A stretch of 45,709 nucleotides of DNA from the IMG/VR virus record IMGVR_UViG_3300025889_000205, positions 1-45,709 of that record; one strand, given 5' to 3'. The DNA comes from a virus. The notes under the pieces are model-generated. The model was not told where the DNA came from and made no database searches. It worked only from the letters and a program-made list of their open reading frames with translations. A program made the translations under genes and the position numbers. How positions within the stretch are numbered: position 1 is the first letter of the stretch; the number at the start of each line of letters is the position of its first letter. Positions 1 to 45,709 of the stretch are shown piece by piece.

Positions 1-91
1 GTGCGTAGACCGGGTGCGCGGCCTCCCATGTGGGGCGGTCCTGTGCCGAGAGGGGCAGGCAGAGGGTGAGAGCGAGGAGGAGGGGGCGCAT
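1..91 (-). CDS. Edge copy (partial) of the 86-aa exported coiled-coil protein
   Basis: This is the N-terminal 30 codons of the gene given in full at 45408-45668, present here because of the terminal overlap. The start codon is CAT at 89-91. The single mismatch (base 6) would change Ser29 to Tyr in this copy. It lies six bases from the window edge, so a sequencing or assembly edge error is more likely than biology. It is not a second gene. Confidence 0.85.
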   Translation of the reverse strand, partial: MRPLLLALTLCLPLSAQDRPTWEAAHPVYA

Positions 92-132
92 GGGGCTAGG
101 CGGGGGCAGGTGCTGTCACCGACTCCAGCTGA
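1..132. repeat. Terminal direct repeat (left copy), circular overlap
   Basis: These 132 bases recur at 45578-45709. The only difference I find is T at 6 against G at 45583; 7-132 are identical to 45584-45709. Genes run across the junction: the 86-aa gene at the right end overlaps this repeat and the 122-aa gene at 96-464 starts inside the left copy. The plainest reading is that a circular or circularly permuted genome was written out with an overlap. A true terminally redundant virion end is also possible. Confidence 0.93.
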
Positions 133-464
133 CCCACGCGAGCGAGCACATCGGGGAAGTACTCGGCAGCGAGGGCGAGCACGTCAGCGTCCGTGATGTT
201 GCCGGGTGCGATGAAGGCGCTGTTGCTGCCCGGCCGGGAGTCGACGGAGTAGTCCCAGAAGGCAAGGACGGTGTACCCGTGCAGGTGGCGGACGACGTAG
301 CGGTTGGCCTCTCGCGTCCCCTGCGGAGGGTGGGCCTTGTCGAACCCGTTGGCGAGGTCCGGGGGGATCGGCGGGTTGTACAGGTAGGACCGGCCATTCG
401 GAGCCCAGAAGAAGTGCCCGGAGCGGCGCTGGCAGCCGAAGTAGAGAAGGGGCAGAGTGCGCAT
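96..464 (-). CDS. Hypothetical protein, 122 aa
   Basis: I do not recognise the family. The protein starts MRTLPLLYFGCQRRSG and has an aromatic-rich first half (YLYNPP, YVVRHLHGYTVLAFWDYS) that looks like a small beta-rich fold. No transmembrane span is evident and the weak N-terminal hydrophobicity is too short for a signal peptide. The gene lies four bases downstream of the 108-aa gene and just upstream, across the circle junction, of the exported coiled-coil protein and terminase, so it belongs to the late leftward operon. Codon use is strongly GC3, supporting real coding. Confidence 0.75.
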   Translation of the reverse strand: MRTLPLLYFGCQRRSGHFFWAPNGRSYLYNPPIPPDLANGFDKAHPPQGTREANRYVVRHLHGYTVLAFWDYSVDSRPGSNSAFIAPGNITDADVLALAAEYFPDVLARVGQLESVTAPAPA

Positions 465-468
465 GGGT

Positions 469-795
469 CTACAGGCGGGGGAGGCGGGCGAGACCGGCGC
501 GGAGGGTGCTCTCCAGCGACCGCAGGAGGCCGTTCACCGCGGCCTCGATGCGGGGGCGGACGTAGAAGCGGAGGAGGCCGGGGACCTGCGCGAGGGCCCT
601 GTCGACCTGCCGGATGGCCTCGGCGCGGAGGGTCGCCACGACGGTGCTGAGCCAGTCCTCCAGGGCGACGGCGGACACGGCGGGCTGAGCCGTCACGACG
701 GCGTCGATCTCGGCGGCGGTGACGGGCGCGAGCGGGCTGTCCGTGTGGGAGTCGGGGAGCATGGCGGGGCCTTTCGGCTGGATGCGGTCGGTCAT
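469..795 (-). CDS. Hypothetical protein, 108 aa, helical
   Basis: Not recognised. The N-terminal third is Pro/Ser-rich. The rest is predicted helical, with a run of amphipathic segments (EDWLSTVVATLRAEAIRQ, then GLLRFYVRPRIEAAVNGLLR). There is no signal peptide or membrane span. It sits between the YYFGSS membrane protein (833-1228) and the 122-aa protein in the lysis end of the late operon, which suggests an accessory lysis or virion role, but nothing in the sequence proves that. Confidence 0.72.
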   Translation of the reverse strand: MTDRIQPKGPAMLPDSHTDSPLAPVTAAEIDAVVTAQPAVSAVALEDWLSTVVATLRAEAIRQVDRALAQVPGLLRFYVRPRIEAAVNGLLRSLESTLRAGLARLPRL

Positions 796-832
796 GGTCT
801 TTTCGCGTGGGATTCGGTACTCAGGGCCGTTT

Positions 833-1228
833 TCAGCCGTCGTAGGTGTCGCGCGGATGGGTGAGTCGGCGGAGGGCCTGTGGGTCGTTCGGGTCGTAGC
901 CCGGCGAGCCCTCCTCTGTGTGGACGGGGTCGCCGGGGTTGCCGGTGGGTCCCTCCGCGAGGCGGTCCAGCGTGTCCTGCTTCTCGGCGCTGCCCTGCGA
1001 GGAGCCGAAGTAGTAGGAGAGCACGTCGGAGAAGCCCTTGCCGAGGATGCCGACGAGGATGAGGAGGGGGTTCTCGTTGGCCTCCTCCATCGGGACGAAC
1101 ACGAGGACGGCGACGATGCCGACGAAGGCGACGACGACGGCGCCCGCGAGGAGCGAGCGCACGCGTGCCCCGTCCCGTGGGGCGCGGGCGTCGATGCGGG
1201 CTCGCTGTTCGCGTCGGGAGGTGGGCAT
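833..1228 (-). CDS. Holin-like membrane protein with YYFGSSxGSxxK motif
   Basis: 131 aa. A basic cytoplasmic-type N-terminus (residues 1-25) is followed by a strong transmembrane span at about 25-47 (LAGAVVVAFVGIVAVLVFV) and a second hydrophobic segment at about 54-72. The segment ends in VLSYYFGSSQGSAEKQD. The YYFGSSxGS tail after a hydrophobic helix recurs in phage membrane proteins of lysis cassettes, often annotated holin. The C-terminus is acidic and Pro/Gly-rich. It lies near a second candidate holin (2386-2694) and an endolysin, supporting a role in membrane permeabilisation. Which of the two is the true holin and which an antiholin or accessory cannot be told. Confidence 0.7.
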   Translation of the reverse strand: MPTSRREQRARIDARAPRDGARVRSLLAGAVVVAFVGIVAVLVFVPMEEANENPLLILVGILGKGFSDVLSYYFGSSQGSAEKQDTLDRLAEGPTGNPGDPVHTEEGSPGYDPNDPQALRRLTHPRDTYDG

Positions 1229-1229
1229 C

Positions 1230-1466
1230 CTAAACGAAGGGGCCGAAGCGGATCGGGATCGACGGCGGGCCGGTGTGGCCCCGCGCGATACGCACGGCGT
1301 CGGCAGGCGTCACTCGCTTCGGCGCCTCCTCTGTTGGCGTCGACTCGGCATCCCGTGCGACGTGCGCGTCATAGAGCGCCGCTAGCCGGTCATCAGGGTC
1401 GAGATAGTCGAAGTCTGCGGGCAGGGACATCAGTCGGTAGGCTTGGGGCACTATTGCGGGTTGCAT
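1230..1466 (-). CDS. Hypothetical protein, 78 aa
   Basis: Not recognised. An acidic, helix-prone middle (ADFDYLDPDDRLAALYDA) precedes a polar linker and a hydrophobic C-terminus (PSIPIRFGPFV). The gene is packed one base from the next one downstream (833-1228), so the two are surely co-transcribed. No membrane or signal sequence. Confidence 0.62.
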   Translation of the reverse strand: MQPAIVPQAYRLMSLPADFDYLDPDDRLAALYDAHVARDAESTPTEEAPKRVTPADAVRIARGHTGPPSIPIRFGPFV

Positions 1467-1510
1467 GGGACGAGGTAGGTTTGGGGCATGACGCGCACGC
1501 CCGGCACTAC

Positions 1511-1702
1511 TCAGTCACCATCGTCGTCCGGGGGCGGGGGAGGGGGCGGCGTGTTGCCCGGCGGCGGGCACTCGGGGCAGTCCTCGCGGGCTTCGGCCAG
1601 ATCCGCCTCGGCCTCCTCCAGTTCGATCTGGAGGCGCCGGACGCGGCGGTCCAGGTACTTGATGTTGCGGGTCCTTTCCTTGATCTCGCTCTGGGCTAGC
1701 AT
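1511..1702 (-). CDS. Short coiled-coil protein with polyproline tail
   Basis: 63 aa. Residues 5-42 form a charged heptad-rich coil (KERTRNIKYLDRRVRRLQI then ELEEAEADLAEAREDC). A CPEC pair is followed by a Pro-rich, acidic tail of about 20 residues. The ATG at 1702 leaves a 41-base overlap with the plus-strand lipoprotein gene, whose start at 1662 points the other way. There is no membrane anchor, so a spanin role is unlikely without a partner; oligomerising lysis or virion accessory is a guess from position. Confidence 0.62.
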   Translation of the reverse strand: MLAQSEIKERTRNIKYLDRRVRRLQIELEEAEADLAEAREDCPECPPPGNTPPPPPPPDDDGD

Positions 1703-2438
1703 GATGATGGGGTGCAGTCCGCGGTCAGGCGGGGAGGTGGAGGGGGCGATGGATCGGGCGCTCCGGGAGGCGTGGCGCATGGCCGACCACGACAGCGTTG
1801 GGCAGGCGCTCTCCGTCGTCGACGGGGCGCTCGTCGCCGACTCCCTCGCAGCAGGCTTCACGGGCGGGCAGGGCGTCTCCAGACGCGACACGCTCCGGGC
1901 GTACCTGTGGGAGAAGCGGGGCTTCCTCCTGTGGCGCACCGGGGACCGCACCGGGGCGCTCCGGGCGTACGGCGAGCTGTGGACGCGCGGACCGGCGGCG
2001 CTGCCCGACAGCCTCGTCGCGGAGGTCATCCGCTCGGCGGCCTACGTGGTGACCGACACGACGGCCCGGAACGCGGGGGCACTCACGCGGGCCGACACGG
2101 TCGGGGCGCTGCGCCTGTTGGACCGGGCGGAGATCGCGGCGCGGAGCCGGGGACAGAACACGGTCGCCTCCTACGTCAACCTGTGCCGGGCGCGGCTGCT
2201 GAAGGGGCTCGGCGACGACGTGGTGACCGCCGAGGCGGGGGCGTGCCCGGTGTCGCAACCCGAGTGCGGACCGCCCGACAACACGCGCATGGGCCTGTGG
2301 CTCGCGCTCGCGCTGGCCGCGCTGCTGCTGGCTGGAGTATGGGCGTGGGAGAGTCACCGGGAGTCGTTGAGGGTGCGGCGGGTGGTCATGGGGTGGGCTG
2401 CCCGGCCGCAATCCATGCCAGGACGGCGGCCTGAATGA
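1662..2438 (+). CDS. Plus-strand TPR-like lipoprotein with C-terminal membrane span
   Basis: 258 aa if started at ATG 1662. The N-terminus MLRVLSLISLWASMMMGC is a plausible lipoprotein signal (lipobox MMGC), followed by a Ser/Gly linker. Residues about 30-190 are helical repeats resembling TPRs (KRGFLLWRTGDRTGALRAYGEL; TVASYVNLCRARLLKGLGDD). A strong transmembrane helix (GLWLALALAALLLAGVWAW, about 208-228) precedes a basic tail. A shorter start at 1701-1707 would remove the signal. It is the only plus gene in the 0-6 kb leftward block and overlaps the holin-like gene by 53 bases at its 3' end. A cargo ('moron') gene acting at the envelope is possible; the function is unknown. Confidence 0.68.
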   Translation: MLRVLSLISLWASMMMGCSPRSGGEVEGAMDRALREAWRMADHDSVGQALSVVDGALVADSLAAGFTGGQGVSRRDTLRAYLWEKRGFLLWRTGDRTGALRAYGELWTRGPAALPDSLVAEVIRSAAYVVTDTTARNAGALTRADTVGALRLLDRAEIAARSRGQNTVASYVNLCRARLLKGLGDDVVTAEAGACPVSQPECGPPDNTRMGLWLALALAALLLAGVWAWESHRESLRVRRVVMGWAARPQSMPGRRPE

Positions 2439-2694
2439 GGGCCAGCACGCCGAGCCAGAGCTTGGTGCGGTTGTCGTTGCCGTTCTTGAGGAGGTCGACG
2501 GCCTCCTGTCGCTCCATCTCGCGCTGCTGGATGGCCGCGGCGATCCGCTCGCCCAACGCCTCCACGCCCTGCTCGACCGCCTCCACGCGGGCGACCGGCG
2601 CGGTGGTCTCCTTCAAGGCCTTCACCTCGGAGGAGAGCACGGACACCTGCCCGTAGATGATGGTGAGGGGGTCGAGGCCCTTGCCGTCGGTCAT
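2386..2694 (-). CDS. XhlA-like holin: coiled coil plus C-terminal membrane helix
   Basis: 102 aa. Residues 15-70 are a charged heptad coil (SSEVKALKETTAPVARVEAV, then GERIAAAIQQREMERQEA). NRTKLWLGVLALIQAAVLAWIA (about 75-96) is a single transmembrane span, and the tail is only a few residues. This layout (N-terminal coil, one C-terminal span) is that of hemolysin XhlA-type phage holins. The start ATG overlaps the stop of the PAS protein (ATGA), showing tight translational coupling in the lysis cassette downstream of the endolysin. Confidence 0.72.
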   Translation of the reverse strand: MTDGKGLDPLTIIYGQVSVLSSEVKALKETTAPVARVEAVEQGVEALGERIAAAIQQREMERQEAVDLLKNGNDNRTKLWLGVLALIQAAVLAWIAAGQPTP

Positions 2695-3521
2695 CGCTTC
2701 AGGGAGGCCGGGTCTATGTCGTCGAAGGCGCTCCCGACCACGGCGCCGAGGTGGGCCGCGCGGGCTTCGGCGCTCTCGGCGGCGCGTGCGAAGCGCTCCG
2801 CCTCGGCACGGGCGCGCACCTCCGCGTTGATGGGGAGCGCGATCCACCAGCCGGTGCCCTTGATCTCCAGCCACCGCTGCGTCACCGGGGCACGCTCCGG
2901 GACCGTGTAGGTGGACGTGAAGCCGTCCACCGAACCGCCCGCGTCGACCGCTTCCGCCGCGGCGCGCGTCGCCTCCGGGTCGTCGGCCACAAACGCGTCG
3001 TACGGCTGCGACGTCAGTTCCTCGTAGGTGCGGTTCCAGACCTCGCACGCGGCGGCGTTGACGTCCTCGTAGGTCGCGCCCACGATCTCGCGGCCAGGGG
3101 CGATGTAGACGGCCGGGATGGGCAGGGCCTCGATGATGGCCCGTGATGCCGCCTCGGCGGCGTCGGCGCGGACGGCCTCGGCCTCGCGCTGCCCGTCGGC
3201 GGTGCAGATGCCCCAGAAGATGCGGTAATGGAACTCCGCGCCAATCAGGCCGAGCGTGGAGAGGATCAGGAACGCCTCGGTGCCGATGCGGGTGGCGACG
3301 GCGGGCGCCCAGACAGCGGCAAGGGCCGCGAGGAGGTAGCCGGAGACGCCACAGAGGGCGAACACGGCCGTCATGGAGACGGCGAAGCGGCCTGCGTTGG
3401 AGCGGTAGCCCTGCGCGCGGGCGCGGGCGTACTCGTAGGCCGCACGCCCGGCAACGACCATGTAGAGCACCGTGACGATGACGTGCTCGATGGCGAGCGC
3501 GAGGGAGGTGTCGTGGTTCAC
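2691..3521 (-). CDS. Membrane protein with PAS domain in the lysis cassette
   Basis: 276 aa from the GTG at 3521, chosen because it overlaps the endolysin stop as GTGA, the spacing used repeatedly in this genome; GTG 3527 would add two residues. Residues about 8-30, 45-70 and 80-103 are three hydrophobic spans. A charged helical linker leads to a PAS-like fold at about 130-245 (AIIEALPIPAVYIAPGRE; the YEDVNAAACEVWNRTYEEL helices; TQRWLEIKGTGWWIALPIN strands). A helical Ala/Glu tail follows. It has no kinase, cyclase or HTH output domain. Its position between endolysin and holin suggests it senses or tunes lysis; that role is inference. Confidence 0.8.
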   Translation of the reverse strand: MNHDTSLALAIEHVIVTVLYMVVAGRAAYEYARARAQGYRSNAGRFAVSMTAVFALCGVSGYLLAALAAVWAPAVATRIGTEAFLILSTLGLIGAEFHYRIFWGICTADGQREAEAVRADAAEAASRAIIEALPIPAVYIAPGREIVGATYEDVNAAACEVWNRTYEELTSQPYDAFVADDPEATRAAAEAVDAGGSVDGFTSTYTVPERAPVTQRWLEIKGTGWWIALPINAEVRARAEAERFARAAESAEARAAHLGAVVGSAFDDIDPASLKR

Positions 3522-4318
3522 GAGCACCCTCCCGGCGTGGGGTAGGGGGCCGCCAACAGCTTGCCGCCCGCGTCGCAGAGGTCGGCCCGGCGGTAGAAGC
3601 GGCGGTGGCCGTTGACCCGGTCCCGCGCGCTCGCGGAGGTCTGCTTGTAGGCGCCCGTCTTGGTCCCGAGGTACACCTCGAAGTGAACCATGCTGTCCTT
3701 GATCCCGGTCAGGTCGCCCACCTCGCCGATCTGCTGCCCCTGCCGGACGCGCTGCCCGACCGATACGGCCGCATCACGGGCGGTCTCGCCGTAGCGGCAG
3801 ATGTACTTGTGCCCGTCGGGCGCCGTGTGCTCCAGCGTGATGCACCACGTATCGGCGTAGTAGTAGTTGATCGAGGAGACCACCCCATCGGCGACGGCGT
3901 AGACCGGCGTGCCGATCTGTGTAACCAGGTCCCGCCCGGCGTGGCTACGGGTGCCCGAGGATCGGCGGAAGCGGAAGGCCCGCTGTCCCGCACCGGAGCC
4001 CATGTAGGGCTTCTCCGCAGGCCCGCCGAGGGGGAACGTCCACGGTGCCAGGGCGACGCTCTGAGCCGCCGAGAGCGTCCGGTGCGTCCATCCGCCTACG
4101 TCGATCCGGCCGTCCGGCTTGTAGACGTGCCCGAGGTAGCGCTGCACCTCCGTGATGTCGCCGATGGTGCCGGGGCCACACTTGCCGTCCACGTCGCCGG
4201 GCGTGAGGAGGCCGGGCGCCATGACGGCGGCGTCCTTCATGGCCTGCTGGACGGCCCACACGTCGGCGGGGCGGTTCGCGCCGCCCTGGCCTACGGAGTC
4301 GGTCAGAGTCAACGGCAT
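3518..4318 (-). CDS. Endolysin: peptidoglycan-binding domain plus M23 metallopeptidase
   Basis: 266 aa from ATG 4318. Residues about 10-95 resemble a peptidoglycan-binding repeat (VDGKCGPGTIGDITEVQRYLG, then RIDVGGWTHRTL). Residues about 115-235 are an M23 (lysostaphin/LytM) domain: HAGRDL supplies the HxxxD zinc ligands, GTPVYAVADGVV is the typical core strand, and HFEVY carries the second zinc His. The usual HxH reads MVH, so the first, catalytic His is replaced. No signal peptide is present, so export would need the holin. It probably cuts peptide cross-links of the cell wall at the end of infection. The stop overlaps the next gene as GTGA. Confidence 0.85.
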   Translation of the reverse strand: MPLTLTDSVGQGGANRPADVWAVQQAMKDAAVMAPGLLTPGDVDGKCGPGTIGDITEVQRYLGHVYKPDGRIDVGGWTHRTLSAAQSVALAPWTFPLGGPAEKPYMGSGAGQRAFRFRRSSGTRSHAGRDLVTQIGTPVYAVADGVVSSINYYYADTWCITLEHTAPDGHKYICRYGETARDAAVSVGQRVRQGQQIGEVGDLTGIKDSMVHFEVYLGTKTGAYKQTSASARDRVNGHRRFYRRADLCDAGGKLLAAPYPTPGGCS

Positions 4319-4322
4319 GGCT

Positions 4323-4526
4323 CTAGTAGTCCCCGTCGGCAAGGATGCAGACTCCAGGCGAGAGGGGGAGCGGGGTGAGCGTGTAGTCACCACCGAGGCC
4401 CTGCGCCGCGAGTGCGGAGTCGAGAAGGGCGCGGGCTTCCGTCTCGTCCTGTGCCACCACGACGGCGGCGGTGCCGACCGGCCAATGGCCCCGGAAGTCC
4501 GTGCAGGTGTAGACGGTGACGTTCAT
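4323..4526 (-). CDS. Small hypothetical protein, 67 aa
   Basis: Not recognised. From ATG 4526 it reads MNVTVYTCTDFRGHWPVG and continues with an alternating strand-helix pattern (AAVVVAQDETEARALLDSAL) typical of a tiny alpha/beta domain. A longer in-frame start at 4583 adds a low-complexity leader and is less likely. It is the first gene after the strong terminator at 4628-4662, four bases before the endolysin, so it probably leads the late lysis-packaging transcript. Confidence 0.65.
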   Translation of the reverse strand: MNVTVYTCTDFRGHWPVGTAAVVVAQDETEARALLDSALAAQGLGGDYTLTPLPLSPGVCILADGDY

Positions 4527-4627
4527 TGTGGAGAGGTCCCCCGCGCCCAGGCCTCCGCTCCCTCGTTGGTCACACACAACCATGTGGAGGCCGGGCGGGG
4601 GGGGAGGTCAGAGCATGGGGCAAATGC

Positions 4628-4662
4628 AAAAAGCCGCCCGATCCCCGAAGGGTTCAGGCGGC
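4628..4662 (-). terminator. Rho-independent terminator with UUCG loop
   Basis: On the minus strand GCCGCC (4662-4657) pairs with GGCGGC (4638-4633). Three further outer-inner pairs follow, then a CCC-TTCG-GGG hairpin top, so the loop is a UUCG tetraloop. TTTTT (4632-4628) follows at once. It is the best terminator in the window. It would stop leftward transcripts about 100 bases before the 67-aa/endolysin genes. Confidence 0.85.
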
Positions 4663-4745
4663 GTGGGCAGGCGAGACGCGTGCCGGGCCGGGAGGCGGTA
4701 TGGAGGCGAGCGAGCGGGCGCTACGCGCGCGCGGGCTCTGAGGTG

Positions 4746-4775
4746 ATACTACGGCAGGGGGTAGCGGTTCTCCAA
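4746..4775 (-). promoter_or_regulatory. Candidate leftward promoter upstream of the terminator
   Basis: On the minus strand TTGGAG (4775-4770), 18 bases, then TAGTAT (4751-4746). Read in the Bacteroidota style, TTTG followed by about 21 bases and TAGTATCA also fits loosely. It lies about 85 bases ahead of the UUCG terminator, in front of the late genes. Matches are partial, so this is only a candidate. Confidence 0.3.
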
Positions 4776-4828
4776 ACGCGGACCCCACGTAGGCACGTTG
4801 CCACCGTGCGCCTTTATCGTGTCACGGG

Positions 4829-4857
4829 TTGACGCGCCCCGGTATGGTCCCGATTAT
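4829..4857 (+). promoter_or_regulatory. Candidate sigma70-type promoter, rightward
   Basis: TTGACG at 4829-4834, exactly 17 bases, then GATTAT at 4852-4857. No plausible plus-strand protein follows; instead two stable hairpins do, which is why I suggest a non-coding transcript. Confidence 0.35.
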
Positions 4858-4864
4858 CCCTGCG

Positions 4865-4960
4865 TCCGGTGTCAGCCGGGCGGCGGCTGTCTTGCATCGT
4901 GGCGATGGCTCAGACAGCATCTAGAGAGGCGTTCCGGTTCGGCCCGGGGCGCCTCTCACC
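4865..4960 (+). ncRNA. Candidate structured small RNA
   Basis: Downstream of the promoter-like pair at 4829-4857 are two strong hairpins. GCTGTCT (4886-4892) pairs with AGACAGC (4912-4918), enclosing CATCG-TGG-CGATG (4895-4907). GAGAGGCG (4924-4931) pairs with CGCCTCTC (4950-4957). Only a weak T run follows, so termination is uncertain. The same hairpins form on the minus strand, where the second lies just after the stop of the 4969-5241 gene and could be that operon's terminator instead. It is not a tRNA: there is no cloverleaf or TTCRA T-loop. Confidence 0.25.
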
Positions 4961-4968
4961 CTTTCCGG

Positions 4969-5241
4969 CTAGTCGGTCGGCGCCTGCACGTAGTCGACGT
5001 GTGGGCGCTGCACATGCAGGCCGCCCCGGTTGTCGCTCGTGATGGTGACCGCCCCGTGCCCGTGCCCCTGTCGCCGAGCCTCGTTGACGGCGGCGATCAC
5101 GGCACGCTCCATCTCTGGAGACAGCGGGGGCAGCGGGGCGTCTCGGCGTGCGATCCTGTTGAGCGCCACGCGGGCGCGTCCATGAACGATGGCACGAAGG
5201 TAGGCACGCCGGACGGAGAGGGGAAGGGTGGGCACCGTCAT
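4969..5241 (-). CDS. Hypothetical protein, 90 aa
   Basis: Not recognised. From ATG 5241 (ATGA overlap with the upstream 47-aa gene's stop): a basic helical first half (LPLSVRRAYLRAIVHGRARV) and a Gly/His-rich middle (RRQGHGHGAVTIT) ending in DNRGGLHVQRPHVDYVQ. No signal or membrane span. It is the last gene of the 5959-4969 leftward unit and is followed by the 4924-4957 hairpin. Confidence 0.66.
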   Translation of the reverse strand: MTVPTLPLSVRRAYLRAIVHGRARVALNRIARRDAPLPPLSPEMERAVIAAVNEARRQGHGHGAVTITSDNRGGLHVQRPHVDYVQAPTD

Positions 5242-5381
5242 GGCATCTCGGCAAAGGCCGCCTCCGGGCTCCAGGGGTCGTACCCCGGCACCGACGACGG
5301 ACGCGCCGGGCGATCCCACAGGGACCACGCCACAGCGCACAGGAGCGCGAGCCACAGCCAGCGGGGGACGGGGGCGTTCAT
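5238..5381 (-). CDS. Tiny single-span membrane protein, 47 aa
   Basis: MNAPVPRWLWLALLCAVAWS forms one N-terminal transmembrane or signal-anchor helix; the remaining 27 residues are polar and Pro-rich (PSSVPGYDPWSPEAAF). Both ends overlap neighbours by four bases (ATGA), so it is translationally coupled between a lipoprotein and the 90-aa protein. Small membrane proteins in such a place are often lysis accessories; no motif proves it. Confidence 0.68.
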   Translation of the reverse strand: MNAPVPRWLWLALLCAVAWSLWDRPARPSSVPGYDPWSPEAAFAEMP

Positions 5382-5959
5382 CGGAGCGCGGCCCGCGTCG
5401 CGTCCACCGCGTCCAGGAAGTCGGCCAGCTCCTGTGAGGGCAGGATCACATCCCGGTTCGTGGTCGTGGTCCGCGAGTCGATGCGGACCACCGCACCCGC
5501 GCCGCCCGCGCGGAAGGCGTCCAGGTCGGCACGGGACACGAGGATGCCGACGGTCTCGTAGTGCGCGCACCCGTACCGCGAGCATGACACGTCACTGCCG
5601 ATTACCTCGGCGTCCCGCGTCACGACCTCGCCGTCAATGAGGTACCGGGCCGAACTCCAGTGCATCCAGTCGGACTCGTTGGTCTGGATGTAGACCTGGT
5701 AGGCCACGCCGTCCTCGGTCAAGCCGAGCGAGTCGAGGGCGGAGGAGTTGGCGGACTTGGCGAGGAAGGCCCGGAACGCGGGGTCCTGCTTGGTGCCCTG
5801 CAACATGAACGGGCGCGCGTAGGAGAGCGTGTGGACCGTCACCAGGGTCTCCAGAGGGTCGCTGAGCCCGACCACGGCGACCTCCCCGGTGCTACCGGAG
5901 ATCGCGGACGCCGAGCACCCGGCGAGGGCGAGGAGGCAGAACAGGGCGGCTAATCGCAT
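5378..5959 (-). CDS. Phage-encoded lipoprotein, 193 aa
   Basis: MRLAALFCLLALAGC is a textbook lipoprotein signal with lipobox LAGC (Cys15). The mature part is mixed alpha/beta. A Cys pair (SCSRYGC) sits about two thirds along. A strand-rich stretch (MHWSSARYLIDGEVVT) and an acidic helix near the C-terminus (SQELADFLDAVDATRAAL) follow. Membrane-anchored outside the cytoplasm, it could be an outer spanin-type, superinfection-exclusion or other envelope protein; it lacks the short Pro-rich body of classic o-spanins. It heads the 5959-4969 unit downstream of a palindrome (6045-6064). Confidence 0.78.
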   Translation of the reverse strand: MRLAALFCLLALAGCSASAISGSTGEVAVVGLSDPLETLVTVHTLSYARPFMLQGTKQDPAFRAFLAKSANSSALDSLGLTEDGVAYQVYIQTNESDWMHWSSARYLIDGEVVTRDAEVIGSDVSCSRYGCAHYETVGILVSRADLDAFRAGGAGAVVRIDSRTTTTNRDVILPSQELADFLDAVDATRAALR

Positions 5960-6044
5960 GTCGGTTAGGAGGAGGAGAGGCGAACGTGTTGATCCGCCGA
6001 GGGATTGGAGACCCCCGAGGTAGGGGAAAACCGGGGCCTAGTCG

Positions 6045-6064
6045 CTATGTACCGGGTCACATAG
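6045..6064. promoter_or_regulatory. Palindromic operator-like site
   Basis: CTATGT and ACATAG are perfect inverted arms separated by eight bases (6045-6050 and 6059-6064). The site is about 85 bases ahead of the lipoprotein start, between divergent transcription units, as expected for a dimeric repressor or activator. Confidence 0.35.
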
Positions 6065-6134
6065 GCGGCACAGGTGTACTATCCGGGTCCCCACCGCGAG
6101 CGCTTCACCGTACTCCCACACTACCATAGGCTCC

Positions 6135-6314
6135 ATGGATGCAGACACGGCATCAGCAGGACGCACGCGACCCGTTTCACCCTCACCGATCCCCGCGGGG
6201 ACGGTGGCGACTGTGAGGAAGGAGCCGGAGAGGCGCAAGGTGAGACTGGGGCAGAAGGTCAAGAACGCGATGGACATCGTGGTCGAGCGCGACCCGTTCA
6301 CCTCGTGGAGCTGA
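6135..6314 (+). CDS. Small basic protein, 59 aa
   Basis: Starts at ATG 6135. The first 20 residues are Pro/Ser/Thr-rich; the second half is a basic helix (VRKEPERRKVRLGQKVKN) ending AMDIVVERDPFTSWS. Codon third positions in the second half are almost all G or C, as in other genes here. Its 3' end overlaps the winged-helix gene by 17 bases, tail to tail. A competing minus-strand frame (6038-6301, GTG start) covers the same bases and cannot be excluded. Confidence 0.48.
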   Translation: MDADTASAGRTRPVSPSPIPAGTVATVRKEPERRKVRLGQKVKNAMDIVVERDPFTSWS

Positions 6315-6789
6315 TGGGGTGCTCTACGCCGTCGGGGCTCACCTCGGCGGCGTAGGGCGTGAAACGCTGGACCACGGCGACCACGCGGTCGGCGAAGTGC
6401 CGCCCCTGGTTGTCGTAGAGCGCGGTCACAGTCAGGTGCGGGGCGTAGGACCCGGCAGAAGGCAGGTTGTCGTAGTGCGACCCCGTCTCGGCAACGCTCC
6501 CCGCGTGGGCTCGGGAGCGAGGGACGGCGGCGTCATAGGGCACGCGCTCCTCCCCAGGCGACGGAAGCGAGTACACGCCGTGCTCGTCCTCCACGCTGAC
6601 GACGCGCCCGTCACGGGCAAGCCGGGTGGCGGCTTGCCGAAGAGTAGCATCCGTGACAGGGAGGGGCTTGTCGAATGTCACGGTGTACCACTCGGCGATC
6701 TCGGCGGGTGAGGCATGCCCTAGAGCCTGTAAGCCGGCAATGAGGATCGCGGGGCCGGAGGATGGGGGGTGGGGAGTGGTGGCCTCCAT
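6298..6789 (-). CDS. Winged-helix DNA-binding regulator candidate, 163 aa
   Basis: From ATG 6789. Residues about 12-65 read as a helix-turn-helix with wing: ALGHASPAEIAEWYTVTF, then TDATLRQAATRLARDGRVVS, then EHGVYSLPSPGEE. The C-terminal half (SYAPHLTVTALYDNQGRHF) is an unrecognised mixed domain. It is transcribed away from the early operon across a 128-base spacer full of small repeats, the classic place for a repressor of divergent early genes. Which site it binds is unknown. Confidence 0.65.
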   Translation of the reverse strand: MEATTPHPPSSGPAILIAGLQALGHASPAEIAEWYTVTFDKPLPVTDATLRQAATRLARDGRVVSVEDEHGVYSLPSPGEERVPYDAAVPRSRAHAGSVAETGSHYDNLPSAGSYAPHLTVTALYDNQGRHFADRVVAVVQRFTPYAAEVSPDGVEHPISSTR

Positions 6790-6810
6790 GATGAAGAGGT
6801 GGTGAAGGTG

Positions 6811-6906
6811 ACACGACAGTAGCATGTACAGGGCGTCACTTGCTATACTGTGACATCGCGCCGCACGGTGCGCCACTACGCGTCACAACACGACAGGTTA
6901 CGACAG
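6811..6906. promoter_or_regulatory. Early promoter with overlapping operators
   Basis: An extended -10 (TGCTATACT, hexamer at 6844-6849) is framed by the inverted repeat GTCAC (6835-6839) / GTGAC (6850-6854). ACGACAG occurs three times as a direct repeat (6813-6819, 6890-6896, 6900-6906). The region separates the winged-helix gene (minus) from the early operon (plus). No good -35 is visible, consistent with an extended -10 or activator-dependent promoter. Confidence 0.5.
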
Positions 6907-6917
6907 TGCCAGCCATC

Positions 6918-7136
6918 ATGTCCAACCCCAGCTTTCTTTCGCCCGACGATGTGGCTGCCCGTTTGGGCCTTCACGTCGACTCGGTACGTCGCCTCTGCCG
7001 TAAAGGCGAGATCCCCCACCGCAAGATCGGGGGCCGGATCTACATCGCGCCGGACGCGATTACGCCGCCTGCCGATGCACCCGTGGATTCGTCCACCCCC
7101 GCCCCGGCGGACAGCACGGAGGAGGTGACGGCATGA
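6918..7136 (+). CDS. Excisionase/MerR-type helix-turn-helix protein
   Basis: 72 aa from ATG 6918. LSPDDVAARLGLHVDSVRR forms the helix-turn-helix and CRKGEIPHRKIGGRIYIA the wing, the pattern of the excisionase (Xis)/HTH_17 family. The tail is Pro/Ala-rich. First gene of the early rightward operon; its stop overlaps the next start (ATGA). With no integrase in the genome it is more likely a transcriptional regulator than a recombination directionality factor. Confidence 0.8.
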   Translation: MSNPSFLSPDDVAARLGLHVDSVRRLCRKGEIPHRKIGGRIYIAPDAITPPADAPVDSSTPAPADSTEEVTA

Positions 7137-8995
7137 GCACCCTCGCCACGATGGCCCGCCGCCGCGAGGCGATGGCCGACGCCCTCGACTACCCGCCCTC
7201 CTGCGAGGTCTGCGGCTCCGACTGCACCATGACCGCGCCGGGCGACGGCTTCGAGGAGGGGCCGACCTGGGCTTGCCTGGAGTGCGTCGCCAAGCCCATC
7301 GTGGTCGTCTGGTTCTCCTGCGGTGCCGCCTCTGCGGTCGCGGCCAAGCTCGCCGTGGACACGCTCTCGGACCGCTACGAGGTCCGCGTCGTGAACACCC
7401 CCGTGGACGAGGAGGACGAGGACAACCGCCGGTTCCTCGGCGACGTGGAGACGTGGATCGGCCAGCCCATCGAGATCGCCACCAACCCGGACTTCCCCAG
7501 CCAGTCGGCCGTCGACGTGTGGGAGGCTCGGCGCTACATGAGCGGAGTTGCCGGTGCGCCCTGCACGCAGATCCTGAAGAAGGGCGCACGCTACGCCTAC
7601 GAGGACGCACACGAGATCGCTTACCACGTCCTCGGCTTCACGGCTGACGAGACGCACCGGCACGAGCGGTTCACGCTGACGGAGCGGTCGAACGTGCTGC
7701 CCCTCCTGATCGAGGCGGGCTACACCAAGACGGACTGCGCGCGGGTCCTCATGGATGCCGGGATCGACCTGCCTCGGATCTACGAGCACCTCGCCAACGC
7801 CAACTGCTTTACTGGGCGGACCACGTTCGTCACATCCGACGGCCCGCGCGCCTTCGCCGACGCCGTGGGCGAGACGGTCCAAGTGGTTACCCGTGCCGGG
7901 CTTGCCAATGCCATCGTTCGCTCCTTCGGGGAGCAGGAGATCGTGGACCTGACCGTGGAGCGGAACGGCGTCCGGGAGACGATCGAGACCACGGCGGGGC
8001 ATGCTTGGATCGCCCCTCGATACAGGTCGATGGCACAGGGTGAGGTCATCCTGTCCACGGTGGACCTGCCCATCGGCAAGACACTTCCCGCTGGCTACGT
8101 GCTGTCCGAGAACGCTGCCGGCGAGACGCTAGACGAGGATGGCATCCGCCACGGGTTCGTGTTCGGCGACGGCTCGCTCTACAACACAGAGCGGCAGCCG
8201 ATTGCCAGGGCGAACATCGTCCGAGAGAAGTCCTGCATGCTCCGCTTCTTCAGCGGCTACAAGCTGGCGGGCAACGAGCGGGTGCGGACCGTCCACGGGC
8301 TGCCGGCGGAGTGGAAGATGCTCCCTTCACCGCTCGCTGGGCGGACCTACATGCTTGGCTTCATCGCTGGGCTGATTGCATCTGACGGGTGCGCCGTCAA
8401 GGGAGGAGTCTCCATCTCGAACGAGTCGCCAGAGACGGCGGAGGCCATTGCGGACATCTGCCGCTCCCAAGGTCTGTACGTCGCCTCGGTCAAGCACGCG
8501 ACCCGCGACACCAACTACAAGAAGGGGGCCCGTCTGTCAACGGTGTTGCTGTCCAGCGCGGCCCTTCGGCCGGAATGGCTTCTGCGTCCCTTCCACCAAG
8601 AGAGGTTCAGCGCCAAGACGACACGCCCGAAGGGCTATCGCGTCGTCTCCATTCGGCCTACTGGCCGTGTCGAACCCGTCTACTGCGTCACCGTCCCGGA
8701 GCACCACGAGTTCACGCTCGGCAATGGCCTGCTAACCCGGAACTGCTGGGGTTGCGTCAAGGCCGAGAGCCCGACCTACTGGAACACGGTTCGGCGCATT
8801 CGGCCGGACGTGTTCGAGGCGCGCGCCACCCAGTCGCGCGACATCGGGGCAAGGCTCGTGAAGTGGCGCGGCGAACGGCTGTTCCTGGACGAACTGCCTA
8901 CCCACGCGATGGGTCGCCCCCTGAACACCCTGGACTTCTCCTGTGGCCTGTTCTGCGAGGAGCACGCGCCCGAGCCTGACTGCGAGGTCGCGTGA
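7133..8995 (+). CDS. PP-loop (PAPS-reductase-like) protein interrupted by an intein
   Basis: 620 aa precursor; a Shine-Dalgarno-like GGAGGAGGT precedes the ATG. The exteins (residues 1-224 and 538-620, 307 aa after splicing) match the phage PAPS-reductase/adenine-nucleotide alpha-hydrolase family: the PP-loop is VVVWFSCGAASAVAAKLA (58-74), then GAPCTQILKK (141-150), the C-terminal NCWGCVKAES cluster and SCGLFCEE. An upstream CxxC pair (24-51) may bind metal. The substrate of these phage enzymes is unknown; they are relatives of sulfonucleotide reductases and DndC-type thio-modification proteins. The intein splits the CxxC motif at Cys538, so splicing is required to make the active site. Confidence 0.88.
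   Translation: MSTLATMARRREAMADALDYPPSCEVCGSDCTMTAPGDGFEEGPTWACLECVAKPIVVVWFSCGAASAVAAKLAVDTLSDRYEVRVVNTPVDEEDEDNRRFLGDVETWIGQPIEIATNPDFPSQSAVDVWEARRYMSGVAGAPCTQILKKGARYAYEDAHEIAYHVLGFTADETHRHERFTLTERSNVLPLLIEAGYTKTDCARVLMDAGIDLPRIYEHLANANCFTGRTTFVTSDGPRAFADAVGETVQVVTRAGLANAIVRSFGEQEIVDLTVERNGVRETIETTAGHAWIAPRYRSMAQGEVILSTVDLPIGKTLPAGYVLSENAAGETLDEDGIRHGFVFGDGSLYNTERQPIARANIVREKSCMLRFFSGYKLAGNERVRTVHGLPAEWKMLPSPLAGRTYMLGFIAGLIASDGCAVKGGVSISNESPETAEAIADICRSQGLYVASVKHATRDTNYKKGARLSTVLLSSAALRPEWLLRPFHQERFSAKTTRPKGYRVVSIRPTGRVEPVYCVTVPEHHEFTLGNGLLTRNCWGCVKAESPTYWNTVRRIRPDVFEARATQSRDIGARLVKWRGERLFLDELPTHAMGRPLNTLDFSCGLFCEEHAPEPDCEVA
7805..8743 (+). mobile_element. Intein with LAGLIDADG homing endonuclease domain
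   Basis: Residues 225-537 (313 aa) of the precursor. It begins CFTGRTTFVTSDGPRAF (block A, Cys1). Block B is TTAGHAW (His290). Two dodecapeptide motifs follow: HGFVFGDGSL (about 340-349, Asp346) and LGFIAGLIASDG (408-419, Asp418). The end is VYCVTVPEHHEFTLGNGLL with TRN before Cys+1. All splicing nucleophiles are present; the penultimate residue is Arg instead of the usual His. Both endonuclease acidic residues are intact, so the element may still home. Confidence 0.9.
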
Positions 8996-10008
8996 TGCAA
9001 TCCACCCACCCCCTTCGGACCACGGACACCCCCGCGCTTGCGGCCCCCGTGTCTGCGTCCGACCCCGGCACGCTCGTCCCCCCGGTGCCGGGGACCATCA
9101 TTCAGGCGCGGCTCTTCGCAGGCGGCACGCTCTGGGACGTGGCCGCGGACGGCGACGCTCGCGCGCTCCGGCTCTATGAGCGCCACTACTCCGCCCACCA
9201 CTACGCTGACGGCCGCACCCGCCGCCTCTGCCTCGGTCCCGGCGAGAAAATGATTCTGCTTACGCCGTGCGGTGCAGCTGGCTTCGGGTGGCGCCTCTTC
9301 CATTCCGACCGTGCCGAGGACAACGACCCGGACGGCGTCGGACTCAACTGTGCTTGGTTCCGCAACGAGTCGCACTCGCTGTCGAGCGCCCTCATTCTCG
9401 ACGCAGAGCGCCATGCCGCTGCCCGCTGGGGAGCGCGTACCGCCTACACGTATGTGAACGTGAGCGCCACCCGTAAGGGACGCTCGCGCCACGCCGAACC
9501 CGGAGCCTGCTTTATCCACGCCGGATGGGAGCGTGACGGCGAGACGCAGGGCGGGTTGGCCGTGTTGCGGAAAGACCTCTCGCGCGCTGGGCTCGGCCCG
9601 ATGGCCGGTACGAACTCTGAGGCGCGGGGAAGCGCCTCGGGGAGAGGGACCCGATCCCTCCCCACCTGCACGGCCCGTAAGCCCGAGGGTGGGGAGGGGG
9701 AAGGGTTGACCTGTCCCCTGTGCCGGTCCTCTCGCTACCAGGAGAGCGAGCAGTTCTACCTCTGCCTGGACTGTCGCACCTGGGGTCGCATGGCCCCCAC
9801 GAACCCCGACCCGGCCGGTATCCGGGTCGCCTCCCTCCCGCTCCACTCTGGAGCCACGCGCGACGCAATGGGCAGGCCGGAGACCCGAGCCCAGGAGAAC
9901 ACGCGCGTGCGAGGAGGGGGGACTGTCAGCCGCTCGCTCCTCAACACGGAGCGGGCCACACACACGGGGACGCTCGATCCCTACCGGACGCCGACCTACG
10001 GCGCCTGA
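8995..10008 (+). CDS. Conserved phage protein (GNAT-like core) with C-terminal zinc ribbon
   Basis: 337 aa; the ATG overlaps the previous stop as TGATG. Residues about 35-195 match a family frequent in phages beside PAPS-reductase-like genes: ERHYSAHHYADGRTRR, CLGPGEKMILLTPCG, GVGLNCAWFRNES, AYTYVNVSATRKG and ACFIHAGWERDGETQGGL. The layout recalls a GNAT acyltransferase fold but I cannot assign a reaction. Residues about 235-262 are a zinc ribbon (CPLCRSSRYQESEQFYLC, then CLDC). A low-complexity tail follows. Confidence 0.72.
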   Translation: MQSTHPLRTTDTPALAAPVSASDPGTLVPPVPGTIIQARLFAGGTLWDVAADGDARALRLYERHYSAHHYADGRTRRLCLGPGEKMILLTPCGAAGFGWRLFHSDRAEDNDPDGVGLNCAWFRNESHSLSSALILDAERHAAARWGARTAYTYVNVSATRKGRSRHAEPGACFIHAGWERDGETQGGLAVLRKDLSRAGLGPMAGTNSEARGSASGRGTRSLPTCTARKPEGGEGEGLTCPLCRSSRYQESEQFYLCLDCRTWGRMAPTNPDPAGIRVASLPLHSGATRDAMGRPETRAQENTRVRGGGTVSRSLLNTERATHTGTLDPYRTPTYGA

Positions 10009-10045
10009 TCCACCGCGCCGGTTGGCGCACAGACCATACAAACCT

Positions 10046-10231
10046 ATGGCGAAGACCCGCCGCAAGAACTCGCCGCACTCTCCCCAGCGCAGCCGCGCCC
10101 GCCGTGGCGGACACCCCCGCTGGGCGAAGATGCTGAACGGCCTCCGCCTGTTTGGAGACAAGGAGGCCCTGCTCACGAAGGGAGAGAAGGGCAAGAAGAC
10201 CTCCCTTCTTGCCGCCCTCCTCAACGCCTAG
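10046..10231 (+). CDS. Small basic protein, 61 aa
   Basis: From ATG 10046: a very basic N-terminus (MAKTRRKNSPHSPQRSRARR) and an amphipathic C-terminal helix (LLTKGEKGKKTSLLAALLNA). Not recognised; nucleic-acid binding is possible from charge alone. A GC-rich hairpin (10239-10269) follows directly. Confidence 0.6.
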   Translation: MAKTRRKNSPHSPQRSRARRGGHPRWAKMLNGLRLFGDKEALLTKGEKGKKTSLLAALLNA

Positions 10232-10238
10232 ACACACA

Positions 10239-10269
10239 GCGGCCCGCCGGGTGGAGCCGGACGGGCCGC
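10239..10269 (+). terminator. GC-rich stem-loop after the small basic gene
   Basis: GCGGCCCG (10239-10246) pairs with CGGGCCGC (10262-10269), with an inner CGG/CCG and a GTGGAG loop. There is no T tract, so it may be a leaky terminator or an mRNA-stabilising hairpin in the leader of the next gene. Confidence 0.4.
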
Positions 10270-10300
10270 ATCCATCCACACCCTCAACACAGCTGAGACC

Positions 10301-10969
10301 ATGGACACCAACGAACCTACGAACACCGCGCCCGGTGGGGCGCACCCCTCTCACCCGACGCTCGCCGAGCGTGGCAGGCCGCTGATCCTCGCCCGGCTTC
10401 AGTCTGACCTTCCCTCATTGGGCCTGACCGAAGAGTCCGTGTTCGGCAAGGGAACGAGCGCCCTCATTACCTGCGCCACGTGCGGGGAGAAGAACGAGCC
10501 GTACGCCCCCGGCAACGACCTCTGCGCGGACTGCTACGCATGGGAGTACGGAGGCGACGATGCGGACGCATCGGAGGAGGAGGAGCAGGAGGAGTGGACG
10601 CCCGCCGCACTCGCCGAGGAGGCCGACGCCTTCGCGGGGGACGGCGCCACGACACCGCCGCCGGTTGTCCGCGACCCGGAGTGCGAGGAGGTGCAGGCCC
10701 TCCTGCGACGCCTGCACCAGGAGGACGAGGACGAGAACCCCGGTCGCCTCCGCAGCCGGTACGACTACACCCGCCTGGACGTGCTCTCGATCCATCCCAC
10801 GCGGTGGGCCGCAGAGACGGAAGCCGCGCGCCTCCGGTACCCATCCACGCTGGACGCGAGCACGCCGCTGTACCTGTCGTGCTACGACCCGCGCGAGGGG
10901 GCCTCGGATCAGACGCACGTGCTCTGCCGCGTGCCCGTGGCGACGGCGCCGAGCACGGAGGAGGTGTAA
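10301..10969 (+). CDS. Hypothetical protein with zinc-finger motif, 222 aa
   Basis: Not recognised as a whole. Residues about 55-80 carry TCATCGEKNEPYAPGNDLC-x2-C, a four-Cys zinc-binding knuckle. A long acidic linker follows (DDADASEEEEQEEW). The C-terminal half includes a conserved-looking helix (CEEVQALLRRLHQEDEDENP) and a mixed domain ending DQTHVLCRVPV. It precedes the ASCH/HNH gene by three bases, with GGAGGAGGT in its last codons acting as that gene's ribosome site. Confidence 0.68.
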   Translation: MDTNEPTNTAPGGAHPSHPTLAERGRPLILARLQSDLPSLGLTEESVFGKGTSALITCATCGEKNEPYAPGNDLCADCYAWEYGGDDADASEEEEQEEWTPAALAEEADAFAGDGATTPPPVVRDPECEEVQALLRRLHQEDEDENPGRLRSRYDYTRLDVLSIHPTRWAAETEAARLRYPSTLDASTPLYLSCYDPREGASDQTHVLCRVPVATAPSTEEV

Positions 10970-10972
10970 CCG

Positions 10973-11983
10973 ATGAGCAAGATCAAAGAGCGCCCGATCC
11001 TCTTCAACGCCGAGATGGTCCGCGCGATCCTCAACGGCTCCAAGACGCAGACCCGGCGACCCGTCAAGCCGCAGCCGCCCGAAGGCGTGGTCTGGTACGG
11101 CGGAGATGGCCGCGACCTCACGCACGACGGGGAGCCATGCTTCACCTTCATGCCGGAAGCCGACTCGCACCCGGACGACTGGCAGATCCTCCGCTCTCCC
11201 TACGGCGCCCCCGGCGACCGGCTCATCCCCGCCATTCTCATTGAGGGGTACGACGTGCGCTACTGCGCGGACGTGTTTGGCCACATCTGGTCGAAGTCCT
11301 CAGGCGAGTGGCGACGGATGCGGAGCAATGAAACGGCAGGGTACCAGCGGCTCACCCTGCGCCTCGGGGGCCAGGACGTGAACCGTACCGTCCACGGCCT
11401 CGTCTGCCGGGCCTACTATGGTGACCCGAGTGAGGGAATGGTGGTGCGCCACCTGAACGGCGATTCGCAGAACAACGCACCCGAGAACCTTGACTGGGGG
11501 ACGTACTCTCAAAACTGGGCCGACAGGAAAGCCCACGGCAACGGAGTAGGGTGCGATCACCACAACGCCAAGATCACAATGGCCGACGCGGAGGCTATGC
11601 GTGCCTCGGGCAAAACTGCATGGGCCCTGTCAAAGGAGTACCCGCTGAGTCCCAAGAGCATCGCCAACATCCTCAGCGGCAAGACGTGGATATTGAAGCC
11701 TGAGCAGCCAGCCCCGAACATGCCCCGCTGGGCCTCCCGGCTGACGCTGGAGGTCACAGAGGTGCGCGTGGAGCGCGTGGAGGAGATCACCCCGGGAGAC
11801 TGTCTCGAAGAGGGCCTAGAGCCGTGCTATCCCGACGCCGCGCACGGTGACCCCATTGGGTTCGCAGCCGACGGGCTGGTCGCCAACTACCTCGATCTGT
11901 ACGAGTCGATCTACGGCACCCGCGAAGGGTGGGCCTGGGCCATCTCGTTCCGCGTGATCCCGCAGGGGGAGGTGCAGTCGTGA
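10973..11983 (+). CDS. ASCH-type phage protein with in-frame HNH homing nuclease insertion
   Basis: 336 aa; good ribosome site (GGAGGAGGT) before the ATG. The outer parts are one family: residues 1-84 (RPILFNAEMVRAILNGSKTQ-TRRP, ending YGAPGDRL) and about 246-336 (MPRWASRLTLEVTEVRVERV, then YGTREGWAWAISFRVI) are the ends of the phage ASCH-like proteins, a fold thought to bind RNA or modified bases. Between them, about 86-245, is a complete HNH homing nuclease. The WVRETW-type middle of the family, normally after GDRL, is gone. Whether the fusion keeps either activity is unknown. Confidence 0.85.
   Translation: MSKIKERPILFNAEMVRAILNGSKTQTRRPVKPQPPEGVVWYGGDGRDLTHDGEPCFTFMPEADSHPDDWQILRSPYGAPGDRLIPAILIEGYDVRYCADVFGHIWSKSSGEWRRMRSNETAGYQRLTLRLGGQDVNRTVHGLVCRAYYGDPSEGMVVRHLNGDSQNNAPENLDWGTYSQNWADRKAHGNGVGCDHHNAKITMADAEAMRASGKTAWALSKEYPLSPKSIANILSGKTWILKPEQPAPNMPRWASRLTLEVTEVRVERVEEITPGDCLEEGLEPCYPDAAHGDPIGFAADGLVANYLDLYESIYGTREGWAWAISFRVIPQGEVQS
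11228..11707 (+). mobile_element. HNH homing endonuclease insertion
   Basis: Residues about 86-245 of the host protein. The N-terminal part (EGYDVRYCADVFGHIWSK) is the NUMOD4-like strand pair. The HNH core is VHGLVCRAYYG, VVRHLNGDSQNNAPENLDW, then a second N-containing helix. NAKITMADAEAMRASGKTA and SPKSIANILSGKTW form the DNA-recognition helix-turn-helix of such nucleases. It has no stop codon at either side, so it is translated as part of the ASCH-type protein. The boundaries are inferred from family memory and are good to about 10 residues. Confidence 0.82.
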
Positions 11984-12255
11984 CCCCGCACCTCAGCGCC
12001 CGCACGGTCGGCATGCTGGCCGTCCTCTCCGTCCTCCCCGCCGTCCAGGGGCAGGCTACACACGTGGTCGCCCGCACGGTGCGGGTGGTCCGCCGTGCCC
12101 GTCGCCGGGAGGACCGCCCCTCGGTGCGCCCGTCCGCGCCGTCCACCGATCCCCGGCCGCCCGCGGTGGCCTGCGGTGCCGACCTGCCGCCCGTGATCTG
12201 CACCGGCGGCGCCCTCTTCCTCGACACGGTGCGCTCCCTCGCGGAGCGTCCCTAG
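11980..12255 (+). CDS. Small protein with N-terminal hydrophobic segment, 91 aa
   Basis: GTG 11980 overlaps the previous stop as GTGA. Residues 8-25 (RTVGMLAVLSVLPAVQGQA) look like a signal peptide or anchor with an Ala-x-Gln-Gly cleavage region. The mature part is basic, then Pro-rich, with a two-Cys end (CGADLPPVIC). Not recognised; possibly exported. Confidence 0.58.
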   Translation: MTPHLSARTVGMLAVLSVLPAVQGQATHVVARTVRVVRRARRREDRPSVRPSAPSTDPRPPAVACGADLPPVICTGGALFLDTVRSLAERP

Positions 12256-12269
12256 CCCGCTACTACGTC

Positions 12270-12515
12270 ATGCTCTCTGTCCTCGACTTCCTCCTCACCA
12301 ACGAGGGGGCCATCCTCACCGCCGCCTCGGGCTACCTCGTCTTCTTCGGGCTCCTCGTGCTCGTGAGCCGGGTGCGGTCCCGCCGTGCGCCGCTGTCCTA
12401 CGACCGCTCGCGGGTGCTGATCCGCGACGAGGTGACGGTCTCCGAAGCCCGGCCGCTGTCCACGAACCCGATGGTCCTCCGCCTGCGCGACCACGCCCCC
12501 CGTACCGATGCCTGA
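12270..12515 (+). CDS. Single-span membrane protein, 81 aa
   Basis: Residues about 13-34 (EGAILTAASGYLVFFGLLVLV) form one transmembrane helix, followed by a basic stop-transfer (SRVRSRR) and a soluble tail of about 40 residues. The stop overlaps the next gene. Function unknown; an early membrane protein could serve in takeover or exclusion. Confidence 0.66.
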   Translation: MLSVLDFLLTNEGAILTAASGYLVFFGLLVLVSRVRSRRAPLSYDRSRVLIRDEVTVSEARPLSTNPMVLRLRDHAPRTDA

Positions 12516-12945
12516 TTTCAACACCCTCGAATCTCTCACAGTCACCCGCGAGACGGGCGAACGGCTCAAGGCCGCGGGCTTCCCGCAGGATACCGCTTTT
12601 GCGTGGCGCCACTCGAAGTGGCAAACTGTGCCTCCGCCGGGGGATGCCACGGAAGTCTGCATGGCGGAGAGTTCGCGGTTCTACCGTATCTGCGCCGCCC
12701 CCACTCTGGAGGAGGTGCTGAGGGAGTTGCCGGCGTGCCCGATGATCGAAGGCGAGAGGTACCGCGCCAGCCTTGCTATGTGGAGCCCGTCCGAGTGGAT
12801 GGTCAGCATGGAGCAGCCGGTGAAGCACTTCTCGATTGACTTCGCGCAGCACTCCAGCCCCGCCGAAGCAGCCGCCCTCCTGTGGCTCTCGCTCCACGCC
12901 GACGGTCTCCTCGCCCCTGCGGGCACAGACGGGGAGGGGCGATGA
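12508..12945 (+). CDS. Conserved phage hypothetical protein, 145 aa
   Basis: The layout is seen in many phage accessory proteins: an N-terminal helix (TGERLKAAGFPQDTAFAW), a YRICAAPTLEEVLRELP element, a strand segment (SPSEWMVSMEQPVKHFSI), and a C-terminal SSPAEAAALLWLSLHADGL helix that counts reading as 'LWL.L...GL'. No catalytic motif is visible. The start is CCGATG; the stop overlaps the next start (ATGA). Confidence 0.68.
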   Translation: MPDFNTLESLTVTRETGERLKAAGFPQDTAFAWRHSKWQTVPPPGDATEVCMAESSRFYRICAAPTLEEVLRELPACPMIEGERYRASLAMWSPSEWMVSMEQPVKHFSIDFAQHSSPAEAAALLWLSLHADGLLAPAGTDGEGR

Positions 12946-13172
12946 CAGACGACACCAAGTACCCACACCTCATCCCCGAAGCCCACCGCCTCCGCGGACG
13001 GGGGCAGACGTTCTACCAGATCGGGAAGGCCCTCCACGTGGACCTCAAGACGGCCGAGAAGCTGACCCGCCTCCCGGTGCCCGCCAACCCGCGCCCGCCG
13101 CTGGGGCGAGGCCAGGTGCTCTATGCCCTGCACTCGATGGACCCGGAGGGATACCCCGTCTACGCCCTCTGA
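12942..13172 (+). CDS. Small helix-turn-helix protein, 76 aa
   Basis: LIPEAHRLRGRGQTFYQIGK and ALHVDLKTAEKLTRLP form a resolvase/MarR-like helix-turn-helix: a repeat-trigger helix, turn and recognition helix. A Pro-rich linker and a short C-terminus follow. It directly precedes the NinB-like gene. Likely a DNA-binding regulator of the early region. Confidence 0.68.
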   Translation: MTDDTKYPHLIPEAHRLRGRGQTFYQIGKALHVDLKTAEKLTRLPVPANPRPPLGRGQVLYALHSMDPEGYPVYAL

Positions 13173-13176
13173 GCCG

Positions 13177-13626
13177 ATGGCCCGTCCTCTCGAACTACCA
13201 GCAACCCTCGACGCAGACGGGCGCCTCCCCAGCCGGGAGCGCGCCCGTCTGCGTGGCTTCCTCCGCTCGCGGGCCGGGCAGGAGGTCGTGATCAAGGTGT
13301 CCGGCCCGAAACGCTCGACGTCCGCGAATGCCTACTACTGGGGCGTCGTGATCCCGGCGTTTCAGCTCGCCCTGACGGACGACGGCAACCCGCTGACGCC
13401 AGAGGCGATCCACTACCACTTCAAGTGCGAGTACCTGCGCCCGCAGGTGTTCGAGCTGGACGGAGTGACGCACACGATTCCGGGGAGCACGGCGACGCTG
13501 GACCGGGAGGAGTTCACGGACTACCTGTGGTCGATCCGAACGGGTGACCTGGCGATGCGGCTCGGCGTGGAGTTCCCGGACCCGGACGGGGTGTGGCGGT
13601 CCTACAAAGTCGAGGACCGGGTATGA
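13177..13626 (+). CDS. ninB: NinB-like recombination protein
   Basis: 149 aa from ATG 13177 (CCGATG context). GPKRSTSANAYYWGVVIPAF, then TPEAIHYHFKCEYLRP, STATLDREEFTDYLWSIR and LGVEFPDPD follow the NinB/Orf family pattern (KRS..QNAYYW, H..LK..FL, ST..L...EF..Y...I, G..IPDP). Lambda Orf/NinB binds single-stranded DNA and assists RecA-type or Red recombination. It ends the first early segment and faces the minus-strand operon tail to tail. Confidence 0.82.
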   Translation: MARPLELPATLDADGRLPSRERARLRGFLRSRAGQEVVIKVSGPKRSTSANAYYWGVVIPAFQLALTDDGNPLTPEAIHYHFKCEYLRPQVFELDGVTHTIPGSTATLDREEFTDYLWSIRTGDLAMRLGVEFPDPDGVWRSYKVEDRV

Positions 13627-13643
13627 GCGCCGCCCTCTCTCGG

Positions 13644-13677
13644 CCCTCTCCCGTGACCCGCTCTCTAGGGGAGGGGG
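13644..13677. terminator. Stem-loop between convergent genes
   Basis: CCCTCTCCC (13644-13652) pairs with GGGGAGGGG (13669-13677) around a 16-base loop, with one wobble. No T tract on either strand. It lies between the stops of the NinB-like gene and the 68-aa gene. The same type of stem appears at 18754-18778 and 24765-24793. Confidence 0.45.
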
Positions 13678-13691
13678 GGAGGGGGGCGGAT

Positions 13692-13898
13692 CTACCAAGC
13701 CACAGTGTCGACTCTGATGCGGTGGCTCAGCGCGCCGACATCCATTTCTGTGCAGATCCACAGGCCAGGACGGTCGATCTGCCCACCAATGAACCTGATG
13801 TCCAGGGCCATGCGCGGGTGAGCGAGCGGCGGGCGCGTCTCCACTTTGAGGGCGGGACGCCACGGGACATACTCTCGCGCGGTGTCGGGTGTCTCCAT
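13692..13898 (-). CDS. Hypothetical protein, 68 aa
   Basis: Not recognised. METPDTAREYVPWRPALKVE and PRMALDIRFIGGQIDRPGLW suggest a small beta-rich domain. Last gene of the short leftward operon 14945-13692, which stands against the early genes on both sides. Confidence 0.6.
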   Translation of the reverse strand: METPDTAREYVPWRPALKVETRPPLAHPRMALDIRFIGGQIDRPGLWICTEMDVGALSHRIRVDTVAW

Positions 13899-13910
13899 GA
13901 GGGAGGGGGG

Positions 13911-14264
13911 CTAGGAGGGGACGAACCGGCCGACCCGATTCCAGACCTTCTCGACGGCGTACACCGGCAGGTCCGCGTCTCCGGGCTCGTCGTTGAACGA
14001 GGACCGGAAGGAGAGGTCGTAGAAGGGGTCCCCATGCTCGCGCCATGTGGTCGCGCGCCCGGCGTGGATACCGACCGTGGGCGGCTCCACCCAGGCGAGG
14101 TACTTGGCCTCACAGGCGGGGCACTCGGCGTCGGCGATCTTCATGTCCCGGTACTCGTCGGCGTACGGTCCGAAGTCGGCAACGGTGCCGGTGCGGACGG
14201 GGCCGACGATCTGGACGGAGCACTCGCAGTAGTAGCAGTCCGTACGGCAGAGGTTGCGGCTCAT
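13911..14264 (-). CDS. Hypothetical zinc-binding protein, 117 aa
   Basis: MSRNLCRTDCYYCECSVQIV and CPACEAKYLAWVEPP give five to six Cys in CxxxxCxxCxC and CxxC spacing, a likely zinc site of the kind common in small phage proteins. The rest (DPFYDLSFRSSFNDEPGD) is typical of a family often annotated only as hypothetical. Co-transcribed with the repressor-type gene upstream. Confidence 0.7.
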   Translation of the reverse strand: MSRNLCRTDCYYCECSVQIVGPVRTGTVADFGPYADEYRDMKIADAECPACEAKYLAWVEPPTVGIHAGRATTWREHGDPFYDLSFRSSFNDEPGDADLPVYAVEKVWNRVGRFVPS

Positions 14265-14309
14265 GGGGGGCTAGGCGTCGGTGTCCTTCCGGGAGGGGAG
14301 GGAGGGGGG

Positions 14310-14648
14310 CTAGGCGGGGACGGCGAGCCAGTCCGTAGCGCCCGCGAACACGGCTTCCACGTCCTCCGTCTCGGCACCCGTCCGGTGATCGACCGCCCGC
14401 GTGAACGGCGACGTGACGTAGGAGCGGATCTGGTTACCCCATGCGAGACCGTCGCCTGTCGCGGGCACGTCACCGACCGCGACGAACACCGTGACGCGGG
14501 CGTCGGCCTCGGGGTCGTGGTAGACGAAGCGATGCACGCCGACCTCGGCGGCCATGTCGCGCTCGGGACTGGCAGCGTACATCGCGCGCAGGCGGTCGGC
14601 GAAGGGCTCGGCGTTGAGGGTGGCGGGCTGGATCTTGATTTCGCTCAT
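14310..14648 (-). CDS. Hypothetical protein, 112 aa
   Basis: Not recognised. Mixed alpha/beta: PFADRLRAMYAASPERDMAA, then ARVTVFVAVGDVPATGD and a C-terminal EDVEAVFAGATDWLAVP. No membrane, signal or catalytic motif is seen. Second gene of the minus operon, 12 bases after the repressor candidate. Confidence 0.66.
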   Translation of the reverse strand: MSEIKIQPATLNAEPFADRLRAMYAASPERDMAAEVGVHRFVYHDPEADARVTVFVAVGDVPATGDGLAWGNQIRSYVTSPFTRAVDHRTGAETEDVEAVFAGATDWLAVPA

Positions 14649-14660
14649 GGCGGGGAGGGG

Positions 14661-14945
14661 CTAGGTGTCCTTCCGGGGATCGACGATCCGAGACAGGCCC
14701 TCCTCCACCCGGAACGGGGTGAACGCCTCGATGATGCCCCGGCGGATCTTGGCGTACTTCGCCGTGGGCGGGTCCTCAGTGAGGGCGTGCGTGATCGCGG
14801 GCGGGCTCACCTCCAGGCGGCGCGCGGCCTCCGCACGGCTGTTGTCGCCGAGGGCTTCGAGGGCCTGCGCGTTGAGCGCGGCGTGATCGACGATCTGGCC
14901 GTGGTGCACGCGAGAGGAGCGGCGGCGGGAGAGGACAGCGGGCAT
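14661..14945 (-). CDS. Cro/CI-type repressor candidate, 94 aa
   Basis: SRAEAARRLEVSPPAITHAL is a clear helix-turn-helix (residues about 37-56) followed by a helical C-terminus (YAKIRRGIIEAFTPFRVEEG). The basic N-terminus (SRRRSSR) may add DNA contacts. It is divergent from the replication gene across a 114-base spacer with four GGTCAA-type boxes, the arrangement of lambdoid repressor/operator regions. It could act as the switch for replication genes. Confidence 0.74.
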   Translation of the reverse strand: MPAVLSRRRSSRVHHGQIVDHAALNAQALEALGDNSRAEAARRLEVSPPAITHALTEDPPTAKYAKIRRGIIEAFTPFRVEEGLSRIVDPRKDT

Positions 14946-14971
14946 GGCAAGATCGGCGAGGTGTGTGCTCC

Positions 14972-15056
14972 GGTCAATTTACCGCAGCGGTCAACAAAAG
15001 TTGCAGGGCCGGGACCCTTTACCCGGCAGGTCAAGTATATTAACCCAGCGGATCAA
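14972..15056. promoter_or_regulatory. Divergent promoter/operator with GGTCAA repeats
   Basis: GGTCAA occurs at 14972, 14989 and 15029, with a variant GGATCAA at 15050. The boxes form two larger copies of GGTCAA...ACC-CAGCGG-TCAAC (14972-14995 and 15029-15057). A -10-like TATATT (15036-15041) lies inside the second copy, 24 bases before the GTG of the replication gene. The stretch is markedly AT-richer than its surroundings. Confidence 0.55.
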
Positions 15057-15059
15057 CCC

Positions 15060-15947
15060 GTGAATGACGCCCCGAGCCCCCAGATGCTTCACTCGTTCGA
15101 TGCCGACATGGCGGCCCGATACGGAATCGCGGAGGCGGTGCTCATTCAGCACCTCGCCTTCTGGATCGGCAAGAACATGGACGCAGGCCGACACGACCAC
15201 GACGGGCGCACCTGGACCTACAACACGGTCAAGGGCTTCGCGGACCTGTACCCCTACCTCAGCGAGAAGCAGGTGCGCCGGGTGCTCGACAAGCTGGAGT
15301 CCGAGGGCGTGGTCGTGACCGGCAACTACAACAAGTCGGGCATGGATCGGACGCTCTGGTATGCGTTTGCGGACGATTTCGCCCATTTGCCCAAACGGGC
15401 AAATGCATCTGACCAAACGGGCAACTCCATTCGCCCAAACGGGCAAATGCATTCGACCACGCGGGCAAATGCATTTGCCCATACGGGCAGACCTATACCA
15501 GATAGAAACCCAGATGGAAGCACTCAGATGGAAACCACAGATCCTCTCCCGGCTGACGCCGGGACGGCGGATGGGGGAGGGGGTGCTGCGGTGGTGAAGG
15601 TGGACGCGACGCCCTACGCCGAGATCATCGACCACCTCAACGACCTGTGCGGGACGGGCTACCGCCCCACCTCCAAGAAGACCCAGACCCTGATCCGCGC
15701 CCGGATCGCCGAGGGCTACACCGTGGACGACTTCCGCACCGTCCACCGCAAGAAGGCCCGCGAGTGGTTGGGCACCGACCGTGCCCAGTACCTCCGCCCC
15801 GAAACGCTCTACAGCCCCAAGTTCGAATCCTACCTCCATGCCCCAGAACCGACCCAGCCCGCCGCCTCACGCCACAGCGTTGACGCGGACCCCAACGCCA
15901 ACTTCCAGCGCCTCGCAAGCGCCGGGCTCCGTGGCATCACGAGCTAG
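15060..15947 (+). CDS. Phage replication initiator (winged helix plus phg_2220-type C-terminal domain)
   Basis: 295 aa from GTG 15060; ATG 15084 is the alternative. Residues about 8-105 are a winged-helix domain (YGIAEAVLIQHLAFWIGKN; YNTVKGFADLYPYLSEKQVR; LDKLESEGVVVTGNYNKSG) of the DnaD-like replication proteins. A disordered linker follows, encoded by the iteron DNA. Residues about 185-265 are the conserved phage C-terminal domain (YAEIIDHLNDLCGTGYRPTS; TLIRARIAEGYTVDDFRTV; YLRPETLYSPKFESYL). It should bind the origin and load host replication machinery, as lambda O does. Confidence 0.88.
   Translation: MNDAPSPQMLHSFDADMAARYGIAEAVLIQHLAFWIGKNMDAGRHDHDGRTWTYNTVKGFADLYPYLSEKQVRRVLDKLESEGVVVTGNYNKSGMDRTLWYAFADDFAHLPKRANASDQTGNSIRPNGQMHSTTRANAFAHTGRPIPDRNPDGSTQMETTDPLPADAGTADGGGGAAVVKVDATPYAEIIDHLNDLCGTGYRPTSKKTQTLIRARIAEGYTVDDFRTVHRKKAREWLGTDRAQYLRPETLYSPKFESYLHAPEPTQPAASRHSVDADPNANFQRLASAGLRGITS
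15387..15496 (+). repeat. Five 22-bp iterons: probable replication origin
   Basis: Direct repeats at 15387, 15409, 15431, 15453 and 15475 (the last degenerate). The consensus is NNG-(C/A)CCAAACGGGCAAATGCAT. Most units contain the palindrome GCCC-N4-GGGC, perfect as TTTGCCC/GGGCAAA in unit 1. The 22-bp period is not a multiple of three, so the repeats are read in changing frames and are not conserved for protein. An AT-richer stretch (15491-15545) follows. This is the layout of lambda ori inside gene O. Confidence 0.85.
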
Positions 15948-16482
15948 CGGCCTCCCGTCCATCCTCGACACCGAGGCATGGGGCGCACCCGCTGAGGCCG
16001 TCGCGGTCGCCGCGGCCGTTGGCGAAGTCCTCGCCTTCGTGGAGCCCACCGCGACGGACGGACGCGCCGCGATGGTCACCCGCGCGATCTCGCAGCGGGG
16101 CTACTCGGCTCCTGAGATCGAGCTGATCAAGCGCGAGGCGCCCTTCGCCAACCACTACGGGCCGCACGTCCGCCTGGACGTGATCGACAAGATCGTGAAC
16201 GACCACCGGGCGGTCCGCGCCATGCTCGCCCGGCCGCTGTCTGGAGACGATGTGGCGGCGGTCTGCACGCTGGACCCTGCCCTCTCGCCTGACGACTTCG
16301 CCTGCACCGGGTTCGACTCCCGGAACAACCCCCTGTGGCGCTACGCGCCTGCCGTCGCCGCGAGCGCACGGGACCGGGGCATCGTGGCGACACCCGAGAT
16401 GCCCGACGCCGTGGGCCGACAGGAAGGCCCCGTCACCCTCCACCTGATTCCGGGCAACGGAGCCCAGGACGCCGCCGCCTGA
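15838..16482 (+). CDS. Hypothetical protein after the initiator; helicase-loader position
   Basis: 214 aa from ATG 15838, overlapping the initiator by 110 bases; GTG 15931 (overlap 17 bases) would remove a Pro/Thr-rich leader and is equally plausible. The body is helical (APAEAVAVAAAVGEVLAFVE; GYSAPEIELIKREAPFANHY; LDVIDKIVNDHRAVRAMLA). No Walker motif is present, so it is not a DnaC-type ATPase. Genes in this place in lambdoid phages load the host helicase (lambda P); that role is only positional inference here. Confidence 0.66.
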   Translation: MPQNRPSPPPHATALTRTPTPTSSASQAPGSVASRASGLPSILDTEAWGAPAEAVAVAAAVGEVLAFVEPTATDGRAAMVTRAISQRGYSAPEIELIKREAPFANHYGPHVRLDVIDKIVNDHRAVRAMLARPLSGDDVAAVCTLDPALSPDDFACTGFDSRNNPLWRYAPAVAASARDRGIVATPEMPDAVGRQEGPVTLHLIPGNGAQDAAA

Positions 16483-16486
16483 TCCC

Positions 16487-16711
16487 ATGCGAAACACCAT
16501 CCACCTCGGCAACTCCATCGACGACGAATGGGCCGACATGATCGAAGGCACCCGCTTCGACGAGGAGACCAAGAACCTGCTGATCATCGAGTACGCCCGT
16601 GGTCGGGATGCACAGATCGGGCAGTGGGCACTCCGCGCGGAGTCGCTGGACGGCCTGACCACGGCGAGCCGCAAGGGGGCCGAGGCCAAGCGCGCGAGGC
16701 GAGCGGCATGA
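16487..16711 (+). CDS. Small hypothetical protein, 74 aa
   Basis: Acidic N-terminal half (NSIDDEWADMIEGTRFDEET) with a central helix (NLLIIEYARGRDAQIGQWAL) and a basic C-terminus (GAEAKRARRAA). Not recognised. The stop overlaps the next start (ATGA). Confidence 0.64.
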   Translation: MRNTIHLGNSIDDEWADMIEGTRFDEETKNLLIIEYARGRDAQIGQWALRAESLDGLTTASRKGAEAKRARRAA

Positions 16712-16929
16712 TCCACGTCTACACCCCTGCCCCCGGCGCCGTCACCATCGAGCAAGAGACGAACGGGTACGCCGTCGCCATCGAGACAGACCGCGACGGA
16801 GCCCGCGACCTCGCGCGCAAGCTCGCCGTCTGTGCAGGCCCGCCCGCCGTCCGCGGCATGGCCCCGCCCCACCTCCGACTCGTGATCCACAACGGCCGCC
16901 CCGTCGCCCAGCCCTCACCCCTCCAGTAG
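16708..16929 (+). CDS. Small hypothetical protein, 73 aa
   Basis: MIHVYTPAPGAVTIEQETNG then YAVAIETDRDGARDLARKLA: two strands and a helix, a small alpha/beta domain. The end (PPHLRLVIHNGRPVAQ) is a further strand pair. Coupled by ATGA to the gene upstream. Function unknown. Confidence 0.6.
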   Translation: MIHVYTPAPGAVTIEQETNGYAVAIETDRDGARDLARKLAVCAGPPAVRGMAPPHLRLVIHNGRPVAQPSPLQ

Positions 16930-16931
16930 CC

Positions 16932-17294
16932 ATGACCGACCACACCGACGCCCCCACCATCATCCACCTGTTCTCCGACACCCTCTCGGTCAAGACCGCG
17001 CCCGGAGACATCCTCTCCGTCCAGATCCACGCCCACGGGATGCCGGGCGCACTCCGGGAGGAGATAGAGCCGCACCGGATCGTGGTCACGGTCCGCGAGC
17101 CCTCCGTCTTGGGCTTCTCTCCGCAGGAATGCACCCGCCGGGCTCACTTCTTCTACGGCCGCGACGGGATCAACGTGATCCACGCGCTAGAGGAGGGTGG
17201 CTACTTCGAGGACTGGCAGGCACGCCAGATGCTGGACCGGTACCGCGAGATGGCCGAAGCCGAGCGAGAGGCCCGCGCCGAGTCCTCCCCGTGA
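16932..17294 (+). CDS. Hypothetical protein, 120 aa
   Basis: Strand-rich first half (TIIHLFSDTLSVKTAPGDIL; IEPHRIVVTVREPSV). A middle CTRRAHFFYGRDGINVIHAL element and an amphipathic C-terminal helix (QARQMLDRYREMAEAERE) follow. Not recognised. The stop overlaps the following GTG. Confidence 0.64.
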   Translation: MTDHTDAPTIIHLFSDTLSVKTAPGDILSVQIHAHGMPGALREEIEPHRIVVTVREPSVLGFSPQECTRRAHFFYGRDGINVIHALEEGGYFEDWQARQMLDRYREMAEAEREARAESSP

Positions 17295-17461
17295 CCCTCC
17301 TCACCCCCGCCCAACGGGACGCCCTGGTGCGAGACGAGGGGAGGTGCCCCTTCCAGGATTTCGCCCTGGTGAGCACCGACCCGCCGCGCTTCCGCCTCCT
17401 CGCCAGCCGCGCGCCTCTGCGCCCTGCCCCGAACCCCGCACAGAAGGCCCTCCCCCTCTAG
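17291..17461 (+). CDS. Small hypothetical protein, 56 aa
   Basis: GTG 17291 overlaps the previous stop as GTGA, the coupling used across this operon. LLTPAQRDALVRDEGRCPFQ may form a short helix and loop; the rest is Pro/Arg-rich. It ends ALPL, as several neighbours end in similar Leu-rich codons. Weak but plausible coding. Confidence 0.45.
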   Translation: MTLLTPAQRDALVRDEGRCPFQDFALVSTDPPRFRLLASRAPLRPAPNPAQKALPL

Positions 17462-17472
17462 CACTCGTACCG

Positions 17473-17778
17473 ATGCCCCCCAAGCCGATGCCCGACCCTA
17501 TCTCACGAATCGCAGCCGCCTGGGAGAGCGACCTGCCCGCCCTCTCCCGCCGGGGTGCCGGATGGAAGCCGCCGCACCCACGCACCGCCGCCGGTCACAT
17601 CGACGCCCTTGTCGCTGCCGTCCGCGCTGCGGAAAGACGCGCAGAGGACGCAGAACGCGAAGCCTCCGAATCCCGCCAGCTCGCAGCCTCCCGCCTCGCG
17701 GACTTCCAGGGGTTCATGAACGACGTGGGCCAATTGGCCCTGAAGTACAGCAGCGGGCGCACGCCCCTCCCCCTCTAA
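17473..17778 (+). CDS. Coiled-coil hypothetical protein, 101 aa
   Basis: Residues about 35-80 form a heptad-rich coil (AGHIDALVAAVRAAERRAED, then EREASESRQLAASRLADFQG). Pro-rich N-terminus; start ATG 17473 in the CCGATG context, with ATG 17488 as an alternative. Not recognised. Confidence 0.62.
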   Translation: MPPKPMPDPISRIAAAWESDLPALSRRGAGWKPPHPRTAAGHIDALVAAVRAAERRAEDAEREASESRQLAASRLADFQGFMNDVGQLALKYSSGRTPLPL

Positions 17779-17801
17779 CCCGACAACCGCCCCCCGAAAC
17801 C

Positions 17802-18263
17802 ATGACCCAAGATCGCACCATACTCCGCTGGCGCGGCCTGTTCGTCGGCCGAGTGCACGTCTTCGGCAACTCGACCCCGCCGAACCCGCACGCCTACGTC
17901 GTCGCGTCCTACCACCCGCCGACCTCGTACTCCTGGGGGTGGGCTCTGTACCGCTACACATCGCCGGAGGCGAAGCGGTGGGGCGCCTCCTTCCGGCGGT
18001 CGAACGGGCACGGTCACGCGGACCTGTCTGCGCCGCTCATCGGCGGCCTGTCGCTCCGGTGGCAGCCGCTGGCCGGGCCCACCCACATCCCACGCCGTCG
18101 GCGGCGGACTCGCCGGGTGACCTTCGGCCTCGGCCGCCGCTGGCGGGTCACGGTAGCGACCCGCCCGAAGTGGTCGTTCCGTGCCGAGCGTGACCGTGAA
18201 CTCCGCTTCTTCTACCTCGCCGGCCTGTCCGTCACGGTGGCGGACAACGGGTGGAACGCGTGA
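17802..18263 (+). CDS. Basic hypothetical protein, 153 aa
   Basis: Aromatic and Arg-rich throughout: YVVASYHPPTSYSWGWALYR, then RRRRRTRRVTFGLGRRWRV and a strand-rich end (ELRFFYLAGLSVTVADNGW). The charge suggests nucleic-acid or membrane contact. Not recognised. The stop overlaps the following GTG as GTGA. Confidence 0.62.
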   Translation: MTQDRTILRWRGLFVGRVHVFGNSTPPNPHAYVVASYHPPTSYSWGWALYRYTSPEAKRWGASFRRSNGHGHADLSAPLIGGLSLRWQPLAGPTHIPRRRRRTRRVTFGLGRRWRVTVATRPKWSFRAERDRELRFFYLAGLSVTVADNGWNA

Positions 18264-18478
18264 GCACCTACACCGACCACAAGGGACGGGTCCACAAGGC
18301 GCACCGCTTGCCGCTCTGGGTCCACCAGGAACTGGCGCACTTGGGCGCACGCGCTGAGGCTGCGGAGGAGGAACGTGACCGCCATGCGCAGGCCATCGAA
18401 GCGGCGGCGGTCAATCTCACCCGCGCCATACGGCCGGACCTGTTCGATGACGAGCCCGACACCGCCCTCTCCCTCTAA
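18260..18478 (+). CDS. Small coiled-coil protein, 72 aa
   Basis: GTG 18260 overlaps the previous stop; GTG 18251 would add three residues. HKAHRLPLWVHQELAHLGAR is followed by a charged coil (AEAAEEERDRHAQAIEAAAV) and an acidic end. Not recognised. Confidence 0.6.
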   Translation: MSTYTDHKGRVHKAHRLPLWVHQELAHLGARAEAAEEERDRHAQAIEAAAVNLTRAIRPDLFDDEPDTALSL

Positions 18479-18497
18479 CCCGACAACCCCAGACACC

Positions 18498-18749
18498 ATG
18501 AAGCTCCGCCGCGCCCATCGCCGCATCCTCGTCGGCCTCTCTGCACACATGCACCACGGCCTTGACCTCGTCCGCGCCGGGCTCGCGTGGCGCAGCACCG
18601 TCTACCTCCACCTGGACCGCCTGGAGATGGCCGGGCTCGTCAAGTCCATCCACTCCTCGCACGTCGGCGACCCCCGCCGCTACTACTGGATCACGGACGA
18701 GGGGAGGGAGGCCCTGCACGCCGTCCTGCACCCGTCCGCCACCAACTGA
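18498..18749 (+). CDS. Winged-helix DNA-binding protein, 83 aa
   Basis: RRILVGLSAHMHHGLDLVRA, AWRSTVYLHLDRLEMAGLVK and DPRRYYWITDEGREALHAVL are the helices and wing of a PadR/MarR-like domain with almost nothing else. Single-domain wHTH proteins of this size usually regulate transcription. Followed by the stem-loop at 18754-18778. Confidence 0.75.
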   Translation: MKLRRAHRRILVGLSAHMHHGLDLVRAGLAWRSTVYLHLDRLEMAGLVKSIHSSHVGDPRRYYWITDEGREALHAVLHPSATN

Positions 18750-18753
18750 TCTC

Positions 18754-18778
18754 CCTCTCCCCCTCTCTGGGGGAGGGG
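18754..18778 (+). terminator. C-rich/G-rich stem-loop
   Basis: Left arm 18754-18763 (C-rich) pairs with GGGGGAGGGG (18769-18778) around a TCTCT loop, with one wobble. It sits just after the stop of the winged-helix gene. There is no T tract. Confidence 0.45.
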
Positions 18779-18800
18779 CACACACAAGACTGAACCGACC

Positions 18801-19052
18801 ATGCCCGACGTATCGCACATCCTCGACGCCCGCGACCGGGGTAAACTGACCTGCCAGAACTGCCTTTTCTGGGAACCCAACCTTGGCCCGGACGGGTGGG
18901 GGGAGTGCCGGGCTTCCCTGCCTGCCTTCCACCCGAACGTCACCGAGGAGGAGATGGGAGGGTACTCCGTCTCGGACCGGTTCATTGGGCACTTCCCGAT
19001 GACGACGGGGACCGAAGACTGGTGCGCCCACTTCATCGAGGACCCGTCGTGA
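18801..19052 (+). CDS. Small Cys-rich protein, 83 aa
   Basis: LTCQNCLFWEPNLGPDGWGE-C and W-C-AHF place four Cys in CxxC...C...C order, a likely zinc or iron site, typical of a small phage family with WxGECR-like centres. The stop overlaps the next GTG. Function unknown. Confidence 0.68.
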   Translation: MPDVSHILDARDRGKLTCQNCLFWEPNLGPDGWGECRASLPAFHPNVTEEEMGGYSVSDRFIGHFPMTTGTEDWCAHFIEDPS

Positions 19053-19432
19053 AGCGCTCCGGCCCCATCAAGCGCAAGACCCCGCTGGAGCGAGGCAAGC
19101 CGATGAAGCGCACCGGCTGGAAGCGGACGGCCAACGGCGCCGCGACCACCCGCCGCGCGCCCATCAAGCCCGTCTCGAAGAAGCGCCAGGCCGAACAGCG
19201 CGAGCGCGTCAAGATGCTCAAGGCGGAGACCGGAGGCGTGCCTGTCGCCTGCGAGCGGTGCGACGCCGCCGAGGCCAACGACGCTCACGAGATCGTGCCC
19301 CGCTCGGCAGGAGGCTCTATCACGGACCGCGAGAACGTGGTCTTCCTCTGTCGTCCCTGCCACCGCTGGATAGGAGACAACCCCGCACAGGCGATGGCCG
19401 ACGGCTGGCTCGCCCGCCCCGACACCCCGTAG
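19049..19432 (+). CDS. HNH endonuclease-type protein, 127 aa
   Basis: GTG 19049 (GTGA overlap). The basic N-terminus RSGPIKRKTPLERGKPMKR is typical of phage HNH/NinG-like proteins. CERCDAAEANDAHEIVPRSA, then DRENVVFLCRPCHRWIGDNP supplies CxxC, the HE/H of the HNH core, the N of the second helix and CxxCH. Such small nucleases act in DNA packaging or recombination; the operon position favours the latter. Confidence 0.82.
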   Translation: MKRSGPIKRKTPLERGKPMKRTGWKRTANGAATTRRAPIKPVSKKRQAEQRERVKMLKAETGGVPVACERCDAAEANDAHEIVPRSAGGSITDRENVVFLCRPCHRWIGDNPAQAMADGWLARPDTP

Positions 19433-19436
19433 CCCG

Positions 19437-19718
19437 ATGCCCAACCCGCTAACCCTCCGCTGCCCTCACTGTGGCGAGATCGACTGGACGCAGGCCCCCC
19501 GCCTGCGTCACGCCCTCGACTTCGTGGAGGGCCTGGACAGCGACCGCTTCCACGCTGCCGACTACCGCGCCTCTACCGGTGGCGAGTTGACCGCACAGAG
19601 CGTGACCAACGCCATGCGCGACCTCGAACGGCTCGGGTTCATCCGGCGGGACGGGACCGACGCCGCGCCCACGGGAGGACGGCAGATCGCGTGGCTCCGC
19701 ACCCTCCCCACCCCGTAG
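19437..19718 (+). CDS. Zinc-finger plus winged-helix protein, 93 aa
   Basis: CPHCGEIDW at the N-terminus suggests half a zinc ribbon. LRHALDFVEGLDSDRFHAAD, LTAQSVTNAMRDLERLGFIR and GGRQIAWLRTLP read as a winged helix. Start in a CCCGATG context that is repeated at the next gene (19709-19728). Likely DNA-binding. Confidence 0.68.
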   Translation: MPNPLTLRCPHCGEIDWTQAPRLRHALDFVEGLDSDRFHAADYRASTGGELTAQSVTNAMRDLERLGFIRRDGTDAAPTGGRQIAWLRTLPTP

Positions 19719-19722
19719 CCCG

Positions 19723-19965
19723 ATGCCCGGAGCGAACCCGCACACCGCCCGTCGCCGCGTCAAGGCCAACGACTCCATCGTGAAGCCGAGCGAGTTGGAC
19801 ACCATGAAGGCCCGCGCCGCCGAGGCCGCCCGCCTCCGCACGTCCGGCGACGTGCCGCACTACCAGCCGGACGGGATGCCCCTCGGCCTGGAGGACTACG
19901 TGGCGCTCTGCCGTGCCGGTCGCGTCGCCTCCGCCCGCTTCACCCTCCGCCCCGTCGACTCATGA
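19723..19965 (+). CDS. Small hypothetical protein, 80 aa
   Basis: Basic start (HTARRRVKANDSIVKPSELD), helical middle (TMKARAAEAARLRTSGDVPH) and a C-terminal GLEDYVALCRAGRVASARFT. Not recognised. ATGA overlap with the next gene. Confidence 0.6.
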   Translation: MPGANPHTARRRVKANDSIVKPSELDTMKARAAEAARLRTSGDVPHYQPDGMPLGLEDYVALCRAGRVASARFTLRPVDS

Positions 19966-20207
19966 CCGACACGACCCGCCGCGCCCGGTGCCTCGCCACC
20001 GCAGATCGGTTCCACGCCGCCGCCGACCGCCTCGCCCTCTCGGGAAGCCCCGCCGCCCCGCGCGTCCGCCAGCGTGCCCGCGAGTGGGAAGCCCTCGCCG
20101 AGGGTACCGACCGGCAGGTCCCCGCGACGAAGCCGGAGACGCTGGCCTGCATCGCGTTCCCGCTCGACCTGTTCGCCGCCGCCGCCGTGGACACCCCCGC
20201 CCTCTAG
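19962..20207 (+). CDS. Small hypothetical protein, 81 aa
   Basis: Helical: ARCLATADRFHAAADRLALS and RVRQRAREWEALAEGTDRQ, with a hydrophobic C-terminus (CIAFPLDLFAAAAVD). Not recognised. Coupled by ATGA to the upstream gene. Confidence 0.58.
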   Translation: MTDTTRRARCLATADRFHAAADRLALSGSPAAPRVRQRAREWEALAEGTDRQVPATKPETLACIAFPLDLFAAAAVDTPAL

Positions 20208-20211
20208 CGCC

Positions 20212-20418
20212 ATGCCCTTGCCTCGCCTCCGCGACATGACCGACGACGAGCTCGAAAACTTCCGGGTCCGCCTCGCCTACCGCGACTGCCCACCCAACCG
20301 CTACACCGAGACCCGCCGCATCCTCTCCGCGGTCGCCGAGATCCAGACAGAGCGCGCGGAGGCTCGCCGACGGGCAGAGGAGACCGGGTGGGTGGACTCC
20401 TACCGGATGGTGGCATGA
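20212..20418 (+). CDS. Small hypothetical protein, 68 aa
   Basis: MTDDELENFRVRLAYRDCPP then RYTETRRILSAVAEIQTERA: two helices with a charged end. Not recognised; ATGA overlap with the next gene. Confidence 0.58.
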   Translation: MPLPRLRDMTDDELENFRVRLAYRDCPPNRYTETRRILSAVAEIQTERAEARRRAEETGWVDSYRMVA

Positions 20419-20633
20419 CCTACGCCGACGCCCTCGCCCGCATCCGCACCGCCGCCCCCTTCGACCTCGGACCGGGGGAGCGCGTCGCCGAGCCCGCCAC
20501 GTACGCCGCCGAAGCGGAAGCCCGCCTCGCGGATGCGGTCACCGCGCCACTGGGGCAGGCCATGCTCCGCCGCGCCCTCGATGCCCTCGACACCCTCACC
20601 CCCAACTCCCATGACCTACTCGACCCCGCTTGA
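20415..20633 (+). CDS. Small hypothetical protein, 72 aa
   Basis: MTYADALARIRTAAPFDLGP and AEAEARLADAVTAPLGQAML: helical and acidic. Overlaps the following gene by 23 bases. Not recognised. Confidence 0.57.
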   Translation: MTYADALARIRTAAPFDLGPGERVAEPATYAAEAEARLADAVTAPLGQAMLRRALDALDTLTPNSHDLLDPA

Positions 20634-20808
20634 ACCCGGCTCTGTCTGGACAGACCGCAACGGCCGCCGCCTGGTAGTCGAGAGCGAGTCGTTCCGCTGG
20701 AGCACTCGCACCGTCCACCTGAAGCCCGCTCCAGGGCAGAAGGGGCGCCGCACCGAGATCAGCAAAGACCGCTTCCTCCGCACGTTCGCCCCCGCCTCCC
20801 ATGACTGA
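20611..20808 (+). CDS. Small beta-rich protein, 65 aa
   Basis: SVWTDRNGRRLVVESESFRW then TVHLKPAPGQKGRRTEISKD: strands in an SH3-like order, a pattern often seen in tiny phage nucleic-acid or adaptor proteins. Not recognised. It overlaps both neighbours. Confidence 0.56.
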   Translation: MTYSTPLEPGSVWTDRNGRRLVVESESFRWSTRTVHLKPAPGQKGRRTEISKDRFLRTFAPASHD

Positions 20809-21238
20809 CCTCGCCTCCCGCCTCGCCGAAGCCGACGACCGCACGCTCTCCGCATTGCTCGCCTCCCACCTGTTCGGCCACATCGTGAACAACACGTGGG
20901 AGGACGCCCACGACATCGAGGTGGGTCTCGGTGCCCATCAACGCCTGGAGACGATCCCCCTCTACCTCACCCCCTCCGGTGCCCTCGCCGTGATCGAGGC
21001 GATGGGGGAGAAGGGGTACGCGGCCTCTCTCTTCTTCGACCCGCAGGTCAGCATCCCCGAGAAGCACGAGTGTCGCTTTGTCCACTATGCAGAAGGACGG
21101 CCCCTGAGTCGGGGACGAGGGATGGCATACGCTCACACGCTGCCCCGCGCCGTCGCCGAGTCCGCGCTCCTCGCCCTCCACGCCGCCGGGGACCTGCCCC
21201 CGGACGCCCTCGCAATTTTGAGGGGCTCGGATGACTGA
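20801..21238 (+). CDS. Hypothetical protein, 145 aa
   Basis: Helical start (ASRLAEADDRTLSALLASHL), a GLGAHQRLETIPLYLTPSGA element and a C-terminal AHTLPRAVAESALLALHAAG helix, resembling the 12508-12945 protein in its ending (helix in which Leu/Ala precede a GDL). Not recognised further. Confidence 0.64.
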   Translation: MTDLASRLAEADDRTLSALLASHLFGHIVNNTWEDAHDIEVGLGAHQRLETIPLYLTPSGALAVIEAMGEKGYAASLFFDPQVSIPEKHECRFVHYAEGRPLSRGRGMAYAHTLPRAVAESALLALHAAGDLPPDALAILRGSDD

Positions 21239-21262
21239 AAGTCGTTATCTTACAAACACATC

Positions 21263-21297
21263 GGGCCGCCCCCGTGCGTCAACACGCGGGGCGGCCC
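21263..21297 (+). terminator. Long GC-rich hairpin ahead of the HNH gene
   Basis: GGGCCGCCCC-CGTG pairs with CACG-CGGGGCGGCCC around CGTCAA, a 14-pair stem with one bulged base. No T tract follows. It could insulate the mobile nuclease gene from upstream transcription or hide its start. Confidence 0.5.
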
Positions 21298-21326
21298 TAA
21301 CCAACCACAACAGAAGAGGTGTTGCG

Positions 21327-22061
21327 ATGGCTACCCACAAGGTAGGCGTGCCCGAGCAATGGCGCGTCGTGAAGGGAACGAATGGCCTGTATGAGGTCAG
21401 CAACCAAGGGCGGGTCTGTTCGCGCTTCGGGAAAGGTCGGCGGATCCTGACTCCGGGGCCGCCAAGCGCCGAATACCCAAGCGTCGCAGTGGGGATCAGC
21501 GGTGCGCGGAGGCGTCGATCCGTACACCGGCTCGTCGCAGCGGCATTCATCCCCAACCCGGAATCGAAGCCGCAGGTCAACCACCTGGATGGCTGCAAGT
21601 GGAACAACCATGTTGGCAACCTAGAGTGGGCCACTGCTGGGGAGAATAGTAGGCACGCAATAAGGACAGGCCTGACTAGACCGCGAAGAGGCGAGGCGGC
21701 GGGAACAGCGGTCCTGACGCGAAAAGATGTGGAGACGATTCGCAACATGGCGAAGACTGATGGCGCACAGACAATCGCGCGCCGATTCAACGTCTCACGA
21801 GGCTGCGTGAACGACATCCTGAGAGGCCGTAGATGGAAACATCTTGGACCACCACCGCAGCGACTGCCCGGATCTCCTGCCCAATCGGTTTCAGAGATCG
21901 ACTCAAATGGTCAGGTCATTGCGGAATTCAGTTCGATGCGGGATGCAGAGCGCCGAACCGGCATCCACCGGAACGTCATTAAGCAGGCCGCTCGCACCGG
22001 TCGTCCGGCACGGTGTGGCCGACGGTTTGCCTTCAGCCTCACCCCCAACTCCGATGCCTGA
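21327..22061 (+). CDS. Free-standing HNH homing endonuclease
   Basis: 244 aa from ATG 21327. The N-terminal NUMOD4-type segment is EQWRVVKGTNGLYEVSNQGR. The HNH core is VHRLVAAAFIPNPE, QVNHLDGCKWNNHVGNLEWA. NAVLTRKDVETIRNM-like and RRFNVSRGCVNDILRGRRW provide a DNA-binding helix-turn-helix. The last third (SSMRDAERRTGIHRNVIKQA) is a NUMOD1 repeat. All core residues (H, N, N) appear intact. It sits between two ordinary early genes behind a long hairpin, as a mobile intruder. Confidence 0.88.
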   Translation: MATHKVGVPEQWRVVKGTNGLYEVSNQGRVCSRFGKGRRILTPGPPSAEYPSVAVGISGARRRRSVHRLVAAAFIPNPESKPQVNHLDGCKWNNHVGNLEWATAGENSRHAIRTGLTRPRRGEAAGTAVLTRKDVETIRNMAKTDGAQTIARRFNVSRGCVNDILRGRRWKHLGPPPQRLPGSPAQSVSEIDSNGQVIAEFSSMRDAERRTGIHRNVIKQAARTGRPARCGRRFAFSLTPNSDA

Positions 22062-22380
22062 CCTCAACCTCTACCGTGTCTCGAAGCGCGGCGACTACAG
22101 CCTCGTTGTGCGAGCCGCTACCGGCTCTCGCGCCGTCACCCTCGCGCGCGCCTGCGATCCCTCGCCTGACGACGACGGCCGCCGGGCAGACTATGCGCCG
22201 ACGAAGATCCTTGACACCCTCTGTCCACCGACTGAGGGAGAGGCCGTGTGGGATTCGTGGACCTGTGCCAAGTGCGGGGAGGGCTACGTCGCCACCGCCG
22301 GGTGCGCCTGTGGTGGCAGCCTCGTGTTCGCCACGCCCGCCTCGGGCGCCCTCGCCCTGCTTTCGCCCGCCCTCTCCTGA
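22054..22380 (+). CDS. Hypothetical protein with C-terminal zinc ribbon, 108 aa
   Basis: LNLYRVSKRGDYSLVVRAAT forms strands; ADYAPTKILDTLCPPTEGEA precedes WTCAKCGEGYVATAGCACGG, a four-Cys zinc motif. The start overlaps the HNH stop by eight bases and uses the CCGATG context, suggesting the HNH gene landed directly upstream. Confidence 0.66.
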   Translation: MPDLNLYRVSKRGDYSLVVRAATGSRAVTLARACDPSPDDDGRRADYAPTKILDTLCPPTEGEAVWDSWTCAKCGEGYVATAGCACGGSLVFATPASGALALLSPALS

Positions 22381-22421
22381 GAGACCCGACACCCCCGGAC
22401 ACCACCGACCTATCATCCACT

Positions 22422-22769
22422 ATGGCAACCCGAACCGGAATCACCCTCACCCCCAACGAGTCCGAAGTCGTCACCGACTGGCAGGAGGACCGACGCAAGC
22501 AGAAGCGCGGGTCCGTCGGCGACCTCGCCGCCCAGCTCGAAATCGACCGCTCCACGCTCTCGCGTTGGTCCAACGGATCACGCTCCATGTCGGAGGGCTA
22601 CACCCGTGCCGTCCTCGGCGTCATGCGATCCGAGGACCCGACGCACTTCATCCGCCTCGACGTGGTGGCGGGGGAGGACCTGCGCGCCGTGCTCCGCAAG
22701 ATCCGGCACATGGAGCTCGCGGCGACTCCGACCGCGGGGCGCGGACGCTGCTTCGCGGTCGGCGTCTGA
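22422..22769 (+). CDS. XRE-type helix-turn-helix regulator, 115 aa
   Basis: SVGDLAAQLEIDRSTLSRWS and NGSRSMSEGYTRAVLGVMR are the Cro/CI-like helix-turn-helix. A charged N-terminal helix (DWQEDRRKQKRG) and a C-terminal AGEDLRAVLRKIRHMELAA helix complete it. It ends the plus block before the two GIY-YIG genes and may be a late or middle switch. Confidence 0.76.
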   Translation: MATRTGITLTPNESEVVTDWQEDRRKQKRGSVGDLAAQLEIDRSTLSRWSNGSRSMSEGYTRAVLGVMRSEDPTHFIRLDVVAGEDLRAVLRKIRHMELAATPTAGRGRCFAVGV

Positions 22770-22786
22770 GACTGCGCACGATGCCC

Positions 22787-23383
22787 TCAGACGCGCCCCT
22801 CGTTCACGGCCGACACAAGACGCTCCGCCGTGTCCTCCGTCCATCCTGCGGCAACGAGCGCGTCATGGTGGCGCGCGTTCAACTTCGTCCGCCGCTTCGA
22901 CCTGTCAAGGACGGGCTGAAGCGCGGCCTTCAGCGCCGCCTCCAGCCAGCGCGCGTGCTCGGGAGGGCAGGGCACCGCGAACCAGTCCGCCCGCATGATG
23001 CCCCACGCGCCAGGGACCACGTTGGAACCGGACGCCCGGCCAGGGTTGCCACGCTCCACCTCGGACTCGTGACGGATTCGCCGCGCGTCAAGGTCGGAGG
23101 TCATGCCGACGTAGAGCACCTGCCCGGTCTTGGGGTCGCGGGCCACGTAGACGACCGGGTCCGCCAACCGGAGGCGCGGGACGTAGAGGAGTCGGTCGGT
23201 GCCGATCTCCACGCCACCGAGGATCGCAGGCGCGTCCACGGTGGCGACGGGCGCGGCGACCTCGACAGATACCGCGCGACGCACGGTGTCGGCCGACATA
23301 GATTCACGGGTGCCGATGAAGTCGCCGAGGTCGGCGAGCGAGCCGCGGGCAGAGTCGCCGGGCGATGGAGTGTCGGGAGTCAT
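22787..23383 (-). CDS. GIY-YIG nuclease-type protein (minus strand)
   Basis: 198 aa from ATG 23383. PVVYVARDPKTGQVLYVGMT then SDLDARRIRHESEVE are the two strands, the YVG motif and the catalytic Arg helix. HARWLEAALKAALQPVLD holds the metal-binding Glu. 'GIY' is replaced by VYV, as in divergent members. It stands on the minus strand in a plus block and is divergent from a second GIY-YIG gene. Confidence 0.75.
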   Translation of the reverse strand: MTPDTPSPGDSARGSLADLGDFIGTRESMSADTVRRAVSVEVAAPVATVDAPAILGGVEIGTDRLLYVPRLRLADPVVYVARDPKTGQVLYVGMTSDLDARRIRHESEVERGNPGRASGSNVVPGAWGIMRADWFAVPCPPEHARWLEAALKAALQPVLDRSKRRTKLNARHHDALVAAGWTEDTAERLVSAVNEGRV

Positions 23384-23498
23384 GGGCGTGGCGAGAGGGG
23401 ATGGAATGTAGCGCAGGCCACAAGGCGCCACGACCAGGGCCCGAAAACGGCCCGGAATGGGAACCTGTGGGCTCAATTCTCAATAACACTAATTCGAG

Positions 23499-23526
23499 GT
23501 GTGGCGGCATAGGACGCGCGCCACAC
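23499..23526. promoter_or_regulatory. Inverted repeat between the divergent GIY-YIG genes
   Basis: GTGTGGCG (23499-23506) and CGCCACAC (23519-23526) are perfect arms around 12 bases. TACCTTGG (23533-23540), a Bacteroidota-style -7-like motif, follows 20 bases before the plus gene. The upstream 23471-23495 stretch is unusually AT-rich for this genome. Confidence 0.4.
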
Positions 23527-23559
23527 TTGCCATACCTTGGGGGACACGCCCCCGCCGGA

Positions 23560-24039
23560 ATGACCGATCCCGCCCCCATCGACCTACTGACAGAGGCCCC
23601 GCCCGGGGGGCGTCGGGACATCCATCTGGTCCGCCAGATACGGGAGCGCCGTGATCGGATCATGGAGAGTGTGGGGGAGGGTCTTGCAGCACAGAGGGTG
23701 ATCGTGCCGCGCCTGGACCTTCTTGACGAGGCGCCGGAGTCTACAGTGTACCTGATCTGGGGCGACGCGCACGTGGGCCCGGAGAGAGAGATGGTCCGGG
23801 ACGCCCTGCTGTACGTCGGGCAGACGGTCGCATGGAAGCGCAGGTGGTATCGGCACCGGAAGGCCATGACCCACTGTGGGCACCGTCTGACTCGGGTGCG
23901 ATTCCTCTCCGTTCCGCGCGGCGACCTCGGCGCCGTTGAGGCGGCCTGCATTCGGTTCCTCCGCCCCCTACTGAACAAGAAGACGCGCGAGGCCCCGTCT
24001 GCTGAAGACCATGCCGTCATGGAGGCCCTTGCGCCATAG
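23560..24039 (+). CDS. GIY-YIG nuclease-type protein (plus strand)
   Basis: 159 aa from ATG 23560. STVYLIWGDAHVG, then ALLYVGQTVAWKRRWYRHRK gives Tyr, YVG and the catalytic Arg helix. LGAVEAACIRFLRPLLNKK holds the catalytic Glu and the terminal Asn typical of the family. The sequence differs strongly from its divergent neighbour, so the two are not a recent duplication. Confidence 0.8.
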   Translation: MTDPAPIDLLTEAPPGGRRDIHLVRQIRERRDRIMESVGEGLAAQRVIVPRLDLLDEAPESTVYLIWGDAHVGPEREMVRDALLYVGQTVAWKRRWYRHRKAMTHCGHRLTRVRFLSVPRGDLGAVEAACIRFLRPLLNKKTREAPSAEDHAVMEALAP

Positions 24040-24109
24040 GTGCGAACTCTCGCAGGGGGATTGCTCCTCGCCTCGCAGGGCGCACCTGCAGCACAATACG
24101 ACTACCCCG

Positions 24110-24514
24110 ATGGACACCACCGAGCCCATGCCTACTGCCTTCGCCGTCCTCGTCTCTCGCACTGGAGAGGGTGCCCGTCTCTGGAACGGGTCCGACGAAC
24201 TGCCGATCAACTACTGGCACCACCCGTGCGGCATGAAGCCCACGGCGAACCCGCCGGGCTACGAGGGTGTCCCGATGGTGCAGCCCGTCAACGCCGTACG
24301 ATTCCCTGTGCTGCGCTTCGCCACGATGGGGGAGGCCGAGATCGCGGCGGACTTCTTCAACGCCCTGTGGGGCAAGGGTGCAAGCCAGGAGGGGTGGCGC
24401 GAGGACGTGTACCCCGGCGAGTACGTCGGGCGGGCCGTCGAGGTGGACGCCGAGCCGAACGTGACCCTCTCCGCATCCGGCTTCGCCCCGATCCCCGTTG
24501 GCCTTTTCGCCTGA
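24110..24514 (+). CDS. Hypothetical protein, 134 aa
   Basis: Mixed alpha/beta: TAFAVLVSRTGEGARLWNGS, VNAVRFPVLRFATMGEAEIA and ADFFNALWGKGASQEGWRED. ATG 24110 in a CCCCGATG context. Not recognised. Confidence 0.64.
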   Translation: MDTTEPMPTAFAVLVSRTGEGARLWNGSDELPINYWHHPCGMKPTANPPGYEGVPMVQPVNAVRFPVLRFATMGEAEIAADFFNALWGKGASQEGWREDVYPGEYVGRAVEVDAEPNVTLSASGFAPIPVGLFA

Positions 24515-24544
24515 CGCCCTCCGTCCCTCCTGACACCCGAACCG

Positions 24545-24754
24545 ATGAACGTAGACGCCCTCGCAGCCGCGCTCGAGATGAACCGCAAGATCAGCCGATA
24601 CCAGGCGCTTATCCGAGCAATGGACGAAGCCGCGCCCCCTGCGGACTCCACTTGCGACGAGCCCGGCATCACCTTCTCCGAGGCGGTCAGCCGCTCCCTC
24701 CGCGACGAGGGGCACCCGCTGTTCCAGGAGGACCAGCCCGCCTTTTCCTTCTGA
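24545..24754 (+). CDS. Small hypothetical protein, 69 aa
   Basis: ALAAALEMNRKISRYQALIR is a helix, followed by an acidic linker and ITFSEAVSRSLRDEGHPLF. Start in the ACCGATG context. Last gene before the terminator-like stem at 24765. Confidence 0.6.
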   Translation: MNVDALAAALEMNRKISRYQALIRAMDEAAPPADSTCDEPGITFSEAVSRSLRDEGHPLFQEDQPAFSF

Positions 24755-24764
24755 CCTCCCCCGT

Positions 24765-24793
24765 CCCCTCCCCTGTGGACTAGAGGGGAGGGG
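24765..24793 (+). terminator. Perfect 10-bp stem-loop ending the early block
   Basis: CCCCTCCCCT (24765-24774) and AGGGGAGGGG (24784-24793) pair perfectly around a nine-base loop. No T tract. It lies 10 bases after the last codon of the 69-aa gene. The rest of the gap to 24973 holds a short GAGACGA-type tandem repeat (about 24827-24855) and nothing else I can name. Confidence 0.6.
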
Positions 24794-24973
24794 CTAACCC
24801 AACCGCCGGACACCGGCACCCCCCCATGAGAGACGAGACGACAGACGAGACGGACGGATAGCCGTAGAACAGATGGCCGGTTAGCCGCGTGCCCCGTCGC
24901 GGCCTCACAGACCCACCGCCGACGCTACGCGGGCACGTCGGCCTACAGCGGCAAGTTATGCCGCCCGAGCAAC

Positions 24974-25246
24974 ATGGCCCAAGAAAAGACCTGGACTGAG
25001 CAGCTACTCGAAGATGCCGGGTGGCGCTGCATGGGCATCGGCTACCACCAGTTCGTGACGATGCGGTATCGCTCCGTGCTCGGCACCGTCCATAAGCTCG
25101 AAGCTGACGACGAGCCGTACCGAGCGGATCGGTACCGATGGGAAGCCCGCGTGGTCAACGCTCCGAAGGTCGTCGGCTTCGCGCCGGACCTCCAAACAGC
25201 GTGCGCCGCCGTCCGCCACGCCTTCGCCGTTCCCCAGGCGGCATAA
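24974..25246 (+). CDS. Hypothetical protein, 90 aa
   Basis: Aromatic-rich alpha/beta: EQLLEDAGWRCMGIGYHQFV, TMRYRSVLGTVHKLEADDEP and APDLQTACAAVRHAFAVPQA. It is separated from the early operon by the stem at 24765 and faces the tail-fibre gene tail to tail. Not recognised. Confidence 0.66.
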   Translation: MAQEKTWTEQLLEDAGWRCMGIGYHQFVTMRYRSVLGTVHKLEADDEPYRADRYRWEARVVNAPKVVGFAPDLQTACAAVRHAFAVPQAA

Positions 25247-25280
25247 CAGGTGTTCGGCGTCCCGGCGCCGCATACACCCG

Positions 25281-28200
25281 CTACACGTAGGCTCGCCACC
25301 CCTCCGGGTGGGCGGCCTCGGCCTCCAGCAGTTGCGGGCTCGTGAAGTACTTCACCCGCACCCGCACACGCGCCCCCGTCGGCCACGACCCGACCGGCTT
25401 GAAGTGGATGCGGAGCTGGTCCCCGTACCCGGTCGCCGTGGCGGGCATCCGGTAGGCCGTCCGCGAGGAGTTGCCGTCACGGACCCCGAACACCTTCGTG
25501 ACGCCCGCGCGGAAGCCGGGCACGAGGTCCAGCGCCGAGGCGGTCGAGTCCACCGCGCCGGGCCGCGAGAGTCGCACCACGTCGTCCGCCAGCATGAACG
25601 TCTCGGGATCGTCGGACGTGACCTCCATCTCCATCTCATAGGGCACCCCGAAGATGGAGGGCGTGTAGTTCGTCGTCCCGCTCATGGCGAACGAGAACTC
25701 GGCTTCCGCCTTGCGGTCGAGGACGCGCCGGATGCCGCCCGCGTTGAACGTGATGGACTCCTTCACGTAGCACGCCCACACGCCGTTCACCTCGCCGTTG
25801 ATGATGAGGTGGTCGATGGAGGCCGGGTAGTCGGGGTAGCGCGTGACGAGGTCCGCGGTGGGGAACAGGTTGAAGGCGTCGGTCCCGCCGTTGATCTCCA
25901 GCGTCCCGATCCGCAGGCCCGCCGCCTCCTCGGCTATGCTGAGGAGCGTCGACGGCGCGGTGCGGTCGCCGACCGGCGCGGGCGCGTCGGCCAGGTGCAG
26001 GATCATGTGTCCGACGTGGAGCATGGCGCCCGGCCCCTCCACGTCCACCGCGGAGCCGACCACCTTGCCGATCTCGAAGCGGTGCACGACCAGTTGGGAG
26101 CCGTTCTGTACGTCGATGCCGCGGCAGTTGAAGGACGCCTCCTGTTCGCCCAGGTGGATCGAGGAGAACGCGCCGCGGGCGTTGACCGCCGACAGGGCGC
26201 GCGTGGCCTTCGGGACGTACAGGTCGCCCCCCACGTAGGCGCCGTAGACGAACACGGGCGCCGCGAGGCCGGTGGACGTCGTGACCTCGATGTGCGCGCT
26301 CTCCAGCTGCACGCTCGGCACCTCCTCGGTCAGGAAGAAGGCGTGCTCCTGCCCCCACGTGGCGCTGTCACCCTCGGCCAGCGTGCCGCTCGTGACGCGG
26401 AGCTTCGAGGTGGGCGCCGAGACGAGGGAGACCCGGCCCATGTCGAGTCGCTGGATGCCGCCCAGCCCCGCCGGGCGGGCCATCGCGATCTTCAACTCCG
26501 TACACGCCGGATCCACGTACGCGTACCCCGACACCTCGGCCAGCGTGCCGGTCACCGGCACGCTGATCGTGGTCGGGCTCACGCCGTCGTCCACAATGAG
26601 ATCCCACGTCGTGGCGGTGTCGATCTTGCGGACCTCCAGCGAGAACTTGACCCACTGCCCGGCCAGTTCGACCACCTCGTCTACGCCCGCCGTCTCCACG
26701 GTGTAGGTCAGTCGCCCGCCGACACCGGAGGACGCGTAGGTCACGCGGTCGGCGGCGCGGCCGTTGGACAGGGCCACCGCGGCTTCCGGCGCCACGGACG
26801 GCGTGCCTCCCGAGGTCGAGGTCTTGACCCATTCCGGCTCGTCGAGCGCGTCGGGGTAGTCCACCGCGTTCTCCGGGATCTGCCGGGGGCGAATCCAGCC
26901 GGTCGAGCCGGTCAGCCCGAGCGGATCGTCGGTCTCCGGATCGCCCGTGTAGCCGTCATCCAGGGCCGCGACCGCGCCCCCGTCGAACACGAACACGCTC
27001 CGCTCCACGGCCGGATTCCCGTCGCCGAGGAACTTCCGATAGTCGTGCTTCTTGACCTGCATGGTCGGCTCGGCGGTCCAGATCACCTCCGTGATCCCGT
27101 CCGCCGTGCCCGTGATCTTGGCGACCGTGAGCGTGTCCGTGTCGGGCTGCTGCGGGAGCGGCTGCTTCGTCTCGATCGTGCACGTCCCGTCGCCGTTGTC
27201 CGTCGCCGACAGGATCTCCAGGAAGCCTTCCCAGCCCGGCTCGACAGAGTCGAAGGGGTTGCGCCCGGCGCGGAGGTAGAGGAGCCTTCCCACCGTGAAC
27301 TCGGCGGGCAGGGGCACCGGGAGCGTGACGCTGTGCGTCCCCCATGCGAGGTCGGCGTCGCCCGCGGCCACGTCCACCATGACGGCGGGCACGGAGCCCA
27401 ACAGGTGCTCGTCGGTGAACGCCTCCGCTCCTTCGAAGTCGAGCCACACGGGCCGGATGAACAGGGCCGTGTTGTCGGGGTAGGCGCCGGGGTCCGCGTT
27501 GGTGGCGCCGGGCGTGAACACGATGCGCCCACCGTCGCGGAACACCTTCCGCACCTTGCCCCCGACGGGTCCGGCGCTGTTGGTGTAGAACGCCCGGTCC
27601 AGCGTCACGACGCCGGGGGAGCCGTCCCGCCCGGCGGCCTCGGCGCGGGCCACCATCTCGATGAGCGCCGCCGTGTCGCCTGTGAGTGCCGGGGTGTCGG
27701 GCTCGCCCGTGCCCGGCGTGCCCGCGGTCAACCAGTCGGTGCGGCGGACGCGGGGCAGGATGCGGTAGCGCGTGGCGGCGTCGTCCAGGGCGTTGAAGGC
27801 GACCCGGATCTCGGTGTCGCTCACGTAGGTCTCGGAGAGCGCGAGCGACGGGTTGGCGACGGCGGAGGGCAGGACCGTGGCCCGCGTCCGCTCCACGATG
27901 ACGCCCGGCTTCAGGGGGCCGGGAGGACCTACCAGCAGACCCGCGGCGACGGCGGCGGCAACGCTCGTCGCCTCCGGGTCGGTGATCTCCAGCGCCACCG
28001 CCACGTCCACCGAGTCGAGGGGGCTGGTGGCGTCGACGGCGTACGAGGCATCGGTCTTGACGCGGAGCTGCGCCCACGGTGACGAGTTGCCGCCTGCAGA
28101 GATCACGTGGAGCGTCAGCGTGGCGCGCGAGAGCGCCGCCACCTCGGCGCCCGTGAACGCGACCGTGAACGTGCCCTGCGAGGGACCGACGGTGACGGTC

Positions 28201-28382
28201 TTCGGCGCGAGCAGGGCCGCGGTCTTGTTGCGCCCGGCGCCGAGTTGCGCCGAGAAGCCGGACAGGTCCACGGGTTCACCCGCCTGCGCATGCCCATCCG
28301 CATAGACGACGTGAAAGGTGAGCGTCGTGCCGAGCGTTTGGTCGGGCGACGTGTACAGCGTGACGGGGGTGGGCGCACTCAT
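25281..28382 (-). CDS. Tail fibre / receptor-binding protein
   Basis: 1033 aa from ATG 28382 (ATGA with the hub gene). Residues about 1-110 (PVTLYTSPDQTLGTTLTFHV; EPVDLSGFSAQL; VSFTGAEV-like strands) match the BppU-type baseplate-binding N-terminus. A GPPGPLKPG spacer follows at about 155. The middle is strand-rich with carbohydrate-module-like repeats. From about 750 on, runs such as GAMLHVGHMILHLADAPAPV and IDHLIINGEVNGVWACYVKE suggest a right-handed beta-helix. It should bind the host surface, possibly with depolymerase activity that I cannot confirm. Last gene of the late operon. Confidence 0.78.
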   Translation of the reverse strand: MSAPTPVTLYTSPDQTLGTTLTFHVVYADGHAQAGEPVDLSGFSAQLGAGRNKTAALLAPKTVTVGPSQGTFTVAFTGAEVAALSRATLTLHVISAGGNSSPWAQLRVKTDASYAVDATSPLDSVDVAVALEITDPEATSVAAAVAAGLLVGPPGPLKPGVIVERTRATVLPSAVANPSLALSETYVSDTEIRVAFNALDDAATRYRILPRVRRTDWLTAGTPGTGEPDTPALTGDTAALIEMVARAEAAGRDGSPGVVTLDRAFYTNSAGPVGGKVRKVFRDGGRIVFTPGATNADPGAYPDNTALFIRPVWLDFEGAEAFTDEHLLGSVPAVMVDVAAGDADLAWGTHSVTLPVPLPAEFTVGRLLYLRAGRNPFDSVEPGWEGFLEILSATDNGDGTCTIETKQPLPQQPDTDTLTVAKITGTADGITEVIWTAEPTMQVKKHDYRKFLGDGNPAVERSVFVFDGGAVAALDDGYTGDPETDDPLGLTGSTGWIRPRQIPENAVDYPDALDEPEWVKTSTSGGTPSVAPEAAVALSNGRAADRVTYASSGVGGRLTYTVETAGVDEVVELAGQWVKFSLEVRKIDTATTWDLIVDDGVSPTTISVPVTGTLAEVSGYAYVDPACTELKIAMARPAGLGGIQRLDMGRVSLVSAPTSKLRVTSGTLAEGDSATWGQEHAFFLTEEVPSVQLESAHIEVTTSTGLAAPVFVYGAYVGGDLYVPKATRALSAVNARGAFSSIHLGEQEASFNCRGIDVQNGSQLVVHRFEIGKVVGSAVDVEGPGAMLHVGHMILHLADAPAPVGDRTAPSTLLSIAEEAAGLRIGTLEINGGTDAFNLFPTADLVTRYPDYPASIDHLIINGEVNGVWACYVKESITFNAGGIRRVLDRKAEAEFSFAMSGTTNYTPSIFGVPYEMEMEVTSDDPETFMLADDVVRLSRPGAVDSTASALDLVPGFRAGVTKVFGVRDGNSSRTAYRMPATATGYGDQLRIHFKPVGSWPTGARVRVRVKYFTSPQLLEAEAAHPEGWRAYV

Positions 28383-30655
28383 GTGTCCAGGGTGTAGGTG
28401 TGGTCGGCGCCGCTCACGTCGGCCAGCCGCAGTTCCGTTGCCTCCAGGTCCACGGTGCCCGCGCCCACGTCCCACACGACCCGGTCCCACCAGTACTCCC
28501 CCGAGACCCACTCGGGGAACTCGGGGGAGCCGTTCGGGTGGTGGAGCGTGAGGGGCACGTCGAGGGGCAGGCGGGCGCCGCCGCGGAGCAGCAGGCGCCC
28601 GCGCCACACCTTCGGGGTGAGCGAGGTCTCGTCGGCGCCGAACTGCGCCAGCGCGTCGGCCGCGAGCGCGTCGTGGAGCGTGTCGTAGGTGCCCGCGAGG
28701 TGGTCCACCGTCCAGGTGTTGCCGCCACTCGGGCCGGTCGGGCCGTTGGCATCCAGGAGGGCGCCGGGGCTGTCCGGGCGCGGCCCGTCGCCGATGCGGA
28801 AGCGCTCGTTGACGACCGGCAGCGTCAGGTCCGGGGCGCCCGCGGTGCCCGCGACCCGCACCGTGGTGACGGTGCCGCCGGGCGCCTGCCCGTTCCGGCC
28901 GAGCACGCCCACCACGATGTCGTCCACCGAGGAGCCCGACGTGAGCGGCGGGGGGTCCTCCTCGGGGTCGTAGGTGGCCTCGTCGTCCACCGGCCCGCGC
29001 ACACGCACGGAGGCGTACCCCTCCACCGGCTCGCCGTCGCAGCTCGTCGCCGACACGCGGAACACGACCGGGCGGTCTTCCGAGTCTCCGTCCGGGTATG
29101 CGGCAGGGATGGTTTCGTAGGCCCCCGTCGCGGGGCCGAAGTAGTACAGCGTGCCCACCTCGCCGTCGGAGAGGGCGCGGTCGAGGTCACCAGACAGGGC
29201 GATGTCGCCGACCGCCAGGGGCTCGCGCAGGGTGACCGTCCCCTCGTCGGCGCCGCCGGACGGCGGGAACACGATGACCGCCCCGGCCGGAACGATGACG
29301 GTCCCCGTGACCGCGTCCGCGTCGGTGTACTCCGTCGACTGGAGCGCAGGCGAGATGTTGACCCGCACGTCACGCCCGCGCAGCGTGTCGCCCACCACCT
29401 CCACCCGGCCGACGCGGATCGGGTAGTCGCCGACCGAGATCGCCCAGTCCCCGTCTTCGGTGTTGTAGATCGGGTCCAGCCCGCCACGGAGGGGGAGCGA
29501 GACCGACACCTGCCCGCCCGTCGACGCGGCGATGTAGACGAGACCCGTTTGCTCCCCAACGCTCGAACTGGCCCGGACGCCGTCCGAGGTCGTGAACAGC
29601 ACCGCATGGTACTTGTCGTTGGCCTCGGGGTTGTACGAGGTGAGGTCGAACCGCTGCGCGTTCGTGAGGTCCCAGTACGCCGCCTGCACGGCCGTCGCGC
29701 CCGCCTCCTCAAAGGAGCCGTTGATCACCATGTTCTCCAGCGGCTCCCGGAACTGGCGTTCGGCCGAGACGGCGAAGACCGGCACGTCGGAGATCCGGCT
29801 GACGCCCTTCACGCTCGCGTCCGAGTCGGGCACCTGCGCGGCGGTGCCGAGGTCCAGCGTGTCGAACGGCGTCACGCTGCCGTCCGCCATGACGCCGCGG
29901 CTGATCAGCGACCACCGCGGCTTGCCGCCCGTGGCCGCGGGTCCGTTGAGGAACAGGCGCCCGCCGAGTGCGCCCGAGACCTGCCGCAGCATGGCCGCCT
30001 CGTCCACGGGCGTGGAGCCGTCGCCGGGGTCGAAGGCCGCATCCCTACAGAGGACCGACAGCGAGGGCTCGCCCATCACCCCAGTCGGCCGGATGCCGGT
30101 CGCGCGGACGAGCCCCGCCGTGTGGAACGCGTTGGCGCTCGACAGCGGCGCCGTCGCCGTGACGATGCGGTCCGAGAGCGATGCCGTGTCGGCCGGGTCG
30201 TAGCCGCCCGCCGACGGGTCTACCGCGGGGCGATTCACGAGGAGGCCCAGGCCGCAGTTGAAGCCGAGCGTGACGGGCGCGAGGACGTTGCCGGGCTCGT
30301 CCTCGAAGCGGCCGGGGACGAGGTAGCCCGCGAACTCGACCGTCTCGTAGAGGTCGTCGTCGTTCCGGTCGGACCAGAGCACGCCCAGCACCTCGCCATA
30401 GGGATAGCCCGCCGCCGCACGGGAGATACCGAACGGGTCCAGCCACCGCAGCGTCATGCGAGAGGCGACCACCGGAGCGAGCGGGTGCCCTGCGTCCCGC
30501 TCGATGACCACCCCGCCCACCTTCATGGTGTGCTCGGTCTCGAAGAAGAGCGGCGCCGAACTGACCGTGCGGAACAGCTGGATCATGTAGGCCACGCCGT
30601 CCTCGCCCTCGAACTGCGAGCGGTTCCAGTGGTAGTAGGTCGTCGTCGCGGTCAT
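28379..30655 (-). CDS. Tail tip / baseplate hub protein
   Basis: 758 aa. The N-terminus (YMIQLFRTVSSAPLFFETEH; SRMTLRWLDPFG; GEVLGVLWSDRNDDDLYETV) has the strand order of hub proteins in SD-poor Bacteroidota phages. The central NGSFEEAGATAVQAAYWDLT segment resembles a carbohydrate-binding jelly roll. The C-terminus (GEYWWDRVVWDVGAGTVDLE) is a further beta domain. Directly downstream of the tape measure, where hub and fibre genes lie in siphophages. ATGA overlaps at both ends. Confidence 0.75.
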   Translation of the reverse strand: MTATTTYYHWNRSQFEGEDGVAYMIQLFRTVSSAPLFFETEHTMKVGGVVIERDAGHPLAPVVASRMTLRWLDPFGISRAAAGYPYGEVLGVLWSDRNDDDLYETVEFAGYLVPGRFEDEPGNVLAPVTLGFNCGLGLLVNRPAVDPSAGGYDPADTASLSDRIVTATAPLSSANAFHTAGLVRATGIRPTGVMGEPSLSVLCRDAAFDPGDGSTPVDEAAMLRQVSGALGGRLFLNGPAATGGKPRWSLISRGVMADGSVTPFDTLDLGTAAQVPDSDASVKGVSRISDVPVFAVSAERQFREPLENMVINGSFEEAGATAVQAAYWDLTNAQRFDLTSYNPEANDKYHAVLFTTSDGVRASSSVGEQTGLVYIAASTGGQVSVSLPLRGGLDPIYNTEDGDWAISVGDYPIRVGRVEVVGDTLRGRDVRVNISPALQSTEYTDADAVTGTVIVPAGAVIVFPPSGGADEGTVTLREPLAVGDIALSGDLDRALSDGEVGTLYYFGPATGAYETIPAAYPDGDSEDRPVVFRVSATSCDGEPVEGYASVRVRGPVDDEATYDPEEDPPPLTSGSSVDDIVVGVLGRNGQAPGGTVTTVRVAGTAGAPDLTLPVVNERFRIGDGPRPDSPGALLDANGPTGPSGGNTWTVDHLAGTYDTLHDALAADALAQFGADETSLTPKVWRGRLLLRGGARLPLDVPLTLHHPNGSPEFPEWVSGEYWWDRVVWDVGAGTVDLEATELRLADVSGADHTYTLDT

Positions 30656-32754
30656 GCCCGTAGCGTCCCCACGCCGTCTGCGAGCCTCGCCTGCTGCGCG
30701 CGGGCCTGCGCGCGGAGCGTGTCCCCGCCGGGGATCACGATGTCGCCCGTGCTCGTGACCGACGCCGCCCGCACCGCGGACACGCCGGAGAGGTTCGGCC
30801 CGGTCGTAAGGTTCGCCCGGCCGCCGCCGAAGAGGCTCCCGATGAAGTTGCTGCCGAAGCTCGGCGTGGTCCCCGGCACGTTGATGCCCGCCGCCCGGAG
30901 CGCCGCGATCACGGCGGCGAAGGCGAGCGCCTTCGTGGTGGCGATCACGAACGACTGCGCGATCTGCGCGAACGCGTCCCGGAAGCCGCGCCCGAGGCCG
31001 GGCAGGCCGCCCCGGAGTTCGGCGAGCGAGTCGTCGAGTTCCTCCACACGCAGTTGGAACTCCTCGGCGCCGATCTGGCCTTCGCGGAACTGCTCCTGCA
31101 AGGCCTCCCGCTGCCGCTCGGCCTCGATCTCGTCGAGCCGCGAGGGGCCGCGCCGGAACGCCTCGGCGCCGATGGTGAGGGCCGCCTCCGCGGCGGCGCT
31201 GGAGAGCGTCTGCGCCAGGCGCTCGGCCTCCTGCCGCTGCCGCCGGATGGCGTCGGCCTCCTTCTCGTACTTGGGCGCGAGCGTGGGCACGGCCGCCACG
31301 TCCTGGAGGACGCTGTCCAGCCTGAGAGCCTCAATCCGGGCGCGAGTGGTTTCTGTCGCAGCCTCGCGTATGGCCTCCGAGTATTCCACGACACCCGGCG
31401 CGCGCACCCGAGCAGCCAGTCCCTCGAAACTCTCTAGGGACTGCAAGCTCCGCAACTGCGTCACCAACGCGCGGACGCGAGAGTCAGCCGCGCCGACGCC
31501 GGGTAGCGACAGTGTCGCCTCAATTGCCTGCCGGACCGCGGCAATGTCCCGCAGCGTCTGCTCCTGAGGAGCCAGGAGGCCAACAGATACGAGTTCACGA
31601 GAGAGCGAGATCGCAGCCTCAAGGTCTGCCCGGACCTTTGCCACTTCGGCGGCGGCACGTGCGGCATCGCGGGCACGCTCTCGCTCTAGCCGGGCGGCTT
31701 CGCGGGCGGCCTCTCGCGCGAGACGGTTGGCCTCACGCTGGGCGGCCCGCTCTGACTCACGATCTGCCTGCCTGCTATCCTCCGTCGTGACCTCCGCGCC
31801 GAGGTCCCCGAGGAGGCGGGAGCCTCGCGCGAGGGCGTTGAACCGGCGCGTGGCCGTGTTCGCCTCGTTCAGAATGTCCGTGTAGTCCCCGATCTGGCGA
31901 TTCAGGTTGGCGAGCTGCGCCCGGTCCTCCTCGGTGAACAGCCGCGTGACGCCGCCGCCCGCCAGCGTGCCCTGAGAGGCGCCCGAGGAGCGGTCCCGGA
32001 TGGCCTCCAGGGCCGTCGCCTGCTCACGGAGCGCGCGGATCGTCTCCGCGGCTCCCGTCGCCAGCCGGAACGACTGCTGCGCGCTCGACAAGGCGACCTG
32101 CTCCCCGGCGCCGTCGAACTTGATGATCTCCTTGATGGCGTCCGTGAACGCGCCCTTCGCCTCCTCGGCGGCCTTCGCCCCGTCGTTGAAGGCCTCCACG
32201 ATCTTGTCCCCGAACACGACCGCCGCCGTCGCCGCGAGGTTGAGCACGATCAGGAGACCCCCCGAGCCCTTCAGCGAGGACAGCAGTTGCCCCCGGATGG
32301 AGGTCCCCGAGGCCGCCGCCTGCTGCCCCATCCGCTTGAAGCCCAGCACGAGGCCGTCGATCTGGTTCGCCACGGCGACGAGCCCCTGCCGGAAGCCGTA
32401 CTGGAACTGTGTCGCGTCGTTCGTGAAGCGCCCCAGGTCAACGAGCGTCTGGTTGGCCGCGTTGCCACCCGACGCGAAGCCGCCCAACGCGCCCGTGGCG
32501 CGCTTCAACTCGCTCTCCTGTCGCCGGTAGGCCGACGCGAGGGCCGCGATGCGCGCCGCCGACGCCGCGGTGGGGTCGTTGGCGTAGAGCGCGTAGAGCC
32601 GCTGCAGGCGCCCCTGCACCTGATCCAACTGCGCCCCGAGCGTGTTGTAGGCGCCGCCGATGCCGCGGAGCCCGTCCTTGGCCTGCTCCGCGGCCCGGTT
32701 GAACTGCGTCGCGTCGGCGGTGATTGTCGCGCGGACGGGTGCGATCTCGGCCAT
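30652..32754 (-). CDS. Tape measure protein
   Basis: 700 aa. The N-terminus VRATITADATQFNRAAEQAK is the usual tape-measure opening. Long coiled coils follow (AREAARLERERARDAARAAA, EVAKVRADLEAAISLSREL). A membrane-active hydrophobic stretch (GLLIVLNLAATAAVVFGDKI, about 165-185) and a second near 600 (ATTKALAFAAVIAALRAAGI) fit DNA injection. At about 0.15 nm per residue it predicts a tail of about 105 nm. The ATG overlaps the GT stop (TAATG), with AGGAGGT eight to ten bases upstream. Confidence 0.88.
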   Translation of the reverse strand: MAEIAPVRATITADATQFNRAAEQAKDGLRGIGGAYNTLGAQLDQVQGRLQRLYALYANDPTAASAARIAALASAYRRQESELKRATGALGGFASGGNAANQTLVDLGRFTNDATQFQYGFRQGLVAVANQIDGLVLGFKRMGQQAAASGTSIRGQLLSSLKGSGGLLIVLNLAATAAVVFGDKIVEAFNDGAKAAEEAKGAFTDAIKEIIKFDGAGEQVALSSAQQSFRLATGAAETIRALREQATALEAIRDRSSGASQGTLAGGGVTRLFTEEDRAQLANLNRQIGDYTDILNEANTATRRFNALARGSRLLGDLGAEVTTEDSRQADRESERAAQREANRLAREAAREAARLERERARDAARAAAEVAKVRADLEAAISLSRELVSVGLLAPQEQTLRDIAAVRQAIEATLSLPGVGAADSRVRALVTQLRSLQSLESFEGLAARVRAPGVVEYSEAIREAATETTRARIEALRLDSVLQDVAAVPTLAPKYEKEADAIRRQRQEAERLAQTLSSAAAEAALTIGAEAFRRGPSRLDEIEAERQREALQEQFREGQIGAEEFQLRVEELDDSLAELRGGLPGLGRGFRDAFAQIAQSFVIATTKALAFAAVIAALRAAGINVPGTTPSFGSNFIGSLFGGGRANLTTGPNLSGVSAVRAASVTSTGDIVIPGGDTLRAQARAQQARLADGVGTLRA

Positions 32755-33586
32755 TACGCGGTCACCTCCTGCCGTGCGCGCCGCTCCGCCAGCCGCGCCT
32801 TGATCTCCCGCAGCGCCGCCTCGCGCGCCTCACCCTGCAACGCGGCGGCCCCGCCGCCGGACGCAGTGGACGCGCCAGCGACGAACAGGCCGCCGGATGC
32901 GAACAGGTGGGGGTACAGGTCGGCGCGAGTCATGGAGGCCCCTCCAGTGGCGAGGGTGGCTAGCATCTGGTCGGTGTGTCGTGTCCACGCGCTACGCTCG
33001 GTCTCCAGCCGCGTCGCGGTGGCGGCGCGGGCGAGGGCGCCGAGGCTGCCCGGTCCCATCGCCCAGAAGGCGCCCCGCCGCGACGGGTCGGCGTGCCAGT
33101 GGGCGGAGAGGCCCAGGTGGGCGGCTGTCTCGCGGGCGGTGCGCCACCACGCGGCCGTCAGGTCGCCGCTGTCAGCGTCTCCGCCTCCAGCGGCCCTCCG
33201 TTTCCCTCCGCACCGACTTCGGGCGCCGCGGTGCCGGACAGCAGGGCCGCGCCCGACGCCTCGTCGAGGTAGCCCAACTCCACGAGGCACCGGGCCGTCA
33301 CCATCGTGATGCCCGACCGGAAGGCTCCCGGCGTGACCGCCTTGATGAACGCCGCGGCGCCCTTCCGGTCGGGCACGGCGGCGCCGGTCGGCGACTCGCC
33401 GAGGTGGAGCGCCGCCGCGAGCAGGGTCGAGAACCCCGTCGGCGTCGCGCCCGAGAACAGGTCGAACAGGCTGCCTGCCTCGCGCTCGAACGCGGCGATG
33501 GTCTCGAACGAGTAGCGGAGCGCCCGACCGTCGTCGTCGAGCACGATGCGGTCGGCGTCGGCCGTGTCTACGTGGGGGAACGTCAT
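32754..33586 (-). CDS. Tail assembly chaperone GT fusion (-1 frameshift product)
   Basis: The frame ending at 32754 has no start codon of its own near its beginning. It is joined to the upstream G frame by a -1 shift at GGGAAAC (33206-33200): 129 codons in frame 0, then 148 in frame -1, about 277 aa. The T part (GDLTAAWWRTARETAAHLGL; DLYPHLFASGGLFVAGAST) is helical and ends in a basic coil. In lambda and relatives gpGT binds the tape measure and recruits tail tube subunits; the fusion is made at a few per cent. Confidence 0.82.
33158..33586 (-). CDS. Tail assembly chaperone G
   Basis: 142 aa from ATG 33586. DADRIVLDDDGRALRYSFET, IAAFEREAGSLFDLFSGATP and ITMVTARCLVELGYLDEASG are the usual chaperone helices. 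It overlaps the tail-tube gene by one base and shares its first 129 codons with the GT fusion. Cytoplasmic assembly factor, absent from virions in the known systems. Confidence 0.82.
   Translation of the reverse strand: MTFPHVDTADADRIVLDDDGRALRYSFETIAAFEREAGSLFDLFSGATPTGFSTLLAAALHLGESPTGAAVPDRKGAAAFIKAVTPGAFRSGITMVTARCLVELGYLDEASGAALLSGTAAPEVGAEGNGGPLEAETLTAAT
33200..33206 (-). promoter_or_regulatory. -1 ribosomal slippery heptamer GGGAAAC
   Basis: In the G frame the codons are GAG GGA AAC, so the heptamer reads G GGA AAC, a canonical X XXY YYZ site. A -1 slip gives GGG AAA and opens the T frame (continuing CGG AGG GCC). The following 35 bases are GC-rich and could pair to pause ribosomes. 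Confidence 0.85.
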
Positions 33587-34035
33587 TACGAGAGGGTGAC
33601 TTCGGTGAGGGGGGCGGTCAGTTTGATCTCGCACGTGAAGGACGGCGCGTCGGAGCCGTTGCCCGTCTGGAGGCTCGACACCTTGCCGGTCCCATAGCGG
33701 GCCTTGCCGACGAGCCCGCGCGGGTACTCGATGATGTAGAGCAGCGGCGCCTCGGCGGCGCGGGCGGCCGTGAACAGGATGTCCTGCCCGTCGGCGGCCT
33801 CCAGGCTGCGGACGCCCGAGATCGTCATGTTCTCGATGCCCGCACCGACCGTCTCGGCCGAGGCCGTCTTCGTGCGAACCTCCGTCGTCTCGCGCGTCAG
33901 GTTCGTGGAGTGCTCGTCTTGCAGGTCCACGATCTTGTACACCGCGTCGGCCGGGTCGCCCGCGGCCGTCGGTGCGGTCGCGGAGACCGAGATCAGGAGG
34001 TCGTTGGCAGAGGTGATGGCGGTGGATTCAGCCAT
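33586..34035 (-). CDS. Major tail (tube) protein
   Basis: 149 aa. MAESTAITSANDLLISVSAT opening, ETTEVRTKTASAETVGAGIE, NMTISGVRSLEAADGQDI and FTCEIKLTAPLTEVTLS: alternating strands of the small TP901-1-type tube proteins. It lies just upstream of the G/GT chaperones and downstream of the tail terminator, the standard siphophage order. Confidence 0.82.
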   Translation of the reverse strand: MAESTAITSANDLLISVSATAPTAAGDPADAVYKIVDLQDEHSTNLTRETTEVRTKTASAETVGAGIENMTISGVRSLEAADGQDILFTAARAAEAPLLYIIEYPRGLVGKARYGTGKVSSLQTGNGSDAPSFTCEIKLTAPLTEVTLS

Positions 34036-34047
34036 AGCGATAGGCCC

Positions 34048-34482
34048 CTACGGGGCGGGGTAGGTGATCTGGCAAGGGAGGCGGAGCGCGAGCGCGGCGA
34101 ACCACACCGGGCGGTCGCCCCAGTCGTACTGGTACATGAGGGCGCGGTCGACCGTGAAGCCCTGCTGCGCGAGCACGGCGACGGCGCGCTCCAGCCCGGC
34201 GTCGGCGTCCTCTGCCGACTCCTCGCTGCCGTCGTCGTCCCACGCGAGCGCGAGCGTGATGCGGGCCGCGTAGTTGAGGCGCACGCCCGAGGCGGGACCC
34301 GGCCCGGTGCGGTGCATGGCGAAGGAGCCGCCCACCACCTCGGCCGGTTCGGTGCAGGCGGCGGGCAGGTCGGGCGGCAGGTCGTCGTAGGCCACCGTCG
34401 ACGTGTTCTCGAACGCCGCGCCGCCGCTCGCCACGGGGAGGGCGAGCGTGCGGAGGGCGAGGTTCTTGGCGACGGCGAACAT
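34048..34482 (-). CDS. Tail terminator candidate, 144 aa
   Basis: Mixed alpha/beta with helices near LERAVAVLAQQGFTVDRALM and strands VRLNYAARITLALAWDDDG and WFAALALRLPCQITYPA, a layout like lambda gpU-type terminators. The assignment rests mainly on position between the gp10-like protein and the tube protein. Confidence 0.62.
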   Translation of the reverse strand: MFAVAKNLALRTLALPVASGGAAFENTSTVAYDDLPPDLPAACTEPAEVVGGSFAMHRTGPGPASGVRLNYAARITLALAWDDDGSEESAEDADAGLERAVAVLAQQGFTVDRALMYQYDWGDRPVWFAALALRLPCQITYPAP

Positions 34483-34483
34483 G

Positions 34484-35008
34484 CTACAGGGGTACCCGCA
34501 CCGTGAAGTCGAGGGGCACCCGGAACGACTCCAGCAGCGCCGTCTCGGCGGCCCGCGCGAGGCCGGGCGACAGCGACGGCAGGCGGTCGAGCATGGGGGT
34601 GGCGATGAACGGCGTGCCCCTCACACCGCGCTTGCCGATGGCGCGGGCGACCGGGAAGGCGCGCGCCTTCGCCTCCTGCTGCGACAGGCGGTGCTTGCGC
34701 CGGAGCCAGTCCTCGATGACCGACGTGGGGGGCATCCGCCGACCGGGACGGCGGCCGTTGTGGACGACGAGCGCGTGCGGCGCCGTCGCGCCGACCGTGC
34801 CCACCACCACCCGCTCGCCCTCCTCCACGTCCGTGAACAGGCTCCGCTTGGTGTCGGCGTCGAACGTGCCGAACTGGCGCGGGACCGGCCCGGCCGTGTC
34901 GAGCATGGCCGCCGCGTCCGCCTCCACGCCCAACAGGAACACGCGCATCTCCTGGGAGAGTGCGCGCGTGGCGGTGCGGGGGTCGTAGTCGGGGACCGTC
35001 GACGGCAT
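34484..35008 (-). CDS. HK97 gp10-like neck/tail-completion protein
   Basis: 174 aa. ALSQEMRVFLLGVEADAAAM, ERVVVGTVGATAPHALVVHN, RKHRLSQQEAKARAFPVARA, GTPFIATPMLDRLPSLSPGL: the VVHNGRRPGRRMPP and xHxP-type middle resembles the gp10 (adaptor) family. Directly abuts the connector-position gene. Confidence 0.7.
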   Translation of the reverse strand: MPSTVPDYDPRTATRALSQEMRVFLLGVEADAAAMLDTAGPVPRQFGTFDADTKRSLFTDVEEGERVVVGTVGATAPHALVVHNGRRPGRRMPPTSVIEDWLRRKHRLSQQEAKARAFPVARAIGKRGVRGTPFIATPMLDRLPSLSPGLARAAETALLESFRVPLDFTVRVPL

Positions 35009-35455
35009 TCAGATGGCCCAGACGGGCGGGGGGGATTCGATCAGGTCGGCCTCGCTCGCGTCGGCCACCACGCCGCCGATGCGGCGGAGGTCGTCGGAGG
35101 CCATCTGCCGGAGTTGACCGGCGATCTCCTTCACCTCGGCAGGCGTCAGGAAGCGCTCGCGGCTCTCGGCCGGGCCGGTGGAGCCGATCAGGCCGCCCTT
35201 CGCCGAGGCGCGGAAGCTGCCGATGGTCGGCAGGATGCGGGCGACGGCGATCTGCGCGAGCGCGTCGCGGAACTCGGCGTAGTAGGCACTGCCGGTGTCG
35301 GCGATGGCCGCGAACACCGACGCGCCGACCACGCCCTGCACCTCGCCGAGCGCGGCGGGCTCCACGTTGAGAGCCCGCTCGCAGATGCCGTCCTGGCGCT
35401 CCCCCTCGGGGATGCCGGTCGCATTCGAGACGATGGTGGGCGTCAGGTGTGGCAT
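35009..35455 (-). CDS. Head-tail connector candidate, 148 aa
   Basis: Helical protein: RALNVEPAALGEVQGVVGA, YYAEFRDALAQIAVARILPT and LTPAEVKEIAGQLRQMASDD. No clear family, but its size, helical content and place between the coat-side SAP protein and the gp10-like protein match gp6-type connectors. Confidence 0.58.
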   Translation of the reverse strand: MPHLTPTIVSNATGIPEGERQDGICERALNVEPAALGEVQGVVGASVFAAIADTGSAYYAEFRDALAQIAVARILPTIGSFRASAKGGLIGSTGPAESRERFLTPAEVKEIAGQLRQMASDDLRRIGGVVADASEADLIESPPPVWAI

Positions 35456-35468
35456 CGGTCGCTCTCGC

Positions 35469-35813
35469 TTAGGCCGAGAGCGCGGTCACGAGGTCGGACT
35501 TGAGGACCGTGCCGCCCTTGCCGGTGCCGGTCACGTCGAGGCCCCGCTCGTCGGCGAGCTTCTGGAGGTCGGCCTTGTCCATCGCCTCGTACTCGGAGAC
35601 GGACTCCGCCGAGGCCATGTCGGCGGCCAGGGCCTCCTTCATCGCGGCGTCGGCGACGGCCTGCGCGTACGCCTTCGCGTCGGCGAGCCGCTTGGCCTGG
35701 ATGCACTTGACCAAGTAGGTCCGGTCGGGCATGTCCCAGCCGCGGACGCCGAGCGCCTTGGCGATCTGCTGGACCTGCGAGAGGGGGAGGTCGGAAAGGT
35801 GAGTGTCTGCCAT
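35469..35813 (-). CDS. SAP/HeH-like helical protein, 114 aa
   Basis: Two short helix-extended-helix units: LSQVQQIAKALGVRGWDMPD-RTYLVKCI at the N-terminus and MDKADLQKLADERGLDVTG-TGKGGTVLKSDLV at the C-terminus, the Rho-N/SAP/HeH type pattern, with an Ala-rich helix between. Such domains bind nucleic acid or act as protein adaptors. Follows the coat gene behind a stem-loop. Confidence 0.68.
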   Translation of the reverse strand: MADTHLSDLPLSQVQQIAKALGVRGWDMPDRTYLVKCIQAKRLADAKAYAQAVADAAMKEALAADMASAESVSEYEAMDKADLQKLADERGLDVTGTGKGGTVLKSDLVTALSA

Positions 35814-35827
35814 GTCAGTAGGGGAGA

Positions 35828-35852
35828 GGGGCCGCGGACTGTCCGCGGCCCC
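35828..35852 (-). terminator. 11-bp hairpin after the coat gene
   Basis: GGGGCCGCGGA and TCCGCGGCCCC pair perfectly around CTG, 20 bases beyond the coat stop in the direction of transcription. No T tract. It may act as a partial terminator or as a 3' stabiliser that raises coat mRNA. Confidence 0.55.
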
Positions 35853-35871
35853 GGTTCACGAGAGAGAAGGG

Positions 35872-37020
35872 CTAGCCGATCAGCAGGGCCGCGTGCTCGG
35901 GCTTGACCATCTTGAAGCCCCACGCGATGGAGACCTCGATGAGCGTCTGCCGGTACTCCGGGTAGACGCGCACCTCGAAGGTGAGGCCCGACACCGGGTC
36001 GGTGATGGTGGTCACGTCGACCGCCTTGTCGGCCTCGGCGGCGGCGGGCAGGCGCGTCGCCAGCACGATGGCGTCCGAGGAGAAGGCCAGCGACGGCGTG
36101 TAGCTCGACAGGACCGTCACGGCCGCGTTGTCGGCGATGTCGCGCTGGAGGCCCGGCGCGGCGATACGGAAGACGCTACCCGAGAGGGCGCTCGTCACCA
36201 CGTACTTGTTGCTGTCGCCCGCGAACGTGACCACGTCGCCCGCGAGGATGGCGCCCGTGCCGCCGTCCACCGTGATCACGGTGTCGCCCGCCGAGAGGGA
36301 GGCGTCGTTGACGAGGTAGCTCGCGCCCGTGCCCGCGGTGTGGTCGGCGAACTGGCCCGACTCGCCGATCATCATGCCCTGGAGCAGGCCCATGTTGCCC
36401 GTGTAGCGCGCCGTGCTGTCGCCCCGGCCCCCGGCTTCGTTGACGCGCCAGGAGGTCGGCTGCTTGCCGAGCAGCGTCGCGCTGTGGTCCAGGTTGAGGA
36501 CCATGTGCATGTCGCCGTCCGGGGCGCCGTTCTTGGCGAGGATCTTGCGCGTGGCCGACAGGTCGGTCAGGTCGTCGGCCGTCGAGAACGGCGCCGTGCC
36601 CGGCGTGCCCTGCGCCCGCGAGGCGCGCGACGTCAGCGAGGCGAGGTCCGCCTCGATGTCGTTCGAGAGGCTGCGGAAGGCCTGCTCGAAGTTCTGCTGG
36701 ATGATGTCGGCGTAGGTGCCGCCGTTCTGGAGGCCCTTCATCTCCTCGCCGGAGAACCGGATCGGGTAGCCGACCGAGTTGGAGATGGTGAGCGCCTCCG
36801 CGCCGACCGTCTGGTCACCCGTGTCGGGCTCGTCGACGGCGGGCGTGATGGAGTACGACGTGTTGGCCGGAACGACCGGGCTGTACACCGTCTGCCCGAT
36901 GGCCGCGCGGGCGGTCTGGGCGTCGCGGCGAACCGCAGGGATGAGGCCGATGCGCTCCCGGCTGACTCGGTTGAGCGCCGAGTACATCGCCGGGAGGAGG
37001 TTGGTAAGCGTGTTCGCCAT
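35872..37020 (-). CDS. Major capsid protein (P22 coat-like)
   Basis: 382 aa. The N-terminus MANTLTNLLPAMYSALNRVS, SRERIGLIPAVRR, GQTVYSPVVPA, QTVGAEALTISNSVGYPIRF, SGEEMKGLQNGG and QNFEQAFRSLSNDIEADLAS is the opening of the P22 coat family (HK97 fold). A central insertion (SLSAGDTVITVDGGTGAILA, then DVVTFAGDSNKYVV) and the C-terminal TFEVRVYPEYRQTLIEVSIA fit. No Shine-Dalgarno; the leader is C-rich. The upstream neighbour is the scaffold. Confidence 0.87.
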   Translation of the reverse strand: MANTLTNLLPAMYSALNRVSRERIGLIPAVRRDAQTARAAIGQTVYSPVVPANTSYSITPAVDEPDTGDQTVGAEALTISNSVGYPIRFSGEEMKGLQNGGTYADIIQQNFEQAFRSLSNDIEADLASLTSRASRAQGTPGTAPFSTADDLTDLSATRKILAKNGAPDGDMHMVLNLDHSATLLGKQPTSWRVNEAGGRGDSTARYTGNMGLLQGMMIGESGQFADHTAGTGASYLVNDASLSAGDTVITVDGGTGAILAGDVVTFAGDSNKYVVTSALSGSVFRIAAPGLQRDIADNAAVTVLSSYTPSLAFSSDAIVLATRLPAAAEADKAVDVTTITDPVSGLTFEVRVYPEYRQTLIEVSIAWGFKMVKPEHAALLIG

Positions 37021-37075
37021 GTCCGGGGGGAGGTTGAGTCTGTGGGGGTAGGTGCGGGCACGGCCCGCGGTGGTG

Positions 37076-37843
37076 CTAGTCGATCAGCTGCCCGCCGCCC
37101 GTGATGAACTTCATCTGGGCATCTGGCGAGAGGCTCTCGAAGTGCGCCCGCTGCATCGTCTTGCCGTCACCACTGCCCCGCGACCCGTCGAGGCCGCCGC
37201 CACGCTGCCGCTTGTCGGCGAGCAGGTGCTTGGCGTGCTTCCCGATGTGCTTCAGCAGCGCCTCGGCGACCTTGCGGTCCGGGATGCCGCCTTCGCCCAT
37301 GAAGACCGGGCTGCCGTCGTCGTCGCGCGTCACGAGCGACGCCACGATGGAGTCGAACTGGCTGGGCACGCCCGGCGCGAGAGGCTTGAACACGTCTTCC
37401 GCCAACTCCCCCGTGAGGGCGTTGCGGAGTTCGAACCGCAGCTTCTCGGCCTGGACCGCCTCGTACTTGCTGGAGATGTCGGCGAGCTGCTGCTGAAGCG
37501 GCGCCACCTCGTCTTCGCGGATCAGGCTTGCGATGGAGTCGCGCTGCTCGGCGGTCAGCTTGGCGACCGGCTTCAGGTCCTCGTCCACCTCGATGCCGAG
37601 GCGCTGGAACTGCTTCTTGAGCGCGTCCGGCGCGTAGGCCTCCTCGGGGGTGAGATAGCCGCCTTTCGACAGCTTGCCCTCGACGCGGCGCGCGAGTTCG
37701 TTCTCGAACCGGTCGGAGGGGGTGAAGCCTTCGGGGGCGCCGAAGTCGCCGCCATAGAGGCCCGTGCCTTCGGGGAGGGTGAGGGCGTCAGGAGCGACGG
37801 TGACGGCGTTGCCGTCCGGGAGCGTGACAGTGATGTCGGCCAA
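37076..37843 (-). CDS. Scaffolding protein
   Basis: About 255 aa from TTG 37843 (reading MADITVTLPDG); ATG 37900 in the same frame would add 19 basic residues that look like leader, so the start is unsure. Residues about 60-120 are helical (APDALKKQFQRLGIEVDEDL; DSIASLIREDEVAPLQQQLA; DISSKYEAVQAEKLRFELRN) and the C-terminus is basic then amphipathic (DGKTMQRAHFESLSPDAQMK). Coil-rich scaffold directly upstream of the coat gene is the usual order. Confidence 0.75.
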   Translation of the reverse strand: MADITVTLPDGNAVTVAPDALTLPEGTGLYGGDFGAPEGFTPSDRFENELARRVEGKLSKGGYLTPEEAYAPDALKKQFQRLGIEVDEDLKPVAKLTAEQRDSIASLIREDEVAPLQQQLADISSKYEAVQAEKLRFELRNALTGELAEDVFKPLAPGVPSQFDSIVASLVTRDDDGSPVFMGEGGIPDRKVAEALLKHIGKHAKHLLADKRQRGGGLDGSRGSGDGKTMQRAHFESLSPDAQMKFITGGGQLID

Positions 37844-38062
37844 TGTGGGAGGGATCGTTTTACAGCGTCCCGCGCGGTGTCGGGGTGCGCTCTGCGGCAT
37901 GGCTCTCGGTCCGTTTCCCTCCTGCCGGTGGAGGCGCGCGGGTCCGGGCGGCGCGGTGTCGGAGACACAGGGGCAATCACGCGCGGGCGCGCGGGCGCAC
38001 GTAGCCGGGGCGCCGGACATATCCGCACGTCGTACCTTGCCGATGCACAGATCCGCGCACCG

Positions 38063-38248
38063 ATGGACACGCAGGCGCCACCCTTCCCCCTGTTCCGTGC
38101 GGCCCTCGCCGTGTGCCTCGGCGTCCTCATGGCCGGGCTCCTGCTCGGCGTCGTCTGGTGGGCTGCCTCCTCGGCGGCAGACGCGCGCCAGAAGTCGGCC
38201 CCGGTCTACGTGGAGCCTGCCGAGCCCTACGTCGAACCGGCGATGTAG
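38063..38248 (+). CDS. Small membrane protein, 61 aa (plus islet)
   Basis: Residues about 11-35 (RAALAVCLGVLMAGLLLGVV-WWA) form one transmembrane helix; the end is Pro/Glu-rich (YVEPAEPYVEPAM). Start ATG 38063 in the ACCGATG context, 24 bases after a TACCTTG motif. First gene of a plus-strand islet inside the minus late operon. Confidence 0.62.
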   Translation: MDTQAPPFPLFRAALAVCLGVLMAGLLLGVVWWAASSAADARQKSAPVYVEPAEPYVEPAM

Positions 38249-38300
38249 CGAAACCTGTCGGCCCGGCTGCGTAGACTTGTGGACACACCCCCCCGGACCC

Positions 38301-38414
38301 ATGCCTATCCGCCTGCCCTTCTGGCTCCTCTGCATCCTGCGAATCGACGAGGGGCCGGGGCTCGGCTTCCCCTCCGCGAGCGAGAAGCGGGCGCCACGCG
38401 GGCTCCTCTCGTGA
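38301..38414 (+). CDS. Tiny protein, 37 aa (plus islet)
   Basis: MPIRLPFWLLCILRIDEGPG then a short charged tail. The hydrophobic start may insert in the membrane. The stop overlaps the next GTG as GTGA, which is the main support for it being translated. Confidence 0.45.
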   Translation: MPIRLPFWLLCILRIDEGPGLGFPSASEKRAPRGLLS

Positions 38415-38599
38415 GGGAGTCCCGCAACGTGGTCGCCGTTCTCCGCGAGGCCCTTGCCGACCGCCTCCTCTGGTGGGCCTTCCGGGCCTGCCCCGACCCT
38501 GCCGGGCGGGTAGAGATTCGGTCCCTGATGCAGGCGCGCGCCGCGGCCATGCAGGCGGACCTTGACGCCCGCGGCCTCCAGCACCCATCCACCCGTTGA
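38411..38599 (+). CDS. Small helical protein, 62 aa (plus islet)
   Basis: GTG 38411. ESRNVVAVLREALADRLLWW, then VEIRSLMQARAAAMQADLDA: two helices. Not recognised. Confidence 0.55.
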   Translation: MRESRNVVAVLREALADRLLWWAFRACPDPAGRVEIRSLMQARAAAMQADLDARGLQHPSTR

Positions 38600-38600
38600 C

Positions 38601-38819
38601 ATGAGCGCCCTGTTCGTCCTCGCCAACCTCGCCGCATGGGCCACCGTCCCGTGGGCTATCCGGGTGACACGGAGGCAGGAGCGAGACGCACGCCTAGCCC
38701 GTCTCTCTGCACAGGGGCAGGCTCTCTCTGCCGCGCTCCGCACGTTCACCAACGTCGGGATCTCCACAGGCGAACTCCGGTCTTCTACCGCCCGTATCGT
38801 TGGCAATCGCTATGAGTGA
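38601..38819 (+). CDS. Small protein with N-terminal hydrophobic helix, 72 aa (plus islet)
   Basis: MSALFVLANLAAWATVPWAI is a hydrophobic helix followed by a basic stretch (RVTRRQERDARLARL) and a polar tail. A membrane anchor is likely. It overlaps the next gene by eight bases. Confidence 0.58.
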   Translation: MSALFVLANLAAWATVPWAIRVTRRQERDARLARLSAQGQALSAALRTFTNVGISTGELRSSTARIVGNRYE

Positions 38820-39054
38820 GTCCCCCACGCCCTACGCCGCCACGCCCGAGGCGCACACGGACGGAAGCCGCTCACGCGTCCGGTACACTGTCGAGCAAGT
38901 CGAGGCCATCGCCCGCCGCGTCTTTGATGATGGTGTCGGATACGGCCGCATCTTCGGGCGACAGACCCGAGAGGGAGAGGCGCTGACCCCAGACATGGAG
39001 TCGACGCTGGACAAAGATTTCCCGGCCTGCCTCCGCAACGCACTGAACCAATGA
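38812..39054 (+). CDS. Small hypothetical protein, 80 aa (plus islet)
   Basis: The Pro/Thr-rich start is followed by RYTVEQVEAIARRVFDDGVG-YGR, a helical motif of the type found in small phage adaptors ('FxxGxxYG'), then ALTPDMESTLDKDFPACLRN. Not recognised. ATGA overlap with the YopX-like gene. Confidence 0.58.
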   Translation: MSESPTPYAATPEAHTDGSRSRVRYTVEQVEAIARRVFDDGVGYGRIFGRQTREGEALTPDMESTLDKDFPACLRNALNQ

Positions 39055-39440
39055 GACCTGCCACGCCCGAGGCGCCCGCGTTCACGCCTGCCCCGATCCG
39101 CTTTCGGGTGTGGGATGGAGAGAGGATGCACACGCCTCCGCCGATGGAGCCCGGTACCGTCCGGCTTGACATGTCGGTGTACGCGGAAGGCGTCGTGAAC
39201 GGGCCGCCCAGTTGGGTCCCCATGCTCTCCACCGGCCTCCGCGACGCCTACGGGGTGGAGGTGTTCGAGGGGGACTGGATTGAGTTTCCGCTAGCCCGTC
39301 ACGCGGTATCACGTGATCCAGAGACGGGCGGCTTTGCGCTCACCCAACGAGGGGAACGGGGCGAAGTGGTCACCCGCGCGCTTGTCTCTTTGGGGCACGT
39401 CGTCGGCAACGTAGTGGAGGGCATCCGGGAGGCGGCCTAG
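39051..39440 (+). CDS. YopX-like protein, 129 aa (plus islet)
   Basis: IRFRVWDGERMHTPP at the start, LSTGLRDAYGVEVFEGDWIE in the middle and VSLGHVVGNVVEGI at the end match the YopX pattern (FRaWD..M; TGLkD.nG.eiyEGDiv; iGN..E). YopX proteins are common in phages; their role is unknown. Its stop and that of the opposite 79-aa gene share one CTAG. Confidence 0.72.
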   Translation: MRPATPEAPAFTPAPIRFRVWDGERMHTPPPMEPGTVRLDMSVYAEGVVNGPPSWVPMLSTGLRDAYGVEVFEGDWIEFPLARHAVSRDPETGGFALTQRGERGEVVTRALVSLGHVVGNVVEGIREAA

Positions 39441-39676
39441 CGCCCCTCGCGCATGACCGCCCGCACGAAGCGCTCCGACACGAACCGCAGCCCCTCCGCC
39501 TGGAGCGCCTTCGCCGTCTCCCGGATCGCCCCCGGCGTCGTCCACCGGTTCAGGTGGATCGGGTACACCTCCCGGATGCGCTCGGCGGCCCGCTCCCGGT
39601 CGTAGGCGCGCAGCACCTTCTCGCGCCGCCGCGGCGGAAGCGTCGACAGGTCCAGCAGGGTCGGGGTCTCGGCCAT
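39437..39676 (-). CDS. Small helical protein, 79 aa
   Basis: STLPPRRREKVLRAYDRERA and GAIRETAKALQAEGLRFVSE: basic and helical. Late-operon position before the islet. Overlaps the upstream 210-aa gene (ATGA). Not recognised. Confidence 0.6.
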   Translation of the reverse strand: MAETPTLLDLSTLPPRRREKVLRAYDRERAAERIREVYPIHLNRWTTPGAIRETAKALQAEGLRFVSERFVRAVMREGR

Positions 39677-40308
39677 CACGCGGCACCGGGGGCGACCGCG
39701 TCCGACGAGACCACCGCGATCATCAACGAGGCCGACGTCACGCGTACCTCGGCGGCCGAACTGTCCGGCAGGTAGAGCCCCAGGTCGATGCCGTTGACCT
39801 GCATCGTCGCCCCTCCGAACAGCGGGTACGACCGGACCAGACTGGTCGCCCCGTAGTGGACCCGGATGTCGTCCTTGACGATCTCGCCGAGGGAGCCGCC
39901 CACGTGCGCGGCGACACGCACCTCGGGGTCCGACATCGCCAGCGCGTAGGCCCGGCCCGAGACCGGGTTCAGCAGGTCCAGCACGGAGCCGATCCCCGCG
40001 CCGTGCTCGGTGTTCGCGTAGGCGATGGCCTGCGCCGTCGTCGGCACGTCCGCCTCGATCTCGAACGACAGCCGCAGGTGGAACACCCGCCCGTCTGTGT
40101 TGAGCACCTGCGACCTCGCCACGTCGAACACCACCGGCATGGTGTCGTAGCGGCCCGGCTGCTCGAACACCGTCAGCCCGAACGGGATGTTCTGCCGCGT
40201 GGTCGTGAGGGTCAGGCCCGGCCATCCGGGGGCCGTCTTGTAGAAGGCGTGCGGCGTGTCCGGCTCGCCGGGTGTCGCCGTTTCAGGCAGGAGAGGCGTC
40301 AGGGGCAT
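39676..40308 (-). CDS. Virion-associated candidate, 210 aa
   Basis: Beta-rich with few charged runs: GWPGLTLTTTRQNIPFGLTV, DVARSQVLNTDGRVFHLRLS, FEIEADVPTTAQAIAYANTE, HVGGSLGEIVKDDIRVHYGA. No family recognised; the composition and position between the decoration-like and scaffold genes suggest a structural component of head or vertex. Confidence 0.62.
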   Translation of the reverse strand: MPLTPLLPETATPGEPDTPHAFYKTAPGWPGLTLTTTRQNIPFGLTVFEQPGRYDTMPVVFDVARSQVLNTDGRVFHLRLSFEIEADVPTTAQAIAYANTEHGAGIGSVLDLLNPVSGRAYALAMSDPEVRVAAHVGGSLGEIVKDDIRVHYGATSLVRSYPLFGGATMQVNGIDLGLYLPDSSAAEVRVTSASLMIAVVSSDAVAPGAA

Positions 40309-40310
40309 GG

Positions 40311-40706
40311 CTACGCGGCGTAGAGGGTGAAGGGGTCGCCCTCGGTGCCCGACAGGTAGACGGCGCCCGTGGGGGCGACGAGCGGCTCCCAGTTGCCGCC
40401 CGCGGGCAGGGTGAGCGCCCCGGCGTCGGTGGCGCCGACACGGACGGACATCGGGTTGGAGCCGGGGTTGTGGACGATGAGGTACCGCCGGTCGGGGTCA
40501 GCAGGCAGGGCCTCCACCGGCTGCGAGCCGGACGCGGGGAGCGTGCCCGAGGCGTCGGCGTAGGACGCACCGGGGTGCCCGGCCGCGATCAGTTGCGCGA
40601 TGCCGCGCAGCAGGTCCGCCGGGACGCCGGGGTCCAGCGTCGGGTCGGTGTCGCCCGCTACGGCCGTGAAGGGGTTGGCGGCGAGGTAGTCGCGGAGAGT
40701 GGACAT
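40311..40706 (-). CDS. Head decoration/fibre-like protein, 131 aa
   Basis: The N-terminal helix (LRDYLAANPFTAVAGDTDP) and a C-terminal DRRYLIVHNPGSNPMSVRVG, then TGAVYLSGTEGDPFTLYAA beta domain. The RYLIVHNPGSNPMSVRVG type of segment occurs in small phage virion proteins on heads or fibres. Not proven. Confidence 0.6.
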   Translation of the reverse strand: MSTLRDYLAANPFTAVAGDTDPTLDPGVPADLLRGIAQLIAAGHPGASYADASGTLPASGSQPVEALPADPDRRYLIVHNPGSNPMSVRVGATDAGALTLPAGGNWEPLVAPTGAVYLSGTEGDPFTLYAA

Positions 40707-40715
40707 CGGGATGGG

Positions 40716-41717
40716 CTAGGAGAGGTCGGCGACAAGGATGCTTCGGCACCTTGCATGGTAGCCGGGTGGGCCGACGACGGGCGGGATGGTGCCCCCGTTC
40801 GTGCTGAGGAGGTTGCGGATCACGGGCACCTGGTCGTCCGCCCACCACCGGTCCGCCTCGATGACGGCCTCGGCGGTGGGCGCCGCGAGCACGGCGTCAC
40901 GCCACGCCCGCAGGTCCTCCAGCGTGATCTTCTTGCCGTCGAGGTAGGTGCAGACCTTGGTGGTTCGCGCGTCGCGCGTCGCGTCGATCTTGCCGCCGAG
41001 CCCCGCCGCCTCCAGCGCGGCGACGCGCCCGAGGGAGCCGGACCGGTTCGCCGCCGCCGTCGCCACGAGGCGCCAGTAGTTGACGCCGCGGTCGTACTCG
41101 GCGCCGAGGGCGTCGCGGAGGCGCCGCGCCTGCTCGCGCGTGCCCCCGGCGAACAGCACGCCCCGGTCCATCGCCTCGCGGCCGACGATCCCGGCGATGC
41201 GCGGGTCCACGATGCGCTCCCCGTAGCGCGTCACCCAGTAGGTGTTGTGGCGCGCGATCCATGCCGCGGTCCGCCGATCCGGGCCGCCGAGCGCGACGGG
41301 TCCCGAGGGGCGCCCCGCGCCGAGCTGCACGCCGACCCGTGCGCCTGCCGCGGCGACCTCCCGCTGCACCTCGGTGCCCGCGGCGGTGTAGGCCAGCACG
41401 GCGTACCGCAGGAAGCCGGGCAGGGCGCGCGCCACGAAGCCTCCCGAGATCGTCGCCACGACGACGGCCGCGGCGTCGGAGAGGCGGGCGGCCTCGGCGG
41501 GCGTGACAACGCCGTCCCCGTCGCCGTCGAGCGTCAGCGTGGCGAGGTCGGCGAGGACGGGACGCAGGGAGGCGTCCCACGCGCGGAGGAAGACCGCGAG
41601 GAGGTCCGCGATGACCGACGCCTCGGCGTAGCCGCTGCCGCCCTGCATCGCGGCGGCCTCGGCGTAGGCCTCGGCGATCAGGGCCTCAACCTCGGATTCT
41701 GTGGGGAGGTCGTACAC
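40716..41717 (-). CDS. MuF-like minor head protein with EF-hand loop
   Basis: 333 aa from GTG 41717. Helical N-terminus (TESEVEALIAEAYAEAAAM). Residues about 63-76 hold LDGDGDGVVTPAEA, a canonical calcium-binding loop (D-x-D-x-D-G-x-V-x3-E). The C-terminal part (ATRDARTTKVCTYLDGKKIT, then PPGYHARCRSILVADLS) is the MuF/SPP1 gp7 head-morphogenesis domain with its Cys/His. Follows the portal, as usual for MuF. Confidence 0.75.
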   Translation of the reverse strand: MYDLPTESEVEALIAEAYAEAAAMQGGSGYAEASVIADLLAVFLRAWDASLRPVLADLATLTLDGDGDGVVTPAEAARLSDAAAVVVATISGGFVARALPGFLRYAVLAYTAAGTEVQREVAAAGARVGVQLGAGRPSGPVALGGPDRRTAAWIARHNTYWVTRYGERIVDPRIAGIVGREAMDRGVLFAGGTREQARRLRDALGAEYDRGVNYWRLVATAAANRSGSLGRVAALEAAGLGGKIDATRDARTTKVCTYLDGKKITLEDLRAWRDAVLAAPTAEAVIEADRWWADDQVPVIRNLLSTNGGTIPPVVGPPGYHARCRSILVADLS

Positions 41718-41720
41718 GGG

Positions 41721-41921
41721 CTAAGGCTGGATGGTGCGGTCCACCATGCCGTTGGGCCGGTGGACGTAGACCGTGCGGCCGTCGGCTGTCGCCGTCGCGT
41801 GCTCCACCGCCGCGTCCTGCGTGGCGAACACCCGCAGCGCGCGGGACGAGGCGCGGCGGCGCACCGCCCACCCCTTCGGGTGGGTCACCACGTGGAGGGT
41901 GTCGGCTCCGATCTCAGTCAT
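41721..41921 (-). CDS. DUF2188-type protein, 66 aa
   Basis: LHVVTHPKGWAVRRRASSRA, FATQDAAVEHATATADGRTV and YVHRPNGMVDR match the DUF2188 pattern (hVvph..GWaV...a.r....T...Ai..A......vvH...G.i). Function unknown. Wedged between portal and MuF genes. Confidence 0.75.
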   Translation of the reverse strand: MTEIGADTLHVVTHPKGWAVRRRASSRALRVFATQDAAVEHATATADGRTVYVHRPNGMVDRTIQP

Positions 41922-41925
41922 GGCT

Positions 41926-43512
41926 CTAGAGGGTGGGGGGACCGGCCTCGGCCGGGGCGAACTCGTTCGGGGGCTCGGTGCCCGACGGCACCCGGTCCGG
42001 GCGGATCGCCCGCGTGAGGTCCATCTGCGCGACCTCGGCGGCGACCTCGTCCGGGTCGATGGAGAGGCCGTAGGCACTCGCAAAGCGCGCCGCCGCCTCG
42101 CGGCGCCCCCGCGGACCGACGGGGACGGGGGCGGAGCCGAACACGTCGCCCGCGAGGGCGGTCGCCCGCTCCGCCTCGTCGACAGCCACGAACTCTTTCG
42201 ACCGCGTCACCGAGGCCGCGCCCCAGGCGTCGGACCGGTCGGGGGCCTCGGCCTGCGAGAGCAGCCGGAGCGTCCGGTTCTCGGCCTCGTCCATGCGGTC
42301 GGAGACGAGCGCGAGGATGGCCCCGGTGCCGCTCCGCTGCTCGGCGCGCACCTGCGTAGCGGTCAACTGCCGGGCCTGGTCGCCGAACGCCTGATAGGCC
42401 TCCATGAGGAACCGCTCGCGCTTGCCCTTGCCCCGGTCGCGGGCCTCGCGCGCCGCGCTCATGTCGGGCGCCACGTAGGCCACGTCCTCGTTCGTGCCGA
42501 TGACGTGGAGCGAGGAGCCGTCGACGACCTGCTGCACGAACCGGTGCACGGTGCCACCCGTGCCCGCGTTGGATGCCGTCTCGGGCGCGTCGCTCTTGTG
42601 GATCAGGCGGGCGACGGTCGAGGTCAGCGTCGCCACGTCGCCGCGCGCCTCCATGCCGAGGGCGGCCATCGCCTTACGCGCGAGCACGTAGGCCACGTAG
42701 TACCGCAGGTTGAGGTCCACCGGGAAGATCGGCAGGCACGGCGTGTTGCCGTCCGCGTCGCTGAAGTAGGCGTAGGTGCCGCTGTCCACCATCGCGGCGT
42801 CGCCATCGCCCTTCTCCCACTTCTCCCAGCCGCCGAGCTTGTAGACGTGGCGTACCTGGATCTCGGTGTCGCCCTCTTGGCGGGTCCGTGCGACGTGCGC
42901 CTCGACGAGGAGCCCGTTGACCTCCTTCCAGTAGGGCACCTCCATCGGCGTCAGCTTGTAGACGCAGGAGGCGCGCTCCACGGTCTCCGTGCCGTCGCCG
43001 ATGGTCGGAACCTCGACCTTGTCGAGCCCCTTGACGGCGAACCAGAGGCGCTGGTACAACAGCAGGTCGGTCGCCGAGGCGATCCACAGGGCGCCCCAGT
43101 CGGTGCCCTGTCCGTCGGCGTCGCGGAGGAGGCGGTGCGCCGGGCTGCCCTCCTGCTCCGGGTCCCCGAGCGGCCCGTCGCCCCCCTCGGGCGCCCAGGC
43201 GCGCGCCGCATCGGGCTCCACCGCCGCGATCTGCCCTGCCAGCGAGCCGAGGGCGTACGGGAACAGCCCGTCCGGGTCGATGGTGGCGAGCATGTGCCGG
43301 TAGCGCTCGATGGCCTCGCCGAGGGGGACGCGCGGGATGTACTGCGCCGCGCGGGCGATGTCCACGGAGGCGACGGTGCCCGCCGTCTTGGCCGTGCCGC
43401 CCGCGACCGACGGCACGGTCAGGTAGTCGGCAGCGTAGGCGCCCTCGGTGTAGCGCCACTCGGGGAGGCGCTTGGTGTAGAGCGGGTGGACGAGGTCGAA
43501 AGGGTCGGTCAT
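41926..43512 (-). CDS. Portal protein
   Basis: 528 aa from ATG 43512. IPRVPLGEAIERYRHMLATI in the N-terminal clip/wing area, DLNLRYYVAYVLARKAMAAL helix, TLTSTVARLIHKSDA and the C-terminal LMEAYQAFGDQARQLTATQV, SGTGAILALVSDRMDEAENR are typical of DUF4055/SPP1-type portals. Lies one base from terminase. Forms the twelve-fold vertex through which DNA is packaged. Confidence 0.8.
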   Translation of the reverse strand: MTDPFDLVHPLYTKRLPEWRYTEGAYAADYLTVPSVAGGTAKTAGTVASVDIARAAQYIPRVPLGEAIERYRHMLATIDPDGLFPYALGSLAGQIAAVEPDAARAWAPEGGDGPLGDPEQEGSPAHRLLRDADGQGTDWGALWIASATDLLLYQRLWFAVKGLDKVEVPTIGDGTETVERASCVYKLTPMEVPYWKEVNGLLVEAHVARTRQEGDTEIQVRHVYKLGGWEKWEKGDGDAAMVDSGTYAYFSDADGNTPCLPIFPVDLNLRYYVAYVLARKAMAALGMEARGDVATLTSTVARLIHKSDAPETASNAGTGGTVHRFVQQVVDGSSLHVIGTNEDVAYVAPDMSAAREARDRGKGKRERFLMEAYQAFGDQARQLTATQVRAEQRSGTGAILALVSDRMDEAENRTLRLLSQAEAPDRSDAWGAASVTRSKEFVAVDEAERATALAGDVFGSAPVPVGPRGRREAAARFASAYGLSIDPDEVAAEVAQMDLTRAIRPDRVPSGTEPPNEFAPAEAGPPTL

Positions 43513-43514
43513 GG

Positions 43515-45035
43515 TCAGATGGGCAGGGCGTAGCCTGCGGAGGGGTTGGCGGACTTGACGAGCCCGAGAGCAAAGGCCGCCCACACGAGCCAGTCCACGC
43601 GGTTCGGGCTCTCGCTCCCGTCGGTGGCGTCCCACGTCGTCTGCTCGTCTTCGAGGTCGGGTAGGTCGCCGACGTGGTGAAACACGTGCTCCTCGTAGAG
43701 CTGCACGACGGGCTCGGCACGGGCACGCTTGGCCTTGCTGGCGTGCACATCCCGAAACGGGACGGCCGCGGACGGGCGGAGCCCTTCGGCATGCATGGCC
43801 TTGGCGGCGGCCTCCACGACGAACTTCACCATCTCGCCGCCTTGGTTCGTCTCGGCGACGATCTCGCCACGGCACCCGTGCTCGGACACCATGCGGTCAA
43901 GCAGGGCGACGGCGCGCCGCCCCCACTGGCCCGGCGTGTAGGTGCCCGTCTCGTCGGCGAGGGCGTACCCGTGCCCGTCCGCCGTCCGCCCCGCCGCACC
44001 AATGCCTGTGTCGTCGGAAGACGCCTTGGACGTGGTCGCCGGGTCGATGGAGACGACCACCTTGGTCAGAGGCGGAGCGACGGGGACGCGCGTTTCGTTG
44101 AGGAGCCCCGTGGTCCATAGGGCACCCTCCACGTCCTTCACGTTGTTCTGCTTCTCCCGGTCGAAGGCCCGCCACCCGAACGCCTTGATCTCGCGCTGGC
44201 AGACGGCGAGCGAGCAGCCGACCCAGGTGGCTACGCCGGAGACGATCTGCTTGAAGCGACGGCCCGTGTCCGGGTCGGACGCGTCTTCGGTCACGAGGTC
44301 CCGGACGGCCTTGACCGGGCCGCGCACGTGGGCGTCGGCGAGGAAGTCGGCCCGCCGGTCCGCGATCCGGGAGAAGATGCCGTTCGGCTGGACGAGGTTC
44401 TGTACACCCCAGATGGCGCAGTCGTCGGACCCCGCGGGCAGGATGCTCTCTGTCAGCGTCTCGGTCTTCTTCTTTGTCGCGGCCTTGGTGTCGTGGCGAC
44501 TGTCGATGTCGTCGAAGATGATGAGGTCCGGCCGGAAGTCTTCCAGCTTGACACCTCGCACGGCCGTGTCCATGCCGAGCCCGACGATGGAGAAGCCGGA
44601 CGCCGTGCGGACCATGTTCTTGGACCACCCGCGCGAGTGCCCGTAGGCGTTCTCAAGGCGCTGCCCGATGGGGCCACCGATCTTCTCCAGGATCGCCTGC
44701 ACGTTCTGGACGTGCTTGTCGGCGGCGTCCTGCGTCTCGCACACGTAGAGGCAGAAGGTCCGGCGCCCGGTCTCGCCGAGGTAGGCCGCGCCGTGCTCGG
44801 CGAACGTAGACTTGCCGTGACCGCGGGGCCAGATGTCGATGCCCGGCCGCGGGCGCGTGTCGGGCGCGATGCCCTGTAGCCAGTCGCCCGCCTCCTCGTG
44901 ATGGGGGGCGAAGGCGTTGAGGGTCGGGGTGACCCGGCGGAACCACGGTTGCCACGCGTCAGGCAGAGCGCTCCCCGGCGACGGGCGCGCGAACGCCGGG
45001 CGCTGGAAGCGGATGACGGGGCGCGCGATGGTCAT
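43515..45035 (-). CDS. terL: Terminase large subunit
   Basis: 506 aa. Walker A is WPRGHGKST (about 69-77); Walker B is DLIIFDDID (about 169-177); the ATPase coupling region follows. The nuclease domain has VVSIDPATT (first Asp), EIVAETNQGG (second acidic residue) and NRVDWLVWAAFALG (last Asp). All catalytic positions look intact. ATGA overlap with TerS. Translocates and cuts DNA at the portal. Confidence 0.92.
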   Translation of the reverse strand: MTIARPVIRFQRPAFARPSPGSALPDAWQPWFRRVTPTLNAFAPHHEEAGDWLQGIAPDTRPRPGIDIWPRGHGKSTFAEHGAAYLGETGRRTFCLYVCETQDAADKHVQNVQAILEKIGGPIGQRLENAYGHSRGWSKNMVRTASGFSIVGLGMDTAVRGVKLEDFRPDLIIFDDIDSRHDTKAATKKKTETLTESILPAGSDDCAIWGVQNLVQPNGIFSRIADRRADFLADAHVRGPVKAVRDLVTEDASDPDTGRRFKQIVSGVATWVGCSLAVCQREIKAFGWRAFDREKQNNVKDVEGALWTTGLLNETRVPVAPPLTKVVVSIDPATTSKASSDDTGIGAAGRTADGHGYALADETGTYTPGQWGRRAVALLDRMVSEHGCRGEIVAETNQGGEMVKFVVEAAAKAMHAEGLRPSAAVPFRDVHASKAKRARAEPVVQLYEEHVFHHVGDLPDLEDEQTTWDATDGSESPNRVDWLVWAAFALGLVKSANPSAGYALPI

Positions 45036-45403
45036 TCTGCCTGCCCGAAGGCTTCCAGCAGGCGGACGGCCTTGTCGGTCATGACGCCGTGCAGGACCGC
45101 CACGTCGGCGGCCTTCTGGCCCTTGAGCCAGTCGGGGTCAGCGAACACCTCCGCCTGCGCGGAGAGGGCCGCGAGGTTCTTGTCGAGGTAGTCGGTCAGG
45201 CGGGCGCCGATGTCGGGGGCGTCTGTTTTGGGTCCAGTTGAGGCGGACCCCCTGACCTCCTCGTGCGCTTTGCGCTTCCAGTTGGAGACGGTGCCCTTGG
45301 GGATGTCGTAGTCCTTCGCCACGCTGGAGACGGACTGCCCGGCCAGGAGTGCGGCCATGACGGCACCCTTGGTCTCGTCGGAGTAGGAGGACTGTGTCGG
45401 CAT
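45032..45403 (-). CDS. terS: Terminase small subunit
   Basis: 123 aa from ATG 45403. YSDETKGAVMAALLAGQSVS and SVAKDYDIPKGTVSNWKRKA make the helix-turn-helix that recognises the packaging site; the remaining helices (DIGARLTDYLDKNLAALSAQ; AVLHGVMTDKAVRLLEAFGQ) form the oligomerisation part. Directly upstream of TerL. Confidence 0.82.
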   Translation of the reverse strand: MPTQSSYSDETKGAVMAALLAGQSVSSVAKDYDIPKGTVSNWKRKAHEEVRGSASTGPKTDAPDIGARLTDYLDKNLAALSAQAEVFADPDWLKGQKAADVAVLHGVMTDKAVRLLEAFGQAE

Positions 45404-45407
45404 GGGT

Positions 45408-45668
45408 CTAGCGTGTGGAGTCGGCGGCGGCGAAGCGGGCGCGGGCGGTGCGGCGCTCCTCGGCGGTGGCGAGGGCGCGGCGGAGGGACCGGGCCTCGGT
45501 GCCCAGGCGGGCGACCTCGGCGCGGAGGTGGGCGGCCTCTCCCTCACAGGTGGCGAAGGCGAGGCGGACGGCCGGGTGTGCGGAGACCGGGTGCGCGGCC
45601 TCCCATGTGGGGCGGTCCTGTGCCGAGAGGGGCAGGCAGAGGGTGAGAGCGAGGAGGAGGGGGCGCAT
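45408..45668 (-). CDS. Exported coiled-coil protein, 86 aa
   Basis: MRPLLLALTLCLPLSAQ is a cleavable signal peptide (cut near Ala16-Gln17). The mature part has one Cys, then a charged coil (EGEAAHLRAEVARLGTEARS, RRALATAEERRTARARF). Small periplasmic coils next to lysis genes can be spanin-like, but there is no lipobox and no second frame inside it. Four bases upstream of TerS. The gene crosses the circle junction of the window. Confidence 0.7.
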   Translation of the reverse strand: MRPLLLALTLCLPLSAQDRPTWEAAHPVSAHPAVRLAFATCEGEAAHLRAEVARLGTEARSLRRALATAEERRTARARFAAADSTR

Positions 45669-45709
45669 GGGGCTAGGCGGGGGCAGGTGCTGTCACCGAC
45701 TCCAGCTGA
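45578..45709. repeat. Terminal direct repeat (right copy)
   Basis: Matches 1-132 with one mismatch (G at 45583 against T at 6). See the left copy for interpretation. Confidence 0.93.

Follow-up and report, generated by a model that had tools for sequence, protein, structure and literature searches.

A probable replication origin of iterons and a low-GC element inside the initiator gene of a phage

The logic by which an origin of replication is embedded in the gene of the protein that reads it is already known from lambda O, SPP1 oriL and pSK41 RepA, and the phage considered here adds another member. In pSK41, Rep boxes bound by the N-terminal winged helix of RepA lie in the middle of the rep gene, the origin encodes the linker of the protein and the C-terminal domain (CTD) is a separate module; in the natural chimaera pPR9, a single block made up of the N-terminal domain (NTD) and the origin has been replaced by a phage-like counterpart (PMC5703833). 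The replisome organiser of SPP1, gp38, binds direct repeats beside an AT-rich unwinding element at oriL, within gene 38 (PMC6316719). In lambda, tandem palindromic iterons with an A-rich centre occupy nt 348-433 of O, with an AT-rich stretch adjoining them (PMC7466680).

The window analysed here is a stretch of 45,709 nucleotides (positions 1 to 45,709 of IMG/VR virus record IMGVR_UViG_3300025889_000205), and its initiator gene has the same anatomy as that of pSK41. The iteron array lies at nt 324-433 of the gene, almost the same place as in lambda, again with an A-rich centre and an adjoining AT-rich stretch (Table 1). A preliminary description of this DNA had proposed that the repeats are origin iterons within the part of the initiator gene that encodes the linker, and our sequence comparisons support it: with a probability of about 0.85, the array and the low-GC stretch next to it are the replication origin of the phage, embedded in its initiator gene. 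Each parallel also has its differences. pSK41 is a plasmid, not a phage, and the window initiator departs from RepA in its Phg_2220_C CTD; SPP1, likened here by gene layout, differs in having two origins and in encoding a loader and a helicase itself; and lambda carries a loader gene, P, next door, whereas the window phage has no recognisable one. Homologous initiators of phrog_428 and phrog_11233 are found in Burkholderia phage BcepMigl (gp22), Staphylococcus phage vB_G30_01 and Lactobacillus phage mv4 (ORF 292), and initiators of these families have in-gene iterons and 12-bp repeats as in the window. In many such phages the next gene encodes a DnaC-like loader or a helicase (among relatives, an ORF with a Walker A motif stands there in 43 of 86), whereas the window has none.

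Table 1. Features of the initiator locus, in coordinates of the window
Feature	Position	Strand	Remarks
Divergent control region upstream of initiator	14946-15059	.	three operator-like repeats; putative function
Operator-like repeats TTTACCGCAGCGGTCAA, TTTACCCGGCAGGTCAA, TTAACCCAGCGG	14978-14994, 15018-15034, 15040-15051		
Replication initiator gene	15060-15947	+	295 aa from GTG 15060; phrog_428 and PF09524 matches
Iteron array, five 22-bp copies	15383-15492	.	unit palindrome CATTTGCCC-AAAC-GGGCAAATG
Conserved post-iteron word CCTATACCAGATA	15492-15504 (approximate limits)	+	CC[AT]ATACCA in relatives; weight matrix
Likely DNA unwinding element	15498-15545	+	four CAGA(T) units; low GC
ORF after initiator	15781-16482	+	start overlaps initiator; no family match, no Walker A

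The initiator matches phrog_428 ('replication initiation protein', E 1.5e-47) and phrog_11233 (E 1.4e-33), with weak matches to the O-like PHROGs 345 and 678, and its NTD, homologous by sequence, places it among the phrog_428-type phage replication initiators. ATG 15084 is a likelier start codon than GTG 15060, because gp22 of BcepMigl, to which the N-terminus is 53% identical, starts there in the alignment. In the AlphaFold2 model a confident winged-helix NTD (residues about 10-107) is followed by a low-confidence linker (about 108-180, below 50 at 121-126 and 133-176), which we read as disordered, and then by a helical C-terminal domain, again modelled with confidence (about 185-262). Of these parts, only the linker is encoded by the array and the stretch behind it. 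The CTD is Phg_2220_C (PF09524 / TIGR02220), with scores above both curated cut-offs (E 6.4e-23 and 81.1 bits against a cut-off of 27 for PF09524; 90.1 bits against 66.65 for TIGR02220). In the earlier label 'DnaD/phg_2220-like', 'DnaD' goes back to PHROG names only; a DnaD-like fold was rejected for the CTD, whose model found no match below E 3.5 among PDB structures.

The locus had also been described as following lambda O/ori logic with an unrelated initiator. The initiators do appear unrelated: alignment of the NTD with lambda O (a single sequence) by hhalign returned a probability of 0.3%, no detectable homology, and homology of the NTD was rejected both for lambda O and for the O protein of HK022 (P22 gp18-like). 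As described systems go, RepA and SPP1 gp38/oriL are the better-matched counterparts. When the whole model was used in a fold search (Foldseek), the top match was the NTD of RepA, a weak one (E 0.007, TM 0.53 on the target), for which the related structures are 4pql, 4pt7 and 5kbj; the model thus hints weakly at RepA, not lambda O, as the nearest fold. Membership of RepA_N, suggested by a first PDB profile search, was rejected when neither a broader alignment nor the window protein by itself reproduced the match, which had probably come in via one distant alignment row (L018). Pfam RepA_N had no match in the 84 members scanned (E 0.01), and the window protein alone had no credible match among PDB sequences.

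The iteron repeats are real and far beyond chance. When the whole window was simulated 100 times with a first-order Markov model, no lag-22 self-match scored above 15, whereas the best in the real sequence reaches 52; the in-gene repeat score exceeds those of all synonymous-codon shuffles and all codon-order shuffles (100 each). Tandem Repeats Finder reports 15384-15489 with period 22 and 4.8 copies. The preliminary description had placed the five direct repeats at 15387-15496, 4 bp out of register: the copies start at 15383, 15405, 15427, 15449 and 15471, at a spacing of 22 bp. It had further given GCCC-N4-GGGC as the palindrome of most copies, which is exact in three of the five (copies 1, 3 and 5) and forms part of a fuller palindrome of 9+4+9. 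In copies 2 and 4 the left half reads GACC, the right-side GGGCA is present in all five, and this alternation of weaker copies gives the array a weak super-period of 44 bp.

Behind the array lies a second set of repeats that the earlier account had missed, consisting of CCTATACCAGATA and four CAGAT units. The sequence straight after the last iteron is CCTATACCAGATAGAAACCCAGATGGAAGCACTCAGATGGAAACCACAGATCC, and the CAGA(T) units begin at 15499, 15511, 15525 and 15538, with spacings of 12, 14 and 13 bp that are not codon-phased; four CAGAT in this stretch arose in only one of 2000 synonymous shuffles. The stretch sits within a 60-mer that ties for the lowest GC in the record; the record has 70% GC, a background against which a low-GC element stands out clearly, and by its composition and repeats it is likely a DNA unwinding element. 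A weight matrix built from 40 other relatives scores CCTATACCAGATA higher than anywhere else in the window, at 33.7, the next best site reaching 6.1.

The same layout recurs in the family. Relatives were drawn from 251 loci and clustered at 75% identity to 97 non-redundant representative proteins, and the lag score of each gene was compared with synonymous-codon and codon-order shuffles. Significant in-gene repeats are present in 66 of the 97, whereas the same procedure applied to control ORFs from the same loci gave one in 77. Lag 22 scores best in 43 relatives and lag 23 in 11 (54 of 97 together), with the repeats mostly right behind the NTD-coding part. The window gene conforms to other phrog_428-type initiators in both parts of the layout, having 21-24 bp iterons directly behind the NTD-coding part and the CC[AT]ATACCA word with CAGA 12-mers behind the last iteron. 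In the linker DNA of relatives, the arms of the iterons are quite different and the layout is alike, CC[AT]ATACCA and 12-mers of the ACAGA type often following; the spacing between CAGA units peaks at 12, with 11, 13 and 14 also occurring. Near relatives (L195, L201, L216) have closely similar palindromes, with the outer arms CATTTG...CAAATG as in the window.

About one third of the relatives have no significant repeat by the lag score, but the post-iteron word and palindromes that have diverged can still be made out in many of these. A genuine exception seems to be L212, which has kept the NTD and the word but apparently has no iterons. At the expected place of the iterons in L212 (about 3290-3480), the coding sequence resembles a domain of T5orf172/GIY-YIG type, possibly a nuclease domain inside the origin gene; T5orf172 matched one of the 84 members scanned, presumably this one. 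In Butyrivibrio virus Ceridwen (L011, 2504-3591), the annotation splits the initiator into two neighbouring genes, its N- and C-terminal halves, and 24-bp repeats lie in the second of them.

The post-iteron word occurs in the genes of 41 of the 97 relatives, where synonymous shuffling predicts 3.5, and on the sense strand in all but one opposite-strand case. It falls in reading frames 0, 1 and 2 in 28, 12 and 1 genes, encoding the peptides PIP, TNTR/TYTR and NQYH respectively, and its presence in all three frames implies that it is kept as DNA and not as peptide. This bears on whether the repeats might be a by-product of a repetitive, disordered linker or of RNA structure, with no role as an origin. 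The linker is indeed disordered in the model, and the transcript of the array (15383-15490) is predicted to fold very strongly (z -5.05), with hairpins inside the coding region of the initiator mRNA; such hairpins arise automatically from DNA palindromes, however, and no terminator-like site is present. A period of 22 also shifts the reading frame at each copy, synonymous shuffles destroy the repeat, and the word keeps to no single frame, all of which makes a by-product extremely unlikely. The earlier argument that the repeats are kept for DNA and not for protein, 22 being no multiple of three, is upheld by the shuffles and by these three frames.

Since relatives combine the two conserved domains differently, they indicate with which of them the origin goes. 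Both domains are shared with the window initiator by 27 relatives, the NTD with an unrelated C-terminus by 41 and the CTD with an unrelated N-terminus by 15, at cut-offs (NTD identity 0.22, CTD 0.28) that were picked on the same data. A best lag of 22 or 23 is found in 20 of 27, 24 of 41 and 0 of 15 of these groups, and the post-iteron word in 19 of 27, 17 of 41 and 0 of 15; the sequences are related, so that these are given as counts, not as independent events with formal probabilities. Among relatives sharing the NTD overall, the word is present in 36 of 68 and lag 22 or 23 in 44 of 68, and the loss of repeats from relatives that keep the protein, which the preliminary description had named as the outcome that would speak against it, is therefore mostly not what is seen. 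The correlation of iteron similarity with NTD identity is weak (rho 0.22), and with CTD identity there is none (-0.08). On the sequences of these relatives, the two-part layout goes with the NTD and not with the CTD. A shared DNA-binding domain joined to differing C-termini amounts to a clean natural experiment, and it points to the NTD as the reader of the origin. The same association weighs against the array being a partition site, a centromere to which a segregation protein binds. Iteron arrays occur as centromeres too, and winged helices of the TubR type are among the weak fold matches, but the array tracks the initiator NTD across phages and adjoins an element of melting type, and the proteins scanned, a non-exhaustive set, include no partition ATPase; we consider partition the least probable of the alternatives.

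The array could also be an operator, at which the initiator or a repressor shuts off its own or downstream genes while the origin lies elsewhere. Autoregulation is common among initiators, and tandem palindromic sites would suit a repressor equally well. Against this, the array sits over 300 bp into the gene, away from any recognisable promoter, and 14900-16000 contains no promoter-like site (a weak test); the intergenic region already has operator-like repeats, of different sequence; the iteron motif does not recur elsewhere in the record above chance; and relatives conserve a low-GC element behind the array. An operator function in place of an origin is thus very unlikely.

The intergenic region itself, together with an ORF on the opposite strand (14661-14945, 94 aa) that resembles a small helix-turn-helix repressor and matches no family, could, judging by sequence, be a lysogeny switch. 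Downstream, the ORF that overlaps the end of the initiator was rejected as a relative of helicase loaders, since it matched no family and the fetched loci contained no relative of it. The phage had been said to have no helicase of its own, and in agreement the record, which may be incomplete, yielded neither a recognisable DnaB-type helicase nor a recognisable DnaC-type loader. Genes of HNH endonuclease type (10973-11983 and 18896-19432) flank the replication region, a NinB-like gene lies at 13123-13626, and the early region encodes a 620-aa protein (7133-8995, + strand) with a match of phosphoadenosine phosphosulfate reductase type (phrog_424, 1e-33). A search for a direct terminal repeat of the record found none, leaving the circular genome of the preliminary description unsupported, and the GC-skew check it had suggested is uninformative for the origin because skew follows gene direction.

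If the array and the adjoining stretch are the origin, dimers of the NTD winged helix would bind the five palindromic iterons, which would set them about two helical turns apart and allow them to stack into one complex beside 15490-15545. Strand opening would begin in this easily melted stretch, and the initiator, or else a factor from the host, would probably hold one strand of its CAGAT/12-mer repeats in single-stranded form. The flexible linker, encoded by the origin DNA itself, would then allow the Phg_2220_C domain to bring in the helicase machinery of the host, a role proposed because neither a helicase nor a loader is recognisable in the record. Winged-helix Rep proteins of plasmids bind one strand of the 13-mers in their unwinding element (PMC4081077), and by analogy with them we tentatively suggest, as a possibility somewhat short of even odds, that CCWATACCAGAKA and the 12-bp ACAGAKA repeats may be a single-strand recognition element common to phages of very different hosts and read by the iteron-binding NTD; NTD, iterons and element might then form a portable origin cassette, shuffled between C-terminal domains that recruit helicases. 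The swap of NTD and origin in pPR9 resembles this modularity across the phage initiator family.

We found neither a family-wide post-iteron element nor the linkage of NTD and origin described in the open literature, which is thin on older phage papers, and both the element, conserved across reading frames, and the clear linkage may be new. For a large family of phages, origins would be locatable from sequence alone, and the post-iteron word, kept in three frames, is a candidate for a site that is recognised by its sequence where phage origins melt.
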